From NCBI RefSeq assembly GCF_030733545.1, contig NZ_JASHIU010000005.1, forward strand, positions 62,001-126,000: DNA of 64,000 nucleotides. Reading direction: 5' to 3'. This document shows, piece after piece, positions 1 to 64,000 of the stretch (its first letter is position 1; each line of letters starts with the position of its first letter). This DNA comes from Oceanicaulis sp. MMSF_3324. GTDB taxonomy: Bacteria; Pseudomonadota; Alphaproteobacteria; Caulobacterales; Maricaulaceae. The notes under the pieces are model-generated. The model was not told the DNA's origin, did no database searches, and was given only the letters and a program-made list of their open reading frames with translations. The position numbers were made by a program, and so were the translations under genes.

Positions 1-716
1 GCGATTAGCGCCGCAGAGCTCTTCTCATCGATATTCCAGACGACCTCGCCGCGCAGGCGGGTTTCATCAAAGGAGAACCGCTCTTCATCGGCGTCGGCCT
101 GCTCGAAATAGGCGGAGAGGCGCACCGTCAGCGCCTCATCCATCGGGCGGAAGAATTGCTCAACGCCAATGCGCAGGCGTTCTGAATCAAGACCCTGCAG
201 ATTGGCGCGCTCAAAGTCATAGGCGTTGGCGCGCACCCGAACGACGGTTTCCAGGCTCCGATCGCCTTCGGGCCGCCAGCGCAACTGGGCTTCGGCCTCG
301 GGACGGGTCCAGTGCGCGTCGCCATCGCGGCTGAGCGCGCTATACCCGGCCGACAGGCGCAGCTGGAGCGTGTTGTCCGAGGTCGTGTTCCAGTACTGGA
401 CGCGCGGCGTGACCAGAACCGAGTTCAGTTCATCACGATCAGGATAGCCCCGAAGCCTTACCTGTCCTTCAAACCGCAGGACCTGACGACCGGACAAGGG
501 CTGAACGCGGCGCACCCAGGTGTTGGAATCCCAACCTGTCTCAAGATCGAACACCCCCGCGCCGAAAGCGGTCAGCTCTTCATCCGCCGAGAACGGATCC
601 GACCGGGTGAGCATGTTCGTGGAGTGAAGCTCGAAGCGCCCGTCCGCCTGGGCCGCGCCCGTGCAAAGCGCAGCCAGTCCCACGGTGAAACAGCAGATCC
701 GCTTGAAGTCGTTCAT
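1..716 (-). CDS. outer-membrane beta-barrel protein, partial (3' end outside window)
   Basis: The reverse strand encodes about 238 residues from an ATG at 714-716, preceded by an AGGGG ribosome site, and runs off the left edge without a stop. The N-terminus (MNDFKRICCFTVGLAALCTG, then AAQADG) is a Sec signal peptide. The rest is a series of alternating hydrophobic/charged segments rich in Arg, Glu, Tyr and Trp (for example LRFEGQVRLRGYPD and LQLRLSAGYSAL), as expected for antiparallel beta strands of an outer-membrane barrel. I do not recognise the family; the substrate and strand number are unknown because the C-terminus is missing. It diverges from the glycosyltransferase gene across a 140-bp gap that contains a CtrA-like box. 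Confidence 0.7.
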   Translation of the reverse strand, partial: MNDFKRICCFTVGLAALCTGAAQADGRFELHSTNMLTRSDPFSADEELTAFGAGVFDLETGWDSNTWVRRVQPLSGRQVLRFEGQVRLRGYPDRDELNSVLVTPRVQYWNTTSDNTLQLRLSAGYSALSRDGDAHWTRPEAEAQLRWRPEGDRSLETVVRVRANAYDFERANLQGLDSERLRIGVEQFFRPMDEALTVRLSAYFEQADADEERFSFDETRLRGEVVWNIDEKSSAALI

Positions 717-775
717 CGTGTCACCCCTGATCCCATCTGCGGTCGAGATGGAATTGCCCTTCCTGAAACATGGTT

Positions 776-790
776 TTAATGCTTCGTTAA
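776..790. promoter_or_regulatory. CtrA-type box TTAA-N7-TTAA
   Basis: TTAA at 776-779 and TTAA at 787-790 are separated by exactly 7 bases, matching the consensus half-site spacing of the alphaproteobacterial cell-cycle regulator CtrA. It sits in the intergenic region between the divergent outer-membrane protein gene and the glycosyltransferase gene, so it could control either. This is a single motif match; no binding evidence. Confidence 0.5.
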
Positions 791-856
791 ACCTGACAGA
801 TAATCCAGTACGCGGGCGAACCTGAACGCGTCATGAAGCGGTAAGGCGTCGCGCCC

Positions 857-2794
857 ATGCTCAAGGACAAAGACCCGTCACCTGAGACCTTGTCTGGCAA
901 GACTTATGCCGTTGATGCGCCGTCGGAATCCGTAACGGAACGGGACAAGCCCGCAGCCCGTCTGGATGATCAGGGACGCCGGACGGATTTTTTCCGATCC
1001 GTGGATTCAGCCCCTGTCGGCGTTTCGGTCGCGCGGCCGCGCTGGATTCAGGACGTCGCACTGGTCACCTTCACCTTCTTCGCGATCATTCTTCTGGCCC
1101 TGCCGGAACTGGCGCGCGCCCTGTATGATGTGGCGATACCGCGGGACTTTGTCGGCTTTACGGCGGATCGCATGAATGCGGTTCTGCCCGTACGCACCTT
1201 CTTGCTGAGCTTTTTCCTGACCTATGCGCTGTTCGCCCATGGTCGACCGGACAAGCGGCTGATGCTCGCCTTCAGTTTCGTCGTGAAATTCGCGCTGGCA
1301 TGTGCCCTCGTCGACCTGGCGGCCTTCATGAGCTGGCGATGGGCCAGCGCGGTCTGGCCCGTGCATTTCCAGCAATTCCTGGCCGGCATGGCGGGCCTGA
1401 TCATATTCCCGCACACACTGATCAGCCAGGCGCGTCTGCCCGTCAGTTCAGGCACGCCCGTCCTGCGTGGCGGCAAGCTGCACGAATACGCCATCCTGTT
1501 CGTGGCCGGCGCCATCGCGGCGCTGACGGCCGTGCTGGTCTCCACCGTCTATGCTCCCGAGGCGGAGTATCTGCGCTCGATCGCGCTATTGGGCGGGATG
1601 GGCCCGGGGGTCTTCCTCGCCCAGCAGGTCATGGGCGTCCAGCTCGCGCTGATTGGCTGGATCCGCAATAAACTCTCCCGGCGTCGGGCCTTCGCCCCGC
1701 CTGTGGCGGTCATGATCCCCGCCCACAATGAAGCCCACCAGATCCGCGAAACCCTCTTGGCCGTGGACGCCGCCGCAGCGCGCTATAAAGGCGATGTGCG
1801 CGTGATCGTTATGGAGAACTGCTCCAGCGATGACACTGCGCAACTGGCCGAGAACACGCTGGCCAAATGCGAACACCTCGCCGGCTGGCGCGTGGACGCC
1901 AGCACCATTCCGGGCAAGGCCAAGGCGCTCAATCGCGGGCTCGACCTGATTGAGGAAGGGTTCGTGGTGCGCATCGACGCCGACACGGTCATCGGCCGCG
2001 ATGCACTGAAGACCGGCATGCGCCATTTCGCCAGCAACAAGGTCGGCGGCGTGGGCGGCCTGCCGCTGCCCCATGAGGGCGAAGGCCTGCTATCCAAGGT
2101 GCGCGCCATCGAAGTCCTGCTGCGTCATGGCTTCGTGCAGGTGGGCTTTGGCGCCTTTGGCGGCGTCTTCGGCCTGCCGGGCATGTTCGTGATCTATCGC
2201 AAGACCGCCCTTGATGAGGCGGGCGGGTTCACCGAAGGCATGAATGGCGAGGACACCGACATCACCCTGCGCATGGCCTCTCTGGGCTATCGCATGGTCG
2301 CGGACCCCAAGGCGAAATTCTACACCGAGACGCCCGACTCCCTCGCCTTCCTGCGCGAACAGCGCACGCGCTGGTTCCGCTCGCTTTATCACGTGACCGC
2401 GCATAATCGCGATGTCCTGTTCCAGCATGGCTCGGTGATCGGGAACGTGTCCCTGCCCTTCACGCTGCTCAATGGCGCGCGACGGGCCATGATGGCGCCA
2501 CTGCTGATCTATGGCCTGGTGGTGTTTTTCCTGTTCGGCGGCGTTTATGGCCACCCCGGCTTCGCGACGGTCATCGCCGTGATCATGGGCATGCCCTTCG
2601 TACTGGCGCTGTTCGTGCTGATCATCTGGAGACGGCTCGATCTCATCCCGATCCTGCCGCTCTATATGGGCTTTCGCTTCCTGCGGTCGTACTACACGCT
2701 CGGCTCGACGCTTTCGCTGATTTATCCCGACACTGCGGCCGAGCGCGCCTTCAACGCGCCCAAGCCCCGTCAGAAGCCGCCCTTCGCCAGCTAG
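857..2794 (+). CDS. membrane-bound family 2 glycosyltransferase
   Basis: 645-residue inner-membrane protein. After a hydrophilic N-terminus of about 60 residues come several membrane segments (roughly 65-90, 115-130, 135-158, 172-190, 208-230, 243-268), then a cytoplasmic GT-A domain starting at VAVMIPAHNE (residue ~284). It shows the GT2 motifs DAD (374-376), GED (464-466) and QxxRW (502-506), followed by further C-terminal membrane helices. This layout is that of processive GT2 enzymes (cellulose/hyaluronan/poly-GlcNAc synthase type) or polysaccharide-modifying transferases; the sugar and acceptor cannot be read from sequence. No other polysaccharide gene is adjacent. Its stop overlaps the convergent RND pump gene by CTAG. 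Confidence 0.8.
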   Translation: MLKDKDPSPETLSGKTYAVDAPSESVTERDKPAARLDDQGRRTDFFRSVDSAPVGVSVARPRWIQDVALVTFTFFAIILLALPELARALYDVAIPRDFVGFTADRMNAVLPVRTFLLSFFLTYALFAHGRPDKRLMLAFSFVVKFALACALVDLAAFMSWRWASAVWPVHFQQFLAGMAGLIIFPHTLISQARLPVSSGTPVLRGGKLHEYAILFVAGAIAALTAVLVSTVYAPEAEYLRSIALLGGMGPGVFLAQQVMGVQLALIGWIRNKLSRRRAFAPPVAVMIPAHNEAHQIRETLLAVDAAAARYKGDVRVIVMENCSSDDTAQLAENTLAKCEHLAGWRVDASTIPGKAKALNRGLDLIEEGFVVRIDADTVIGRDALKTGMRHFASNKVGGVGGLPLPHEGEGLLSKVRAIEVLLRHGFVQVGFGAFGGVFGLPGMFVIYRKTALDEAGGFTEGMNGEDTDITLRMASLGYRMVADPKAKFYTETPDSLAFLREQRTRWFRSLYHVTAHNRDVLFQHGSVIGNVSLPFTLLNGARRAMMAPLLIYGLVVFFLFGGVYGHPGFATVIAVIMGMPFVLALFVLIIWRRLDLIPILPLYMGFRFLRSYYTLGSTLSLIYPDTAAERAFNAPKPRQKPPFAS

Positions 2795-5700
2795 GCCGCG
2801 GCCTTGCCCTCGACCTCATCGGGTTTGATCCGGAAGAACAGGGCATAGAAGACCGGTGTGGCGATCATGGTCAGCACCGTGGCGAAAGCGAGACCGCAGA
2901 TGATGGTCACCGCCATGCCCTGGAAGAAGGCGTCAAAGATCAGCGGCGTCATCCCCAGGATCGTCGTGCCCGCCGCCAGCAGCACCGGCCGCAAGCGGCT
3001 GACCGAGCCCTTCACCATGGCGTCAAAGCGGGCCGCGCCGCGATTGATGCGCTGATCCACCTCGTCCACCAGCACGATGGCGTTCTTGATCAGCATCCCC
3101 GACAGCGACAGAAGGCCCAGCAACGCCGTGAAGGAGAAGGCCACATTGGTCGCCAGAAGCCCCATCGATACCCCGCAGATCGACATGGGCACGATCAACC
3201 AGATGATCAGCGGCTGACGCACGCTCTGGAACAGGACAAAGCTGGTCACCAGCATCACCAGGAAGCTGAGCGGCAGCACGCCGCCAAGGGATTCATTGGC
3301 TTCGCTGGACGCTTCATGCTCACCGCCCCATTCGAGCGAGTAGCCATGGGGCAGCTCGATCTGGGTGACGATTTCGGCGAAACGCGGGAAGGCCGACGCC
3401 GCCGTGGTGTCATCCGAGCCCGGATTGCCCTGCACGGTCAGGGTGCGGACCCGGTTGCGGCGCTGGATCAGGCTTTCATGGGCCTCGAGCTCGAACCCGC
3501 TCACCACCTGGCTGATCGGCACATAGGCGTTTTGTGACGGGCTCCAGATCAGCCGGTCGGTCAGACTGTCCGGCGTCGCGCGTTCTGCGATCGGCGCCCG
3601 GGCGATGATGGGGATCAACAGATCGCCCTCGCGGAACACGCCCACTCGGGACCCCGATGTCGCATAGCTGAGCGCTTCGGCGATGTCCGCGCGGGTCACG
3701 CCGATTGTCCGGGCGCGTTCGGCCAGGATTTGCGGCTCCAGCACAAGCTCGCGATTGCGCCAGTCCGTGCGCAGATCGCGGAACTCGCCCGCTTCGTTCA
3801 GCCGACGCATGGCTTCATTGGCGAGCGTACGCAGCACTTCCGCGTCCGGTCCCATGAACCGGGCTTCGAGCTGGGCGCCGGAGGGCGGACCGAAGACGAT
3901 CCGCTCGGACCGCGCTTCAAGCTGGGGATGGGTGTTGTCGATATAGGCGAGGATGGAGTCCGCGAGCGGCGGGATCTCGTCCAGCGTTTCGGTCTGGACG
4001 ATCAACTGGCCATAGGCGGGGTTGGGTTGCTCACTGGCATAGGTCAGCATGAAGCGCGTCGCGCCCCGGCCCACAAAGGCGTCCACGGACCGCGCATCCG
4101 CCTGCTCGCCCGCAAACCGGGCCACATCCTGAACCACCGCATCGGTGTCGAGGATATCGGCCCCCTGGGGCATCATCATGTTCACATAGAACATGGGCGT
4201 ATTGGAGTTGGGGAAGAAGGCCTGACGCACCGAGCCAAACCCGATGATGGAGGCGATGAAGATCACCACCAGCGCGCCCAGTGTCACGATCCGGTGCTTG
4301 AGCGCGAGGATCAGCATCCGGCGATAGGCGCCGTACATGCCGTGGCGATGGGGGTCTGACTCAGGGTCCGCCTTCTCCCCCTTGAACAGGTGATAGGCGA
4401 TCATGGGCGCGACCGTGATGGCCAGCACCCAGCTCAGCATCAGGGAAATGCCGATCACCGCGAACAGGGAGAACAGGAATTCACCGGTGGAGTCCGGCGA
4501 CAGGCCGATGCCCGAAAACGCCATAATCCCGATGATGGTGGCGCCCAGCAGGGGCCATTCAGTGGAGGACACCGCGTCTTCGGCCGCCTTCATCCGGTCC
4601 TCGCCGCGCTGGACGGAGACCTGGATGCCTTCGGTGACCACGATGGCGTTATCCACCAGCATGCCCATGGCGATGATCAGCGCGCCTAGCGAGATGCGCT
4701 GCATGGTAATGTCAAAGGCGTTCATGAAGAACAGCGTGCCCAGCACGGTCAGGAACAGGACCGCCCCCACCGTCACGCCGGCCCGCCAGCCCATGAACAG
4801 GCACAAGACCCCGATGACGATGCCCACCGACAGAGCCAGATTGATCAGGAAGCCATTGGTCGCTTCCGCCACCACCGTGTGCTGTTCGTAGATCGGCTTG
4901 AGCTCGACGCCCACCGGCAGGTCTTGCTCCAGCTGCGCCAGTCGCGCCTCCACCGCTTCACCCACATCCACGATATTGGCGTCGCCCAGACCGGACACCC
5001 CCAGCGTGAAGGAGGGTTCGCCATTGTGGTAGATATAGACGTCCGCGCGTTCGACCGGGGCCCGGGTCACCGTGGCGATGTCGGACAGGCGCAGGGTCTG
5101 GCCTGCATCGCGGGGCGAGATCAGCAGGTTCTCGATGGATTCCACCCCGCCGATGGATTGGGGCATCTCGATCCGCAAAAGCCGGTTGCCTGACGGCGCC
5201 TCGCCGGCCGAAACCACGGCGTTCTCATTGGACAGTGTGGACAGCACCGCTTCCACCGGCAGGCCCAGACGCGCCAGATCCTCCTGGGAGATCTCGATAT
5301 AGATGCGCTCTTCGGGAACGCCGGAGACCTGAACCTTGGACACCCCGTCCACGACCAGAAGCTCGCGGCGCAGATCGTCTGCAATGTCGCGGATTTCACG
5401 GTCGGAATAGCCGGGCGCGACCACCGCGTAGAGAATGCCGTACACATCGCCGAAATCATCCAGCACGACCGATTCCTGGACACCGGGCGGCAAGGTATTG
5501 GCGGCGTCGCGAATGCGTTTTCTCAACTCGTCCCAGATCTGGGGCAGCTCGGAGCCGTCAAACTCGTCCCGCATGCGCACATGGATCTCGCTGACCCCTG
5601 GCGCGCTCTCGGAGAACACCTCGTCGAGCTGACTCATCTGCTGGATCGCGGTCTCCAGCCGTTCGGTGACCTCATCCTCCACCTCTTCCGCCGTGGCGCC

Positions 5701-5892
5701 GGGATAGGGCGTCACCACGATCGCTTCCTTGATGGTGAAGGAGGGATCTTCCAGCCGGCCTACCGACATGAAGCCCTGAACGCCGCCAAACAGGCAGAAC
5801 AGGATCACGATCCAGGTCAGGACCGGGCGCTCGATGGACAGGCGGGCCAGATTGAATTTTCCGCCGGCGTCAGACTGTGCGGTCTCGCTCAT
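2791..5892 (-). CDS. RND efflux transporter, permease subunit
   Basis: 1033-residue inner-membrane pump of the AcrB/TriC (HAE) type with the usual layout: TM1 at ~25-45, large periplasmic loop, TM2-6 from ~347, second loop, and TM8-12 near the C-terminus. It would export hydrophobic or amphiphilic compounds using the proton gradient together with the adaptor encoded just upstream and a TolC-type channel encoded elsewhere. The TM4 motif reads GMLVDNAIVV (410-419), so the second Asp of the AcrB Asp-Asp proton relay is Asn (D414, N415). It is the last gene of a tetR-adaptor-pump operon (25-bp gap to the adaptor) and overlaps the convergent glycosyltransferase gene by 4 bp. Confidence 0.93.
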   Translation of the reverse strand: MSETAQSDAGGKFNLARLSIERPVLTWIVILFCLFGGVQGFMSVGRLEDPSFTIKEAIVVTPYPGATAEEVEDEVTERLETAIQQMSQLDEVFSESAPGVSEIHVRMRDEFDGSELPQIWDELRKRIRDAANTLPPGVQESVVLDDFGDVYGILYAVVAPGYSDREIRDIADDLRRELLVVDGVSKVQVSGVPEERIYIEISQEDLARLGLPVEAVLSTLSNENAVVSAGEAPSGNRLLRIEMPQSIGGVESIENLLISPRDAGQTLRLSDIATVTRAPVERADVYIYHNGEPSFTLGVSGLGDANIVDVGEAVEARLAQLEQDLPVGVELKPIYEQHTVVAEATNGFLINLALSVGIVIGVLCLFMGWRAGVTVGAVLFLTVLGTLFFMNAFDITMQRISLGALIIAMGMLVDNAIVVTEGIQVSVQRGEDRMKAAEDAVSSTEWPLLGATIIGIMAFSGIGLSPDSTGEFLFSLFAVIGISLMLSWVLAITVAPMIAYHLFKGEKADPESDPHRHGMYGAYRRMLILALKHRIVTLGALVVIFIASIIGFGSVRQAFFPNSNTPMFYVNMMMPQGADILDTDAVVQDVARFAGEQADARSVDAFVGRGATRFMLTYASEQPNPAYGQLIVQTETLDEIPPLADSILAYIDNTHPQLEARSERIVFGPPSGAQLEARFMGPDAEVLRTLANEAMRRLNEAGEFRDLRTDWRNRELVLEPQILAERARTIGVTRADIAEALSYATSGSRVGVFREGDLLIPIIARAPIAERATPDSLTDRLIWSPSQNAYVPISQVVSGFELEAHESLIQRRNRVRTLTVQGNPGSDDTTAASAFPRFAEIVTQIELPHGYSLEWGGEHEASSEANESLGGVLPLSFLVMLVTSFVLFQSVRQPLIIWLIVPMSICGVSMGLLATNVAFSFTALLGLLSLSGMLIKNAIVLVDEVDQRINRGAARFDAMVKGSVSRLRPVLLAAGTTILGMTPLIFDAFFQGMAVTIICGLAFATVLTMIATPVFYALFFRIKPDEVEGKAAA

Positions 5893-5917
5893 AGGTCTCG
5901 CTCCCGAACCGGATCAA

Positions 5918-6982
5918 TCAGCGATTGCCCGGATTGATAGGCCGCACGAGCATGCCCTCATGCAGGGCGGTGACGCCTGCCGTGACAATCTCCTCGCCCG
6001 GTTCGAGACCGGAATGAATGACCACCTGGCCGCCCTCGATCGGTCCCGCCAGCACATCGCGGCGGCTGACGGCGCCCGTTTCGTCATCATAGATCCAGAC
6101 CGAGAAGGATCCGTCCGGATTGGAGCTGAGCGCAGACAGCGGGGCGACCACGCCCTGCTGATCGGCCGAGACCGATTGGGGCAGGTTCACCGTCACCGAA
6201 GCCGTCATCCCCGGCAGAATGTTCGCCGGCAGGGTGTCGGGCAGCGCCAGGAGAGCCGTGTAGGTCTGGGAGGCCTGGTCCGGCTCAGCAACCAGTTCAC
6301 GGTAATCCAGCGAGAAGGTCTGATCCGGCAGGAAGGGAAAGCGCGCCGTCATTTCAGGCGTCTCTTCACGGTCGACCTGGGCGATCAGGCTTTCGGGCAC
6401 CTGAATGGCGACCCGCAGCTCGCTGATATCCTGGATGCGAACCACTGGCTGACCCGGCGACACCGTGGTGTAATTGTCCACCAGACGGCGGCTGATCAGC
6501 CCGTCAAAGGGCGCGTTGATGGTCGCGTATTCAAGGTTCTGGCGCGCATTGTCGAGCGCGACCGACCGCAAATCATAGGCGGTTTGGGCGTCTTCGAGCG
6601 CCGCGTTCGAGGCGATGCCGCGTTCATTCAGAGTGCTCTGGCGATCAAGATTTTGCCGCGCCTGCTGGAGCTGCACCTGCGCTTCGCGTCGCGCGCGCTC
6701 GAAATCCTGCGTTTCGAGCCGGGCCACCATGGCGCCTTGCTCGATCAGCTCGCCCTCGGACACGGGGAACTCGGCCAGCTGGCCGCCCACCTGGAAGGAC
6801 AGGTCCACGGTCAGACGCGCCTCAACCCGTCCCACGAATTCACGCTGGTTCGAGGTTGCAGCCGCTTCGACCGCCTCGATGCGGGCGGCGCGCGGCGGCG
6901 CCTGCTCTTCGGGCTCTGCGGGCGAACAGGCCGCCAGGACTCCAAGGGCGCATATTGCGAGGAGGGTTGTACGGGCGATCAT
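5918..6982 (-). CDS. RND efflux periplasmic adaptor (membrane fusion lipoprotein)
   Basis: 354 residues. A lipoprotein signal peptide ends at LAAC (Cys ~19), so the mature protein is probably lipid-anchored in the periplasm. Then follow a barrel-sandwich half (VGGQLAEFPVSEGELIEQGA), an alpha-helical hairpin rich in Arg/Gln/Ala (~100-165), the second lipoyl half (YATINAPFDGLISRRL), and beta-barrel and membrane-proximal domains. This is the HlyD/AcrA adaptor family that links an RND pump to the outer-membrane channel. Its start overlaps the stop of the upstream TetR gene by 4 bp and the pump gene follows after 25 bp, so the three are one operon. Confidence 0.93.
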   Translation of the reverse strand: MIARTTLLAICALGVLAACSPAEPEEQAPPRAARIEAVEAAATSNQREFVGRVEARLTVDLSFQVGGQLAEFPVSEGELIEQGAMVARLETQDFERARREAQVQLQQARQNLDRQSTLNERGIASNAALEDAQTAYDLRSVALDNARQNLEYATINAPFDGLISRRLVDNYTTVSPGQPVVRIQDISELRVAIQVPESLIAQVDREETPEMTARFPFLPDQTFSLDYRELVAEPDQASQTYTALLALPDTLPANILPGMTASVTVNLPQSVSADQQGVVAPLSALSSNPDGSFSVWIYDDETGAVSRRDVLAGPIEGGQVVIHSGLEPGEEIVTAGVTALHEGMLVRPINPGNR

Positions 6983-7560
6983 TGGGGAGACTCCGTCACC
7001 AGGGCGACGAGGCGGGCTTCTATGGCCCGGCGCTCGTCCGACGAGCAGGATTCCAGTCCGAGAATTTCCGCGAAGTGCAGACCATCCGAAGCCAGAAGCG
7101 CAATCCGGCCCATGACCGGATCAGGGGCATGAGTGAGCATGTCATCGCGGATCTGCAGGTGCACTTCACGCACAGGCTCGATCAGCTCGGGGTTCTCCGC
7201 CAGGGCGGCGAGCAGGCCCATATAGACTTGCCGGTCCACATGCTTGTCATCGAAAAAGGCGCACAGCATGGCGGGCAGCATGGGCGCGTTTTCTGAAAGC
7301 GCGCGCGCTTTGGCGGCCTCATGGCGCACCAGAAAGCGGTTCGTCATGCGTTTGATCATGCCTTCGATCAACGCGATCTTGGACGGGAAGTTATAGAGCA
7401 CGCCCCCCTTGGAGAAGCCGCTCTCCTTGACCACGGCGTCAATGGTCAGATGTGCGCCGTCACGGGCGACCACACGCTCTGCGGCGTCCAGAATCAGATC
7501 CGACGTGCTGACCTTATCGGCGGCCTTTTGGGTGTCTTCGGGCTTCAACCGGCGCTCCAT
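6979..7560 (-). CDS. TetR-family repressor of the adjacent RND operon
   Basis: 193 residues with an N-terminal TetR HTH domain (LILDAAERVVARDGAHLTID, then VVKESGFSKGGVLYNFPSKI) and a helical ligand-binding C-terminal part. I chose the ATG at 7558-7560. A longer in-frame start at 7641 exists, but its extra 27 codons translate the two palindromic operators upstream, which cannot be coding and operator at once in a sensible way. First gene of the operon with the adaptor (4-bp overlap) and pump. The likely role is repression of its own operon, released by a pump substrate; the inducer is unknown. Confidence 0.88.
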   Translation of the reverse strand: MERRLKPEDTQKAADKVSTSDLILDAAERVVARDGAHLTIDAVVKESGFSKGGVLYNFPSKIALIEGMIKRMTNRFLVRHEAAKARALSENAPMLPAMLCAFFDDKHVDRQVYMGLLAALAENPELIEPVREVHLQIRDDMLTHAPDPVMGRIALLASDGLHFAEILGLESCSSDERRAIEARLVALVTESPQ

Positions 7561-7595
7561 CCTGTCGCGATGCGTGTTTGCTGCACTGCATCTAT

Positions 7596-7637
7596 ACCGT
7601 CTGGACGGTTTTACAAGAGGCAAACCGTCCAGACGGT
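7596..7637. promoter_or_regulatory. paired TetR operators (two 14-bp palindromes)
   Basis: ACCGTCTGGACGGT at 7596-7609 and ACCGTCCAGACGGT at 7624-7637 are each palindromes (6-bp arms, 2-bp centre) and are reverse complements of each other, 28 bp centre to centre. They lie 36-77 bp upstream of the tetR start, where a promoter should be. This is the typical form of an autoregulatory TetR operator; two sites suggest two dimers bound side by side. Confidence 0.8.
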
Positions 7638-7836
7638 ACACATATTATTACAGGCGAGCCGCAACACCTTCTACGCGCACAGGGAAGTCGCGAAAGACAC
7701 AGCGATATGACAGAATTTTGAAAAAGGCGGCTTTAACCGTTCCTTTGACTTTCCGGCTGGCTTCACCCTTGCTATCGGGTGCGCACGGCGGGCGTCCCTG
7801 CATCGCCTGAGGGCAGTACATAGAGGATATGATCTC

Positions 7837-9144
7837 ATGGCGGATCTTGGGCAGCTGGGCATTTTCGGCGTCCCGCTCTTCGGGCTGATAGGCTTCATGT
7901 TCGCCGCCTATGCGATTGTAGCGAACGATGTCATCCAGACATTGGGCACATTCCTGGCGTCCAACTCCAAACGTCCCTGGCTGGTGCTGTGGGCCTTTGC
8001 GGCGGCCATCATCGTCGCAGTCATGCTCTACGGCTATTTCGGTCAGGGCGGCGATATCGCCTTTGGCCGCCTGAACCGCATTCCCTATCCCGAGACCGGC
8101 ATTCAATGGTGGCATGTGCTGCCGCCGCTGGTGCTGCTCATCCTCACCCGTTTCGGCATTCCGGTCTCCACCACCTTCCTCGTGCTCACCATTTTCACGC
8201 TGACCGGCGGCGCCGCCACGGCGGGCGTTCTGGGCAGCATGATGATCAAGTCGCTGCTGGGCTATCTCGTCGCCTTCGGGGCGGGCGTCGTCCTCTTCCT
8301 TCTGATCTCGCGCATGTTCGAGACCTGGGTGTTCAAGACCGATGTCGAGGACCATGGCACGCCGGACTGGCACATTCCCATGGTCGCCGGCCTGACCGCG
8401 CTTCTGGTCTATCTTCTGGTGAACGGCCCGACCCTGCCGGACCTGTCACAGGCCAACTGGGTCGCCACCGGCCTTGTGATCGCCGTCAGCATCGCCGTCG
8501 CCTTCATCACGCACCGCTTCAACACTTGGTTCGTGCTGCAATGGCTGTCGACGGGTTTCCTGTGGTCGCAATGGCTGATGCAGGACCTGGCGAACATCTT
8601 CGTCTACCTGCCGCGCGAAACCGTGGTGGACCCGGTCACCGGCGATGTCAGCGTCACCTTCTCCATCGGCCTTCTGATCTTCGCCACCCTCCTGATGCTT
8701 GGCCTTCACGCCATCATCTTTGCGGCGCGCGGCGGCGAAATTCAGAAGATCGTCCTGTCCAAGACCAATACCGTGGATGTCCGCGCCGCAACGGTGGTGG
8801 ACTTCGCCTTCGGCGTCATCCTGATGTACTTCAAGGAAATCAACGACATTCCCATGAGCACGACCTGGGTGTTCCTGGGCCTGCTGGCCGGGCGGGAGCT
8901 GGCGATTTCCATCGCTGCGAAACTGCGCGGCATCAAGGACGCCGCCTTTGACGTCTTCACCGACATTCTGCGCGCCTTCATCGGCCTGGTGATTTCCGTG
9001 ATGATGGCCCTGGGCCTGCCTTTCCTGGCCACCGGCGAGCTGCCCAATATCGGCGAGGCTCTAGGCCTGGCCCAGGCCGAGCCCGCCATCACGGCGCCGG
9101 TTGAACAGGTCGAGGGACCGGCCACGCACGCCCAGCTGCGCTGA
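7837..9144 (+). CDS. PiT-like integral membrane transporter (divergent)
   Basis: 435 residues, very hydrophobic, about 10-12 membrane helices. It carries an internal duplication of the type seen in the PiT inorganic phosphate transporter family: VANDVIQTLGT (28-38) with GIPVSTT (107-113) in the first half, and QDLANIF (249-255) with DIPMSTT (337-343) in the second half. Classical PiT proteins have a GANDVANAFGT-type motif; here it is degenerate, so the substrate (phosphate or another anion) is uncertain. The start ATG is preceded by AGAGGA. It is probably monocistronic: a hairpin terminator follows at 9171. Confidence 0.6.
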   Translation: MADLGQLGIFGVPLFGLIGFMFAAYAIVANDVIQTLGTFLASNSKRPWLVLWAFAAAIIVAVMLYGYFGQGGDIAFGRLNRIPYPETGIQWWHVLPPLVLLILTRFGIPVSTTFLVLTIFTLTGGAATAGVLGSMMIKSLLGYLVAFGAGVVLFLLISRMFETWVFKTDVEDHGTPDWHIPMVAGLTALLVYLLVNGPTLPDLSQANWVATGLVIAVSIAVAFITHRFNTWFVLQWLSTGFLWSQWLMQDLANIFVYLPRETVVDPVTGDVSVTFSIGLLIFATLLMLGLHAIIFAARGGEIQKIVLSKTNTVDVRAATVVDFAFGVILMYFKEINDIPMSTTWVFLGLLAGRELAISIAAKLRGIKDAAFDVFTDILRAFIGLVISVMMALGLPFLATGELPNIGEALGLAQAEPAITAPVEQVEGPATHAQLR

Positions 9145-9170
9145 CCCGACCTTTTTCCGCACTCTGAAGG

Positions 9171-9195
9171 CCCCGCCCGACAGGCGGGGTCTTTG
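9171..9195 (+). terminator. rho-independent terminator after the PiT-like gene
   Basis: CCCCGCC (9171-9177) pairs with GGCGGGG (9183-9189) around a 5-base loop, followed by TCTTTGCTTT. It is placed 27 bp after the stop codon. Confidence 0.75.
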
Positions 9196-9304
9196 CTTTA
9201 AGAGCCCGCGGAAAACTGTAAAATTCCCCATTGTATGATGGCCGCTCCGTCCCGCCGTGCTACATCGCGGATGGGCAGGCAATTGATCAGGGGAAGGGCG
9301 AGGC

Positions 9305-10465
9305 ATGCAGACCTCTACCCAGAATGACGCGCAGGATGCGGACAAGAACGGCTGGATCGGCTGGCTGCAGATCGGCGCCATCATCGCCGTCATCGTGCTC
9401 GCGATGATACTCACCACCCTTCTGTCGACGGGATCGGACGCGCCCCGGCAAGCCGCGCCAGAACGCCCGGCGACCCCGGTGGAAATCGCGCGCCCCCAAC
9501 CCGCCGACCATCAGATCGAAATCACCCTGACCGGGACAGTGACGACCCCGTCCGATATCAGCCTGTCTCCGCAAGTGGGCGGACGCGTGATCGCGGTGTC
9601 CGACGCCGTGCGCGCCGGGGCGCGGTTTGAAGCGGACGAAGTGCTGTTTGAGATTGATCCGCGCGATTATCAGGTGGCCCTGACGCGCGCCCAGGCCGGC
9701 CTGGCCGATGCGCAGAGCGCACTGGACCAGCTGAACGCCGAGGCGGAGATCAACCGCGAGGAATGGCGCCGCGAATATCCCAATCGCGAGATCACGCCAC
9801 TGGCCGCGCGCGAACCCCAGCTCGCCGCCGCCCGCGCCGCCGTTGAAGCCGCGCGGGCCGACCTGGCCCAGGCGCGACTCAATCTGGAGCGCACCCGGAT
9901 CAGTTATCCCTTCAGCGGTCGGGTCATCGACAGCGAGATTGTCACCGGACAGCTGGTCAGCGCCGGACAGCAGTATGGCTCCGTCTATGACATCGAGAGC
10001 CTTGAAGTGGTCGCTCCGATCGCGCCGTCTGAACTGGCGCGTCTGGATGGCGCCGTCGGCCGGCAGGCCCGCCTCACCCTCACCGAAACCGGACAGACGC
10101 TCAGCGGCGAGATTGTCCGCGAAGGCGCCAGCCTGGATGCGCGCACGCGCTTCATCGATCTGTTCATCGCCCCTGAAGCTCCCGGCACGCTTCGCCCTGG
10201 CCAGTTTGCAGACGTGCAGGTGACCGGTCCGGATCTGAACGCCGGGCTGGTGATGCCCGGTTCCGCGCTCGCCGGTCTTGATCAGGTGCGCGTGGTCCGC
10301 AATGGCGAGATCGAACAGCAAGAGGTCGAGGTTCTCGACCGCTGGGGCGACACTGTTTTCGTCGCACCGTTCGATTATGCGCAAGGGGTCATCGTGACCC
10401 CGGTGCCGGAAAACGCCCTGGGACGCCGCGCCAACATCCTCAATGAAGATGAGGCCCGTCAGTGA
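9305..10465 (+). CDS. RND efflux periplasmic adaptor subunit
   Basis: 386 residues. A cytoplasmic N-terminus is followed by one membrane anchor (~16-43, IGWLQIGAIIAVIVLAMIL), so this adaptor is membrane-inserted rather than a lipoprotein. Then come the first lipoyl half (ISLSPQVGGRVIAVSDAVRA), a long Ala/Arg/Glu helical hairpin (~125-205), the second lipoyl half (RISYPFSGRVIDSEIVTG), and beta-barrel and membrane-proximal domains. HlyD/AcrA family. The pump gene starts inside its stop codon (GTGA, 10462-10465), so the two are translationally coupled. No local regulator is seen for this second system. Confidence 0.93.
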   Translation: MQTSTQNDAQDADKNGWIGWLQIGAIIAVIVLAMILTTLLSTGSDAPRQAAPERPATPVEIARPQPADHQIEITLTGTVTTPSDISLSPQVGGRVIAVSDAVRAGARFEADEVLFEIDPRDYQVALTRAQAGLADAQSALDQLNAEAEINREEWRREYPNREITPLAAREPQLAAARAAVEAARADLAQARLNLERTRISYPFSGRVIDSEIVTGQLVSAGQQYGSVYDIESLEVVAPIAPSELARLDGAVGRQARLTLTETGQTLSGEIVREGASLDARTRFIDLFIAPEAPGTLRPGQFADVQVTGPDLNAGLVMPGSALAGLDQVRVVRNGEIEQQEVEVLDRWGDTVFVAPFDYAQGVIVTPVPENALGRRANILNEDEARQ

Positions 10466-13400
10466 GCGACTCCGGCCTGCTGCCCTCCGCCCATGCCGGC
10501 TGGCCCGGCAAGGGTCTGATCGCCTGGTTCGTCAGCAATCCGGTTGCGGCGAACCTTCTGATGATCCTGTTCCTTCTGGGCGGCGCCCTGACGGCCTTCA
10601 CCATGCAGACCGAGGTCTTCCCTACCCTGCAGCCGCGCACGGTGCAGGTGGCGGTGATCTATCCCGGCGCCACGCCCGGCGATGTGGAGGATTCGATCAC
10701 ACGCCGGATCGAGGAAGCGGTGATCGGTCTGGAAGGTGTGGATCGGGTGCGGTCCGTGGCCTCGGAAGGCCGGGGCACCGTCACGGTGGAATTGCAGGAT
10801 TTCGCGGACGCCCAGGTGGTCAAGGATGATGTGGAGACCGCCGTCTCCGCCATCGCCGACTTCCCGCCCGCCGACGCCGAGCAGCCCCAGATCCGCGTGC
10901 CCCAGCCGGTCACGACCATTTTGACCTTCGCCCTGTCGGGCAGCGTCGATGAAGCAGGCTTGCGCGAAGCGGGCTCGCGGCTGGAACGCGACATGCTGGC
11001 CGAGGACGGCATCTCCACCGTGCGCCTGCGCGGCGTCAGGGCGCTGGAGATCTCCATCTCCGTCTCCGAGGACGCCTTGCGCCAGTACGGGCTGACCTTC
11101 AGCGAGGTCGCCGATGCGGTGCGCGCCGCGTCAGTAGACCTGTCGGGCGGGGAAATCCGGACCCAGTCCGGCGACATCCTGCTACGCACCAATGCCCGGC
11201 GCGAAACGGGCGAGGAATTTTCCAACATCATTCTGCGCTCTTCCGAAACCGGCGCCCGGGTCCGCCTGGGCGACGTAGCCGTCATCAATGACGGATTTGA
11301 GGAAGACCCGCTGATTTCGCGCTTCAACGGCGAGCCCGCCGTCTTCATCGATGTCCAGACCCAGGGCTCCGAGGATCTTCTGGGGGTGAGGAACGCCGCC
11401 ATCGCCTTCGCCGAGACCGCCAGCCTGCCGCCGGGCGTCGAACTCGAAATGGTGGTGGATCAGTCCCAGGTGTTCCGCGACCGCATCTCGCTGCTCGCTC
11501 GCAATGCCATCATCGGCTTCACCCTGGTCTTCCTGCTGCTGGTGCTGGTGCTCGACCTGCGTCTCGCCTTCTGGGTCTCCATGGGCGTGCCGATCTCCTT
11601 TCTGGGCGGGTTCGCCCTGTTCGGCATGGCGGGCGTCACGCTGAACTTCATCACCACGTTCGGGCTGATCGTGGTGCTGGGCATCGTGGTCGATGACGCC
11701 ATCGTGGTGGGGGAAAACACCGACCGCGAACGCCAGAAGGGCCGATCCGCCGAAGAGGCCGCCATCGCCGGGGTCACCGGCGTGGCCGCCCCCGTGCTGG
11801 TCGGCGTGCTCACCACCATGGCCGCCTTCGGTCCGCTGATCTTTTCGGGCGGCACCTTTGGCGAGATCACCCGCCCCATTCCCATCGTCGTGATCTCCAT
11901 CCTGGCGATCTCGCTGATCGAAGCCTTCCTGATCCTGCCCTCTCACCTCGCCCATGGCGGGCACTGGTCGCGGGGACCGCTGGCGCGCATTCAGGACAAG
12001 GTGGCCCAGGGTCTGACCGCGTTCGCCGACGGCGCCGTCAGTCGCTGGGCGCGCTTTGCCGCCCGCATGCGCTGGCTCGTCGCGGCAGCGGGCATCGCCA
12101 TCCTGATCTTGGTGATGACGCTCGCCACATCGGGCATTGTCCGCTTTGTCTTCTTCCCGGCGATCGAGTCCGAACAGATCACCGCCGATATCAGCCTGCC
12201 CGATGGCGCGCCCTTCACCGCCACCCGCAACGCCGCGGAACAGATGATCGCAGCCGCCGAAGCCATCCAGCGCGAATACGCCGACAATGGCGAGCCGGTC
12301 TTCAAATCCATCGAGGCCACGATTGGCGGCCGCACCAGCCTGTTCGGCGGGCCGGGCTCGAGCTCGACCACCACGATCGCCTCGAACGCCGCCCAGATAC
12401 AGATCCAGCTGACCCCGTCGGCGGACCGCACCACCAGCTCCTCCGAGCTCGAAGCGCTATGGCGCGAGCGCACCGGCCAGCTCGCGGGCGTGGAGCAACT
12501 CTCCATCATCTCCTCCGCCGGCCCCCAGGACGCGGACATCGCCTATGAGCTGTCCCACCCTGAAAACGAGTCGCTGGAAGCCGCCGTGCGCCAGCTGGCG
12601 GAATGGCTGGCGGAGATCGATGGCGTGTCCGAAATCGAGGACGGGCTCGATATCGGCAAACGCCAGCTCAACTTCACCCTGACCCCGGCCGGGGAAGCGG
12701 CGGGCCTGACCCCGCGCGATGTGGCGCGTCAGGTGCGCCAGGCCTTCTTTGGCGAGGAAGTCCAGCGCGTCCAGCGCGCGTCTGACGAATTGCGGGTCTT
12801 CGTGCGCTATCCCGAGGACGAGCGGGTCGGTCTGTCAGACCTCAACGATCTGCGCGTGCGCACCCGCGACGGCGACAGCCTGCCACTGAGCGTCGCAGCA
12901 ACCATCACCGAAAGTCGCAGCTATACCCAGATCGAGCGCATTGATGGACGCCGCATCGTCGAGGTGACCGCTGATGTGGACGAAGCCCGCCTCACCCCGG
13001 GCGAGGCCCGCGCACGGGTGGAAAGCGAGATATTGCCCCAGCTAGTGGAGACCTATCCTGAACTGCGCTGGACGCTGGCGGGTGCGGGCCGCGAACAGGC
13101 CGAGGATTTCGCGAGCCTGGGCCGGGGGCTGCTGATCGCCATCGTCATCATGTACGCCCTGCTGGCGACCCAGCTGCGCAGCTATATCCAGCCGCTGATC
13201 ATCCTGATCGCCATTCCCTTCGGCATTGGCGGGGCGATCTTGGGCCATTTCATCCTGGGCTATCCGCTCTCCTTCCCGTCGATCTTCGGGATGGTGGCGT
13301 TGTCAGGCGTGGTGGTGAACGCGTCCATCGTGCTGATCGACCGCTACAACATGAACGTCAACGAGCGCGACATGGCCCCCGTGGATGCGATTGCGGAAGC

Positions 13401-13758
13401 GGCGGGCCGACGGTTCCGCCCTATCCTGGTCACGACGCTGACGACGGCGCTCGGCCTGTTGCCGATCATTTCCGAACAAAGCCCGCAGGCGCAATTTCTG
13501 GTGCCCATGGCGGTGTCACTGGGGGCGGGCCTGGTCTTCGCCTCGATCACCATCCTGATGCTGCTGCCGGCCCTGGTGATGATCATCGACGACGTGCGCG
13601 CCTCCCCGCTCACCAGCTTCGCTGTGGTTGGCGGGTTGGTTGTGGCGCTGGTTCTGATCAGCATGGCCGGACTGATCGGGCTTCTGGTGCTCGCAGGTAT
13701 CGGCGGACTGGTCGGCTGGCGGATCTGGCGCAAACGCCGGGCTCTAAGCGCCGCATGA
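10462..13758 (+). CDS. RND efflux transporter, permease subunit
   Basis: 1098-residue inner-membrane RND pump starting with GTG inside the adaptor's stop codon. Periplasmic loop 1 (~55-340), TM2-6 (~348-500), periplasmic loop 2 and TM8-12 are present. The TM4 proton-relay motif GIVVDDAIVV keeps both Asp residues (D411, D412), unlike the other pump in this window. The C-terminus has extra hydrophobic stretches after the last core helix (~1055-1090), ending in a basic tail. It works with the adaptor in front of it; the outer-membrane channel is not in the window. A strong bidirectional terminator separates it from thrS. Confidence 0.93.
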   Translation: MSDSGLLPSAHAGWPGKGLIAWFVSNPVAANLLMILFLLGGALTAFTMQTEVFPTLQPRTVQVAVIYPGATPGDVEDSITRRIEEAVIGLEGVDRVRSVASEGRGTVTVELQDFADAQVVKDDVETAVSAIADFPPADAEQPQIRVPQPVTTILTFALSGSVDEAGLREAGSRLERDMLAEDGISTVRLRGVRALEISISVSEDALRQYGLTFSEVADAVRAASVDLSGGEIRTQSGDILLRTNARRETGEEFSNIILRSSETGARVRLGDVAVINDGFEEDPLISRFNGEPAVFIDVQTQGSEDLLGVRNAAIAFAETASLPPGVELEMVVDQSQVFRDRISLLARNAIIGFTLVFLLLVLVLDLRLAFWVSMGVPISFLGGFALFGMAGVTLNFITTFGLIVVLGIVVDDAIVVGENTDRERQKGRSAEEAAIAGVTGVAAPVLVGVLTTMAAFGPLIFSGGTFGEITRPIPIVVISILAISLIEAFLILPSHLAHGGHWSRGPLARIQDKVAQGLTAFADGAVSRWARFAARMRWLVAAAGIAILILVMTLATSGIVRFVFFPAIESEQITADISLPDGAPFTATRNAAEQMIAAAEAIQREYADNGEPVFKSIEATIGGRTSLFGGPGSSSTTTIASNAAQIQIQLTPSADRTTSSSELEALWRERTGQLAGVEQLSIISSAGPQDADIAYELSHPENESLEAAVRQLAEWLAEIDGVSEIEDGLDIGKRQLNFTLTPAGEAAGLTPRDVARQVRQAFFGEEVQRVQRASDELRVFVRYPEDERVGLSDLNDLRVRTRDGDSLPLSVAATITESRSYTQIERIDGRRIVEVTADVDEARLTPGEARARVESEILPQLVETYPELRWTLAGAGREQAEDFASLGRGLLIAIVIMYALLATQLRSYIQPLIILIAIPFGIGGAILGHFILGYPLSFPSIFGMVALSGVVVNASIVLIDRYNMNVNERDMAPVDAIAEAAGRRFRPILVTTLTTALGLLPIISEQSPQAQFLVPMAVSLGAGLVFASITILMLLPALVMIIDDVRASPLTSFAVVGGLVVALVLISMAGLIGLLVLAGIGGLVGWRIWRKRRALSAA

Positions 13759-13779
13759 TCCAGAACTGATCCCCAAACA

Positions 13780-13807
13780 AAAACGCCGGCCCAAGGGCCG
13801 GCGTTTT
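13780..13807. terminator. bidirectional terminator between RND pump and thrS
   Basis: AAAACGCCGGCCC (13780-13792) is followed by the perfect complement GGGCCGGCGTTTT (13795-13807). The A-run and T-run flank a GC-rich stem, so it can terminate transcripts arriving from both convergent genes. Confidence 0.85.
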
Positions 13808-13829
13808 CAGTGTGAACGGGCGAAACCGC

Positions 13830-15671
13830 CTATTCCGGCTTGGGCTGATCAGTGCGTCCTGACTGCTCCTTGGCGATGCGGGCGATCAGGTCCTCGACCT
13901 TCATCGTGCCGATATCGCCATGGTCGCGATGGCGCACGGCCACTTCGCCGTTTTCCGCTTCCGCATCACCGACCACCAGCATGTAGGGAATCTGGCGATT
14001 CTGGGCGTTGCGGATCTTCTTCTGCATGCGTTCGGACGCGAAATCGGTCTCCACGCGAATGCCGGTGTTCACCGAGTCCACCTCCGAGAAGAACAGCGTG
14101 TCGCGCACGGACTGGGCGTACTCCTCATGGCGGTCCGCAATCGGGATCACCACAGCCTGGGTCGGGCTCAGCCAGGTCGGGAACTTGCCGGCATAATGCT
14201 CGATCAGGAAGGCCGCGAAGCGCTCATGGCTACCCATGGGCGCGCGGTGGATCACATAGACCGGCTGCTTGGAGCCATCCTCGGCGGTGTAGACGAGGTT
14301 GAAGCGCTTGGTCGCCATGAAGTCGAGCTGGTTGGTGGAGATGGCGTATTCGGTGCCAACCACCGATTTCACCATGAAGTCCACTTTCGGGCCGTAGAAG
14401 GCGGCCTCGCCCTCGACTTCCTTGTAGGGATAGCCGGACTCGTCCATGGCCTGCTTGAGGATGCCCAGCGCGGTCTTCCAGCCTTCGGCATCGTCGACAT
14501 ACTTGTCGAGATTCTCCATGTCCGGCAGGGACAGGCGCATCCAGAAATCCTCGATGCCGAAAAGGCGATAATAATCGGCATGCATGTGCATGACGGCCAG
14601 GAACTCGTCCTTCGCCTGGTCGGGACGGCAATAGATATGGGCGTCGTTCTGGCAGAAACCGCGCACCCGCATCAGGCCCGATAGACCGCCCGAGGCCTCG
14701 TAGCGATAAACCTGTCCGTACTCGGACAGACGCACCGGCAGATCGCGATAGGACCATTGGTCGTGCGCATAGATCATGTGGTGGTGCGGACAGTTCATGG
14801 GCCGCAGATAGTATTCCTGCTCGTCGATCATGATCGGCGCGTACATGTCTTCGGCATAGTACGGCAGGTGACCGGAGCGGTGATACAGATCGCCCTTGGT
14901 GATGTGCGGGGTCGAGACCCGGCGATAGCCCGCGCGGTGCTCGGTGATGCGGGCGAGCTTCTCGAGCTCGTCACGGATCACATTGCCCGCCGGCAGCCAC
15001 ATGGGCAGGCCTGCGCCGACTTCCTCGACCAGGGTGAACAGGCCCAGCTCCTTGCCGATCTTGCGGTGATCGCGCTTGGCCTGCTCTTCCAGCCGGGTGA
15101 CTTCGGCCTGCAGCTCTTCCTTGGTTTCATAGGCGAGCGCATGAATGCGCTGAAGCTGGGCGTTCTTCGCATCGCCGCGCCAATAGGCGCCCGCGATGGA
15201 GCGCAGCTTGAACTCGCCCACCTGGCCTGAATGGTCCACATGGGGGCCGCGGCACAGATCGACAAAATCGCCGGTGCGATAGAAGGTGATCTCATCAAGC
15301 CCTTCGCCCGCGACGGATTCATCACCCGTCTCCTTGGCGATGGCGGTCGAGCCCTTGTCGCGCAGCAGCTTCAGGAGCTCGACTTTGAAGTCCTGGCCTT
15401 CCTTGGCCATGTAATCGATGGCCTCATCGATGCCATGGGCTTCGCAGTAGAACTTTTTCTTCTTCTTGCGCAGCTCTTTCATGCGCTTCTCGATCTTGGG
15501 CAGATCCTCGACCGTCAGCGGCTCTTCGAGCTGGATGTCATAGTAAAAGCCTGTGGCTGTCGCCGGACCCACGCCAAATTTGGCGTTCGGCCAGAGGTCC
15601 TTGATCGCCGCCGCCATCAGGTGGGCGGCGGAGTGACGGCGCGTCTCTACCGGGAAGTTGTCCTGCGACAT
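13830..15671 (-). CDS. thrS: threonyl-tRNA synthetase, lacking the N-terminal TGS domain
   Basis: 613 residues; charges tRNA-Thr with threonine. The protein begins only 12 residues before the editing-domain motif HSAAH (HxxxH), with the second editing pair in CRGPH. The class II catalytic core follows: zinc ligands Cys of MNCPHH, His of NDAHIYC and His of VIHRAP; motif 2 in GLMRVRGF; motif 3 around HRAPMGSHERF. The anticodon-binding domain is C-terminal. The usual ~60-residue TGS (N1) domain is absent, yet the total length is near normal because of insertions, including a Lys run (~70) and a segment near 105-125. No upstream in-frame extension is visible before hemN. Ends near a shared terminator. 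Confidence 0.93.
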   Translation of the reverse strand: MSQDNFPVETRRHSAAHLMAAAIKDLWPNAKFGVGPATATGFYYDIQLEEPLTVEDLPKIEKRMKELRKKKKKFYCEAHGIDEAIDYMAKEGQDFKVELLKLLRDKGSTAIAKETGDESVAGEGLDEITFYRTGDFVDLCRGPHVDHSGQVGEFKLRSIAGAYWRGDAKNAQLQRIHALAYETKEELQAEVTRLEEQAKRDHRKIGKELGLFTLVEEVGAGLPMWLPAGNVIRDELEKLARITEHRAGYRRVSTPHITKGDLYHRSGHLPYYAEDMYAPIMIDEQEYYLRPMNCPHHHMIYAHDQWSYRDLPVRLSEYGQVYRYEASGGLSGLMRVRGFCQNDAHIYCRPDQAKDEFLAVMHMHADYYRLFGIEDFWMRLSLPDMENLDKYVDDAEGWKTALGILKQAMDESGYPYKEVEGEAAFYGPKVDFMVKSVVGTEYAISTNQLDFMATKRFNLVYTAEDGSKQPVYVIHRAPMGSHERFAAFLIEHYAGKFPTWLSPTQAVVIPIADRHEEYAQSVRDTLFFSEVDSVNTGIRVETDFASERMQKKIRNAQNRQIPYMLVVGDAEAENGEVAVRHRDHGDIGTMKVEDLIARIAKEQSGRTDQPKPE

Positions 15672-15710
15672 GGTGTTTAGGCTTCTTTGACAAAAAAGAG
15701 AGGTTGGGAC

Positions 15711-15731
15711 GAGCGTAAGAACATTACGCTC
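15711..15731. promoter_or_regulatory. perfect inverted repeat in the thrS leader
   Basis: GAGCGTAA (15711-15718) and TTACGCTC (15724-15731) form an 8-bp perfect stem with a 5-base loop, 40 bp upstream of the thrS start and 67 bp after the hemN stop. It could be an operator, a weak hemN terminator (a T-run follows about 12 bases later on the minus strand) or a leader structure controlling thrS. The sequence does not decide between these. Confidence 0.4.
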
Positions 15732-15797
15732 ATCGACGTTTAAATCCTCGCTTCGCGCCTGTCCACAAAGCCCGCTGCGCCGCAGCGCATCAAACCC

Positions 15798-17141
15798 TTA
15801 GACCGACACCGAATGCCGCGCCGCGCCCGTGGCGAGATAGCCGTCAAACGCCGCCGCCACCAATCGCGCCAGCGGACGATAGGCGGGGTTGACCGTGATC
15901 ACGCCGCTTTCCACCGCGACGACGCCGGACCGCACCAGATCATCCAGATCCGCTTGCGGCGCCGGCCTGTCATACAGGGCGGCGATCGCTTCAGGATCCA
16001 CGCGCAGATAGGTCATCACCTGCTCGATGATGGCGGCGCGCATGGCGTCTTCTCGGCTCACCGCTACGCCCTTGGCGATGGGCAGGCGTCCAGCCTCCAC
16101 ATCCTGCATCCAGGCGCGCACGTCCGACCGGTTCTGAACATACCCTTGCGGCGCCCGACCAATGGCCGAAGCCCCTAGCGCGATCAGCGTATCCGCCTTG
16201 TCCGTGGTGTAGCCCTGGAAGTTCCGCCGCAGCGTGCCGGTTTCCAGCGCCCGGGCCATGGGGTCGTCGGGACGGGCATAGTGATCAATGCCAATGAGCG
16301 CATAACCGCAATCGATCAGCGCTCGCTCCATGGCGTCCGCCTGTTTCAGACGCGCCTTGGCGCCGGGCAGGTCCTCGTCCCGGATCAGACGCTGATGCGA
16401 CTTCATGTGCGGCACGTGCGCATATCCGAAAACCGCCAGGCGATCAGGATCGAGCGCGGCCGCCGCTTCCGCGCTGGCGCGGGCGCTGTCAGCGGTCTGA
16501 AGCGGCAGGCCGTACAGAAGGTCGGCATTGATCTTCATCACGCCCGCTTCGCGCAAGCGATTGAAGGACGCCTCCACCAGCTCATAGGGCTGGACGCGGT
16601 TGATGGCGCGCTGCACGGCCGGGTCAAAGCTTTGCACGCCCGTCGAGGCGCGGGTGAACCCATTGCGCGCCAGGGCGAATGCATCATCCTTGGTGAAATG
16701 GCGCGGATCGATCTCAATGGCGAGTTCAGCGTCCTCGACGAAGTCGAACCGCTCATAGATCGCCGCCATCAGCCGGTCCATCTGCTCAGGGCTCAGGATC
16801 GCCGGCGTGCCCCCGCCCAGCGCCAGATGGGAGACGGTCATGCGGCCCGGCAAGCGGTCCGCGACCAGCGCCAGCTCTTTCAGAAGCACCTTCAGATAGG
16901 CCTCGATCGGCCCGTCCTGCGTGGTCGCGCGGGTGTTGCAGCCGCAGTACCAGCACAGGGATTTGCAATAGGGCACATGAAGATAGAGCGAGACCGGCTT
17001 GCCGCGATCCAGCGTATCCAGCCAATCGCCATACACCGTTCCATTCACGCCCTCATGAAAGTGCGGCGCGGTGGGATAGCTGGTGTAACGCGGGCTGCGC
17101 TGCTGGCCATAGCTGAGCAAATTGGTGATCCGGGACGCCAT
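15798..17141 (-). CDS. hemN: oxygen-independent coproporphyrinogen III oxidase (radical SAM)
   Basis: 447 residues from the ATG at 17141. Converts coproporphyrinogen III to protoporphyrinogen IX without oxygen in haem synthesis. The radical SAM cluster motif CxxxCxxCxC is present (YCKSLCWYCGC, about residues 59-68), followed by the GGGTP glycine-rich SAM site and the HemN C-terminal domain. Two Met codons compete for the start: 17153 has its purine-rich sequence directly abutting the codon, while 17141 has GGAG at a good 6-base spacing, so I prefer 17141. No FNR/FixK box was found in the 86-bp upstream gap. Confidence 0.93.
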   Translation of the reverse strand: MASRITNLLSYGQQRSPRYTSYPTAPHFHEGVNGTVYGDWLDTLDRGKPVSLYLHVPYCKSLCWYCGCNTRATTQDGPIEAYLKVLLKELALVADRLPGRMTVSHLALGGGTPAILSPEQMDRLMAAIYERFDFVEDAELAIEIDPRHFTKDDAFALARNGFTRASTGVQSFDPAVQRAINRVQPYELVEASFNRLREAGVMKINADLLYGLPLQTADSARASAEAAAALDPDRLAVFGYAHVPHMKSHQRLIRDEDLPGAKARLKQADAMERALIDCGYALIGIDHYARPDDPMARALETGTLRRNFQGYTTDKADTLIALGASAIGRAPQGYVQNRSDVRAWMQDVEAGRLPIAKGVAVSREDAMRAAIIEQVMTYLRVDPEAIAALYDRPAPQADLDDLVRSGVVAVESGVITVNPAYRPLARLVAAAFDGYLATGAARHSVSV

Positions 17142-17238
17142 GACGGGCTCCATTCCTCTGCAAGGAGGACCCGCTTAGCCCGGCTTGCCAAAGGGCAGCA
17201 GTTGACCACTCGCCGCAGCGGCGACCGGTCGCAGGGGT

Positions 17239-18720
17239 TCAGCTCAGCGTCCGACGCACCGCGTCATGCCAGCCCGCCATCTGGCGCTGGCGCGCGGCAT
17301 CTTCCAGCTGGGGCGCGAAGGCGCGCTCGGCCTGCCACAGGGTCGACGCTTCAGACAGGTCAGAGAACATCCCGATCCCCAGCCCCGCCAGGAAGGCCGC
17401 GCCCCAGGCCGTCGCCTCGGCGTTCACAGGGCGCACCGTCTCGACTGCGCAGATATCGGCCAAGCGCTGCATCAGGGCGTCATTGACCGCCATGCCGCCA
17501 TCCACTTTCAGGGTACGCACTTCCACGCCGTCATTGGCGACGGCGGTCAGAAGGTCCTGGGTTTGGTAGACGGTGGAATCGAGCGCCGCGCGCGCGATCT
17601 CCGCCCGGCCGCAGCCGCGGCTGAGCCCGCAGATCAGACCGCGCGCATCCGGATCCCAGTGCGGCGCGCCAAGGCCGGAAAAGGCCGGCACCAGATAGAC
17701 CCCGCATTCGGGATCCGCGCTTTGCGCCAGCGCCTCGATTTCCGATGAGCGCGCGATCATCCCGAGCCCGTCGCGCAGCCATTGCACGGTCGCGCCAGCC
17801 GACAGGATCGAGCCTTCCAGCGCGAAGGCGGACTGGCCGTTCAAACGCCAGGCCGTGGTGGCCAGAAGCCGATTTTCCGATTTCACCGGCTGATCGCCCG
17901 TATTCACCAGAAGAAACGCGCCCGTGCCATAGGTGGACTTCACCTCGCCTGGATTGAGACAGGCCTGGCCCAGCGCCGCCGCCTGCTGGTCGCCTGCTGC
18001 GCCGCAAATCGGGATGGCGCGACCCAGAACCGACGGGTCGGTGTCGCCATAACGCCCCGCGCTGTCGACGATGTCAGGCAGGACGCTGCGCGGTACGTTG
18101 AACAGGCCCAGCAGCTCCTCATCCCAGTCTGCAGCGTCCAGCGCATACAGGCTGGTTCGGCTGGCATTGGTGGCGTCGGTGACGTGAGCTCGCCCGCCGG
18201 TCAGCCGCCAGATCAGGAAGCTGTCCACGGTGCCGAAGGCGAGCTTGCCCGCTTGCGCCTTGTCGCGCGCGCCCGGCACGGTATCGAGGATATAGGCGAG
18301 CTTTGAAGCGGAAAAATACGGGTCGAGCACCAGTCCGGCCCGGTCCCGAACCAGCGCCTCCGCGCCATCGGCCTTCAACGCCGTGCAGGTTTTGGCCGTG
18401 CGCCGGTCCTGCCAGACAATGGCGTTATGAATGGGCTGGCCGGTCGCCCGGTCCCAGACAAGCGTCGTCTCGCGCTGATTGGTCACCCCGATCGCCTCGA
18501 TCCGCCAATCCTGTTCTTCGGCCGCGCGCATCGCCTTGCGGGCGGTGGACAGCACGGTCGCCCAGATAACCTCGGGATCGTGCTCGACCCAGCCCGGTTG
18601 GGGATAGCCCTGGGCGAACTCTTCCTGGGCGGAGGCGATGACCCGTCCCGCCTCGTCAAACACCAGAGCGCGCGACGAGGTGGTGCCTTGATCAAGCGCA
18701 AGGAGTGCAGGACGAGACAT
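17239..18720 (-). CDS. glpK: glycerol kinase
   Basis: 493 residues; phosphorylates glycerol to sn-glycerol-3-phosphate with ATP. FGGY fold: N-terminal LALDQGTTSSRA phosphate-binding loop, the substrate motif GVTNQRETT, the Asp of GTVDSFLIW, the second ATP motif around STYGTGAFLL, and the C-terminal signature LKVDGGMAVND. Typical family length (~500). It diverges from a monoacylglycerol-lipase-like gene 69 bp away, which fits a shared role in using glycerol released from lipids. No glpD, glpF or glpR neighbour is present. Confidence 0.95.
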   Translation of the reverse strand: MSRPALLALDQGTTSSRALVFDEAGRVIASAQEEFAQGYPQPGWVEHDPEVIWATVLSTARKAMRAAEEQDWRIEAIGVTNQRETTLVWDRATGQPIHNAIVWQDRRTAKTCTALKADGAEALVRDRAGLVLDPYFSASKLAYILDTVPGARDKAQAGKLAFGTVDSFLIWRLTGGRAHVTDATNASRTSLYALDAADWDEELLGLFNVPRSVLPDIVDSAGRYGDTDPSVLGRAIPICGAAGDQQAAALGQACLNPGEVKSTYGTGAFLLVNTGDQPVKSENRLLATTAWRLNGQSAFALEGSILSAGATVQWLRDGLGMIARSSEIEALAQSADPECGVYLVPAFSGLGAPHWDPDARGLICGLSRGCGRAEIARAALDSTVYQTQDLLTAVANDGVEVRTLKVDGGMAVNDALMQRLADICAVETVRPVNAEATAWGAAFLAGLGIGMFSDLSEASTLWQAERAFAPQLEDAARQRQMAGWHDAVRRTLS

Positions 18721-18789
18721 GGTGAAACGCTCCGGTCGGTCTATGGTGTCGACAAGCTAAGCGGTTCTGACCCGATGGAGAATGCCCCG

Positions 18790-19725
18790 ATGGCGTTTGT
18801 TGCGGAAACTTTTGAAAGCCCCACCGGCGCCAGCCTGCGCCTGCACGTGCAAGAGGCGGACGGCCAGCCATTGGGCGTGGTCCAGATCCATCATGGTCTC
18901 GCCGAACATTCCGCGCGCTACGCCCGCTTCGCCGCCTATCTCGCCAGCCGCGGCTTTCATGTGGCTGCGCATGACCATCGCGGCCATGGAGAAACCACCG
19001 CCGAGGATGCGCCTCGCGGGGTCTTCGGCGCCCCCAAAGGCTGGAGCAAGGTCGTCGAGGATGCTTTGGCGGTCGAAGACCATCTCAAACAGCGCTTTCC
19101 CGGTCTGCCCCATATCGTCTTCGGCCATTCCATGGGCGGCGTCGTGGCGATGAACCACGCCATGGAACGCAAGGGCGATTTGTCGGGCCTCACGATCTGG
19201 AATTCCAATCTGGCCCTGGGCGGCCGCGCGGGCCTGATGCGCGCAGTGCTCAACATCGAGAGCCTGTTCAAGAAATCACACCAGGGATCGACCTGGATCG
19301 AAGCCCTGACCTTCAAGGCCTGGGGCAAGGCTATCAAGGGCCATCGCACCGATTTTGACTGGCTGTCGCGCCTCCCCGAGGAGGTGGACGCCTATGTCAA
19401 CGATCCCGATTGCGGCTGGCCCGCCTCGATCGCGATGTGGCGCGACCTGATTGACGGCACGGAACTGGGCGAGGACGAGACCCGCCTGCGCAATGTGCGC
19501 TCTGATCTCGCCATTCACCTGGCGGCGGGCGGAGATGATCCCGCCACCGACAAGGGCCAGGCGGCCAAGGTGCTCGCCTCCCGACTGTATAATGCGCGCT
19601 TTTCGGATGTGACCATGCGCCGAGACCCGCAGGGGCGGCATGAAACGCTCAATGATCTCGGCTTTGAAACCGCCCAGTCAGACTTCGCTGACTGGGCCGA
19701 GCGGGTGGCGCGCCAGCAAGGCTAG
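18790..19725 (+). CDS. alpha/beta hydrolase, monoacylglycerol-lipase-like (serine aminopeptidase S33 fold)
   Basis: 311 residues from the ATG at 18790 (GGAG at 18777-18780); a second Met five codons earlier is possible. The nucleophile elbow is GHSMGG (Ser), and the oxyanion-loop HHGLAEHSARYARFA is the signature of the monoacylglycerol lipase/lysophospholipase group. A C-terminal His is in GRHETLND. It probably hydrolyses monoacylglycerols or lysophospholipids to free fatty acid and glycerol. It lies back to back with glpK, which would phosphorylate that glycerol. No signal peptide. The stop overlaps the convergent pentapeptide-repeat gene by CTAG. Confidence 0.82.
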   Translation: MAFVAETFESPTGASLRLHVQEADGQPLGVVQIHHGLAEHSARYARFAAYLASRGFHVAAHDHRGHGETTAEDAPRGVFGAPKGWSKVVEDALAVEDHLKQRFPGLPHIVFGHSMGGVVAMNHAMERKGDLSGLTIWNSNLALGGRAGLMRAVLNIESLFKKSHQGSTWIEALTFKAWGKAIKGHRTDFDWLSRLPEEVDAYVNDPDCGWPASIAMWRDLIDGTELGEDETRLRNVRSDLAIHLAAGGDDPATDKGQAAKVLASRLYNARFSDVTMRRDPQGRHETLNDLGFETAQSDFADWAERVARQQG

Positions 19726-20852
19726 GAGGCCTGTGCCGACGTCAGATCCGTTGTGGCGGCTTCATGGGCCTGAACCGGCCCTATGGCCGCATCCAGCAAT
19801 TCACGATCCAGTCGCGACCCCTCAAACCGGGCGGCGTGCAGGGACGCCCCTTCAAAGGAGGGGTGGAACACCCGGCCCGTGGTCCCCGTGAAAGAGCGCA
19901 AGTCTGCATTCTGGAAGACCGCATGATTGAGCTTGCAGTCGCGGAACGTCACCCCCTGCAGGTTCGCGCCGGTGAAGTTCGCGCCCCGCAGGTCCGCACC
20001 GGTGAAATTCGCGCCCAGCAGAGACGCGCCGGAGAAATCCATTCCCACAGCGCAAACGCCGCGCATATTGGCGCCGATCAGACCCTTCTCCCGACAGCCG
20101 CGGCCCAGCACCCGCAGATCCTCGCCTTCAAACACGGCGCGCTCGCCCTGCTCGCCGCGTGAACGCGTGTAAAGATCGCTACGCTCGACCTGTTCCAGCA
20201 ACGCCGCCGCGCGTTCCTTCGCAGCCGGGTTGGGATCACGCACGACATTGTCCAGGCGGGCGCCATCCAGACGCGTGCCCTGCAGATCCACACCGGTCAG
20301 AACCGCGCCGGCGAAGTTCGCATCACGCAGATCCGCCTGATTGAGCTGCGCGCCCTCCATCATGGCGCCTGAAAAGTCGGCGCCCTTGAGCTTGGCCGAA
20401 CTCAGCCGCGCGCCACGCAGGGAACAATCACGGAAATCCACGATACCGCCCAGCGAGTCTGAATCATTGTCCTGAACCCAATCGGTTTGCTTGAATTCGG
20501 CGTCGCGCTCATCCTTGAACAGAACAGCCTTGCGGAAATCGGCGCCATCAAGATTGGCGCGGTACAGGTCTGCGCCGCGCAAGATCGCGCCGCGCAAATC
20601 GGCGCGCGACAACACAGCGCCTCTCAGATCCGCGCCCTTCAGACTGGAGCAGTAAAACGAGGCGGTCAGCAGGGAGGCCAGGGCAAAGTTCGACTCCTTG
20701 AGATCGCATCCGATGAACTCGATGCTGTCGAGCTTGCGCTTCATCAGGTTGGCGCCGGTCAGGTCCTGGAATCTGAAGAAGGCACGACACCCGCCATTGC
20801 GGCCCGCAATGAACGCTTCGTGGGCCGCAATGACCGCCTGGTCGATGGGCAT
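19722..20852 (-). CDS. pentapeptide-repeat protein
   Basis: 376 residues, most of them A(D/N)LXX-type pentapeptide repeats: one block at ~25-110 (ANLMKR, ADLRGAVLSRADLRGAILRG), a second at ~145-200, and a third at ~265-345 (ADLRGANFTGANLQGVTF). Such repeats form a right-handed square beta-helix. An interruption (~205-255, AKERAAALLEQVERSDLY) breaks the helix with a charged helical stretch. No signal peptide or membrane segment, so cytosolic. Some members protect gyrase (Qnr/MfpA) but the repeats do not identify a function, and the interrupted layout is unlike Qnr. Monocistronic; overlaps the convergent hydrolase gene by 4 bp. Confidence 0.85.
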   Translation of the reverse strand: MPIDQAVIAAHEAFIAGRNGGCRAFFRFQDLTGANLMKRKLDSIEFIGCDLKESNFALASLLTASFYCSSLKGADLRGAVLSRADLRGAILRGADLYRANLDGADFRKAVLFKDERDAEFKQTDWVQDNDSDSLGGIVDFRDCSLRGARLSSAKLKGADFSGAMMEGAQLNQADLRDANFAGAVLTGVDLQGTRLDGARLDNVVRDPNPAAKERAAALLEQVERSDLYTRSRGEQGERAVFEGEDLRVLGRGCREKGLIGANMRGVCAVGMDFSGASLLGANFTGADLRGANFTGANLQGVTFRDCKLNHAVFQNADLRSFTGTTGRVFHPSFEGASLHAARFEGSRLDRELLDAAIGPVQAHEAATTDLTSAQAS

Positions 20853-21007
20853 GCCGGTCTCTCCCGCTACTACCCGTCGAGCGTGGAGATTTGGCCTTAA
20901 AAATCAGTGTTTCACCTGATCGAGTTATACGCACATTCCCACGAAGTGCTTGTCAGTGCGCTGAAAACCGGAAAGTCTGGGCGATCCAGACGATCAGGGA
21001 GACGCGC

Positions 21008-21931
21008 GTGATTGAAACCATTCCCAAGCAGGGCGCTCTGAGCCTTCGCCGATTGCTCGCTCGGCATATGGCGCGCACGGCCGGCAAAAAGGTGATGTCT
21101 CCGGAAAATTCCCGTCAAATTGCGCGTAAGCGCATGGATGCGGGCGCAGACCGCCTGCCGACCCCTGATGATGTCCGCATCCAGAAGACCGAAATCTCCG
21201 GCCTTTCGGCCCTGACCTTCACGCCGGACGAGCGCCGTCCGGGCCTGTTGCTCTTTTTGCATGGCGGCGGGTATTGCCTGGGATCGGCCAAAAGCCATCG
21301 CCCGATTGTCACGCGCCTCGCCAAGGCGCTGCGCATCAATGCGGTCTCCATCGATTATCGCCTGGCGCCCGAGCATGTCTTCCCCTGCGCGGTGGAAGAT
21401 GGAACTGCGGCCCTGAACTGGGCCATGGGCCATAGCGACGGCCCTGTGCTGATCGCAGGCGACAGTGCAGGCGGCGGGCTGACGCTGGCCAGCCTGTTGC
21501 GCCAGCGCGAACAGGGCCGTCCGCTGCCCCAGGGCGCATATCTGATCTCCCCCTTGACGGATCTCACCGTCAGCGGCAACAGCACAAAGACTCGCGCCAA
21601 AGTCGACCCCATGCTCAAGCCGGAATGGCTGTCGGTGGGGGCTCAACTCTATCTGGAGAATACCCCCGCAGAGACGCCGGAAGCCTCACCCCTGTTCGCA
21701 GACCTGACCGGTCTGCCGCCCATGTTCATCCAGACCGGGGATGATGAAATCCTGCTCGATGACTCCATCCGATTCGCCCAGAAGCTCGAACAGGCCGGGG
21801 TGCCGGTCCAGTGCGAAATCTGGAAAGCGCTCTGGCACGACTTCCCGCTTTTCGCTCCGCTCCTACCGGAAGCCGATCAGGCGCTCGAGCGTCTGACGGA
21901 CTGGGCCGAACCGATCCTGTCCGCGGACTAG
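21008..21931 (+). CDS. alpha/beta hydrolase of the hormone-sensitive-lipase family
   Basis: 307 residues from a GTG at 21008, chosen because GGGAG lies 6 bases upstream; an ATG 39 codons earlier has no ribosome site and would add a Cys/Arg-rich sequence unlike the family. HSL-family hallmarks: oxyanion motif HGGGYCLG, nucleophile GDSAGG, YRLAPEH, and the acid and His of the triad in GDDEILLDD and WHDFPLF. Hydrolyses short- or medium-chain esters. It converges on the monooxygenase gene and shares CTAG with it. Its substrate might be an ester made by that monooxygenase, but this is only inference from proximity. Confidence 0.85.
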   Translation: MIETIPKQGALSLRRLLARHMARTAGKKVMSPENSRQIARKRMDAGADRLPTPDDVRIQKTEISGLSALTFTPDERRPGLLLFLHGGGYCLGSAKSHRPIVTRLAKALRINAVSIDYRLAPEHVFPCAVEDGTAALNWAMGHSDGPVLIAGDSAGGGLTLASLLRQREQGRPLPQGAYLISPLTDLTVSGNSTKTRAKVDPMLKPEWLSVGAQLYLENTPAETPEASPLFADLTGLPPMFIQTGDDEILLDDSIRFAQKLEQAGVPVQCEIWKALWHDFPLFAPLLPEADQALERLTDWAEPILSAD

Positions 21932-23403
21932 GCGCGCTCCAGGGCGAAGGCGTCACGGTCCTGCCCCGAGACGGCCCAGGCATATCGGCTGGCGGGGCCG
22001 GACCAGTTGTTGACGATGATCCCGTCCGGGCTCTTGTACCAGGACGGGCAATCGCCCGCCCAGACCGTGCCCTCGAGCCGGTTTTGCAGATCCGCGTTAT
22101 AGGCGGCCTGCGCTTCAGGCCGAACCTCCATGCTTCTGGCGTTCTCGCGGAACAGACGGACGATCTGTCGACGGATGAACTCGGTCTGGCGCTCGATCAT
22201 GAAGATGATCGAGTTGTGCCCGAGATTGGTGTTGGGCCCGTAGAGCGTGAACAGGTTCGGAAAGCCGGTCATCGCCACGCCCTTGTATGCGGTCGGGCTC
22301 TCGCCCCACACCGCGGTCAGGCTTTGTCCATCCCGCCCGATGACATCCAGGCTGGGCAGGAATTCGCTGGCCTTGAAGCCTGTGGCGAGAATGACAAGGT
22401 CGGCCTTGATCTCTTCACCCTGCCCGGTCATGACGCCGTCCGCCGTAAAGCGCCGAACCCCGTCCGTGACCAACTCCACATGCGATTGCCCGAGGGTGGA
22501 GAAAAAGTCGTTCGACAACAGGATGCGCTTACAGCCCGGCGCATAATCGGGCAGAACCTTTTCCAGAAGCGCCGGATCCTGGACCTCGGCCCGGATGCGC
22601 CGGCTCAGTCGGTGACGGGTATAGGCCGCGGCCAACCCGCCAGACCGGAAGGCTGGCCAGCGCGATTCATGCAATGCAAAACTTCCCATGCGGTAGAGCC
22701 AGTGATAGCCGGGCATGTGCCGAAACAGCCATTTCTCCACCGGGGTGAAGGCCCGGTCCGGCTTGGGAATGACCCAGTTGGGCGTGCGCTGGAACACGGT
22801 CAGCTCAGATGCGGCCTTCGCCGCATGGGGCAGGACCTGGATCGCGCTGGCTGCGCTGCCGATCATCACGACACGCTTGCCGGTCATATCGATGTCGGGC
22901 GTCCATTCCCCGGTATGGACTATACGGCCCTTGAAAGCCTCCTGCCCTTCAAAACTGGGCGAGAAAGGCTCTGACAACTGGCCGACGGCGCTGATCACCA
23001 CCCGGGCTTCAAGCTGGGCGCCATCCTCAAACCGGACTTTCCAGAGCCCCACATCCGAATCGTAGATCAGTTCGCGGACAGACCGGCCGTAATGGATATG
23101 CGGGTCAAGGCCGAACTTGACGCTGGCGCGTTCGAAATAGGCCTTGATCTCGCCTTGCGGCGCGAACTTCCGACTCCAGTCGGGATTGGGAAAGAACGAA
23201 TACGAATACAGATGGCTGGGCACGTCGCAGGCCGCGCCAGGATAGGCGTTGGCGCGCCACACCCCGCCCGGCCCGTCCGCACGCTCGGCGATGACCAGGT
23301 TCTCATGACCGGCGCGCTTGAGCTGCCGCCCCATGGCGAGGCCGGACATGCCGGCCCCGATGATCAGAACATCCGTACGGGGCGGCAGATCACTCCTCGT
23401 CAT
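21928..23403 (-). CDS. flavin-containing monooxygenase, Baeyer-Villiger type
   Basis: 491 residues. N-terminal FAD site GAGMSG (16-21); the Baeyer-Villiger fingerprint FxGxxxHxxxW is present as F157, G159, H163 and W167, although the usual following Pro/Asp is Thr; the NADP site is VMIGSAASAIQ shortly after, and ATGF marks the C-terminal FAD segment. Baeyer-Villiger enzymes insert oxygen next to a ketone to give an ester or lactone; related FMOs oxidise N or S. It is the last gene of the branched acyl-CoA operon, overlapping the acyl-CoA synthetase by 14 bp, which suggests its substrate belongs to the same pathway (a terpenoid ketone or aldehyde). Confidence 0.85.
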   Translation of the reverse strand: MTRSDLPPRTDVLIIGAGMSGLAMGRQLKRAGHENLVIAERADGPGGVWRANAYPGAACDVPSHLYSYSFFPNPDWSRKFAPQGEIKAYFERASVKFGLDPHIHYGRSVRELIYDSDVGLWKVRFEDGAQLEARVVISAVGQLSEPFSPSFEGQEAFKGRIVHTGEWTPDIDMTGKRVVMIGSAASAIQVLPHAAKAASELTVFQRTPNWVIPKPDRAFTPVEKWLFRHMPGYHWLYRMGSFALHESRWPAFRSGGLAAAYTRHRLSRRIRAEVQDPALLEKVLPDYAPGCKRILLSNDFFSTLGQSHVELVTDGVRRFTADGVMTGQGEEIKADLVILATGFKASEFLPSLDVIGRDGQSLTAVWGESPTAYKGVAMTGFPNLFTLYGPNTNLGHNSIIFMIERQTEFIRRQIVRLFRENARSMEVRPEAQAAYNADLQNRLEGTVWAGDCPSWYKSPDGIIVNNWSGPASRYAWAVSGQDRDAFALERA

Positions 23404-25225
23404 GGCCTTCAGCGTACATCGCGTCCACCACCGCCTGATTGCGCGCAGTCACCACATTACGCCGCACTTTCAAGGTAGGGGTCAGCTCGCCGGTCTCGAC
23501 GCTCAGCGGTGCATCCAGGACCCGGAACTTGCGGATATTCTCCACCCGCGCATAGCGCTTGTTCACGCCATCCACGGCCGCCTGCAGCTCATCATGCACC
23601 TGCTGGCTCTGGCGCGCCTCGTCGACGCTGAGGCCATGCTTGCGGGCGAACTCGGACAACGCATCCTCGCTCAGCGTGAGCAGCGCGCTGAGATACGGTC
23701 GGGCGTCGCCGACCACCACCGCATGCTCGACCAGGGGTGCGTTCATCAGATCGGTCTCGAGATTGGCGGGCGTGATGTTCTTGCCGCCGGATGTGATGAT
23801 GATGTCCTTGATCCGGCCGGTGATGAAGACGAAGCCGTCCTCGTCGATCCGCACCACATCACCGGTTTTCATCCAGCCATCGCGGGTGAAGGTATTTTCG
23901 GTGGCCTCGTTATTGTTCATGTAGCCGACGAAGACATTCGGGCCACGAACCTGCAGCTCGCCTTCTTCGGACACGCGCGCTTCCATGCCGTCGATCATCT
24001 TGCCGACCGAACCGATCCGCATCATGCCGGGCATGCTAAAGGCGGTCGGGGCGCTGGTTTCGGACTGGCCATAGCCTTCGCAGATCAGAAGATCGAGACC
24101 GGTAAAGAACCACAGCACTTCAGGGCTGATCGGCGCCGCGCCCGAGATCAACAGTCTGGAATCATCCAGCCCCAGCGCCGCCTGCACCTTCTTGATCACC
24201 AGCGCGTTGGCGATGGGCTTTTGCAAGGACAGGAGCGGGTTCGGCGCGCGTCCGTTGAGTTTCGCTTCGTGCCATTTGCGGTTCACGCCCATGGCCCAGT
24301 TCGCGAGCTTGGCCTTGATCTCGGTCGCTTCCGCCAGCCGACCGCGAATGGTTTCGGACATTTTCTCCCAGACCCGCGGCACGCCGAAAAACACGTTCGG
24401 GCGGCAGGCCTGAAGATCATCCGCGAGCGTTTCCATGGATTGGGCGAAATGCATGATCGCGCCGCTCATGACATGGTTGTGCACGCTCGACTGCTGCTCG
24501 GCCACATGGGCGATCGGCAGATAGGACAGCGTGCGGTCGCCGGGCTGGGCCTTGAACATTTCGCTGAGCTTGGCCGCGCTCCAGGAAATATTGCCATGGC
24601 TGAGCATGACCGCCTTGGGCGGGCCTGTGGTGCCGGAGGTGTAGATCAGCGATCCGATCCGGGTCTCGTTGATCGCCTTGAGCCGTTCGCTGACCGCGTC
24701 GCGATGATCCTCGACGCCCAGGGCCATGAATTGCGCCCAGCTGAGCACGTCGGGATGGTCGCCCGCCCCGCCTTCCATGACGATGATGTGCTCGAGTTCG
24801 GGACACTCCGCCTTCAGCTCCAGCGCCTGCTCGACATGCTCGCTGGTTTCCACCAGCAGGACCGGCGCCTTGGAGTGTTGCAGGATATAGGCGACTTCGG
24901 GCGGCGCACTGGTCCAGTAAACGCCGGCCGGTCGACCGCCTGCCATCATCGCCGCAATGGCCATGATGGTCCATTCAGGCCGGTTATAGCCCAGAATGGC
25001 GACCGCCTCGTCTTCACCGAGCCCCAGCGCGATGAGCGCGCGGGCGGCGGTCTGGACCTGCTCGGCGTATTCCGCCCAGCTCGTATAGGCCCAGCCCTCG
25101 CCCAGCCTGACGGCATAAGCCGGGTCCGAACCTCGGGTCTCAGCCTTCTCCAGCAAACGGGCCGGGGTGGACGGATACCAGTTCTCCGCCCCTATGCGGG
25201 GCAAATCACTCGCGCGCGCCTCCAT
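23390..25225 (-). CDS. long-chain/branched acyl-CoA synthetase (AMP-forming; AtuH-like position)
   Basis: 611 residues. ANL-superfamily adenylating enzyme with the P-loop LIYTSGTTGPPKA, the A5-type motif EGYGQSETSA, and the hinge region TGDVVRIDEDGFVFITGR with the catalytic-lysine C-terminal domain after it. Its N-terminal part (SWAEYAEQVQTAARALIALG) and overall length match the FadD15/bubblegum type acting on long or branched acids. It activates a free carboxylic acid to its CoA ester with ATP. In this operon it would be the entry step, as AtuH is proposed to be for citronellic/geranic acid. 23 bp downstream of the BKACE gene. Confidence 0.9.
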   Translation of the reverse strand: MEARASDLPRIGAENWYPSTPARLLEKAETRGSDPAYAVRLGEGWAYTSWAEYAEQVQTAARALIALGLGEDEAVAILGYNRPEWTIMAIAAMMAGGRPAGVYWTSAPPEVAYILQHSKAPVLLVETSEHVEQALELKAECPELEHIIVMEGGAGDHPDVLSWAQFMALGVEDHRDAVSERLKAINETRIGSLIYTSGTTGPPKAVMLSHGNISWSAAKLSEMFKAQPGDRTLSYLPIAHVAEQQSSVHNHVMSGAIMHFAQSMETLADDLQACRPNVFFGVPRVWEKMSETIRGRLAEATEIKAKLANWAMGVNRKWHEAKLNGRAPNPLLSLQKPIANALVIKKVQAALGLDDSRLLISGAAPISPEVLWFFTGLDLLICEGYGQSETSAPTAFSMPGMMRIGSVGKMIDGMEARVSEEGELQVRGPNVFVGYMNNNEATENTFTRDGWMKTGDVVRIDEDGFVFITGRIKDIIITSGGKNITPANLETDLMNAPLVEHAVVVGDARPYLSALLTLSEDALSEFARKHGLSVDEARQSQQVHDELQAAVDGVNKRYARVENIRKFRVLDAPLSVETGELTPTLKVRRNVVTARNQAVVDAMYAEGHDEE

Positions 25226-25248
25226 GCGTCTCCTCCCTATAATACATG

Positions 25249-26130
25249 TCAGGCATGCGCGGTCTCCGCCGCGTTCAGGCCCATGATCTCGCGCGCCTCC
25301 TGCGGCGACGCGATCTCCCGCCCGGCATTGCGGGCGCAGTTCGCCAGAGCCTCGATCAAGGCTCCGTTGCCCGTGGCGCGTTCGCCATCAGGCAGATAGA
25401 AGGTATCCTCAAGTCCGGTGCGAAGCATACCGCCTAAATCGGCGGTGGCCTGATGAACCGGCCAGATTTCCTGACGCCCGATCAGGGTCGTCTGCCAGGG
25501 ATCGCCCTCGCGCTTATAGCCCAGCAAGAGTTTCAGGAGCGCCGCGTCCACCGGCATGCCCGAGGCGACGCCCATCACGAAATTATAATGCGCGGACGGC
25601 GCCATGCCGTTCTCGATATACATGTTCACACAGCGCACGATGCCCACATCAAAGCACTCGAATTCGGGATGTGCGCCCACTTCGGCCATGGCGTCGAGCA
25701 TGGCCTGAACCTTCTCGACGGGGTTGTCGAACATCATGGGCGGCCAGGCCCAGCTGCCGTCGCGCTTGAGCTTGAGATAGTTGAGCGAGCCGGCGTTGCA
25801 GGCCGCGATTTCAGGCTTCACCCGCTTCACGCACGCCGCCGGGCCGGACACGTCAGGCCCCACAACGCCCGTAGTGGAGTTGATGATGACGCCCGGACAG
25901 GCGTCGCGGATCGCATCAATCAGGCTGGCGGCCACGTCCGGGTCCCAGCTCGGGAAATGGCCGTGATCCTCGTCCTGCATCCGGTAATGGACGTGCATGA
26001 CGCTGGCGCCGGCGTCGAACGCCTCTTTCGCGCTCGCGGCCATCTGTTCAGGGGTGACCGGGACCGGATGGGTCTTGGGATTGGTCAGCACGCCATTGAG
26101 CGCGCACGTCAGAACGGCCTTATCCATCAC
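25249..26130 (-). CDS. beta-keto acid cleavage enzyme (BKACE, DUF849 family)
   Basis: 293 residues, TIM-barrel family whose prototype, Kce, condenses a free beta-keto acid with acetyl-CoA to give acetoacetate and a new acyl-CoA. Metal ligands H46 and H48 (VMHVHYR) fall at the same positions as in Kce, and the third ligand/catalytic pair is in GLEDTFY (E241, D242). N-terminal LTCALNG is also typical. The natural substrate of most BKACE members is unknown. Here it replaces AtuG in an atu-like operon, overlapping the biotin carboxylase gene by 11 bp, so its beta-keto acid probably comes from the same pathway (see findings). Confidence 0.9.
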   Translation of the reverse strand: MMDKAVLTCALNGVLTNPKTHPVPVTPEQMAASAKEAFDAGASVMHVHYRMQDEDHGHFPSWDPDVAASLIDAIRDACPGVIINSTTGVVGPDVSGPAACVKRVKPEIAACNAGSLNYLKLKRDGSWAWPPMMFDNPVEKVQAMLDAMAEVGAHPEFECFDVGIVRCVNMYIENGMAPSAHYNFVMGVASGMPVDAALLKLLLGYKREGDPWQTTLIGRQEIWPVHQATADLGGMLRTGLEDTFYLPDGERATGNGALIEALANCARNAGREIASPQEAREIMGLNAAETAHA

Positions 26131-28105
26131 TCTGCTCCTGCGAATTGAGTGTCAGTTCGATCAGAACCGCGCCGTTCGCGGCCTGCGCGCCCGCTCGCGC
26201 GTTGACCGAGGCGATTTCGCCATCAGCCGCGGCGCTCAGGCGCATTTCCATTTTCATCGCTTCCATGACGATCAGCACATCGCCCGCCTTCACCCGGTCG
26301 CCGGGTTTGACGTTGACCGCCACCACGGCGCCGGACACGGGCGCGGTAATCTTGGAGGGATCAGACGCGGCGTCCGCGCCCCAGGGCGAGGCCTCGGCGA
26401 TGACGCTGATCTGGTCACAGAGCGCGATGTGAAGCGCGCCATCCTGGCTGCGCGCCACATGGGCGCGTTGATCCACGCCATTCAGGCGGAAAGCGATCTC
26501 GCCCGGCGCATCCTCATCAAGAAGCTGAACCTGAAACGGCGCCTGATCCTCCCCCACAGCCACGGACACAGCGTTCGGACCGGTCTGCTCGACCCGAACC
26601 GACAAGGCCTCGCCATTGACGATAAGCGGCAGGTCGAAGCGGCTCACCGATCCCGAGCGGATCACGCCCTGAGGCGTCGCCCCCAGAAGGGCCGCGGCCA
26701 GCGCGACCGCCTCATGATCAGGGTCGGGCTTTGCAAACGGGCCGGAGGCGTCTTCAGCCCACAGATCAAGGTCGGCCGTGCAGATCTCGCCCTTGCGGAA
26801 AGGCTCACCGTCCAGCAACGCCAGCAGGAAATCGCGATTGGTCGTCACGCCCAGAAGCGGATCGTTTTTCAGGGCGGCGCGCAGCGAGGCGATGGCCTCG
26901 TCCCGGTTCGCGCCCGTACCGATCACCTTGGACACCATCGCATCATAATCGGTCCCGATCCGGTCGCCCGTCTCGACACCTGCATCCACACGCCCTCCGG
27001 CGTTCGAAACCTCCCCGTCATAGGCCAGGATCAAGCCTGACTGCGGGGCGAACCCGTTGAACGGATCCTCGGCATAGAGCCGCGCCTCGATGGCCCAGCC
27101 CTCAATCGACACATCAGACTGGCTCAACGGCAAAGGCGCGCCGGATGCGATCTCGAATTGCCATTGCACAAGATTGGTCCCGGTCACCTCCTCGGTCACC
27201 GGATGCTCGACCTGGAGCCGGGTATTCATTTCGAGGAAGTAGTACGCCCCGCTCTCATCAAGCAGGAATTCCACCGTGCCCGCGCCCACATAGCCCACAG
27301 CCTTCGCCGCCGCGACAGCGGCCGCGCCCATTGCCTCGCGCAGTTCGGGGGTCACCGCCGGAGACGGTGCTTCCTCGATCACCTTCTGTCGACGCCGCTG
27401 GGCCGAGCAATCGCGCTCGCCCAGATGAATGGCGTTGCCTTGAGCGTCGGCGAAGACCTGGATCTCCACATGATGGCCACGCTCGACGAACTTCTCGATC
27501 AGGACCGCATCATCGCCAAAGGCCGATTTCGCTTCACGGCGGGCCGAGCTGAGCGCCTCTTCAAATGCTGACGCTTCGCGCACAATACGCATGCCGCGAC
27601 CGCCGCCGCCCGCCACCGCCTTGATCAGCAGCGGATAGCCGATCGTGTCGGCCTGGCTCTTGAGATTGGCGTCAGTCTGATCACCCCCCTGCCAGCCCGG
27701 CAGGGTCGGCACCCCGGCCTTGATCATCAGATCCTTGGCCCGCGCCTTGTCTCCCATCGCCTCGATGGCGTCGGGCGGCGGGCCGATCCACACAAGCCCG
27801 GCCTTGGTCACTGCGCGCGCGAAGGCGGCGTTTTCGGACAGGAAGCCATATCCGGGATGGATCGCCTCGGCGCCGGTTTTCTGCGCGGCGTCCAGCACGG
27901 CTTCAATGTTGAGATAGCTCTCGCTCGCCAAGGCCGGGCCTATGCAGACCGACAGATCCGCCTGACGCACATGCAGGGCGTTGGCGTCGGCTTCGGAATA
28001 GACCGCAATGGCGGTTCGACCTGAATCGCGCGCTTCGTTGAGCACACGGACCGCAATCTCGCCCCGATTGGCGACCAGAACGCTGGAAAACGGTTTCGCG
28101 CTCAT
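26120..28105 (-). CDS. acyl-CoA carboxylase alpha subunit: biotin carboxylase + BCCP (AtuF/LiuD-like)
   Basis: 661 residues. Biotin carboxylase domain (~5-450) with the ATP-grasp glycine loop GGGGRGMR and the carboxylase signature FLEMNTRLQVEHPVTE; a linker/BT domain (~455-575); and a biotinyl domain with VMEAMKMEM near residue 620, the Lys being biotinylated. It charges biotin with CO2 for the carboxyltransferase encoded three genes upstream. Family members carboxylate acetyl-, propionyl-, 3-methylcrotonyl- or geranyl-CoA; the domain alone does not decide. Gap of 2 bp to the enoyl-CoA hydratase gene. Confidence 0.92.
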   Translation of the reverse strand: MSAKPFSSVLVANRGEIAVRVLNEARDSGRTAIAVYSEADANALHVRQADLSVCIGPALASESYLNIEAVLDAAQKTGAEAIHPGYGFLSENAAFARAVTKAGLVWIGPPPDAIEAMGDKARAKDLMIKAGVPTLPGWQGGDQTDANLKSQADTIGYPLLIKAVAGGGGRGMRIVREASAFEEALSSARREAKSAFGDDAVLIEKFVERGHHVEIQVFADAQGNAIHLGERDCSAQRRRQKVIEEAPSPAVTPELREAMGAAAVAAAKAVGYVGAGTVEFLLDESGAYYFLEMNTRLQVEHPVTEEVTGTNLVQWQFEIASGAPLPLSQSDVSIEGWAIEARLYAEDPFNGFAPQSGLILAYDGEVSNAGGRVDAGVETGDRIGTDYDAMVSKVIGTGANRDEAIASLRAALKNDPLLGVTTNRDFLLALLDGEPFRKGEICTADLDLWAEDASGPFAKPDPDHEAVALAAALLGATPQGVIRSGSVSRFDLPLIVNGEALSVRVEQTGPNAVSVAVGEDQAPFQVQLLDEDAPGEIAFRLNGVDQRAHVARSQDGALHIALCDQISVIAEASPWGADAASDPSKITAPVSGAVVAVNVKPGDRVKAGDVLIVMEAMKMEMRLSAAADGEIASVNARAGAQAANGAVLIELTLNSQEQSDG

Positions 28106-28107
28106 GC

Positions 28108-28908
28108 TCAGCTCTCCTCGGCCCAGCGGGCAGAACGCTTTTCCAGAAACGCCGTCATCCCTTCCGCCCCCTCGTCTGACCGCGCCGCTTTTGCAAAGGC
28201 CATGGCCGCATCCGCGACCAGGCTCGCGGGCGGCTCGAGCCGCGCCCGGCGCATCAGCGCCTTGGTGGCGGCGATGGCATTCGGTGCGCCCTTGCGGATC
28301 TGGGCGAGCTCGGCTTCCAGAGCCGCATCAAGATCTTCAGTTGGATGCAGGGCATGAATGAGCCCCACCCCGAGCGCCTTGCCCGCGTCGAGCTTGCCGC
28401 CCGTCACAGCCAGACGCCGCGCCTGGGAATAACCCAACCGCTCAACCAGAAACGGCGCGATCTGGGCGGGCACAATCCCCAGCCCGGTTTCCGGCAGGCG
28501 GAACACCGCCGTATCGGCCCCCAGCACCACGTCGGCCACACAGGCGAGACCGAAACCGCCGCCCATGACCGCGCCCTCAACCACCGCCACCACTGGCAGG
28601 CCCGTATTGGCATAGGCCACGCACAATTCGCCAAAGCGGGCGTTCACCGCCGCAATCGGGTCATGGTCATCAGTGACGGGTTGGCCCTGGGCCGCGCCCA
28701 TATCCTTGATGTCACCGCCCGAGCAGAAATGTCCGCCTGCCCCGCGCAAGACAATGGCGCGATCACCCGCCTGTTCCGCGTCAGCCAGCGCCGCGATCAG
28801 CTCGTCCACCATTTCAAGCGACATGGCGTTACGCAGCTCGGGCCGGTTCAGCGTGACATGCAGAACCCGCGCGCGGCGCTCGACCAGAAGGGTCTGCGGA
28901 GCGGACAT
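28108..28908 (-). CDS. enoyl-CoA hydratase (AtuE/LiuC-like)
   Basis: 266 residues, crotonase fold. The oxyanion-hole segments are HFCSGGDIKDM (~60-70) and VMGGGFGLACVAD (~112-125); the PETGLGIVPAQIAPF segment lies where the catalytic Glu region is found. It would hydrate the double bond of a 3-substituted glutaconyl-CoA made by the carboxylase: methylglutaconyl-CoA in leucine breakdown (LiuC) or isohexenylglutaconyl-CoA in terpene breakdown (AtuE). The order after an acyl-CoA dehydrogenase and before the biotin carboxylase is that of both atu and liu clusters. 2-bp gaps on both sides. Confidence 0.88.
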   Translation of the reverse strand: MSAPQTLLVERRARVLHVTLNRPELRNAMSLEMVDELIAALADAEQAGDRAIVLRGAGGHFCSGGDIKDMGAAQGQPVTDDHDPIAAVNARFGELCVAYANTGLPVVAVVEGAVMGGGFGLACVADVVLGADTAVFRLPETGLGIVPAQIAPFLVERLGYSQARRLAVTGGKLDAGKALGVGLIHALHPTEDLDAALEAELAQIRKGAPNAIAATKALMRRARLEPPASLVADAAMAFAKAARSDEGAEGMTAFLEKRSARWAEES

Positions 28909-28910
28909 GA

Positions 28911-30080
<1,170 letters not shown>

Positions 30081-30110
30081 TCTCGTCTCCTCCCGGACCG
30101 GGCCACGTCT

Positions 30111-31721
30111 TTAGAACCGCGCGACTCCGAAGGTGTTGGGGTTGAGCTGGCGGTCGTCCGCTTCAGCACAGGTGTTCAGGCATTCGATCAGCACCGCGCG
30201 GGTGTCGCGCGGGTCGATAATTCCGTCATCCCAGAGCCGCGCCGTCGCAAACAGCGCCTGGCTTTGCTCATCGAGACTCTGGGTGATCATGGCGGTCATT
30301 TGTGCGAGCGCCTCTTCGTCGGTCTCGACGCCGGCGCGCGCATTCTTGCCGCGGGTGACGATCTCCATGACCTTGGCGGCCTGCGCCCCACCCATCACGG
30401 CGGTGCGGGCGGTGGGCCAGGCGAAGATGAACCGCGGATCAAACCCGCGCCCGCACATGCCGTAATTGCCCGCGCCAAAGCTGCCGCCCAGAACAATGGT
30501 GATCTTGGGCACGCGCGCATTGGCCACGGCCTGGATCATTTTCGAGCCATGCTTGACCGCGCCGGCGCGCTCCGCCGCCGAGCCCACCATGTAGCCGGTG
30601 GTGTTCTGCAGGAAGACGATCGGCGTGCCCGACTGGTCGCATAGCTGGATGAACTGGCCCGCCTTGGTCGAGCCCTCAGGCTGGATCGGGCCGTTATTGC
30701 CGATGATGCCGACGATCTGGTTGCCGATACGCGCATGGCCGCACACGGTCTCCGCGCCATAGCGCGCCTTGAACTCCAGAAAGTCCGAGCCGTCGACGAC
30801 GCGCGCAATCACATCCTTGACGTCATAGGGCGTGCGATCATCCGCGGGCACCACGCCCATCAGCTCTTCCGCGTCATAAAGCGGCGCATCCCCCGCGACG
30901 GGCGAACGCGCTGCGGACCAGTTGAGCTTGTCCATGATCTCGCGCGCATAAGCGAGCGCCTGGGCGTCATCCTCGGCGACATATTCGCCAAGTCCGGTCA
31001 CCTCGCCATGCAGGTCCGCGCCGCCGAGGCTCTCATCATCGGCGTCTTCACCAATGGCGGCTTTGACGAGCGGCGGTCCGGCGAGGAAGATTTTCGACTT
31101 CTCGCGTACCAGCACGACATAGTCGCTCATCCCCGGCAGATAGGCGCCGCCCGCCGTCGAGCTGCCGTGCACCACCGCGATCTGGGGAATGCCCGCCGCG
31201 CTCAGACGCGCCTGATTGGCGAAGCTGCGCCCGCCATCCACAAAGATTTCCGCCTGATACAGAAGGTTCGCGCCGCCCGATTCCACCAGATGGATCATGG
31301 GCAGCTTGTTCTCGAGCGCGATTTCCTGGGCGCGCAGGGATTTCTTCAACCCCATGGGCGCGACCGTGCCGCCCTTGATAGCGCTGTCAGAGGCCGCGAT
31401 CACGCAGCGCTTGCCCGCCACCACGCCGATGCCGACCACCGCGCCGCCGCCAGACGCGCCGCGTTCGCCGTCATCATCATGCATTTTCAGACCGGCCAGA
31501 GGCGCGATCTCGAGGAAGGGCGCATCCCGATCCACCAGGCGCGCCACGCGTTCGCGCGGCAGCAGCTGGCCACGCTCTTCAAAGCGGGCCTTCTTGGCGG
31601 CGGAATTTTTGCGCACCTGCTCTTCAGCGCTGCGCACGCTGACGAGCTTTTCATTCATGGCGGCCTGGGCCGCCTTGAACTCGTCCGATCCCGGATTGAG
31701 GCGATTGGGCAGGACGCTCAT
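30111..31721 (-). CDS. acyl-CoA carboxylase beta subunit, carboxyltransferase (AtuC/LiuB-like)
   Basis: 536 residues, the length of methylcrotonyl-CoA and geranyl-CoA carboxylase beta subunits, with both crotonase-like halves: N-half with VHGSSTAGGAY (oxyanion, ~184-194) and IFLAGPPLVKAA; C-half with LQNTTGYMVG and GGSFGAGNYGMCGR. It moves CO2 from biotin to the gamma-methyl carbon of a 3-methyl-enoyl-CoA. From memory of Pseudomonas methylcrotonyl-CoA carboxylase, its Phe-Phe-Asn-Gln segment is Phe-Ala-Asn-Gln here (A168) and a nearby VPAM is LPGM, both making the pocket larger, which favours a long acyl chain. Overlaps the SDR gene by 4 bp. Confidence 0.92.
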   Translation of the reverse strand: MSVLPNRLNPGSDEFKAAQAAMNEKLVSVRSAEEQVRKNSAAKKARFEERGQLLPRERVARLVDRDAPFLEIAPLAGLKMHDDDGERGASGGGAVVGIGVVAGKRCVIAASDSAIKGGTVAPMGLKKSLRAQEIALENKLPMIHLVESGGANLLYQAEIFVDGGRSFANQARLSAAGIPQIAVVHGSSTAGGAYLPGMSDYVVLVREKSKIFLAGPPLVKAAIGEDADDESLGGADLHGEVTGLGEYVAEDDAQALAYAREIMDKLNWSAARSPVAGDAPLYDAEELMGVVPADDRTPYDVKDVIARVVDGSDFLEFKARYGAETVCGHARIGNQIVGIIGNNGPIQPEGSTKAGQFIQLCDQSGTPIVFLQNTTGYMVGSAAERAGAVKHGSKMIQAVANARVPKITIVLGGSFGAGNYGMCGRGFDPRFIFAWPTARTAVMGGAQAAKVMEIVTRGKNARAGVETDEEALAQMTAMITQSLDEQSQALFATARLWDDGIIDPRDTRAVLIECLNTCAEADDRQLNPNTFGVARF

Positions 31722-32617
31722 GTCTCCGCTCCCTCGCCGCGCAAGACGGCAGGATCAACCGCACGGTGGAAGCCGTTGAAGACCTCCGAATTCTCATGCG
31801 GGGTGAGCGGGAAGTGTCGCTCGCCCAGAGGCGCGCCGCCATCCACCTGAAGCTGGACTCCGGTTATGAAGGCCGCGCCCGGCGACAGCAGATAGGTCAC
31901 CGCCGCCGACACTTCAGCTTCGGACCCCATACGCTGGGCGGGCAGGTTCTGCTTGAGCATGGGGATGATGGCGCGGAAAGCGCCGCCATAGGTATCCATT
32001 CCCGAGCTGGCGATCCAGCCCGGCGCGACGGCGTTCACGCGCACGCCCTTGGGCGCCCATTCAAAGGCGAGGGTCTTGGTCAGATTTTCCATCCCCGCCC
32101 GGGCTGCGCCCGAATGGGCCATGCCCGGCATGCCATGATGCATGTCGGCGGTGATGTTGACGATGGCGCCGCCATGTTCGGCCATGGACGCCTTGAAGAC
32201 CTCGCGGCTGACCAGGAATCCGCCGGTCAGGTTGGTGGCGATGACCGCATCCCAACCCTTCTTGGAGATGTCCTCGGCATTGGCGGGGAATTGTCCGCCG
32301 GCATTGTTCACAAGGCCATGGATGCGTCCGTGACGCTCAACCATGGCGGCGATCGCCGCGCTGACCGCCTCTTCATCGCGAATGTCAAAGCTCGCGGTTT
32401 CACACGAACCGCCATCGCTGCCGATCTCTTCCGCAACAGCGTCGAGCTTGTCCTGCTTGCGTCCCGCCAGAATGGCGTGAGCGCCCAGAGCGGTCAGCTC
32501 ATGGGCGATGCAGCGGCCAATGCCCGAGCCGCCACCGGTGACAAGGATGACCTGTCCCTTGAACAGGTCATCGCGAAACACGCTGTCATAGCGGGCGTGT
32601 GCGGCGTTATCGCTCAT
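31718..32617 (-). CDS. SDR-family reductase, 2,4-dienoyl-CoA-reductase-like (AtuB position)
   Basis: 299 residues from the ATG at 32617, which has GGAGGAG upstream; a longer frame to 32725 would run through the MerR operator. The Rossmann site TGGGSGIG and NNAG are intact, but the catalytic Tyr-xxx-Lys is not: the segment reads MAHSGAARAGMENLTKTLA, giving Ser and Arg at those places. This pattern resembles the peroxisomal 2,4-dienoyl-CoA reductase branch (HAGxAKA...). So it may reduce an unsaturated acyl-CoA rather than oxidise an alcohol. First gene of the operon; overlaps the carboxyltransferase by 4 bp and diverges from the MerR gene. Confidence 0.85.
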   Translation of the reverse strand: MSDNAAHARYDSVFRDDLFKGQVILVTGGGSGIGRCIAHELTALGAHAILAGRKQDKLDAVAEEIGSDGGSCETASFDIRDEEAVSAAIAAMVERHGRIHGLVNNAGGQFPANAEDISKKGWDAVIATNLTGGFLVSREVFKASMAEHGGAIVNITADMHHGMPGMAHSGAARAGMENLTKTLAFEWAPKGVRVNAVAPGWIASSGMDTYGGAFRAIIPMLKQNLPAQRMGSEAEVSAAVTYLLSPGAAFITGVQLQVDGGAPLGERHFPLTPHENSEVFNGFHRAVDPAVLRGEGAET

Positions 32618-32683
32618 CGTGCGCCCGTCTCCTCCCTGACTGGTCCGGTCTTTGTCCGCCGGTATGAGAGGAGCTTCGCAGGG

Positions 32684-32701
32684 CTTAACGTATACGTCAA
32701 G
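32684..32701. promoter_or_regulatory. MerR-type operator between SDR operon and merR
   Basis: CTTAACGTATACGTCAAG is an 18-bp near-perfect palindrome (one mismatched pair), lying 66 bp upstream of the SDR start and 56 bp upstream of the regulator start. The TTGACG half on the minus strand could serve as a -35 element for the catabolic operon, the usual place for MerR-family operators. Most likely bound by the divergent MerR protein. Confidence 0.7.
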
Positions 32702-32757
32702 CGCATCTTGTTTGCGGAAACGCATCAGCGTATGAAGGGGTGAACAAGGACACGCTC

Positions 32758-33171
32758 ATGACCCACGCGCCCGACACCCAGACCCAAAGCGCCCTCTATG
32801 GCATCGCCGAACTGGCGGATGCGTTCGGCATCACGACGCGGACAATCCGGTTTTACGAAGACAAGGGGCTGTTAAAGCCCCAGCGCGTCGGCGGCCAAAG
32901 GGTCTACACCGAGGCAGACAAGACGCGCCTGAAACTGATCCTGCGCGCCAAGACTATCGGCACCAAGCTCAGCGATATCAAGACCTTCCTAGAGCTCTAT
33001 GGCCAGGAAGGCGAAGGCCGCGTGCGCCAGCTCCAGTTCGTCATCGACATGACAGCCAAGGAAATCGATCGGCTGGAAGAAAAGAAGGCCGAGATCGAGA
33101 CCACGCTCAACGAATTGCGCGTGATCCATGAAGGCTCCAAAGAGCGGCTGGCCAAGCGCAAGCCCGAATAG
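32758..33171 (+). CDS. MerR-family regulator (LiuR-like) of the branched acyl-CoA operon
   Basis: 137 residues from the ATG at 32758, chosen over a GTG 18 bases earlier because AAGGA lies 7 bases in front of it. N-terminal winged helix (YGIAELADAFGITTRTIRFY, EDKGLLKPQR), then a coiled-coil dimerisation helix (~80-125) and a short charged C-terminus without metal-binding Cys. This is the layout of LiuR-type MerR proteins that control branched-chain acyl-CoA catabolism, probably sensing an acyl-CoA. Divergent from the operon with a shared palindrome. Note that Pseudomonas atu genes use the TetR-type AtuR instead. Confidence 0.88.
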   Translation: MTHAPDTQTQSALYGIAELADAFGITTRTIRFYEDKGLLKPQRVGGQRVYTEADKTRLKLILRAKTIGTKLSDIKTFLELYGQEGEGRVRQLQFVIDMTAKEIDRLEEKKAEIETTLNELRVIHEGSKERLAKRKPE

Positions 33172-33177
33172 GAAGCG

Positions 33178-33969
33178 TTAGCCGACCTGTCCTGTTTCCC
33201 GACGCGTTAGCCAACGCACGACAGGCGCAGGCGCGAATCGCATCAACCACATCGCCCGGCGCATGGCCGCGCCGGTGATGACCTCCGCAGCACCCCGATC
33301 ATAACCCTTGAGAATATCATCCGCGACTTCGCCGGCCGTGGTCGCCGTGAAGCTTTGAAAGGTCCGTACGGCATCCATCTGCGCGCGCTGCTTGAACGGC
33401 GTATCCGCTACTGCAGAGGGGCAGACGGTCATGATCCGCACCGGGCTGCCGGCCCGCGCCAATTCCTGCGACAGGGCATTCGAGTAATGGCGCACAAACG
33501 CCTTGGTCGCTGCATAGACCGCGAGGCCGGGGGTGGGGACGAAGGCTGAATTGGAGGCCACATTGATGATGGCGCCGCCGCCGGCCGCCTCCATAACGGG
33601 CACGAAAGCGCGGGTCAGGGCGTGCAGGGCCTTGGCGTTCACATCGATCATGGCCTGTTCGGCGTCGACGCTGTTGCGCGCGGACGGACCATAAACGCCG
33701 AACCCGGCATTGTTCACCAGGATATCCGCCCCGCCTTCGCCCTGAACCCATTGCACGATACGGGCGACCGAATGGCTCTCGCCCAGATCGAGCGCGCGCC
33801 CTTCGATCCGGGCCTCCGGAAACCGGCGCAAAAGCCCGGCCTTCGACGCCTCGATTTCCGCCTCGTCCAGCGACACCCAGAACAGGCGATAGCCGCGCTC
33901 GAGCATGCGTTCGGACAGGGCGAGACCAATTCCGCTCGACCCGCCCGTAATCAGGACGGTTTTCGTCAT
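33178..33969 (-). CDS. SDR-family NAD(P)-dependent oxidoreductase
   Basis: 263 residues, classical SDR. Cofactor site TGGSSGIG, NNAG at ~90, and an intact catalytic set: Ser in NVASNSAF and the Tyr-Lys pair in YAATKAF. The C-terminal tail (AMRRAMWLMRFAPAPVVRWL) is hydrophobic and basic, as in SDRs of the DltE/YqjQ-like group that associate with membranes. Substrate unknown. Its start overlaps the stop of the SMP-30-like gene by 4 bp, so the two are co-transcribed. It ends 6 bp from the convergent merR gene. Confidence 0.85.
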   Translation of the reverse strand: MTKTVLITGGSSGIGLALSERMLERGYRLFWVSLDEAEIEASKAGLLRRFPEARIEGRALDLGESHSVARIVQWVQGEGGADILVNNAGFGVYGPSARNSVDAEQAMIDVNAKALHALTRAFVPVMEAAGGGAIINVASNSAFVPTPGLAVYAATKAFVRHYSNALSQELARAGSPVRIMTVCPSAVADTPFKQRAQMDAVRTFQSFTATTAGEVADDILKGYDRGAAEVITGAAMRRAMWLMRFAPAPVVRWLTRRETGQVG

Positions 33970-35030
33970 TGCGCAGACTCGGGCATGGCGTAGGCGTCCA
34001 CGCCATCGCGCTCCAGCCCGGCCACCCAGATCATGCCCTGCCAGGGCGTCACCGTGGTGACCCCGAAGGGCGCGTCATCGGGGCCGTAGAGCGCCCGCAT
34101 CGGTTCGCCCTCGGCGTTGACCGCCATGCCCATCACGGGTCGCGGCGGAAAGGGCGGCAGGCCTGCGATCTGGATCCAGCGCCAGGCCAGGCGCTTGAGG
34201 AACGGATTGGGATGAAGCCCCTCGATCTGCGGCGAACGCTGCGACGGCAACGCGATCCAGACGAGCCCCGTCTCCGCATCAAATTCGAGATTGTCCGGAT
34301 AGCCCGGCAAGCCATCGATCAGGACGACATAGTCGCCCGTCTCCGGATCGAGCGCGATCACCCGCCCCGCCCAGGTCTCGTTGACATAGACACGGCCCGT
34401 GGCCGGGTCATGATCGACGCCGTTGATGAAGCCGAAGCCCTCAGCCAGCACCTCATAGGCGTCCGGCCCGGTGACCTTGTAGATCACTCCGGTTTGCTCG
34501 CCTTCCAGAAGCGAGGTCATGTATTCGCCATAGCCATAGCGGCGCGAGGCGTCGGTCAGGATGACGCTGCCATCCCCCAGCACGGTCAGATCATCGGTAA
34601 AGACCAGGGGCCCGCCCTCGCTCTCATCGGCGAGCCAGGTTTCAAAGACACCGCTTTCATCCAGCCGCAACAGCCCCTTGAGCGCATCGGCGACGAACAG
34701 GGCGCCCTCCGGGCCGAACGCCAATCCCAATGGACGTCCGCCCGTGCTGGTGAACTCCGACCAGCCGCCGGACGCCTCGCGCACCATGATGCGGCCATCG
34801 GCGAGACTGGCGTAGAGGCGGCCATCAGGCCCCGGCTCCAGGTCTTCTGCGCCATGCAGGTCCGGGATTTCACGACGTGCTGGTTGCTGCACGGTCTCAT
34901 AAAGCGCCATCAGCGCAGGGTCGGGCGGTGTGGGGTTGAATGTCTGCGCATCCAGCGCCCCCGGTCCATACGCCGCCAGCCCCAGAATGATCGCAAGGGC
35001 GGCCAGACCGCCCAGTATCCAGCGCAGCAT
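33966..35030 (-). CDS. SMP-30/strictosidine-synthase-like beta-propeller protein
   Basis: 354 residues. N-terminal hydrophobic segment (~4-22) acts as signal anchor or signal peptide, followed by a six-bladed propeller with repeats such as EDLEPGPDGRLYASLADGRI, GLAFGPEGALFVADALKGLL and GRVYVNETWAGRVIALDPETG, and a YPDNLEFD segment typical of the strictosidine-synthase/APMAP branch. Family members are lactonases or arylesterases, or have no known activity; plant strictosidine synthase activity is not implied. Preceded by GGGAGGG at a good distance. 64 bp downstream of kynU and overlapping the SDR gene. Confidence 0.8.
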   Translation of the reverse strand: MLRWILGGLAALAIILGLAAYGPGALDAQTFNPTPPDPALMALYETVQQPARREIPDLHGAEDLEPGPDGRLYASLADGRIMVREASGGWSEFTSTGGRPLGLAFGPEGALFVADALKGLLRLDESGVFETWLADESEGGPLVFTDDLTVLGDGSVILTDASRRYGYGEYMTSLLEGEQTGVIYKVTGPDAYEVLAEGFGFINGVDHDPATGRVYVNETWAGRVIALDPETGDYVVLIDGLPGYPDNLEFDAETGLVWIALPSQRSPQIEGLHPNPFLKRLAWRWIQIAGLPPFPPRPVMGMAVNAEGEPMRALYGPDDAPFGVTTVTPWQGMIWVAGLERDGVDAYAMPESAQ

Positions 35031-35094
35031 CGCGCCCTCCCCTGATGTGTTTTTCTTTTACACTGCGGGAGAAGCGCGAAACGGGCAAGCCGCT

Positions 35095-36306
35095 TCAGGT
35101 CACCGCCTTGCGGGCCAGAAACTCCGGCGCATCCCAGGCGCGCGTATTGATGACATCGGCCAGCGCCTGCGCCGCATCAAACACCTCGACATAGGAATTG
35201 TAGAGCGGGTTGAAGCCGAACCGCATCAGGTCCGGCGCCCTGAAATCACCGGTGATGCCGCGCGCAATCAGCGCCTGGACAATAGCGTAGCCTTGCTCAT
35301 GGCGCAGCACCACATGGCCGCCCCGGTGCTCGCCCCGCCCCGGACAGGCATGCTCGAGACCCAGCGCTTCAGCCTTCTCCAGCAGGATGTCGCCGAGCGC
35401 GCCCGCCTTCTTTTCCACCAGCGCCATATCCACGCCGTCATAGGCGCTCACGGCCCCATCAAGCGCGGACAGGGCGAGTATGGAGGGTGAGCTGGTGCGC
35501 CAGCGCACAATGGTGTCGTCGGGCTCGTATGCGTCTTCAAATCCGAAGGGGCGCTTGTGGCCCAGCCAGCCCGACACCGGATGCTCGAGCGTTTTGATCT
35601 GGTCGTCCGCGCAGTACAGAAACGCCGGCGCGCCCGGCCCGCCCGACAGGAATTTATAGCCGCATCCCACGGCATAGCGTGCGCCCCAGGCCTTGAGCTT
35701 GAGATCCACAAGCCCGGTGGCATGGCTGAGATCCCAGATGATGTTGAGCCCGCGCGCCTTCGCTTCGCGCTCATAGCCCTCAAAGTCCGCAATCTGGGCA
35801 GATTTGTAGTGCACGGCGGATTTGATCAGGACGGTGACGCCGTCAGGCAGGTCCGACGGACGCGTATTCGGCGCGACGCGGTGCATGGGCGCGCCGGTGA
35901 TCCGGGCAATGCCCTCCATGACATGGTTGTCGGTGGGGAACTCGCCCGCTTCGGCGGCGATCCCGCCGCCATCGCGATCAAGAAGCGCCGTGGCGAGCTT
36001 GAACAGGTTGATGGTGACGGTGTCGACCGCGATCACTTCGTGCGGGTCGACGCCCATCAGGCGGGCCAGCTTGCCGCCCAGGCTGAGCGGCAGATCCATC
36101 CACCCCGCATCATTCCATGAGCGGATCAGCCCTTTCGCCCATTCGGTTTCAGAGGCCTCACGCAGACGCGCGAGCGCCGCCTTGGGCGGCACGCCGAGCG
36201 AATTGCCGTCGAGATAAATCTCGCCTTCGGGCAACGCGAACAGCTCGCGTTTGTCTTTCAGCGGATCGTTCCGGTCCAGCGCCTCGCAGGCCTCGCGCGT
36301 CAGCAT
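35095..36306 (-). CDS. kynU: kynureninase
   Basis: 403 residues; PLP enzyme that cleaves kynurenine to anthranilate and alanine in tryptophan breakdown. N-terminal YLDGNSLGVPP, the PLP-binding Asp-His segment IWDLSHATG, and the PLP lysine in GCGYKFLSGGPGAPAF are all present, and a C-terminal FGFNPLYNSY segment is typical. Standard length. No tryptophan dioxygenase or kynurenine formamidase gene is in the window; the flanking genes are SDRs. The upstream SDR gene ends 14 bp away, so they are likely one transcript. Confidence 0.92.
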   Translation of the reverse strand: MLTREACEALDRNDPLKDKRELFALPEGEIYLDGNSLGVPPKAALARLREASETEWAKGLIRSWNDAGWMDLPLSLGGKLARLMGVDPHEVIAVDTVTINLFKLATALLDRDGGGIAAEAGEFPTDNHVMEGIARITGAPMHRVAPNTRPSDLPDGVTVLIKSAVHYKSAQIADFEGYEREAKARGLNIIWDLSHATGLVDLKLKAWGARYAVGCGYKFLSGGPGAPAFLYCADDQIKTLEHPVSGWLGHKRPFGFEDAYEPDDTIVRWRTSSPSILALSALDGAVSAYDGVDMALVEKKAGALGDILLEKAEALGLEHACPGRGEHRGGHVVLRHEQGYAIVQALIARGITGDFRAPDLMRFGFNPLYNSYVEVFDAAQALADVINTRAWDAPEFLARKAVT

Positions 36307-36320
36307 GAAATTCCCACCTC

Positions 36321-37100
36321 TTAAAGCGGACCACGCTGGGTGATGCCGCCATCCACAACAAATTCCTGACCCGTCATATAGCTTGATGCGTCGCTGGCGA
36401 GGAAGTGGATCGCTGCGGCCATGTCTTCAGGCTGGCCGACGCGCTTGATGGAGAAGTTGCGGTTCATCATGTCTTCAAGCTTGGGATCGGAGGTCAGCGC
36501 CGAAGCCAGCTTGGTCTCGGTCAGCCCCGGGCACAGCGCGTTCACGCGCACGCCCAGATGACCGCATTCCTGGGCCAGCACCTGGGTCAGCGAGATCACC
36601 GCCGCCTTGGAGATGGAATACGCGCCCTGGAAATAGCCCGGACGGATGCCGTTGATCGAGGCGACATTGACGATGGAGCCGCCGCCCTGGTCCTTCATGA
36701 AGGTGTTGATGGCCAGGTTGGACAGGAAGAACGGCCCCTTGACGTTCACTTCGAACGTCTTGTCCCAGGCATCCTCGGGCGTGTCCTTGGCTTCGCCAAA
36801 GTAAGGGCTGGTCGCGCCATTGTTCACCAGCACGTCCAGACGGCCTTCGGTTTCCTTGATGCTCGCCATGGCCGCTTCGCGATGTTCGCCCTCGCCCAGG
36901 TGCAGCACCATGGCGCGGGCCTTGCCGCCCTCGCCCTTGATCTCTTCGGCCACGCGTTCGCAATCGGCGATCTTGCGGCTGGAGCAGATCACCATCGCGC
37001 CATTGCGCGCCATGCGCTTGGCGGCGGCTTCGCCAATGCCGCGGCTCGCGCCGGCGACGAGAACCACACGGCCTTCCAGCGACAGGTCTTTCTCGGACAT
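36321..37100 (-). CDS. SDR-family oxidoreductase
   Basis: 259 residues from the ATG at 37100 (GGGAGG upstream), shorter than the maximal frame, which starts at 37163 without a ribosome site. Classical SDR: GASRGIG cofactor site, NNGA, Ser in NVASINGI, and the catalytic YSISK. C-terminal GQEFVVDGG. Similar proteins are annotated as glucose/ribitol dehydrogenase or DHRS4-like carbonyl reductase; I cannot name the substrate. It leads the kynU transcript. Confidence 0.88.
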   Translation of the reverse strand: MSEKDLSLEGRVVLVAGASRGIGEAAAKRMARNGAMVICSSRKIADCERVAEEIKGEGGKARAMVLHLGEGEHREAAMASIKETEGRLDVLVNNGATSPYFGEAKDTPEDAWDKTFEVNVKGPFFLSNLAINTFMKDQGGGSIVNVASINGIRPGYFQGAYSISKAAVISLTQVLAQECGHLGVRVNALCPGLTETKLASALTSDPKLEDMMNRNFSIKRVGQPEDMAAAIHFLASDASSYMTGQEFVVDGGITQRGPL

Positions 37101-37122
37101 GATTTTCCTCCCGTTCACGTCA

Positions 37123-37136
37123 CTTAATGCGTTAAG
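37123..37136. promoter_or_regulatory. inverted repeat upstream of the SDR-kynU transcript
   Basis: CTTAA-TGCG-TTAAG, a 14-bp palindrome with 5-bp arms, 23 bp upstream of the SDR start. Possibly an operator. The spacing between the TTAA halves is 4, so it is not a CtrA box. Weak evidence. Confidence 0.3.
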
Positions 37137-37220
37137 CGGCACGTTAGCGACGGAATGCTGCAATGGCGAGGGGGCGATAGTACAGATTGCACAGACGCCT
37201 CGACCCGCCGCTCACGCCAC

Positions 37221-37249
37221 AAAAAAGGGAGGCGTTTCCGCCTCCCTTT
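37221..37249 (-). terminator. terminator of the S9 peptidase gene
   Basis: On the minus strand, AAAGGGAGGCG and CGCCTCCCTTT (37239-37249 and 37224-37234 on the plus strand) form an 11-bp stem with a 4-base loop, continuing into a T-run of six. It sits 10 bp after the peptidase stop. Confidence 0.9.
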
Positions 37250-37258
37250 CCAGCACGC

Positions 37259-39307
37259 TTATTCCGCGTCTTCCAGACCGAGCCGTTCGGGCAGGTCCAG
37301 TTCCGGCGCCGGCGGCTCACCGCCTTCGCCCATCAGATAGTGGGTCATCCAGCGCTGCACGCGCAGACCATAGTCATACTGGGCGGCGGCGCGACGATTG
37401 CCATGGCCTTCGCCCGGATAGGTGACGAGCCGCACCGGCGCGTCCGAGGTCTGCTTCATGATGCGATACAGGATGAAGGACTGGCTGGTGTCCACGCGCG
37501 TATCCGCTTCGCCATGCAGGATCAGCGTCGGCGTGGTCGAGCCCGGCGCGTGATAGGTCGGGCTGTGCTCGAGATAGTTCATCCAGTCTTCCCAGGGCGG
37601 CTGCATGAAGTGCACATCCACCATTTCGATCGGGATTTCCGTGGTGCCGTAAAAGCTGATCAGATCGGTCAGCGCCACGAACGGCGCGGCGGCGGCGAAG
37701 TGCTCGCTGGCGATGGTCGCGCCCCAGGATGAGGCGAAACCGCCATAGGAGCCGCCCGTAATGCCGACGCGATCCGCATCGACGATGCCCGCTTCGGACA
37801 GGGCGCCAATGCCGTCCACCAGATCCCAGAACTCTTCACCCGGCGCATCCAGATGATCAAGCTTGGCGAAGCGCTCGCCGCGCCCCGTTGAGCCGCGATA
37901 GTTGGGGTAGAACACCGCAAAGCCCTGGCCCGCGCCGATATGGCCCAGATTGGAATAGCCGTTCACCCAGCCATTGCTGTCATGGGCTTCAGGACCGCCA
38001 TGCACGGTCATGATCATCGGCCAGCCGCCCTCGGGCGCGTCGCCCTGCGGCGTCACCAGAACGCCTTCGATGCGCTCGCCATCGCGCGCTTCGTATTCGA
38101 AGACCCGCTGTTCGCCCCAGGCGATATCCTCAAGCTGCGGATTGTGGTCGGTCCATTGGCGCAGGGAGCGACGGTCGCCCACAAACAGTTCACGCGGATG
38201 GGTGGCGGCGTGGATCGTGGTCGCGAGCACGCGATCATCCCGGTCATAATCCATCGCCGAGATCACGCCCGCCTCGGTCGGGGTGCGGCGCTCTTCACGA
38301 CCATTGACGTTATACTCGACAACCGCCGTGCCGGTGCCGACGCTGGCCACGGTCAGGATGGAATTGCCATCCACCCAGGCCAGCTGACCCACATGCTGTT
38401 CGGCATCCCGCGCAATGGCGCGGAACTCGCCACTCTCGGCATCCGCCACATGCAGAGTGCCGGCGGTGGGGTCGGCGCGGTCCGCGGCGGCGATGAACGC
38501 CAGACGCGAACCGTCGGGCGAGAAGGCGGCCATGCCGATCTTGCCCTCGGTATCGATCGTGGAGACGACCGCGCCATCCGCCGCGTTCACCACATGCCAC
38601 TGGCGCTCCATCAGGGAGTCATCGACCAGCGTGGTCGGCGCCAGCGCCACGGCGAGACGGGCGCCATCTTCACTCAGCGCCAGAGAAGAGGCATGACCGG
38701 GCAGGTCGAACTTCACCGGGTCAGCGGAAGGGTCGGACAGATCCGCGCGCCAGACATGGGAGAAAATGTCATTCTCCTCATAGACATTGGCAACGAAACC
38801 GCGATCGCGCAGCGCTTCGCGGGTCGAGTCCGCTTCTTCGCGGGCGATGAAGAACACCGTCTCGCCATCCGGCGCGATCACATAGGACTGGATCGAGGCG
38901 TCATGGGCGAAAATCCGCTGCGCCTGGCCGCCATCCACGGGAATCTCGTACAGCGCTGAGCCCGTGTCCCCGTCGCGATGGGTCAGGAAGGTGATCGCGT
39001 CACCGTCCGGGGACCAGTCCGCGCCGGCGATATAGCTCTCACCGCTAACGTAAAGACGCGCCGCATCCGGACCGGAGGCCACATAAAGCTCGGTCTTGGG
39101 CGTGCCGTCATCCTCGCCCTCGATCACATTGCGCGGCACGGAGAGGGTAAAGGCGACCTGCTCGCCATCCGGCGAGATGTCGACGCCCGAAACCTGGCGG
39201 ATTTCGAAGAGGTCTTCCAGCGTCAGGGGCTCTTGCGCCTGGGTCTGCGCGCCAAGCGCGACCGCCGCAGCAAACCCCAGAGCGCCAGTGAACAGTGGAC
39301 GGTTCAT
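37259..39307 (-). CDS. S9-family serine peptidase (acylaminoacyl-peptidase/prolyl-oligopeptidase type), exported
   Basis: 682 residues from the ATG at 39307, which has AAGGAG 7 bases upstream; the longer frame to 39427 has no such site and hides the signal peptide. Signal peptide ends near AQTQAQE. Then a WD40-like propeller domain (~30-400) with repeats such as GVDISPDGEQVAF and GADWSPDGDAITF, and a C-terminal alpha/beta hydrolase domain with nucleophile GGSYGG, Asp in HGEADTRV and His in GEGHGN. It degrades peptides in the periplasm. Monocistronic with its own terminator. Confidence 0.92.
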   Translation of the reverse strand: MNRPLFTGALGFAAAVALGAQTQAQEPLTLEDLFEIRQVSGVDISPDGEQVAFTLSVPRNVIEGEDDGTPKTELYVASGPDAARLYVSGESYIAGADWSPDGDAITFLTHRDGDTGSALYEIPVDGGQAQRIFAHDASIQSYVIAPDGETVFFIAREEADSTREALRDRGFVANVYEENDIFSHVWRADLSDPSADPVKFDLPGHASSLALSEDGARLAVALAPTTLVDDSLMERQWHVVNAADGAVVSTIDTEGKIGMAAFSPDGSRLAFIAAADRADPTAGTLHVADAESGEFRAIARDAEQHVGQLAWVDGNSILTVASVGTGTAVVEYNVNGREERRTPTEAGVISAMDYDRDDRVLATTIHAATHPRELFVGDRRSLRQWTDHNPQLEDIAWGEQRVFEYEARDGERIEGVLVTPQGDAPEGGWPMIMTVHGGPEAHDSNGWVNGYSNLGHIGAGQGFAVFYPNYRGSTGRGERFAKLDHLDAPGEEFWDLVDGIGALSEAGIVDADRVGITGGSYGGFASSWGATIASEHFAAAAPFVALTDLISFYGTTEIPIEMVDVHFMQPPWEDWMNYLEHSPTYHAPGSTTPTLILHGEADTRVDTSQSFILYRIMKQTSDAPVRLVTYPGEGHGNRRAAAQYDYGLRVQRWMTHYLMGEGGEPPAPELDLPERLGLEDAE

Positions 39308-39441
39308 GACGATACTCCTTGGTGAACTCTGCGCGCAGCCTATAGCCAAGCCGATAGGCGCGTCGAGGCAAAGCCCGCAGGTCGCGCCATCACGAATGCT
39401 GCAGCCAAACGCCCCGGCGTGCTGCAAATCCTAATGAAAGC

Positions 39442-40218
39442 CTAATCCCGGCTCGGCGCCTTGGAAAACGCGGCGTACTTGTTCTTTTTCTCGCGGACCT
39501 CTTCGGCCCCCTCGATGACAAGCACGGCCTCACCCTTGGGCGGATCGGACAGGCGCGCTTCGAGGTCGGACAGGGTTCCGCGCCAGACCCGTTCAAAGCG
39601 CTTGGTCAGCTCCAGCGTCAGCGCCGCCCGGCGATCGCCCAGCACCGCCCGCGCATCCGCCAGCGTTTCCGCCAGGCGTTGCGGGCTTTCCATCAGGATG
39701 AGGCTCGCTGGCAACATCGCATAGGTCTCAAACAACGCCTTGCGCTTGCCGGACTTGCGCGGCGGGAACCCGATAAAGGTGAAGCGATCTGTCGGCAGGC
39801 CCGAAATCGACAGGGCCATGATCACCGAGGACGCGCCCGGCGCGGCGCTGACTTCCAGCCCGGCCTCCACCACGGCCTGAACCACGCGATAGCCCGGATC
39901 GGAAATGGCGGGCGTGCCCGCATCGCTGACCAGCGCGACGGTCGCCCCGTCCTTGATCAGCTTGACGATGCCGCCCGCGCTGGCCTGCTCGTTATGGTCA
40001 TGGCAGGCGATCAGCCGCTTGTCTGTGATCCCGCCCTGTTCGAGCAGGCGGCGGGTGACGCGGGTATCTTCACACGCAATGGCGTCCGCCTCACGCAATA
40101 CCGCCCAGGCGCGCGCCGTCATGTCGCCCATATTCCCGATCGGGGTCGTGACGAGCACGAGGCGCGGTCCGGTTTCGGGCGGCGCGTCGAGATCAGCGGT
40201 GTTGGCGGAATCACTCAT
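39442..40218 (-). CDS. rsmI: 16S rRNA (cytidine(1402)-2'-O)-methyltransferase
   Basis: 258 residues. Methylates the 2'-O of C1402 in 16S rRNA, fine-tuning the ribosomal P site. Tetrapyrrole-methylase fold with the family motifs LVTTPIGNMGDMT (~22-34), CEDTR, the glycine-rich SAM loop ALVSDAGTPAISDPG, and AAPGASSVIMALSISGLPTD. Length is slightly short of E. coli RsmI (286) at the C-terminus. 51 bp separates it from the lycopene-cyclase-like gene. Confidence 0.93.
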   Translation of the reverse strand: MSDSANTADLDAPPETGPRLVLVTTPIGNMGDMTARAWAVLREADAIACEDTRVTRRLLEQGGITDKRLIACHDHNEQASAGGIVKLIKDGATVALVSDAGTPAISDPGYRVVQAVVEAGLEVSAAPGASSVIMALSISGLPTDRFTFIGFPPRKSGKRKALFETYAMLPASLILMESPQRLAETLADARAVLGDRRAALTLELTKRFERVWRGTLSDLEARLSDPPKGEAVLVIEGAEEVREKKNKYAAFSKAPSRD

Positions 40219-40269
40219 GGCATTATCCTAACGACGCCCCTTGGCGAGACCACCCTGACAGGCTGCGAC

Positions 40270-41319
40270 CTACCATGAGCCTGAGCGCCAAGCGCGCATG
40301 ACGTCGCTCCAGCTTGCCGCGCCGGAGAGCGTGCGCATGACACCATCCGCCGGCGCGTCATAGAGCAGGGCATGCAGCCCCTGAGCCGCCTGGCGCGGGC
40401 TGCGCGCGATCATCGCCTCGATCCGGGCGGCCGACAGGCGCGCCGAGCTGGGCGGCGGCGGCGGCGCATACAGGCTGAGCCCATAGGCGAGCCGACGCGC
40501 CTGGGCATGCGCCCAGCGATGCAGGCGCAGCGCGGCCATTCCGGGCGCAAACCGCAATCCATAAGCATCCGCCGGCGCCAGGATCACGCGCCCGCCGCCC
40601 CGCTTGTGCGCGCGATAGGCAAGCGGCCAGACGCCGTTGGCGTGACGCAAGGCCTCTTCAGGCACGCCCCAGTCCAGGAGCCGATCCGTGTTCAGCGGTT
40701 CGGGCAGCCCTTCGGGCGGCGCAAGGGTGAACCGGGCCTGCTCCTGCACGGCATGGTCCCGGCTCAAGATCCATTGGTCGATCACCGGGGCGCTGGCGCT
40801 GGCGAGCTTCAGCCTGAGCCGTTCGATCCGCCCGCCTTCCAGGGGCGCCGACACCAGATGAGACATCTGCACCCCCCGTCCGGCGGGCATGCCCACATCT
40901 TCGGGCGGGCGGGTATCGACCAGCCAGCTGGCGCGCACGCTGCCCAGGCTGGTGTCGACAATCACACGGGCGCGCGACCGCTTGATCCGGTCGATGCGAA
41001 CATCGGTCTCCAGCGCCATGCGCGGCTGGGAAGCGATTCGGTCCAGGGCGGCGTCCTGAACGTTTTGCGCCGGAACCCGGGCCAGGACCAGCTGATCCAG
41101 CGACCTTTGCAGCACCGCGCCGTTCAGGCTTTCAACCTCGAACGCGCCCAATCGGCTGACCTCGAACGGACGAAGCACCCATTGGCGCGGATTGGGGCGG
41201 ATCTGGCGCGGTTCCAGCACCAGCGTGCGCATGCGGCGTCCGGCTTGCGCCATGGCGGCGGCCAACGCCAGGCCGGACAGCCCGGCTCCGATGATGACAA
41301 GATCAAAGCGTTCGCTCAT
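40270..41319 (-). CDS. lycopene-cyclase-like FAD/NAD(P)-binding protein
   Basis: 349 residues. N-terminal dinucleotide site DLVIIGAGLSGLALA (6-20). The segments RPNPRQWVLRPF, SWLVDTRPP and GRGVQMSHLV resemble lycopene beta-cyclase (CrtY) landmarks (DRTWCFW, VIDARGP, YQxFxG) in the right order and spacing, but each is degenerate. A lycopene cyclase would close the rings of lycopene to beta-carotene. No other carotenoid gene is nearby, so it may be a relative with another role. About 40 residues shorter than typical CrtY. Diverges from a TetR regulator. Confidence 0.55.
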   Translation of the reverse strand: MSERFDLVIIGAGLSGLALAAAMAQAGRRMRTLVLEPRQIRPNPRQWVLRPFEVSRLGAFEVESLNGAVLQRSLDQLVLARVPAQNVQDAALDRIASQPRMALETDVRIDRIKRSRARVIVDTSLGSVRASWLVDTRPPEDVGMPAGRGVQMSHLVSAPLEGGRIERLRLKLASASAPVIDQWILSRDHAVQEQARFTLAPPEGLPEPLNTDRLLDWGVPEEALRHANGVWPLAYRAHKRGGGRVILAPADAYGLRFAPGMAALRLHRWAHAQARRLAYGLSLYAPPPPPSSARLSAARIEAMIARSPRQAAQGLHALLYDAPADGVMRTLSGAASWSDVMRAWRSGSW

Positions 41320-41402
41320 GACAATCCAGTGGTGCGCCGCCCCGCGTGGGTCTGCAATCTCTCCGCGTTAAATGATCGCGCACACCTTGGCTTGGCGCAG
41401 TC

Positions 41403-41422
41403 ACATTAACAGGCTTTAATGT
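41403..41422. promoter_or_regulatory. 20-bp operator-like inverted repeat upstream of TetR gene
   Basis: ACATTAA (41403-41409) and TTAATGT (41416-41422) form a perfect 7-bp inverted repeat around CAGGCT, 59 bp before the TetR start and 84 bp before the divergent cyclase-like gene. Its position and size fit an autoregulatory TetR operator. Confidence 0.55.
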
Positions 41423-41480
41423 AGCGCCGCCGTCCGGTGGCGAACATCAATGCGAATAAAACAAAAAGACAGGCGATTAA

Positions 41481-42107
41481 ATGGACCTGCCAACGACAAA
41501 ACGCGCCCAACGCAAGGCGGCGACACGCGCCGCTGTGCTGCGGGCGGCTCGGGAGGAGTTTCATGCGCAAGGGTATGATCGGGCCAAGATTGTCGACATT
41601 GCGCGCGCGGCGGATGTCTCTCCGGGCACGGTTCTGAACGCTGCGCCCACCAAGATCGCCCTATTGTGTGAAGTAATGGCGGACGACTTTGAGCGTCTGC
41701 GGGACGAGACCGCCTCTCTCGCGGCGCAGCAGAACGGGGATCTGGCAAGCGCCATCAAGGCGCTTCTGGACCTTCACCTGGCGCGTCACATGGAGGATCT
41801 GGAACTGTTTCGCGCCGCCATCGGCCATAACTGGCTCACCAATGAATCAGACTTCAAAACCCTGCATCTCAGCCTGGAAGACGCCTGGTCCCCGGTGCGG
41901 GAATTATTGAGCGGCGCCGCGACGGAGACCGAGGGCGGACTTCATGACTGCCCGCATCTGCTCACCGAGAGTCTTCTGGACCTCTATCTCGGCGTTCTGC
42001 GCCGGTGCGTCATCCATACCTGGAGCCCGGAATTCGCCCGCGAGCAACTCCATCGCCGTCTCGATCTGGTGTTCCATGATTGCGAGAGCCGACGCGCGCT
42101 CCAGTAG
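41481..42107 (+). CDS. TetR/AcrR-family transcriptional regulator
   Basis: 208 residues. N-terminal HTH (AVLRAAREEFHAQGYDRAKI, VDIARAADVSPGTVLNAAPTK) with the usual 'Y/F' after the recognition helix changed: TVLNAAP in place of TLYYHFP-like sequence. Helical ligand domain follows. Ligand and targets unknown; the inverted repeat at 41403 suggests it controls itself and possibly the divergent lycopene-cyclase-like gene. Converges on the porin gene. Confidence 0.85.
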   Translation: MDLPTTKRAQRKAATRAAVLRAAREEFHAQGYDRAKIVDIARAADVSPGTVLNAAPTKIALLCEVMADDFERLRDETASLAAQQNGDLASAIKALLDLHLARHMEDLELFRAAIGHNWLTNESDFKTLHLSLEDAWSPVRELLSGAATETEGGLHDCPHLLTESLLDLYLGVLRRCVIHTWSPEFAREQLHRRLDLVFHDCESRRALQ

Positions 42108-42112
42108 CCGAT

Positions 42113-42147
42113 AAAAATGCGGCCGGCATGAGGGCGTGCCGGCCGCA
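42113..42147 (-). terminator. terminator of the DcaP-like porin transcript
   Basis: On the minus strand an 11-bp perfect GC-rich stem (TGCGGCCGGCA / TGCCGGCCGCA; 42118-42128 with 42137-42147) with an 8-base loop runs into TTTTTAT. It lies 93 bp past the porin stop, just after the stop of the convergent TetR gene. Confidence 0.88.
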
Positions 42148-42239
42148 ACAGACGCGCTGGTTGATGTCTGGCGCCAGCGCAGGGGAGTCTCGGGTCTGAC
42201 GCAGGCCCCGCCGCCCAGGGCGGCGAAGCCCGGATCTCG

Positions 42240-43580
42240 TCAGAACGGATATTTCGTGGACAGGGTGGCGCGGGTGATCGTGCCGCTCTGCCCGTTTTCC
42301 AGCTCGCGCTCGCCGAACAGGAGTTCGGCCCCGACGGTGACCGGTCCCACCGGGAAGAAATAGGCCCCAAAGGCGGACCAGGTGCTCTTGGTGACGCCCG
42401 TCCCGGTCAGCGTGATGTCATTATCCGCTTCCAGCATGGAATAACCGATGGACACCCGGCGGCCTTCGCCCAGCGCCTGACGCCAGGCCACGAGCCCGCC
42501 ATAGACCGGGATCGCTTCAAGATCGCCCGAAGCGGTCACCACTGCGCCATTGACGGCGTTCAGGCCGATATAGCGGCCAATCCCTTCGCCGCCGGTCAGC
42601 GAGAAGCGCAGATCGGAGCCCTCGCCCAGATTGAGCCGTCCGGACCAGTTCACGCCCCAGCCAAAGGCGTTGCCGTCCACGGCCCCGTCTTCATAGGACA
42701 GGTTGCGGCCCAGCGCGGACACCGTCATGGCGCCGTAATCGCCGCTCCAGTTGTAGCGCGCCACCACATCGGGGAATGCGCCGTCGCCGCCATCGATCCG
42801 GCCCCCGCCGCCAAAGGGCGTCACCGTGGTGTCCGGGTTCTCGAGCGCGAACTGGAAGCCGCCATTGGTGTAGCGAATCTGCGCCTGACGTCCGAACAGC
42901 ATGCCGTCCGAGCCGACCAGGAAGCTGGCGCTTTCGGGAATGACCGCAGTGTTGGTGAAGGTGGACCAGTCCTGACCCACGCGCCAATTGCCGATCTGGG
43001 CCCAGGCCACGCGCAGGCGCGGATTGTACGAGTTGGACACCCGTTCATTGCCGCCAGGCGAGCCCAGGAAGTCGAACTCGATCCGGCCGGTGACTGTGCC
43101 GATATCGGATTCGGTCGAGGTCGCGAAGAAGAACCGGCTCGCCTTCGCGGTGAAATCGAGATCGGTCTCCCCATCGCCCGCGCCGCCCACCGGCGTGGCG
43201 CCGGAAATGTAGAAGTCCCGCGCAATGGAGGTCGCACCGATATCGCCGTCACTGAGATCGGTGACATGGGCGTCCAGATCGACGAATCCACCATAGGTGA
43301 CCTGGGTGGCGCCCATGCTGAATCCGCGTTCGGACGATGCCAGTGCGGCGGGCGCTGCGGGTGCGGACGCGGTGCGTTGTTCAATCTCGATGACACGATC
43401 CGTGGCCGCATCAGCCTGTGCGCGCGCATCCTCGAGCTCTCCGCGCAGGTCTGCCACCATGGCTTCCAGCGCGGCGAGTCGTTCTTCCAGCGCCGCCACA
43501 TCCTGTGCGTCCGAGGCCGCTGTCAGGACCAGCGCAGATGCGGTTGCGGCGAGTACACTTCGAATACCAAGCGTAGTCAT
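42240..43580 (-). CDS. DcaP-like trimeric outer-membrane porin
   Basis: 446 residues from the ATG at 43580 (GGGAGGGA upstream; an earlier Met at 43607 is poorer). Signal peptide to about AASDAQ, a coiled-coil of ~55 residues (VAALEERLAALEAMVADLRG onward, heptads of Leu/Ala), then a barrel of ~330 residues ending in the C-terminal Phe (KYPF) that marks outer-membrane barrels. The coiled-coil plus barrel layout is that of the DcaP family, which takes up small anionic or acidic solutes. Location next to an acetate-type two-component system and symporter suggests carboxylate uptake. Confidence 0.82.
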   Translation of the reverse strand: MTTLGIRSVLAATASALVLTAASDAQDVAALEERLAALEAMVADLRGELEDARAQADAATDRVIEIEQRTASAPAAPAALASSERGFSMGATQVTYGGFVDLDAHVTDLSDGDIGATSIARDFYISGATPVGGAGDGETDLDFTAKASRFFFATSTESDIGTVTGRIEFDFLGSPGGNERVSNSYNPRLRVAWAQIGNWRVGQDWSTFTNTAVIPESASFLVGSDGMLFGRQAQIRYTNGGFQFALENPDTTVTPFGGGGRIDGGDGAFPDVVARYNWSGDYGAMTVSALGRNLSYEDGAVDGNAFGWGVNWSGRLNLGEGSDLRFSLTGGEGIGRYIGLNAVNGAVVTASGDLEAIPVYGGLVAWRQALGEGRRVSIGYSMLEADNDITLTGTGVTKSTWSAFGAYFFPVGPVTVGAELLFGERELENGQSGTITRATLSTKYPF

Positions 43581-43774
43581 TAGGTTGTCCCTCCCAAGGA
43601 TAGCCATGTGGCCCGTGCCGATTTTTCGGCTTTATTATGGAAGTATCGTTATGCACTGCGCACAGCGGTATGGGACGTTCGTCGAAAGTTAGCGTTTGAC
43701 GTGTGCTACTTTTTGACGAGACGACGGCGCGCCCCGGCGTGCTTTAGAGTTCGGATCCAGTTTAGGAGACGTGT

Positions 43775-44437
43775 GTGACGGCACAGAGCACGCAAGGCCG
43801 GGTCATTCTGGCCGATGACCACCCCCTGTTTCGCGGCGCGCTAAGCACAGCAGTCAGCAAGGCGGCGCCGGGACGCGCGCTGGTCGAGACCAGCACGCTG
43901 GCGGAAACCCTCAAGGCGCTGGACGACGGACGCACTGATCTGGTCTGTCTCGACCTTCACATGGCGGACAGTTCGGGCTTCATCGGCCTTGCCGAACTGC
44001 GAAAGACCCACCCCAGCGCGCCCGTTGTCGTGATCTCGGCCAGTCAGTCGCCCGGCGTCGCCGCGCGCGCTCTGGAATTCGGCGCGTCAGGCTTCATCCC
44101 CAAAACCGCCAGCATGAGCCAGCTGGTCGAAGCGCTCACCGCGGTCCTGAACGGCGATGTCTGGGCGCCCGATGAGAGCGGCGATCCGCAAGCGCAGGAG
44201 GCCGCCGAGGCCGCCGCGCGCATCGCCCAGCTGACGCCCGCGCAAATGCGCGTGCTGCACGGGCTCGCGGCAGGTCGCCTGAACAAGCAGATCGCCTACG
44301 ACATGGGCATTTCCGAAGCCACGGTGAAAGCCCATGTGACCGCGATTTTCAGAAAGCTCGATGTGATCAACCGCACCCAGGCGGTCCTGGTGGCCCAGGC
44401 GCTGAATGTGGAGCCCCCGGCCGAGCAGTCGGTCTAG
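43775..44437 (+). CDS. LuxR-type response regulator, CrbR/ErdR-like
   Basis: 220 residues. Receiver domain with acidic pocket ADD and phospho-acceptor Asp in LVCLDLHM (~57), and a C-terminal LuxR-type HTH (LTPAQMRVLHGLAAGRLNKQ, IAYDMGISEATVKAHVTAIF). This is the NarL/FixJ type. In Vibrio (CrbR) and Pseudomonas (ErdR), such a regulator paired with an SSS-domain kinase activates acetyl-CoA synthetase and acetate uptake genes. It converges on exactly such a kinase gene, sharing CTAG at the stops. The porin gene is divergent, 194 bp away. Confidence 0.87.
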   Translation: MTAQSTQGRVILADDHPLFRGALSTAVSKAAPGRALVETSTLAETLKALDDGRTDLVCLDLHMADSSGFIGLAELRKTHPSAPVVVISASQSPGVAARALEFGASGFIPKTASMSQLVEALTAVLNGDVWAPDESGDPQAQEAAEAAARIAQLTPAQMRVLHGLAAGRLNKQIAYDMGISEATVKAHVTAIFRKLDVINRTQAVLVAQALNVEPPAEQSV

Positions 44438-47400
44438 AACGTCTCCACCCGGCGTTTGAGCGAGCTGAGGCTGGCGCGCAGTACTGCGGGCGAAGCCGGT
44501 TTTCGCACCAGCTCCAGACCCGACTTCAGGGCGTCCTCCTCGACCGCGCCACTGCGCTCGGCGGTGACCAACAGGCCCGGCGGACGCCGCCCCCATTCCT
44601 CGCACAGGGCGTCGTAGACCTCTGGCCCCGTCACGTAGTTTTCCAGCTGGAAATCAAGAATGACAAGATCGGGCCCCGTCTCGGGGAAGGCCTGGCGGGC
44701 AGTGATCATGTCCGATCCGCCGCGCACATCACAGCCCCAGCGCTCCAGCAATGTGCTGAGCGCCTTGAGCACCTCCGGATCATCATCCACGCACAGCACG
44801 GACAGGCCCTGCAGATCACCCGGCCGACGACGCGCGGGCTGGGCCGATGTGGACTCCCGTGAAGCCGCCCGCGGCAGGACCACCTCGAAGATCGAACCAT
44901 CGCCCAAGGCGCTTTTCAGGCTGATCTTGTGTCCGAGCGAGGCGCAGATCCGGTCCACAACCGCAAGGCCCAGACCCAGACCCTGTTCTTCCCCCTGATC
45001 CGCGCCGCCGCGATTGAACTCGCGGAAAATGGCGGACTGACGCTCCGCCTCGATCCCGGGCCCGGTATCGATCACCTGCAGGCGCACCTGGTCCCCGAAC
45101 CGCCGGACTCCGACCAGCACCTTGCCGGTCTGGGTATAGCGCACGGCGTTGGCGATCAGGTTCTGCACCACGCTGGTCATCAACCCGCGGTCGGAGAACG
45201 CGGCGAGCCGGCTTTTCACCACGCGCAGCTCCAGCCCCTTGGCCTTGGCGCGTCCCTGGAACTGGGCAGCGGTCTCCTCGACCAGTTCATCAATGGCGAA
45301 AACGCTGGGCCGAGGCGACACTCCGCCGGCATCCAGACGCGAAATGTCCAGAAGCGCCCTCAGCAAGCGGTCGGCATGGTCGATGGCGCGTTCGATCTGG
45401 TGCGCCAGATTGCGGTTCTCGCTGGACCCGCCCTCGCCCAGCGCCCCCTCCAGCGCGCCCGCATACAGCCGCGCCGCCGACAGGGGCTGCAAGAGGTCAT
45501 GGCTGGCGGCGGCCAGAAAGCGCGTCTTGGACTGGGTCGCCGCTTCGGCTTCACGCCGGGCGACTTCAAGATCCTGGGCCAGCTGCAAGCGCGCCTCGCT
45601 TTCCGCCTTCAGGGCGGCCGTGCGCTCCTCGACCCGGGTTTCCAGAAGGTCATAGGCGCGCTTGAGCGCCTGTTCTGCCTCGCGCCGGGCGGTGTTGTCC
45701 TGATAGACGCCGAAATATCCCACGACCTCGCCATCCTCCAGGCGCGGCTGGTAGACCACCTGCCAGGATCGCGCGCGACCGCCGCCCTTGCTGCGGGAGA
45801 TGTCAAACACCTGCCGCTCGCCATTGAGCGCGCCTTCCATATGCGGTCGACGCAGGGCGTATTCCTCCTCGGTCATGAACTCGGCCAGCGGCTTGCCCAC
45901 TGCCGAAGGGTCAATGTCGAAAAACTCGAGATAACCGCGATTGGCGAACCGCAATCGGTAATCCCGATCTGCGTAACTGAGCAGAACGGGCAGATTGTCG
46001 GTATAGAACCGGATCGAGCGTTCGCTTTCCTTCAGCCGGTCTTCGGAGCTGCGCAATTGCTCGGCGGTTTCATCGATCAGTCTGACCACGTCTCCCGGGC
46101 TGACCCGGGCGCCGCGCAGGACACGAGTCATCAGGATGCGTGCAGATGCGGCGCCCACCGCACGCGCCAGCCGGGCTTCGGCCAGTCCGGCGACCGCAGC
46201 GGTCAACGCATCGCCCGAGCGTAAGGGTCGCGCCACGGCGCGCGACAGATCATCGAGCGCTCGCTCGGCCTGGGGCGCGCCCAGCACCCGGATCAGCACG
46301 GTCTCAAGATCGGAAATCCGCGCGCCTGCGGCGGGCGCGGTTTCCAGGGGCCGGGCGCCGGTGAACGCGTCCGCCTGCAATTCATCCACCAGCCCTGTGG
46401 ACGAGAAGGCCACGGCGCCGATGAAGGTGATGATGTTGGCGCTCAGACAGGCGATTGCGGCGAATGCGAACGGGTCAACGCCACTGGGGGCCGGCGGGGC
46501 GGCGCCGGCATAGCTGGGGATCAGGATCAGCACGACCCAGAGCCCGAGCCCGGCGCCCATGCCCGCCAGGGCGCCGGCGCGATTGGCCTTGCGCCAGTAC
46601 AGACCGAACAACAAGGCGGGCGCGAGCTGGGCGACGCCGGCGAACGCGACCAGGCCGATCCCCGCCAGCGCAGCCGACCGGTCCAGCCCCAGATGAAACA
46701 GATAGGCGAGCCCTACCAGCCCCAGCACCGATGCGCGCCGCCACATCAGGAAGCGCTTGGCGAGATCGCTGCGTCGCGCCTCGGCCAGGAAGAGCGGCCC
46801 CACAAGGTTGTTCACCAGCATGGTGGACATGGCGAGCGCTGTGATGGTGACCATGCCGGCGGCGGCGGAAAAGCCGCCCAGAAACACCAGCACCGCCAGC
46901 CAGCGCGCATCGAGTTCCAATGGCAGAGCGAGCACATAGGCGTCCGGATTGGACCCGTCGAGCAAGGTCGAGCCGGCCCAGGCAATGGGCGGCACCAGGA
47001 TCGCCACAAGCGCGAGATAGGCGGGAAAGCCCCAGCGCGACAGCCGGGCGTCACTGGGCTTTGAGACCTCGACCACCATCATGTGAAACTGCCGCGGCAG
47101 GCACAGGGCCGCGAAGGCGCCCAGCAAGGTCAGGACCAGGAACCGGAAATCCACCCCCGGCAAGGTCAGCGGCGATTGCGCCAGCGCCGTCATGCGCGCC
47201 GCTTCAGGCTGGTGAATCCAGACCTCCACCGCCAGCCACCCCACCGCCAGCATGGCCAGCAGCTTGATGATGGATTCAAACCCCACCGCCAGAACGAGAC
47301 CGCGGTGGCTGGCGGCGGTGTCGGTATGACGCTGGCCGAACACCATGGCGAAAGCGGCCAGGCTGATCGCCACCGGCAAACCCCAGCCGCGCCCCAGGGG

Positions 47401-47847
47401 ACCGCCGGTCAACAGGTCGAGCGAAGCGGCGGCGCTCTTGAGCTGGAGCGCAATGTACGGAATGAGCGCCAGCAACAGCGCCAGCGTGGCCAGAGCGCCG
47501 ACGGCGGCGGATTTGCCATAGCGCAGGGACAGGAAGTCCGCGATCGAGCTGGTGTCATGCTCGCGCCCCAGAGCCACAAGGCGGCGAACGATGGGAAACC
47601 CCAAACCGAAGACCAGGGCGGGGCCCAGATAGATCGGCAGATAATCCCAGCCCGCGCGCGCGGCCTCGCCCACTGCGCCGTAAAACGTCCAGCTGGTGCA
47701 ATAGACCGCCAGCGCCAGGGTGTAGAGCACGGCGCGACGGCGCGATGACCGGTCGAACCGCGCCGCACGGGCATCCCCCCAGGCGGCGAGCGCAAACAGC
47801 AAGGCCACATAGGCGCCAAGAACCCCGAGCGCGAGACTGAGCGGCAC
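44434..47847 (-). CDS. hybrid sensor histidine kinase with sodium/solute symporter domain, CrbS/MxtR-like
   Basis: 1137 residues from a GTG at 47847 with GGAGGAG upstream; the frame open to 47943 adds 32 polar residues before the first helix. Order of domains: SSS symporter-like region with about 13 helices (~1-490); a linker; PAS domain (~595-710, YADRDYRLRFANRGYLEFFD); coiled coil; HisKA with phosphorylated His in AAASHDLLQPL; HATPase with NLIANAVRYT and DTGPGIE; and a C-terminal receiver domain with CVDDDPE and Asp in LVILDFQ. Such CbrA-type kinases couple solute sensing to gene control; the partner is the convergent LuxR regulator. Confidence 0.92.
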   Translation of the reverse strand: MPLSLALGVLGAYVALLFALAAWGDARAARFDRSSRRRAVLYTLALAVYCTSWTFYGAVGEAARAGWDYLPIYLGPALVFGLGFPIVRRLVALGREHDTSSIADFLSLRYGKSAAVGALATLALLLALIPYIALQLKSAAASLDLLTGGPLGRGWGLPVAISLAAFAMVFGQRHTDTAASHRGLVLAVGFESIIKLLAMLAVGWLAVEVWIHQPEAARMTALAQSPLTLPGVDFRFLVLTLLGAFAALCLPRQFHMMVVEVSKPSDARLSRWGFPAYLALVAILVPPIAWAGSTLLDGSNPDAYVLALPLELDARWLAVLVFLGGFSAAAGMVTITALAMSTMLVNNLVGPLFLAEARRSDLAKRFLMWRRASVLGLVGLAYLFHLGLDRSAALAGIGLVAFAGVAQLAPALLFGLYWRKANRAGALAGMGAGLGLWVVLILIPSYAGAAPPAPSGVDPFAFAAIACLSANIITFIGAVAFSSTGLVDELQADAFTGARPLETAPAAGARISDLETVLIRVLGAPQAERALDDLSRAVARPLRSGDALTAAVAGLAEARLARAVGAASARILMTRVLRGARVSPGDVVRLIDETAEQLRSSEDRLKESERSIRFYTDNLPVLLSYADRDYRLRFANRGYLEFFDIDPSAVGKPLAEFMTEEEYALRRPHMEGALNGERQVFDISRSKGGGRARSWQVVYQPRLEDGEVVGYFGVYQDNTARREAEQALKRAYDLLETRVEERTAALKAESEARLQLAQDLEVARREAEAATQSKTRFLAAASHDLLQPLSAARLYAGALEGALGEGGSSENRNLAHQIERAIDHADRLLRALLDISRLDAGGVSPRPSVFAIDELVEETAAQFQGRAKAKGLELRVVKSRLAAFSDRGLMTSVVQNLIANAVRYTQTGKVLVGVRRFGDQVRLQVIDTGPGIEAERQSAIFREFNRGGADQGEEQGLGLGLAVVDRICASLGHKISLKSALGDGSIFEVVLPRAASRESTSAQPARRRPGDLQGLSVLCVDDDPEVLKALSTLLERWGCDVRGGSDMITARQAFPETGPDLVILDFQLENYVTGPEVYDALCEEWGRRPPGLLVTAERSGAVEEDALKSGLELVRKPASPAVLRASLSSLKRRVETF

Positions 47848-47987
47848 GAAGCCTCCTCCCCTGACCGTCCGGCTCTTATGGGTTTTCCGGACATGGTTGA
47901 CGATAGCCGGACTGCGCCCCTGCTGACCAGAGTCACGAAACAAGCGCGGCGGCCCCCCCCGCGCCGTTCGTCCGGTTCAGAGCGCGC

Positions 47988-49925
47988 TTATTCGGCTGGC
48001 GCGTTCCCGTGGGTGACATGGGATACGGAGGAAGGCATGCGAATGTCCTCCACCATGTTCTGGATCTCCTCGGGCGGGGCCTTTGTGGCCAGCGCCACAA
48101 GGGTCGCGGTGATGAAGCTGATCACCATGCCCACCGAGCCGAAGCCTTCCGGCGACACGCCCAGGAACCATTGGTCCGCCGTGCCCGGCGCAATGTCGGG
48201 GAGCACCCCGAACGCACCGCCCAGGAAGATCAGGCCGAAGACGATGGAGCCGATCAGCATGGGGCGGGTGTCCCCTTCCCCTTTCAGACCAAAGTGCATG
48301 ATCAACAGGACGATGCCGATGATCAGGGCGACGACGCCCAGCACGATGGAGCTGAAGCCGATCTTGAAGTGCACGATGTACGCGGCGGTGATCGACAGAC
48401 CGACGACCATGCCGGCGATCGCGCCTTCCTTGTTCATGCGCTTCCAGAAAATCCCCAGGAAGATCACCGGGAAGAAGCTGGCCGCGCCCAGACCGAAGGC
48501 GAAGGCCACCACGGCGGCGACGAAACCGGGCGGGTTGATGCCCGCATAGATCGCCACCAGTACGGCCCCCACTGCAGCGACACGCGCCACCAGCAGCTCC
48601 TGGGTGTCGGACATGTTCTGGAACAGCACCTTGCGACACAGGTCGTGTGACACGGCCGAGCTGATCACCATCAGCAGACCCGCAGCCGTGGACAGCGCTG
48701 CGGCGAGGCCGCCCGCCACCACCAGACCGATCACCCAGCCCGGCAAGCCGCCGATCTCGGGATTGGCCAGCACGAAGATGTCCCGGTCGAGCGTGGTCAC
48801 TTCATTGGTTTCAGGGTCGGCGCGATACTGGATCCGGCCATCATCATTCTTGTCGGTGAAGCCCAGAAGACCGGTGCGCTCCCAGTTGTAGAACCATTGC
48901 GGGGTCGCATCCTCGCCCATCTCCGACGCACGCGCTTCCTGGCGGGCGACATCGACGGAATAGACGCTTTCATTGACCGTATCGATGAAGTTCGACCGGG
49001 CGAACACCGCCACAGCCGGCGCCGTGGTGTAGAGCGCTGCGATGAAGATCAGCGCCCAGCCCGCCGAGCGACGGGCGTCAGAGGCCCGCGGCACGGTGAA
49101 GAAGCGGATGATCACGTGCGGCAGGCCCGCCGTGCCCACCATCAGCGCCGCGGTGATCGCCACCACGTCGATCATGGCCTTCTCACCTTGTAGGTAGGAG
49201 GTGAAACCCAGATCGGTCAGCGTCCGGTCGAGACTCATCAACAATGGCGTGCCATCCGCGGTATTGCCGATAAAGCCCAGCTGCGGCAGCGGATTGCCGG
49301 TGATCTGGATGCTCAGGAAGACCGCTGGAACGGTGAAGGCGAAGATCAGCACGCAATACTGGGCGACCTGGGTGTAGGTGACGCCCTTCATCCCGCCCAG
49401 ACCGGCATAGAACAGGACGATGATCGCCCCGATGATGACTCCAGCCTCGATCGGCACGCCGAGGAAGTTCGAGAAGGCGATGCCCGTCCCGCGCATCTGC
49501 CCGGCGATATAGGTGAAGGAAATGAAGAGCGCACAGATCACGGCCATGATCCGCGCCGCCTGGCTGTAATACCGGTCGCCGACAAAATCGGGCACGGTGA
49601 ACTTGCCGAACTTGCGCAGATAGGGCGCCAGCAGAAGCGCCAGCAGCACATAACCGCCGGTCCAGCCCATCAGGAAGACCGAGCCGTCATAGCCCATGAA
49701 CGCAATCAGCCCCGCCATGGACAGGAAAGAGGCTGCGCTCATCCAGTCCGCCGCAGTGGCCATGCCGTTGAAGACCGGGTGCACGTCGTGACCGGCCACA
49801 TAGAAGTCCTCGGTGGTCGAGGCCCGCGCCCAGATGGCGATGCCGATATAAAGACCGAACGTTCCGATGACGAAGAACGCGGTCCAGAACAAGGTCGTAT
49901 CAAGACCGAAAATGGTCGATTCCAT
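47988..49925 (-). CDS. sodium/solute symporter, acetate-permease (ActP/VC_2705) type
   Basis: 645 residues, inner-membrane SSS-family transporter with about 13 helices; motif RSAGWALIFIAALYTTAPAV and the early DFYVAGHDVHPVFNGMATAADWMSAASF are typical of the acetate/short-chain carboxylate group. A hydrophilic insert (~320-380) follows helix 8. It imports acetate or a similar monocarboxylate with Na+ or H+. The DUF4212 small partner is encoded 10 bp upstream, the standard arrangement for the VC_2705 type, and the kinase gene follows 140 bp downstream. Confidence 0.9.
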   Translation of the reverse strand: MESTIFGLDTTLFWTAFFVIGTFGLYIGIAIWARASTTEDFYVAGHDVHPVFNGMATAADWMSAASFLSMAGLIAFMGYDGSVFLMGWTGGYVLLALLLAPYLRKFGKFTVPDFVGDRYYSQAARIMAVICALFISFTYIAGQMRGTGIAFSNFLGVPIEAGVIIGAIIVLFYAGLGGMKGVTYTQVAQYCVLIFAFTVPAVFLSIQITGNPLPQLGFIGNTADGTPLLMSLDRTLTDLGFTSYLQGEKAMIDVVAITAALMVGTAGLPHVIIRFFTVPRASDARRSAGWALIFIAALYTTAPAVAVFARSNFIDTVNESVYSVDVARQEARASEMGEDATPQWFYNWERTGLLGFTDKNDDGRIQYRADPETNEVTTLDRDIFVLANPEIGGLPGWVIGLVVAGGLAAALSTAAGLLMVISSAVSHDLCRKVLFQNMSDTQELLVARVAAVGAVLVAIYAGINPPGFVAAVVAFAFGLGAASFFPVIFLGIFWKRMNKEGAIAGMVVGLSITAAYIVHFKIGFSSIVLGVVALIIGIVLLIMHFGLKGEGDTRPMLIGSIVFGLIFLGGAFGVLPDIAPGTADQWFLGVSPEGFGSVGMVISFITATLVALATKAPPEEIQNMVEDIRMPSSVSHVTHGNAPAE

Positions 49926-49935
49926 TGTCCCCTCC

Positions 49936-50265
49936 CTACGCGTTTTCGTCTTCAGCGTCGTACTTGCGCTCGATGCGGTTCATCATGGCGGAGTAGACGA
50001 AGATCAGGATGACGAAGACATAGATCGCGCCCTGTTGCGCGAACCAGAACCCCAGCGGCGCGCCGCCGATAGAGAAATTGTCGAGAATGTCCCGGAACAG
50101 AATTCCAAACCCGTAGGACACGGTGAACCAGATCACCAAGAGAACCCCCATCAGGTTGAGGTTCTCTCGCCAGTAGCGCTTGTAGCGCTCCTCTCGGACC
50201 GTATGGTCGCCGGACACGCCGCTTGACGGCTTGTCTCCGGCGGGATGGTCTTGGTCAGCCATCAT
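49936..50265 (-). CDS. DUF4212 small membrane partner of the symporter
   Basis: 109 residues with two membrane helices (~37-60, NLMGVLLVIWFTVSYGFGIL; ~75-97, FWFAQQGAIYVFVILIFVYS) and charged ends. DUF4212 proteins always stand in front of VC_2705-type symporters and are thought to form a small subunit with them. Ribosome site AGGAG just before the start. 10-bp gap to the symporter gene. Confidence 0.92.
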   Translation of the reverse strand: MMADQDHPAGDKPSSGVSGDHTVREERYKRYWRENLNLMGVLLVIWFTVSYGFGILFRDILDNFSIGGAPLGFWFAQQGAIYVFVILIFVYSAMMNRIERKYDAEDENA

Positions 50266-50362
50266 GCTCCTCCCTTTTTCATCGGGGTTTTCCCCGTATG
50301 ACTCAAAGGGTGTCAGTCAGATGGCGGGGCGTGCAGCCCGACATTGGTCTGATTGGAGCCGC

Positions 50363-51145
50363 CTAGGCCTGGCCCGGATCCGCCAGTGCAAACCCGCCCG
50401 AAGGCTGGCGCATCACGCCGAACACCTGCGCGAGCGTTTCAGCATCCAGCACCGCGTCCGGCGAACCGCACGCGATCAGGCGCCCGCGATCAAGGACCGC
50501 AACCCGATCGGCATAGCGCCCCGCCAGTTCAAGATCATGAAGCGCGCAAACCACGCTGGCCCCGCGATCCGCCTGGGCGCGCAGCACCTGCATCGCCTCG
50601 AGCTGGTGACGCGGGTCGAGCGCGGCTATGGGCTCGTCCGCCATGAGAAGGGACGCATCCGACGCCAGCGCCCGCGCCAGATGCAAACGGGCCTGTTCCC
50701 CGCCGGACAGGGTGTGGAGCAGTCGGTTCTTCAGCGCCGTGGCGCCTGTCAGTTCAAGCGCCTGATCCACCTTGTCCCGATCGGTCGCGCCGAGCCGGTC
50801 ATAGGCCGCCCCGCCCCAGGCGAAGCGTCCCAGCGCCGCCAGATCCGCGCCGGTCACCGACCAGGCCACTGTGCGATCCTGCGGAAGGTACGCCATCTGT
50901 CGGGCCCGGGCCCGGGCGCTCAGAACGCTGACCGGTCCGCCATCCAGCATGACGCCGCCCGCATCCGGCTCCAACAGACCCAGCAGGGTCCGGATCAGGG
51001 TGGACTTGCCCGCGCCATTGGGGCCGACCAGGGCGATCATCTCGCCGCTGTGGACCTCAAGGGAGACATCGCTGAGAATGTCGCGCCCGTCGCGCCTGAT
51101 CGAGACGCGATCGGCCAGGAGCCGGATCACGGAGCGCTGCGTCAT
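50363..51145 (-). CDS. btuD: vitamin B12 ABC transporter, ATP-binding protein
   Basis: 260 residues. ATPase of a FecCD-type importer: Walker A GPNGAGKST, signature LSGGEQARLHLARA, Walker B LLMADEPIAALD and switch His in ALHDLELA. It drives uptake across the inner membrane with the permease encoded directly upstream (4-bp overlap). The cobalamin assignment comes from the operon's riboswitch and the btuB/btuF genes; sequence alone would allow iron-siderophore or haem. Confidence 0.9.
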   Translation of the reverse strand: MTQRSVIRLLADRVSIRRDGRDILSDVSLEVHSGEMIALVGPNGAGKSTLIRTLLGLLEPDAGGVMLDGGPVSVLSARARARQMAYLPQDRTVAWSVTGADLAALGRFAWGGAAYDRLGATDRDKVDQALELTGATALKNRLLHTLSGGEQARLHLARALASDASLLMADEPIAALDPRHQLEAMQVLRAQADRGASVVCALHDLELAGRYADRVAVLDRGRLIACGSPDAVLDAETLAQVFGVMRQPSGGFALADPGQA

Positions 51146-52131
51146 TGGCCCATCCCCCGGCTGCGCGCGGCGATCAGGATGAAGATCGGCGCGCCGATCA
51201 TCGACACCATGACCCCCAGGCGCAATTCCTGATCCAGCGGCGCCAGACGCAATATCAGATCGGCGAGCGAAATCAGCCCGCCGCCCAGAAGCGCACTGGG
51301 CCAGACCAGGTCTGCTGGATCATGACGCACAAACGGCCGCACGATATGCGGCGCGACAATGCCGACAAAGCCGATAACCCCTGAAATCGCCACGGCCGCC
51401 CCGGTCAGCAGCGCCGCCGCGCCAATCACGCCCGTCCGCGTGCGGCCCAGATTGACGCCCAGCGACTGGGCCGTCTCTTCGCCCAGGGCGAGCGCCCGCA
51501 AGCCGGGCGCCGTCAGGACCGCGAGGACCACGCCCGCCACCCAGAAAGGCGCAACGAACACCAGATCATCGAGCGACCGGTTTGTGACCGAGCCCAGCAT
51601 CCAGGTGACCATGTCCGACAAGGCGAACCGATTGGGCGCCAGATTGATCGCCAAAGCGCCCAGCGCCCCGGCGAAACTCGACAGACCGACCCCCACCAGG
51701 ATCAGCTGCACCGCGCTGATCCGCGCCGCGGCGAGAAAGCTGAGCACACCGGTCGCGGCCAGCGCGCCCAGAACCGCCAGCACCGGCACGGTGAACGCGC
51801 CCAGAAAGCCCAGTCCGAAATAGAGCGCGATGATGGCGCCCAGCGAGGCGGAGGCTGAGACGCCCAGAACGCCCGGCTCGGCCAGCGGGTTGCGCAACAG
51901 CCCCTGCATCAGCGCGCCCGACGCGCCCAAGGCCGCGCCCACGCCCAGCGCCGCCAGGGCGCGCGGCAGACGGATTTCCCACACGATGATGCGCGCAGTC
52001 TCGTCCCCCGCCCCGACCAGGGCGCCGAACGCCTGAGCCAGAGACAGTTCCGAACTGCCCAGAACTCCGGACAGGATCAGCACAAGACCGCCGCCCGCCA
52101 GCAGCGCTGCATTCACCCCCAGCCGGGTCAT
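51142..52131 (-). CDS. btuC: vitamin B12 ABC transporter, permease
   Basis: 329 residues, about 10 membrane helices. FecCD-family marks: RLPRALAALGVGAALGASGALMQ, then RNPLAEPGVLGVSASASLGA, and GFVGIVAPHIVRPFVRHD near residue 250. Forms the membrane channel for cobalamin with BtuD. Overlaps btuF and btuD by 4 bp at each end, so all are translationally coupled. Confidence 0.9.
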   Translation of the reverse strand: MTRLGVNAALLAGGGLVLILSGVLGSSELSLAQAFGALVGAGDETARIIVWEIRLPRALAALGVGAALGASGALMQGLLRNPLAEPGVLGVSASASLGAIIALYFGLGFLGAFTVPVLAVLGALAATGVLSFLAAARISAVQLILVGVGLSSFAGALGALAINLAPNRFALSDMVTWMLGSVTNRSLDDLVFVAPFWVAGVVLAVLTAPGLRALALGEETAQSLGVNLGRTRTGVIGAAALLTGAAVAISGVIGFVGIVAPHIVRPFVRHDPADLVWPSALLGGGLISLADLILRLAPLDQELRLGVMVSMIGAPIFILIAARSRGMGQ

Positions 52132-52976
52132 GGCATGGCCCCTTCAATCGCACCGAACAGGGCGTTCGCTTCCTGACGCGCGCGCAGTGCCTCATCAGCC
52201 ATGAACCAGGCGCCGCACGACAGGGCCGCCGCATCGAGATAGATCACCGGCGTGGTCTCCATCATGCGCCGGAACACCGCGTGGCGACTGGCCGACCAGC
52301 TGTCGATCGGTGCGGTCTCGCCATCGAAGAAGGCCGCCAGAATGACATCGGGTTGCTGGGCGTGAAGCTGTTCCAGCGGCAAGGTCACCCAGCCGCTCTT
52401 GCCCTGGCTGGCGATGACATTGTCAAAGCCCGCAGCCGTCATGAAGGCGTCCATCAGGGTGCCCGACCCGGCCGTGAATCCGGACGGGGTCATGTAGAGC
52501 GCGTTGAGACGCGGCCCGTCCGCCGCGCGCGCCAGCTGGGTGCGCATATGGGAGATGCGGGCCTCCCCGCTCCCCGGCCGCCCCAGCGCCGCCGCCGTGC
52601 GCCGGATCATGGCTTCCACATCGTCAAAGTCCGACGCGTAGCCCAGCTCGAAGGTCTCAAGTCCCAGACGCTCGAAATAGGCGGCGGCGCGTCCGCCGGC
52701 GTCATAGCCGCGCACGATCAGATCGGGGTCGAGCGCCAGCACATCCTCCGCATCATCGCGGATCTGGGGCACGCCCTGCGCCTGGGCTCTGAGATAGGAA
52801 TGCCGATCATCGGCATGATCGGACACCGCAAGCACGTGATCGGGATCCGCCAGTCCCAGCACATACTGATCGGCGCAATAGTCGAGCGAGACCACATGCG
52901 GCTCGGTCGCCGCCGCGTCAGACGCGATGGCGACGCCCAGCATCAGGGCGAGAAAACCGGGCGCCGCCCCGGCCAT
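52128..52976 (-). CDS. btuF: periplasmic cobalamin-binding protein
   Basis: 282 residues. Signal peptide (~1-24), then a TroA-like two-lobe fold; HVVSLDYCADQYVLGLADPD and VRGYDAGGRAAAYFERLGL are typical of the BtuF/FepB group, and a rigid backbone helix links the lobes. It captures cobalamin delivered by BtuB and passes it to BtuCD. Its start overlaps the stop of btuB by one base (TAATG). Confidence 0.87.
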   Translation of the reverse strand: MAGAAPGFLALMLGVAIASDAAATEPHVVSLDYCADQYVLGLADPDHVLAVSDHADDRHSYLRAQAQGVPQIRDDAEDVLALDPDLIVRGYDAGGRAAAYFERLGLETFELGYASDFDDVEAMIRRTAAALGRPGSGEARISHMRTQLARAADGPRLNALYMTPSGFTAGSGTLMDAFMTAAGFDNVIASQGKSGWVTLPLEQLHAQQPDVILAAFFDGETAPIDSWSASRHAVFRRMMETTPVIYLDAAALSCGAWFMADEALRARQEANALFGAIEGAMP

Positions 52977-54928
52977 TACGGACGCAACCGCAGGCCGAAG
53001 GTCACCGCGCGGGGCGCCCCTGCGAATCCGGCGACCGGCTCATAGGTCTCATCGAGCAGGTTCCGAACACCCAGCACAAGCTGGAGCCGGTCGTGGACAT
53101 CCAGCGTCCCGGTGAGGTCCACCGTGTCATAGGATGGGGTCTGGCCCGCCCCGCTGGCATAGAAGCCGGCATCGTCATAGGTGGCGTCCAGACGCTCGCC
53201 CACATAACGCCAGGTGGCGCTGAGCGACGCGATCTCGGTGGGTCGCCATGTCCCCGTCACGGCAAAACTGTCCTCGGGACGACGCAGCAATTGCGCGCCC
53301 GTCGTGGCGTTTTCAGCATCGGTATAGGTGTAATCCACCCGCAGGCTCGCCTGATCGACCGGGGTCCATTCCGCGAAGATTTCAAACCCCTGCAGGTCCG
53401 CTTCGCCGACATTGCGGTTCTGGCCGATGAACAATGCGCCGTCATAGACATACTCGATGAGGTCTTCGATCTCGCTGTCATACCAGACCGCGCCGAACCG
53501 CAGCGCCTTGTCACGCCCCGCGAGCGACACGGCGCTGTCAAAACCGATCTCAAAGGTCTCGCCCTGTTCCGGCTCCAGGTCGGGGTTCGCCGCGACAAAG
53601 GCCGAACTGGAATAGCGTTCGGACAGGCTCGGCGCCTTGAAGGACGTGCCATAGCTTGCGCGCAAGCGCGTGTTCAGCGCGTCCAGGCGATAGACCGCGC
53701 CCAGATTCCAGGTGGTCTGATCGCCAAAGGCTTCATAGTCATCCAGACGGATCGAGCCGGTGACGTCAAAGCGCGCCGTCAGGCCGGCCTGAACTGCGGC
53801 ATAGGCCGACCACAGATCCTCGCTGACAGACAGGGGCGCGTTGAACGCCGTGTCGGTCTCGGCGGTCTCGTCCTGATACTCGACGCCAAAGCTGATGACC
53901 GGATCGATCAGGGATGTCAGGCGATCCGGCGTCCAGACATTGGACCACTGGACGAAATCGCGCGCACCGTCATACGTGTCGGTTCGCGCACCGTCATTGA
54001 AGCTGTCGAGCGCCATGTCCACGCGGCCCGCGCGCAGACGGCTCTCGAAATGGTCGGCCGGACGGGCATAGACGAGCCCGAGGCTCCACAGCGTATGGCT
54101 GTCTTCGCTGCGCAGATCCGGATCGTCTGCGCGTTGAAAGCCGGACGCACCGCCCGAAAAGGTGTCGAAGTCCACTTCGGATTCGCGGTGACGGATCAGG
54201 GCTTCGACGCTCAGAGCCTCGGTCAGCGCAAACCCGCCATTGGCGGACAGCACCGAGAATTGAGACGGATCGGGATCCCCGGTCGCCGTGGAGATGCGGT
54301 CAGGAGTGACGTCATAGCCGTCGCTTTCCTGGTATTCCGCCGTTGCGGCGACATGGAAGCGCCCTTCGCGCACCCCGCCGCCCAGAAGGGCGCGATAGGT
54401 GTTGAAATCGCCCACAGACGCTTCGCCATAAACCTCAGACCCGCTTTCCGGCGCCTGGCGCGGCAGGATGTTGATCACCCCGCCCACAGCGTCAGACCCG
54501 TAGAGCGATGAGAGCGGGCCGCGCACGATCTCGATCCGGCCGGCATCGCCCACAAGGTCGGAGCCGAAATTGAACGCCCCATTCGAGGCCGCCAGATCAT
54601 TGATCCGGATGCCGTCATACAGGGCGAGCACGTGTTTGGAGTTCGTGCCACGCACAAAGACACTGGCGGTAGAGCCAGCGGGACCGGACTGGACCACGGC
54701 CAGCCCCGGCGTCGCGGCCAGCGCCTCTACCAGCGTATTCTGGTTCTTGAGATCAATCTCGGCGCGGTCGATCACGTCCAGCGTGCTCGGCAGGCGCTCT
54801 AGAAGGCTGGGTGCGCGCACACCGGTGACGACAATCGTGTCGTCGGTGGTTTCGGTTGCGTCTTGCGCCAGGGCGGGCGCGGCGGACAGGGCAGCGGCCA
54901 GCGCTGCGAGAGAAATCCGGGCTTTCAT
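52976..54928 (-). CDS. btuB: TonB-dependent vitamin B12 receptor
   Basis: 650 residues. Signal peptide to APALAQ, a TonB box (DDTIVVTG, ~29-36), plug domain (~45-150, with VRGTNSKHVLALYDGIRIND and IEIVRGPLSSLYGSDAVGGV), and a 22-strand barrel ending in an aromatic-poor RLRP tail. Transports cobalamin across the outer membrane. It is the first gene of btuBFCD and lies downstream of a cobalamin riboswitch, which confirms the substrate. Confidence 0.93.
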   Translation of the reverse strand: MKARISLAALAAALSAAPALAQDATETTDDTIVVTGVRAPSLLERLPSTLDVIDRAEIDLKNQNTLVEALAATPGLAVVQSGPAGSTASVFVRGTNSKHVLALYDGIRINDLAASNGAFNFGSDLVGDAGRIEIVRGPLSSLYGSDAVGGVINILPRQAPESGSEVYGEASVGDFNTYRALLGGGVREGRFHVAATAEYQESDGYDVTPDRISTATGDPDPSQFSVLSANGGFALTEALSVEALIRHRESEVDFDTFSGGASGFQRADDPDLRSEDSHTLWSLGLVYARPADHFESRLRAGRVDMALDSFNDGARTDTYDGARDFVQWSNVWTPDRLTSLIDPVISFGVEYQDETAETDTAFNAPLSVSEDLWSAYAAVQAGLTARFDVTGSIRLDDYEAFGDQTTWNLGAVYRLDALNTRLRASYGTSFKAPSLSERYSSSAFVAANPDLEPEQGETFEIGFDSAVSLAGRDKALRFGAVWYDSEIEDLIEYVYDGALFIGQNRNVGEADLQGFEIFAEWTPVDQASLRVDYTYTDAENATTGAQLLRRPEDSFAVTGTWRPTEIASLSATWRYVGERLDATYDDAGFYASGAGQTPSYDTVDLTGTLDVHDRLQLVLGVRNLLDETYEPVAGFAGAPRAVTFGLRLRP

Positions 54929-55086
54929 CTGAAGCCTCCGTTAGCGCCGGGACGCGAGCGGTCCAGGCGGCAGCGAGTGCAACGGCGCTTCGCCCCGACA
55001 CAATCGGGACGACGCTCGACGCGCCGGACGTCGCTGCAAACGGAAGCATTCCGCGTTCAGATGGTGTGTTCCCGCACCGTGAACGA

Positions 55087-55268
55087 GCGACCGCGTCGGC
55101 AGGTCTCCTGGCTTGCGGGTCATTGCGGTGCGCCGCCTTCCCAGATCTGACGATCCAGTGGCCGTTGACGCCTCGCTCGCCGCTCACAGTTGCGGGTACA
55201 GCCCCGGACCAGACGCTTGCGCGTCGCACCGGTGTTCCCTCTTCGCTCCCTCGCGGGAGAACCGTCGC
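55087..55268 (-). promoter_or_regulatory. cobalamin riboswitch controlling btuBFCD
   Basis: On the minus strand the leader carries the B12 box GCCAGGAGACCTGCC (55099-55113), GGGAACACCGGTGCGAC, CTGTACCCGCAACTGTGAGC and GGGAAGGCGGCGC, in the canonical order, closed by a GCGAC/GTCGC helix (55264-55268 with 55087-55091). It binds adenosylcobalamin and shuts off btuB when the vitamin is plentiful. About 158 bases separate it from the btuB start; a short CCCGA/TCGGG hairpin at 54994-55008 could be part of the expression platform. This and a small hairpin fill the 385-bp gap without protein genes. Confidence 0.93.
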
Positions 55269-55285
55269 GTGTCAGGGTGTGTAGT

Positions 55286-55302
55286 CGGGGGACGCGCCCC
55301 CG
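55286..55302 (-). terminator. GC-rich hairpin after the ferredoxin gene
   Basis: GGGGG (55287-55291) pairs with CCCCC (55297-55301) around a 5-base loop, 12 bases after the ferredoxin stop and just before the riboswitch. No T-run follows, so it may only stabilise the mRNA 3' end. Weak as a terminator. Confidence 0.3.
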
Positions 55303-55313
55303 GTCAAGCCAAG

Positions 55314-56908
<1,595 letters not shown>

Positions 56909-57047
56909 TGCGATCCGCGCTCCCTGTTGTCTCGTTCTTATCCCCGCATGGCGCCGCGCCCTCGGGTGCAAGTCAAGCGCCTGGCTGCGCAATCGTGGGC
57001 GCTGTGAAGTCTTGCCGCCCTGCGCAAGCCGTCCTATCAGCGTTCCC

Positions 57048-57509
57048 ATGACCGTGCTGACCCTCTCCTTGCCAGACCCGGCCGCCAACGCCCGCCTCGG
57101 CGCGCGTCTGGCCCGGATGCTGAAGCGTGGAGATGCGGTCCTGCTCGAAGGCGGGCTGGGCGCGGGCAAGACCACGCTGGCGCGTGGCGTGATCGAGGCG
57201 CTGACCGGCATCGCCGATGCGCCCAGCCCCACCTACACCCTGGTGCAGCATTACGAGACCGCCGACGGCCTTGTTCTGCTGCATGCCGATCTGTACCGGC
57301 TCGAACACCCTGATGAGCTCGACGAGCTGGGTATCGATGAGGCGCTCGATCATGGCGCGGCCCTGATCGAATGGCCCGACCGCATGGGCGACTGGCGTCC
57401 TTCAGACCGGCTCGACATCATCCTTGAAGACAGCGAGGCGGGCGGCCGTACCGCACGCCTTCACGCCCATGGAAGCTGGGAGACGCGCCTTGGCGGACTT
57501 GCAGACTGA
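57048..57509 (+). CDS. tsaE: tRNA threonylcarbamoyladenosine biosynthesis ATPase
   Basis: 153 residues from the ATG at 57048. Walker A GGLGAGKTTLARG (~40), the switch segment SPTYTLVQHY, Walker-B-like HADLYRL, and IEWPDRM near residue 110 are those of TsaE, the ATPase that drives t6A37 synthesis on ANN-decoding tRNAs with TsaB/TsaD. In alphaproteobacteria it usually precedes an aminoglycoside-phosphotransferase-like gene, as here. First of a chain of overlapping genes. Confidence 0.93.
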   Translation: MTVLTLSLPDPAANARLGARLARMLKRGDAVLLEGGLGAGKTTLARGVIEALTGIADAPSPTYTLVQHYETADGLVLLHADLYRLEHPDELDELGIDEALDHGAALIEWPDRMGDWRPSDRLDIILEDSEAGGRTARLHAHGSWETRLGGLAD

Positions 57510-58590
57510 TCCGCGCGCCCAGGCGCGCACCGATTTCATCACCGCCGCCGGCTGGGACGACGCCAAGGTCGAGCCCTTTCCCGGCGACGCCTCCACGCGC
57601 TCCTATTTCCGGCTCAGCCGGGGTCAGGAGACCGCCATCCTGATGGACGCGCCCGGCGCCAGCGAGGCCCCCGCTTGCCCGGTCGACGCCAGTGAAGAAC
57701 AGCGCCAGTCGCTCGGCTACAACGCCGTGGCGCGGCTGGCGGGCAATAACACCACCGCCTTTGCGGCGCTGGCGGGCGCGCTGACGGCGCGCGGCTTTTC
57801 CGCGCCACGGGTGCTCGAAGCCGATCTTGATCAGGGCTTTCTCATCATCGAGGACCTGACCGACGCCCTGTTCGCGCGGCTCATTCCGTCTGTCGCCCAT
57901 GAAGGCGCGCTTTACGCCACCGCCGTGGAAACACTGGGCGCGATCTACCGCTCGTCCTTCGAGCGTCAGCCCACCGCCTTCGGCAAGCGCTGGACGGTTC
58001 AGGACTATGACGCGCTGGCGCTACACGCTGAAACCGAACTGTTCACTGACTGGTACACGCCGCATCTGGGCAAGGCGCCCAGCGACACGGACAAAAGCGA
58101 CTGGCGCACGGCCTGGTCCCAGGTCCTGCCGCTCTTGAAGGCGCACGCGCCCGGCCTGGTGCTGCGGGACTTTCATGCCGAGAACCTGATCTGGCTGCCC
58201 CAGCGCGAACACGAAGCCAAGGTGGGCCTGCTTGATTTCCAGGACGCGCTCTTTGGCCATCCGGCCTATGATCTGGTGTCGCTGATCGAGGATGCCCGCC
58301 GGGATGTGGCGAGCGATCTCGCCCAGCCCCTGACCGACCGCTTCTTCAAAGCGGCGGGCCTGGCGGACCGCGACGCCTTTGACGCGGCGGCGGCGGTGCT
58401 GGCCGCCCAGCGCAACGCCAAGATCCTCGGCATTTTCGTGCGCCTCGCCAAACGCGACGGCAAGCCGAAATATCTCGATCTGTTGCCGCGGGTGGAGCGC
58501 CATTTCATTCGCGATCTCGCCCATCCCGCGCTAGCGCCGGTCAGAAACGCCGTCATGGCGCTCACCCCCGCCCTGTTCGAAGAGGCCTGA
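57490..58590 (+). CDS. amgK: N-acetylmuramate/N-acetylglucosamine anomeric kinase
   Basis: 366 residues from a TTG at 57490, chosen because GGGAG sits 7 bases before it; an ATG at 57469 is in frame but has no ribosome site. Aminoglycoside-phosphotransferase fold: GDASTRSYFRL nucleotide loop, catalytic LRDFHAENLIW and the metal motif LLDFQDALFG. With MurU downstream it phosphorylates the anomeric position of MurNAc released from old peptidoglycan, bypassing de novo UDP-MurNAc synthesis. Overlaps tsaE by 20 bp. Confidence 0.88.
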   Translation: MADLQTDPRAQARTDFITAAGWDDAKVEPFPGDASTRSYFRLSRGQETAILMDAPGASEAPACPVDASEEQRQSLGYNAVARLAGNNTTAFAALAGALTARGFSAPRVLEADLDQGFLIIEDLTDALFARLIPSVAHEGALYATAVETLGAIYRSSFERQPTAFGKRWTVQDYDALALHAETELFTDWYTPHLGKAPSDTDKSDWRTAWSQVLPLLKAHAPGLVLRDFHAENLIWLPQREHEAKVGLLDFQDALFGHPAYDLVSLIEDARRDVASDLAQPLTDRFFKAAGLADRDAFDAAAAVLAAQRNAKILGIFVRLAKRDGKPKYLDLLPRVERHFIRDLAHPALAPVRNAVMALTPALFEEA

Positions 58591-58592
58591 TC

Positions 58593-59315
58593 ATGATGCA
58601 CGCGCCCCAACGCGCCATGGTGATGGCGGCCGGGCTTGGGACCCGTATGCGCCCGCTCACCGATGATCGCTGCAAGGCGCTGGTGGAGCTGGGCGGCAAG
58701 ACTCTGATCGACTGGATGCTGAATCGGCTGGCCGAGGCGGGCGTTGAAGAGGCCGTGGTCAATGTCCACCATTTCGCGGACCGATTGGAAACCCATCTCG
58801 AGCAACGCACCGCGCCAGCGATCCTGATTTCCGACGAGCGTGACGAACTTCTCGAAACCGGCGGCGGACTCGCCAAGGCGGCGCCCCTGCTGGGCAAGGA
58901 TCCAATTTTCGTGGCCAATATCGATTCCGTCTGGCGTGAAGACGGCGCGGAAAGCGAACTGCGCAAGCTGGCGCGCGCCTTTGATCCTGAACGCATGGAC
59001 GCGCTTTTGCTGATCACCCCCACGGCGAACACGCTGGGTTTTGACGGGCCGGGCGACTTCTTTCTCAAGCAGGACGGCCAGCTGGAACGTCGCGGCGAGC
59101 GGGCGAGCGCGCCCTATGCCTATACCGGCGTTCAGATCCTGCACCCACGCGTGCTCAAGGGCCTGCCGGTCGAGCCGTTTTCCACCAATCTGATCTGGAA
59201 CACCGCGCTTGAGGCCGGCCGCATCTACGGCTGCGTGATGGACGCGTTCTGGATGCATGTGGGCGATCCTCAAGCGCGTGAAGCGGCTGAGAATCGGCTA
59301 CGCTCCTCATCATGA
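58593..59315 (+). CDS. murU: N-acetylmuramate alpha-1-phosphate uridylyltransferase
   Basis: 240 residues. Nucleotidyltransferase signature VMAAGLGTRMRPLTDDRCKA (10-29), the following VNVHHFAD, and VANIDSVW with the metal-binding Asp. MurU converts MurNAc-1-P plus UTP to UDP-MurNAc. It follows amgK by 2 bp; together they form the recycling route that gives intrinsic tolerance to fosfomycin. Overlaps addB by 4 bp (ATGA). Confidence 0.9.
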   Translation: MMHAPQRAMVMAAGLGTRMRPLTDDRCKALVELGGKTLIDWMLNRLAEAGVEEAVVNVHHFADRLETHLEQRTAPAILISDERDELLETGGGLAKAAPLLGKDPIFVANIDSVWREDGAESELRKLARAFDPERMDALLLITPTANTLGFDGPGDFFLKQDGQLERRGERASAPYAYTGVQILHPRVLKGLPVEPFSTNLIWNTALEAGRIYGCVMDAFWMHVGDPQAREAAENRLRSSS

Positions 59316-62300
59316 GCGCTGATCGTCTGTTTTCGTTTCCTTCGCCGCGGGTCTTCACCCTGCCGCCGGCCGCCCCGTTCCTGACTGAGCTGGCGCGCGG
59401 GCTCACCGAGGCGTTTCCTGATCCCGAAGCGCTGAGCCGGGTCACGGTCCTGATTCCCACCCGCCGCGCCGGACGCGAACTGGCCGAAGCCTTCACCCGC
59501 CTGTCGCCGGGCGCCGCGCTCCTGCCGATGATCCGTCCGATCGGCGATGTGGACGCGGACGAGCCGCCATTTGAACCCGGTGAACTGGCGGAGATCGCCC
59601 CTGAAGCCGTCTCCCCCGCGCGTCGCCGTTTCGAGCTGGCGAGCCTGATCCTGCAGAAGGAAGAGGCGGTGGGCCGATCAATGGGCGCGGGCGGCGCTTT
59701 GGCGCTGGCGGATGATCTGGCGCGACTGCTCGACGATCTCGCCACCGAGGATGTGGACGATCTGGGCGCGCTGACCGAAGAGGTGCGCGCCAACCTGCCC
59801 GCCCACATGCAGGAAGCAGCGATGTTTCTCGACATCGTGCTGGTCGCCTGGCCCGAGCGCCTGAAAGAGATGCAGCGGGTTGATCCCGCCCGCCGGCGCT
59901 CCCTGCTCCTGAAAGCGCTGGCCAAGCGCTGGCGCGACAATCCGCCTGCTGATCCGGTGATCGCGGCGGGCTCGACCGGTTCCATTCCCGCGGCGGCGGA
60001 GCTTCTGGACACGGTCGCCAGCCTGCCCAAGGGCTGCATTGTCCTGCCCGGCTTTGCGCGCGACATGGATGAAGAAGGTTGGGCCGCGATTGATGACGGC
60101 CACCCCCAGCGCGCGATGAAGACGCTGATCGACACGATCGGCATGGCGCGTCACGACGTCCGGTTCTGGCCGGGCGCTGCGGAAGGCCGTCAGGATGCCC
60201 CCCGCGCCCGCGTGATCGCCGAGGCCTTGCGCCCGGCCGAGGCGACCGCGGACTGGCTGCGCCGGGTGGACGATCTGCGTGAAGCCTGGGGGCAGGACGT
60301 GTTCGAGACGGCCCTTGAAGGCCTTAGCGTCATTGATGCACCCGCCCCCGCCGAGGAAGCTCGCGCCATCGCCCTGATGCTGCGCGAAACCCTGGAGACG
60401 CCAGGCGCCAGGGGCATCCTCGTCACCCCCGACCGGAACCTGTCGCGCCGGGTCATCACCGAAATGGCGCGCTTTGGCGTGACGGTGGACGATTCCGCCG
60501 GTCAGCCCTTGTCCGACACGCCCTCGGGCGCCTTCCTGATTCGGGTGTTGCAAGCCGCGCTCGACCCGGGGTCCGCCCTGGCCTTTTCAGCGCTGGCGAC
60601 CTCGCCGCTGTTTTCCCTGGGAGAAGAACGCGCCCCCTTGCGCGGGGTGCTGGGCACGATGGAGCGCCGCGCCCTGCGGGGCCGACGCCCCGGTCATGAC
60701 TGGGACTCGCTGTACGAGCATGTGCGCGACGCGGCGGGCGATGACGAGGATCGGCGCCGGCGCTGGGGCGGGATCATCGAAGCCATGGCCCAGGCGCTCT
60801 CGCCCTTGAGCGCGCTTGAGGGTGACCAGCCCATGGCGGTCTGGACCCGCGCGCTGGTGGAAAGCGCCGAAGCGCTGGCGCGCAATGATGAAATGGCAGG
60901 CGCCGATCGGCTCTGGGCGACCGATGCTGGTGAGAACGCCGCCCAGCTGATGCGCGACTTCATTGAGGAGGCCGACGCCCTGCCGCCGGTCAGCCTGCAT
61001 GATTTCACACGTGCAGTGCTCGAAACCGCCCGTTCGCGGCTGGTGCGCCCGCGCTATGGCGCCCATCCCCGGCTTCAGATCCTGGGCCCGCTCGAAGCCC
61101 GGCTCGCCGAGGCCGACCGGGTGATCCTGGCCGGGCTCAATGAAGGCGTCTGGCCCGCCGCACCCAAATCCGACCCGTTTCTCAGCCGCGGCATGCGCAT
61201 GGCGGCGGGCCTGTCCGCGCCTGAAGAGCGCTTCGGCCTCGCCGCCCATGACTTCGCCCAGCTCGCCTGCGCCCGCAACGTCACGCTGACCCGGTCGGCC
61301 AAGGTCGATGGCGCGCCCACCGTGGCGTCGCGCTGGCTGTGGCGGTTGCAGACCCTGGCGCGCGGCGCGCTTGGGGATCGTGCGGAAACAGCCCTCGCGC
61401 CCACCCAGGACTATCTGGCCTTCGCCGATGCGCTGGACGCCACCGCCGAGCAGACCCTGATCCGTCCGCCCGAACCGGCCCCGCCGGTGGAGGCGCGACC
61501 GCGCCAGCTCAGCGTCACCCAGATCGAGACCTGGATTCGCGATCCCTATTCGATCTTCGCGCGCAAGATCCTCAAGCTCGACAAGCTTGATCCGCTGGAT
61601 CGCCCGGCGGGCGCCCCCGAACGCGGCACCGCCTATCACGCGGCCCTGGAGCGTTGGGTGCGCAGCCTTGGGGACACCGAAATCCTGCCACGCGACGCCT
61701 TGCAAAGACTGCGCGCGCACGGCCAGACCGCCCTGTCCGAAGCCGGGTTCAGCGACAACGCCCTCGGGATCGAGATGAAGCGTTTTGAGCGGGTGGCCCA
61801 GTTCATGGTCGCCTTCGAGGAAGCGCGGCGCGAGGATGGCTTCACGCCAGCCGCGCTCGAAGCGCTCGGAGATATCAGCTTTGAAGCGCCCGGCGGCCTG
61901 TTCACGCTGACGGGCCGGGCGGACCGGATTGATCTGCGCCCCTCGGGCGCGCTCGACATTCTCGATTACAAGACCGGAATGCCGCCTTCGGCCAAGGAAG
62001 TTGCGGCCGGATTCGCCCCGCAATTGCCGCTCGAAGCGGCGATGGCCGCGCGCGGCGCCTTTGAGGACGCCCCCAGCCATGAGCCGGGCGATCTGATGTA
62101 TGTGCGCCTGTCGGGCGGGCGTGTGCCGGGCGATCCCAAATCCATGGTCCGCAATCCCGACGGCGATGATGCGGGCATCCTGGCCGAACAGGCGCTGGAG
62201 CGCCTGGTCAAATGGGTCGCCGCGTTTGACGATCCGCGCCGCACCTATCCCAGCCAGCCGCGCGTCAAATTCATCAACAAATGGGGCGATTACGATCATC

Positions 62301-62365
62301 TGGCCCGCCGCAAGGAATGGGCGAGCGCGCCGGGCGATGACACAGGGGATGGAGGCGCGTCATGA
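59312..62365 (+). CDS. addB: double-strand break repair helicase-nuclease subunit AddB, alphaproteobacterial type
   Basis: 1017 residues. Works with AddA to resect double-strand DNA ends for recombination. N-terminal LIPTRRAGRELAEAFTRL and the helicase-like core lack a strong Walker A, as in alphaproteobacterial AddB. The C-terminal RecB-type nuclease has ITQIETWIRDPY-like SVTQIETWIRDPYSIFARK, FERGTAYH-like PERGTAYHAALE, and the catalytic LDILDYKTG. I see no Cys residues arranged as the iron-sulphur staple of Firmicute AddB. Overlaps murU and addA by 4 bp each. Confidence 0.93.
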   Translation: MSADRLFSFPSPRVFTLPPAAPFLTELARGLTEAFPDPEALSRVTVLIPTRRAGRELAEAFTRLSPGAALLPMIRPIGDVDADEPPFEPGELAEIAPEAVSPARRRFELASLILQKEEAVGRSMGAGGALALADDLARLLDDLATEDVDDLGALTEEVRANLPAHMQEAAMFLDIVLVAWPERLKEMQRVDPARRRSLLLKALAKRWRDNPPADPVIAAGSTGSIPAAAELLDTVASLPKGCIVLPGFARDMDEEGWAAIDDGHPQRAMKTLIDTIGMARHDVRFWPGAAEGRQDAPRARVIAEALRPAEATADWLRRVDDLREAWGQDVFETALEGLSVIDAPAPAEEARAIALMLRETLETPGARGILVTPDRNLSRRVITEMARFGVTVDDSAGQPLSDTPSGAFLIRVLQAALDPGSALAFSALATSPLFSLGEERAPLRGVLGTMERRALRGRRPGHDWDSLYEHVRDAAGDDEDRRRRWGGIIEAMAQALSPLSALEGDQPMAVWTRALVESAEALARNDEMAGADRLWATDAGENAAQLMRDFIEEADALPPVSLHDFTRAVLETARSRLVRPRYGAHPRLQILGPLEARLAEADRVILAGLNEGVWPAAPKSDPFLSRGMRMAAGLSAPEERFGLAAHDFAQLACARNVTLTRSAKVDGAPTVASRWLWRLQTLARGALGDRAETALAPTQDYLAFADALDATAEQTLIRPPEPAPPVEARPRQLSVTQIETWIRDPYSIFARKILKLDKLDPLDRPAGAPERGTAYHAALERWVRSLGDTEILPRDALQRLRAHGQTALSEAGFSDNALGIEMKRFERVAQFMVAFEEARREDGFTPAALEALGDISFEAPGGLFTLTGRADRIDLRPSGALDILDYKTGMPPSAKEVAAGFAPQLPLEAAMAARGAFEDAPSHEPGDLMYVRLSGGRVPGDPKSMVRNPDGDDAGILAEQALERLVKWVAAFDDPRRTYPSQPRVKFINKWGDYDHLARRKEWASAPGDDTGDGGAS

Positions 62366-64000
62366 GCCAGCCCGGATTTGATCCCGCCATCGTCGTTGGC
62401 GCCAGCGAAGCGCAGGCGACCGCCGCCGACCCGTCCGCCAGCGTCTTCGTCGAGGCCAATGCCGGGTCGGGCAAGACCCGCGTCCTGGTGGACCGCGTCG
62501 CGCGGCTTTTGCTGGCCGGCGCCAAGCCTGACCGCATTCTGTGCGTCACCTTCACCAAGGCGGCCGCGGGCGAGATGCAGGCGCGCCTGTTCAGAAAGCT
62601 CGGCGACTGGTCGACCCTGCCTGATGACGCGCTGACGAAAGAGCTCGACGCGCTTGTCACCGAAGGCCAGCGCCCGCCGCTCGATGAAGCGCGGCGTCTG
62701 TTCGCACGCGCGCTGGAAACCCCGGGCGGGTTGAAGATCCAGACCCTGCACGCTTTTTGTGAAAGCCTGCTCAGGCGCTTCCCGCTGGAAGCGGGCCTGC
62801 CGCCCGGCTTTGAGGTCCAGGACGATGCGTCCGGGCTGGCCCTGCAGGCCGAGGCGCTGGACGCCCTCTCCGGACAGGCCCATCGCGACCCTGAGGGCGA
62901 GATCGCCCAGTCCATCGCCGCCCTGATCGACGGCTCGGGCGCGGATGCGCTGAACAGGCTCTCCGCCTTTGTGATGAACAAGCGTCATGACCTGCTGGCG
63001 GCCCGCGCCCAGGCGGGCTCGCTGGACGCGCTGCTTGATCAGGCGAGCGCGCTGTTGGGCGTGGCGCCCGATCTGGATGTCGATCAGGTGCTGGCCCAAG
63101 CCTGGGGCGACACCGATGTGGGCGCGCTGGAGGCGGCCCTGAGCGCGCTTCAGACCGGCGGGACGAAAACCGATCAGGCCAGCGCCGAAATGCTGCTGGA
63201 GATCCTCGACGTGGCCGAGGAAGATTCGGCAGAGGCCTTTGACTATTACATCGATTTTCTGACCACCAAGACGGGGGCTCTCAAGAAGCCCAAATCCATC
63301 TTCTCCAAGAAGACGGGCGAGAATTACCGCATTCTGGTCACCCTGTTCGGCGATGAAGGTGCGGAAATCCACCGCGTGGGCGATGAAATCCTGCCCCGGC
63401 TCGCCGCCGCCACCGGCAACCGGATGACCCGCGCAGCGTTGCGGATCGCGGACGCCCTGCTCAACGACTATCAGGCACGGCTGAACCGGCTGCGCCGCGT
63501 CGACTTCTCCGATCTTGTCGAGCGGGCCCGCACCCTGCTGACCGATTCCGAAGCGCGCGGCTGGGCGCTCTACAAGCTTGATCAGGGGCTTGATCATGTC
63601 CTGGTCGATGAAGCCCAGGACACCGCGCCCGAGCAATGGTCGGTGATCAATGCGCTGACCGAGGAGTTCTTCGCGGGCGAGGGCGCCCATGAAACCGGCC
63701 ATCCCGATGCGCTCAAACGGACCGTGTTCTGCGTCGGCGACGAGAAGCAATCGATCTACTCGTTCCAGAACGCCGACCCGCGTGAATTCCTGGCGCAACG
63801 CCAACGCCTTCAGACCGAGGCGCGACTGGCGCGCCTGCGCTTTGAAAGCCCGCCGCTCAATGTCTCCTTCCGCTCGAGCCCCGAAGTGCTGGCGGCGGTG
63901 GACGCCTGTTTCGCCGCTGAAGCCTCGGTCCTCAACTCCGAGCGCAAGGACATGGTGGAAGGGCTCGAGACCAAGCTGTTGATGAGCGATCCCGAAACCC
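62362..64000 (+). CDS. addA: double-strand break repair helicase AddA, partial (3' end outside window)
   Basis: The first 546 residues are present. UvrD/RecB-type helicase: Walker A EANAGSGKTRVLVDR (~31-45), motif Ia CVTFTKAAAGEM, motif Ic LHAFCESLLRRFP, the Walker B DEAQD segment (LVDEAQDTAPEQW), and motif III VGDEKQSIYSFQNAD. It unwinds DNA ends 3'-5' in the AddAB complex; its nuclease domain lies beyond the window. ATG overlaps the addB stop (ATGA). Confidence 0.93.
   Translation, partial: MSQPGFDPAIVVGASEAQATAADPSASVFVEANAGSGKTRVLVDRVARLLLAGAKPDRILCVTFTKAAAGEMQARLFRKLGDWSTLPDDALTKELDALVTEGQRPPLDEARRLFARALETPGGLKIQTLHAFCESLLRRFPLEAGLPPGFEVQDDASGLALQAEALDALSGQAHRDPEGEIAQSIAALIDGSGADALNRLSAFVMNKRHDLLAARAQAGSLDALLDQASALLGVAPDLDVDQVLAQAWGDTDVGALEAALSALQTGGTKTDQASAEMLLEILDVAEEDSAEAFDYYIDFLTTKTGALKKPKSIFSKKTGENYRILVTLFGDEGAEIHRVGDEILPRLAAATGNRMTRAALRIADALLNDYQARLNRLRRVDFSDLVERARTLLTDSEARGWALYKLDQGLDHVLVDEAQDTAPEQWSVINALTEEFFAGEGAHETGHPDALKRTVFCVGDEKQSIYSFQNADPREFLAQRQRLQTEARLARLRFESPPLNVSFRSSPEVLAAVDACFAAEASVLNSERKDMVEGLETKLLMSDPET

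What the first reader, a model, noticed from the sequence alone, without database searches (positions are those of the whole stretch)
21928..33171. Atu-like operon for a 3-methyl-branched acid with a BKACE in place of the usual SDR
Gene order SDR, carboxyltransferase, acyl-CoA dehydrogenase, enoyl-CoA hydratase, biotin carboxylase, X, acyl-CoA synthetase equals atuB-C-D-E-F-G-H of the Pseudomonas citronellol/geraniol pathway, with X a BKACE (DUF849) instead of the AtuG SDR. In the known route the hydrated product must undergo an HMG-CoA-lyase-like cleavage. If that gives acetyl-CoA plus a free beta-keto acid (7-methyl-3-oxo-6-octenoate for geranyl-CoA), a BKACE could take it with acetyl-CoA to acetoacetate and 5-methyl-4-hexenoyl-CoA, removing the need for CoA activation and thiolysis. 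No HMG-CoA-lyase gene is in the operon. This would assign a natural substrate class to a mostly uncharacterised enzyme family.
Basis: partly seen in the sequence, partly recalled or inferred. Interest (0 to 1): 0.72.

Follow-up and report, generated by a model that had tools for sequence, protein, structure and literature searches.

The report
Terpenoid-acid operon with swapped cleavage enzyme
A marine bacterium carries a variant of the known bacterial operon for breaking down terpene-like branched acids, in which a beta-keto acid cleavage enzyme appears to stand in for a poorly understood protein called AtuA, which gives both proteins a testable job.

Summary
The operon is real, at the stated coordinates, in an Oceanicaulis-like genome. 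Its carboxylase is of the geranyl-CoA type (Gly, no 3-residue insert); a separate methylcrotonyl-CoA carboxylase and a lone HMG-CoA lyase lie elsewhere. The BKACE belongs to a tight subfamily that follows this carboxylase: in an even draw of 398 Pseudomonadota genomes it occurs in 16, all among the 43 with a geranyl-type carboxylase, and in 15 it lies beside that gene.

At 44 carboxylase sites BKACE is adjacent in 15, AtuA in 21, neither in 8, both in none. Full-length AtuA occurs in 1 of 15 BKACE-type genomes and 27 of 28 others. In L145 and L058, BKACE sits in AtuA's slot of an otherwise normal operon that keeps AtuG. Independent swaps are few (five pairs).

Most likely the lyase step leaves acetyl-CoA and a free beta-keto acid, and BKACE turns the two into acetoacetate and the shortened acyl-CoA. 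This is inferred; no activity was tested. Two BKACE-type genomes listed as complete lack any HMG-CoA lyase, so BKACE may do more. The substrate is unknown.

The parts
32740..33171 (+). MerR-family regulator, divergent from the operon; likely start ATG 32758 (inferred)
   Evidence: Pfam MerR_1/MerR-DNA-bind; MerR beside the operon in Maricaulaceae- and Burkholderiales-type loci; a Bradyrhizobium-type locus has an AraC-type gene instead
32685..32700 (.). Putative operator, palindrome TTAACGTATACGTCAA
   Evidence: TTGACGTWWACGTCAA with at most 2 mismatches in 21 of 29 MerR-operon intergenic stretches, 0 of 1450 mononucleotide shuffles; only such match in the 64-kb window
31718..32725 (-). SDR oxidoreductase, AtuB-like; likely true start 32617
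   Evidence: adh_short_C2; 56-63% to the SDR beside AtuA in 14 of 15 AtuA-type loci that showed one, 53% in L167; 56-60%
30111..31721 (-). Geranyl-CoA-type carboxyltransferase (beta subunit, AtuC-like)
   Evidence: Best PDB match 5ikl GCC beta 716 bits vs MCC beta 544; GCC signature Gly and no 3-residue insert
28911..30080 (-). Acyl-CoA dehydrogenase, AtuD-like
   Evidence: Pfam; 64-68% to the dehydrogenase of canonical AtuA-type loci
28108..28908 (-). Enoyl-CoA hydratase, AtuE-like
   Evidence: PDB 4k3w 252 bits (no specific name), 4zu2 (AtuE) 225 bits, next 131
26120..28105 (-). Biotin carboxylase/BCCP (alpha subunit, AtuF position)
   Evidence: Biotin_carb_N/C, CPSase_L_D2, Biotin_lipoyl; by itself it does not tell GCC from MCC
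25249..26130 (-). Beta-keto acid cleavage enzyme of the carboxylase-linked subfamily; likely start 26127; overlaps the end of the biotin carboxylase gene
   Evidence: PF05853 272 bits; catalytic residues conserved; model pLDDT 86.9, nearest PDB folds 3no5 and KCE 2y7f
23390..25225 (-). AMP-binding acyl-CoA synthetase (AtuH position)
   Evidence: AMP-binding, E 7.9e-67
21928..23403 (-). Baeyer-Villiger-type flavin monooxygenase, last gene; in the 80 loci its cluster is found only in L002-L013
   Evidence: Best PDB matches steroid and phenylacetone monooxygenases; FxGxxxHxxxW at residue 157 (motif recalled); 12 loci
20891..21931 (+). Alpha/beta hydrolase (Abhydrolase_3), convergent; possible esterase for a BVMO product
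   Evidence: PF07859; beside the monooxygenase in all 12 loci L002-L013 by tblastn

Best explanation
This is a variant acyclic-terpenoid (Atu-type) operon for removing the beta-methyl branch of a 3-methyl-branched, probably isoprenoid, acid. The synthetase makes the CoA ester, the dehydrogenase makes the 3-methyl-2-enoyl-CoA, the geranyl-type carboxylase adds CO2 to the gamma-methyl, and the hydratase gives 3-hydroxy-3-R-glutaryl-CoA. An HMG-CoA-lyase-type cleavage (enzyme encoded elsewhere) would leave acetyl-CoA plus a free beta-keto acid R-CO-CH2-COOH, with CoA on the wrong fragment. BKACE uses exactly these two products: R-CO-CH2-COOH + acetyl-CoA -> R-CO-SCoA + acetoacetate. The shortened chain is thus re-loaded without ATP. 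In other lineages AtuA fills the same stage by an unknown reaction. Gene content, family identity and AtuA/BKACE complementarity are shown here. The reactions, the lyase products and the natural substrate are inferred.
For: Geranyl-type Gly in 106 of 107 locus carboxyltransferases, and no MCC insert in 107 of 107 (rule from PMC4673880). Own MCC set and HMG-CoA lyase elsewhere. BKACE subfamily in 16 of 398 genomes, all within the 43 with this carboxylase, 15 adjacent (naive Fisher 1.9e-17). Beside the carboxylase: AtuA 21, BKACE 15, neither 8, both 0; AtuA in 0 of 81 BKACE loci by tblastn. BKACE in the AtuA slot with AtuG kept in L145 and L058. All 96 aligned subfamily rows keep the residues at KCE H46, H48, R226, E230 and D231 (KCE numbering and roles recalled), KCE Glu14 is Leu in 96 of 96, and a WAWPPM insert is conserved. 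HMG-CoA lyase over cut-off in 75 of 78 BKACE-locus genomes and 39 of 43 carboxylase genomes. Other BKACEs accept hydrophobic beta-keto acids such as beta-ketohexanoate (PMC4922564, PMC11961710, passages).
Against: Four BKACE-operon genomes lack any HMG-CoA lyase: G082 and G137 (listed completeness 100, as is every genome shown in that list) and the MAGs G032 and G034; all their PF00682 hits have frames of 543 aa or more. G077 is just under the cut-off. So the lyase in trans is not universal. [quoted passage not shown]), not acetyl-CoA plus free acid. The AtuA/BKACE pattern rests on few independent changes: 5 independent pairs, opposite in 4.8 of 5 on average with genome-wide AtuA (median sign-test p 0.0625), and only 2.3 of 5 informative with adjacency. 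Exceptions: G189 has BKACE at the carboxylase and AtuA elsewhere; G200 has both genes, on other contigs. L073 has BKACE with no carboxyltransferase in 20 kb. The biotin carboxylase subunit is not specific: in 8 Pseudomonas-type loci, and in L145, L161 and L163, the genome's MCC alpha is the better query. No activity data.
Confidence: 0.6

Rival explanations
1. BKACE itself cleaves 3-hydroxy-3-R-glutaryl-CoA: its Zn site does the retro-aldol and then the CoA transfer, so the net reaction is hydroxyglutaryl-CoA -> acetoacetate + acyl-CoA and no HMG-CoA lyase is needed.
For: BKACE-type genomes G082, G137 (and MAGs G032, G034) have no ~300-aa HMG-CoA lyase. BKACE replaces AtuA, which one paper names as the acetate lyase (PMC4847356). 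Minimal loci keep CT and BKACE together (L045, L164).
Against: Known BKACE chemistry is transfer between a beta-keto acid and acetyl-CoA, not retro-aldol. Most BKACE-locus genomes do have the lyase (75 of 78). Two genomes with AtuA (G156 beside the carboxylase, G192 on another contig) lack it too, so its absence is not BKACE-specific.
Confidence: 0.17
2. BKACE works on another beta-keto acid of the same catabolic regulon (a later beta-oxidation product or acetoacetate recycling) and is linked to the carboxylase by co-regulation only.
For: The exact substrate is unknown; BKACEs are promiscuous (PMC4922564); loci carry different extra genes.
Against: The carboxyltransferase-BKACE pair persists where the other genes are not beside it (L045, L164). 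The subfamily was not found in any of the 355 sampled genomes without the carboxylase. The complementarity with AtuA would then be unexplained.
Confidence: 0.15
3. It is a leucine/isovalerate (liu) operon with BKACE in place of LiuE.
For: MerR regulator as in liu operons (liuR as MerR is recalled); similar enzyme set; the biotin carboxylase subunit alone does not tell the two apart.
Against: Carboxyltransferase lacks the MCC Phe and insert. A separate MCC set and an HMG-CoA lyase exist in the genome. The nearest specifically named hydratase in the PDB is AtuE.
Confidence: 0.04

Closest known systems
Acyclic terpene utilization operon atuABCDEFGH of Pseudomonas
   Same: SDR, carboxyltransferase, acyl-CoA dehydrogenase, hydratase and biotin carboxylase in the same order; identities to the canonical AtuA-type loci of the sample (those with SDR, L126-L143) about 56-63, 57-60, 64-68, 46-55 and 45-49%; synthetase present; geranyl-type selectivity site.
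   Different: No AtuA in operon or genome; no AtuG ortholog in the window (best 28%); BKACE present; MerR with a palindromic operator instead of the TetR-type AtuR (AtuR as TetR recalled); BVMO and esterase neighbours.
BKACE/DUF849 family (KCE of lysine fermentation, BKACE15 of Paracoccus denitrificans)
   Same: TIM-barrel fold; Zn and catalytic residues conserved.
   Different: 21-31% identity to solved members. Leu at the KCE Glu14 position, a conserved WAWPPM insert, and linkage to geranyl-type carboxylases.
Leucine/isovalerate utilization (liu) operon
   Same: Parallel chemistry; MerR regulator (recalled for liuR).
   Different: MCC signature absent; no HMG-CoA lyase in the operon; a separate MCC set exists in this genome.

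Membership tests
Atu (geranyl-CoA) pathway operon | Geranyl-type carboxyltransferase: Gly at the selectivity site, no 3-residue insert, N-terminal extension | tested here: met
   the match to GCC beta begins at residue 7
Atu (geranyl-CoA) pathway operon | AtuB-C-D-E-F gene order | tested here: met
Atu (geranyl-CoA) pathway operon | AtuA (PF07287) present | tested here: not met
   None in the genome; none in 81 BKACE loci
Atu (geranyl-CoA) pathway operon | AtuG SDR present | tested here: not met
   No ortholog in the window, best 26-28%; kept in BKACE loci L145 and L058
Atu (geranyl-CoA) pathway operon | Growth on citronellol or geranic acid; geranyl-CoA carboxylation | not testable with these tools
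BKACE (PF05853) | Family score, TIM barrel, Zn ligands and catalytic Arg/Asp | tested here: met
   (residue roles recalled)
BKACE (PF05853) | Acetyl-CoA-dependent cleavage of a beta-keto acid to acetoacetate and acyl-CoA | not testable with these tools
   No assay
KCE (3-keto-5-aminohexanoate cleavage enzyme) | Glu14 for the substrate amino group (role recalled); NCBIfam equivalog cut-off | tested here: not met
   Leu15 in 96 of 96 rows; 177 bits vs cut-off 382
Liu (MCC) operon | MCC Phe plus 3-residue insert; HMG-CoA lyase in operon | tested here: not met

The most novel reading that the evidence does not exclude
The carboxylase-linked BKACE and AtuA (DUF1446) are two unrelated enzymes that each complete the cleavage of 3-hydroxy-3-alkylglutaryl-CoA without a separate HMG-CoA lyase. 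BKACE would do retro-aldol cleavage and CoA transfer in one Zn site, giving acetoacetate plus shortened acyl-CoA. AtuA would release acetate plus 3-oxoacyl-CoA, which would account for the reported acetate product.
Probability: 0.17. Interest if true: 0.8.

Novelty: new variant of a known kind. Interest (0 to 1): 0.64.

Why it matters
Removal of beta-methyl branches is a key step in bacterial breakdown of terpenoid and isoprenoid acids. Which enzyme follows the hydratase, and where the CoA goes, is unsettled: the two papers whose passages I saw name LiuE (PMC4097962) or AtuA (PMC4847356). Repeated exchange of AtuA for a BKACE of predictable chemistry suggests that AtuA acts at the same stage. 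It also gives a natural substrate class to one BKACE subfamily, and makes both testable by one complementation and one in vitro assay.

Tried and rejected
Liu/MCC operon: rejected on the carboxyltransferase signature and the separate MCC set. PCC: rejected, best match is GCC beta. Biotin carboxylase subunit as a marker: given up, it does not separate GCC from MCC. BKACE as the counterpart of AtuG: rejected. Absence of HMG-CoA lyase as a hallmark: rejected, 0 of 43 sampled loci have it by tblastn with the genome's own lyase. AtuA fold: no PDB relative, no NCBIfam family, no relative confirmed in viral contigs, so no structural hint. Plasmid search: one record at the strict limit used, Haematobacter, with the same carboxylase-BKACE set. 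Literature, in the held open library only: 19 papers hold DUF849 or BKACE (several plainly unrelated); 0 hold KCE with citronellol; 1 holds KCE with terpene, a cattle microbiome paper seen as a listing; 0 hold beta-keto acid cleavage with MCC; 2 hold AtuA with citronellol; DUF1446 or Atu listing. I saw no mention of the BKACE-AtuA link in these listings and passages. The primary BKACE family paper (Bastard 2014) was not read.
Full report
What is there. The window lies in a 2.98-Mb genome whose nearest named relative by the BKACE gene is Oceanicaulis sp. HTCC2633 (98% over the gene). The operon runs on the - strand as SDR, carboxyltransferase (CT), acyl-CoA dehydrogenase, enoyl-CoA hydratase, biotin carboxylase, BKACE, acyl-CoA synthetase, Baeyer-Villiger-type monooxygenase, with a divergent MerR gene. 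A palindrome of the form TTGACGTWWACGTCAA lies between MerR and the likely SDR start. It occurs with at most 2 mismatches in 21 of 29 such intergenic stretches and in 0 of 1450 mononucleotide shuffles. Of the eight misses (L002, L004, L008, L013, L016, L024, L026, L040), three (L002, L004, L008) were stretches cut short by my extraction (68-105 bases).

The carboxylase. CT matches geranyl-CoA carboxylase beta (5ikl) at 716 bits and MCC beta at 544. The GCC paper (PMC4673880, parts 1 and 2 of 4 read) gives Gly and absence of a 3-residue insert as the GCC marks. The window CT has both, and the genome's own MCC has Phe and the insert. Of 107 CTs from related loci, 106 have Gly (L167 has Ser) and 107 lack the insert. 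One further CT hit, L042, was dropped as a 154-residue fragment. The hydratase matches 4k3w at 252 bits and AtuE (4zu2) at 225, with the next entry at 131. The biotin carboxylase subunit does not discriminate: its best PDB matches are MCC alpha chains, and in 8 Pseudomonas-type loci and in L145, L161 and L163 the genome's own MCC alpha is a better query than the window gene. The genome also has a separate MCC set and a lone HMG-CoA lyase.

BKACE follows this carboxylase. The related-locus search found 262 relatives and kept the best 80. Of these 80, 64 hold CT, 8 hold only the biotin carboxylase and 8 neither; 7 of the last 8 end early at contig ends. Of the 50 with about 10 kb on both sides, 49 hold CT; the exception is L073. 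That set was chosen by BKACE, so I used an even draw of Pseudomonadota: 43 of 398 genomes have a GCC-like CT (44 places, E <= 1e-165). The BKACE subfamily (E <= 1e-60) occurs in 16 of the same 398. All 16 are among the 43, 15 beside CT and 1 (G200) on another contig.

BKACE and AtuA are alternatives. In the 43 genomes AtuA (PF07287) and BKACE (PF05853) were sought, and 43 regions of up to 20 kb were fetched and re-searched. Beside the 44 CTs (own included): BKACE 15, AtuA 21, neither 8, both 0. Two of the eight 'neither' lie at contig ends or on a short contig (L141, L144); seven of the eight are in genomes with full-length AtuA elsewhere or at another site, all but G217. Full-length AtuA anywhere in the genome: 1 of 15 BKACE-type (G189; G295 and G413 have only fragments of 32-34 bits), 27 of 28 others (not G217). 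Naive Fisher tests give 2.4e-6 (adjacency) and 2.8e-9 (genome-wide), but relatedness matters. The CT tree of this sample needs at least 4 AtuA/BKACE changes; a 44-row quick tree with added BKACE-chosen loci needs 5, for example L142 (AtuA) and L062 (BKACE) as sisters. The sample tree warns that two long branches, L146 and L167, meet, so their place is unsure. There are five independent pairs; with genome-wide AtuA they go opposite in 4.8 of 5 on average, median p 0.0625. With adjacency alone about 2.3 of 5 pairs differ in AtuA, all opposite, so that test has little power. In L145 (G396) the order is BKACE, AtuB, C, D, E, F, AtuG (AtuG 61-63% to Pseudomonas-type), and L058 is alike: BKACE occupies AtuA's place and AtuG stays. 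AtuG-like genes (45% identity or more over 200 residues, within the fetched stretch) occur in 10 of 21 AtuA loci and 1 of 14 BKACE loci of the sample, and in 5 of 81 of the BKACE set. BKACE and CT trees are not fully congruent: L045 and L164 fall with rhizobial loci in the BKACE tree (support 92/89, not starred), while the CT of L164 falls beside three AtuA loci.

Mechanism. All 96 subfamily rows aligned (those over 55% identity and 250 bits) keep the residues at KCE positions H46, H48, R226, E230 and D231. KCE Glu14, recalled as binding the substrate's amino group, is Leu in all. A WAWPPM insert is conserved (KCE numbering recalled). An AlphaFold model (mean pLDDT 86.9) matches 3no5 and KCE best. 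Established BKACE chemistry is beta-keto acid + acetyl-CoA -> acyl-CoA + acetoacetate (PMC4922564 and PMC11961710, passages). An HMG-CoA-lyase-type cleavage of the hydrated intermediate would yield exactly these two substrates (recalled chemistry). [quoted passage not shown]). I infer that AtuA and BKACE solve the same problem, CoA on the wrong fragment, in different ways.

The lyase question. By tblastn with the genome's own lyase (E <= 1e-8) none lies in the 81 BKACE loci or the 43 sampled loci. It is encoded elsewhere, over cut-off, in 75 of 78 BKACE-locus genomes (L029 and L064 not held) and 39 of 43 carboxylase genomes. Missing: G082 and G137 (BKACE type), G156 (AtuA beside CT), G192 (AtuA on another contig), and the MAGs G032 and G034; G077 is just below cut-off. 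In the first six, every PF00682 hit has a frame of 437 aa or more. This is against a strict need for the lyase and keeps open that BKACE, and AtuA, cleave the intermediate themselves. Completeness is listed as 100 for every genome shown, so that figure is coarse. DUF1446 also sits beside the methylaspartate genes (PMC4682846, one passage), a pathway recalled to end in acetate and pyruvate from a tertiary-alcohol dicarboxylate.

Substrate. Unknown. The geranyl-type pocket and apolar BKACE site favour isoprenoid chains. SCP2-domain genes beside 17 BKACE loci (cluster; three members scanned) and BVMO plus Abhydrolase_3 in L002-L013 would fit longer or ketone-derived isoprenoids such as phytol products, but nothing here decides it.

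Verdict. It is a new variant of a known pathway.

Noticed in passing
L050:8071-8724, L163:14443-15081 (GST-like); L045:9182-9997, L164:10564-11400 (MDMPI-like): Thiol-dependent isomerase-like proteins (GST_N in L050 and L163, mycothiol maleylpyruvate isomerase domain in L045; L164 not scanned) sit beside CT-BKACE; the GST-like cluster is in 31 loci. Candidates for the trans-to-cis 2-enoyl-CoA isomerase, since GCC is described as taking the cis isomer.
   Followed up: partly
L014:3695-3991, L016:2919-3269, L034:5863-6141: SCP-2 sterol-transfer domain genes; their cluster is in 17 BKACE loci, mostly next to MerR, hinting at long or branched acyl substrates.
   Followed up: partly
G082, G137, G032, G034, G156, G192: Geranyl-type carboxylase genomes without any HMG-CoA lyase of about 300 aa.
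   Followed up: partly
L034 and L181 (G032): Operon shows no AtuE-like hydratase or biotin carboxylase between the dehydrogenase and BKACE, although an MCC set exists elsewhere (L180).
   Followed up: partly
L073: Oleiphilus MAG with the BKACE subfamily but no carboxyltransferase in 20 kb.
   Followed up: no
window 19722-20852: 376-aa pentapeptide-repeat protein; similar to several pentapeptide families but below every NCBIfam cut-off listed.
   Followed up: no
Enterobacterial methylaspartate gene clusters (PMC4682846): DUF1446, the AtuA family, of unknown function, next to methylaspartate ammonia-lyase; may share an acetate-releasing role with AtuA.
   Followed up: no
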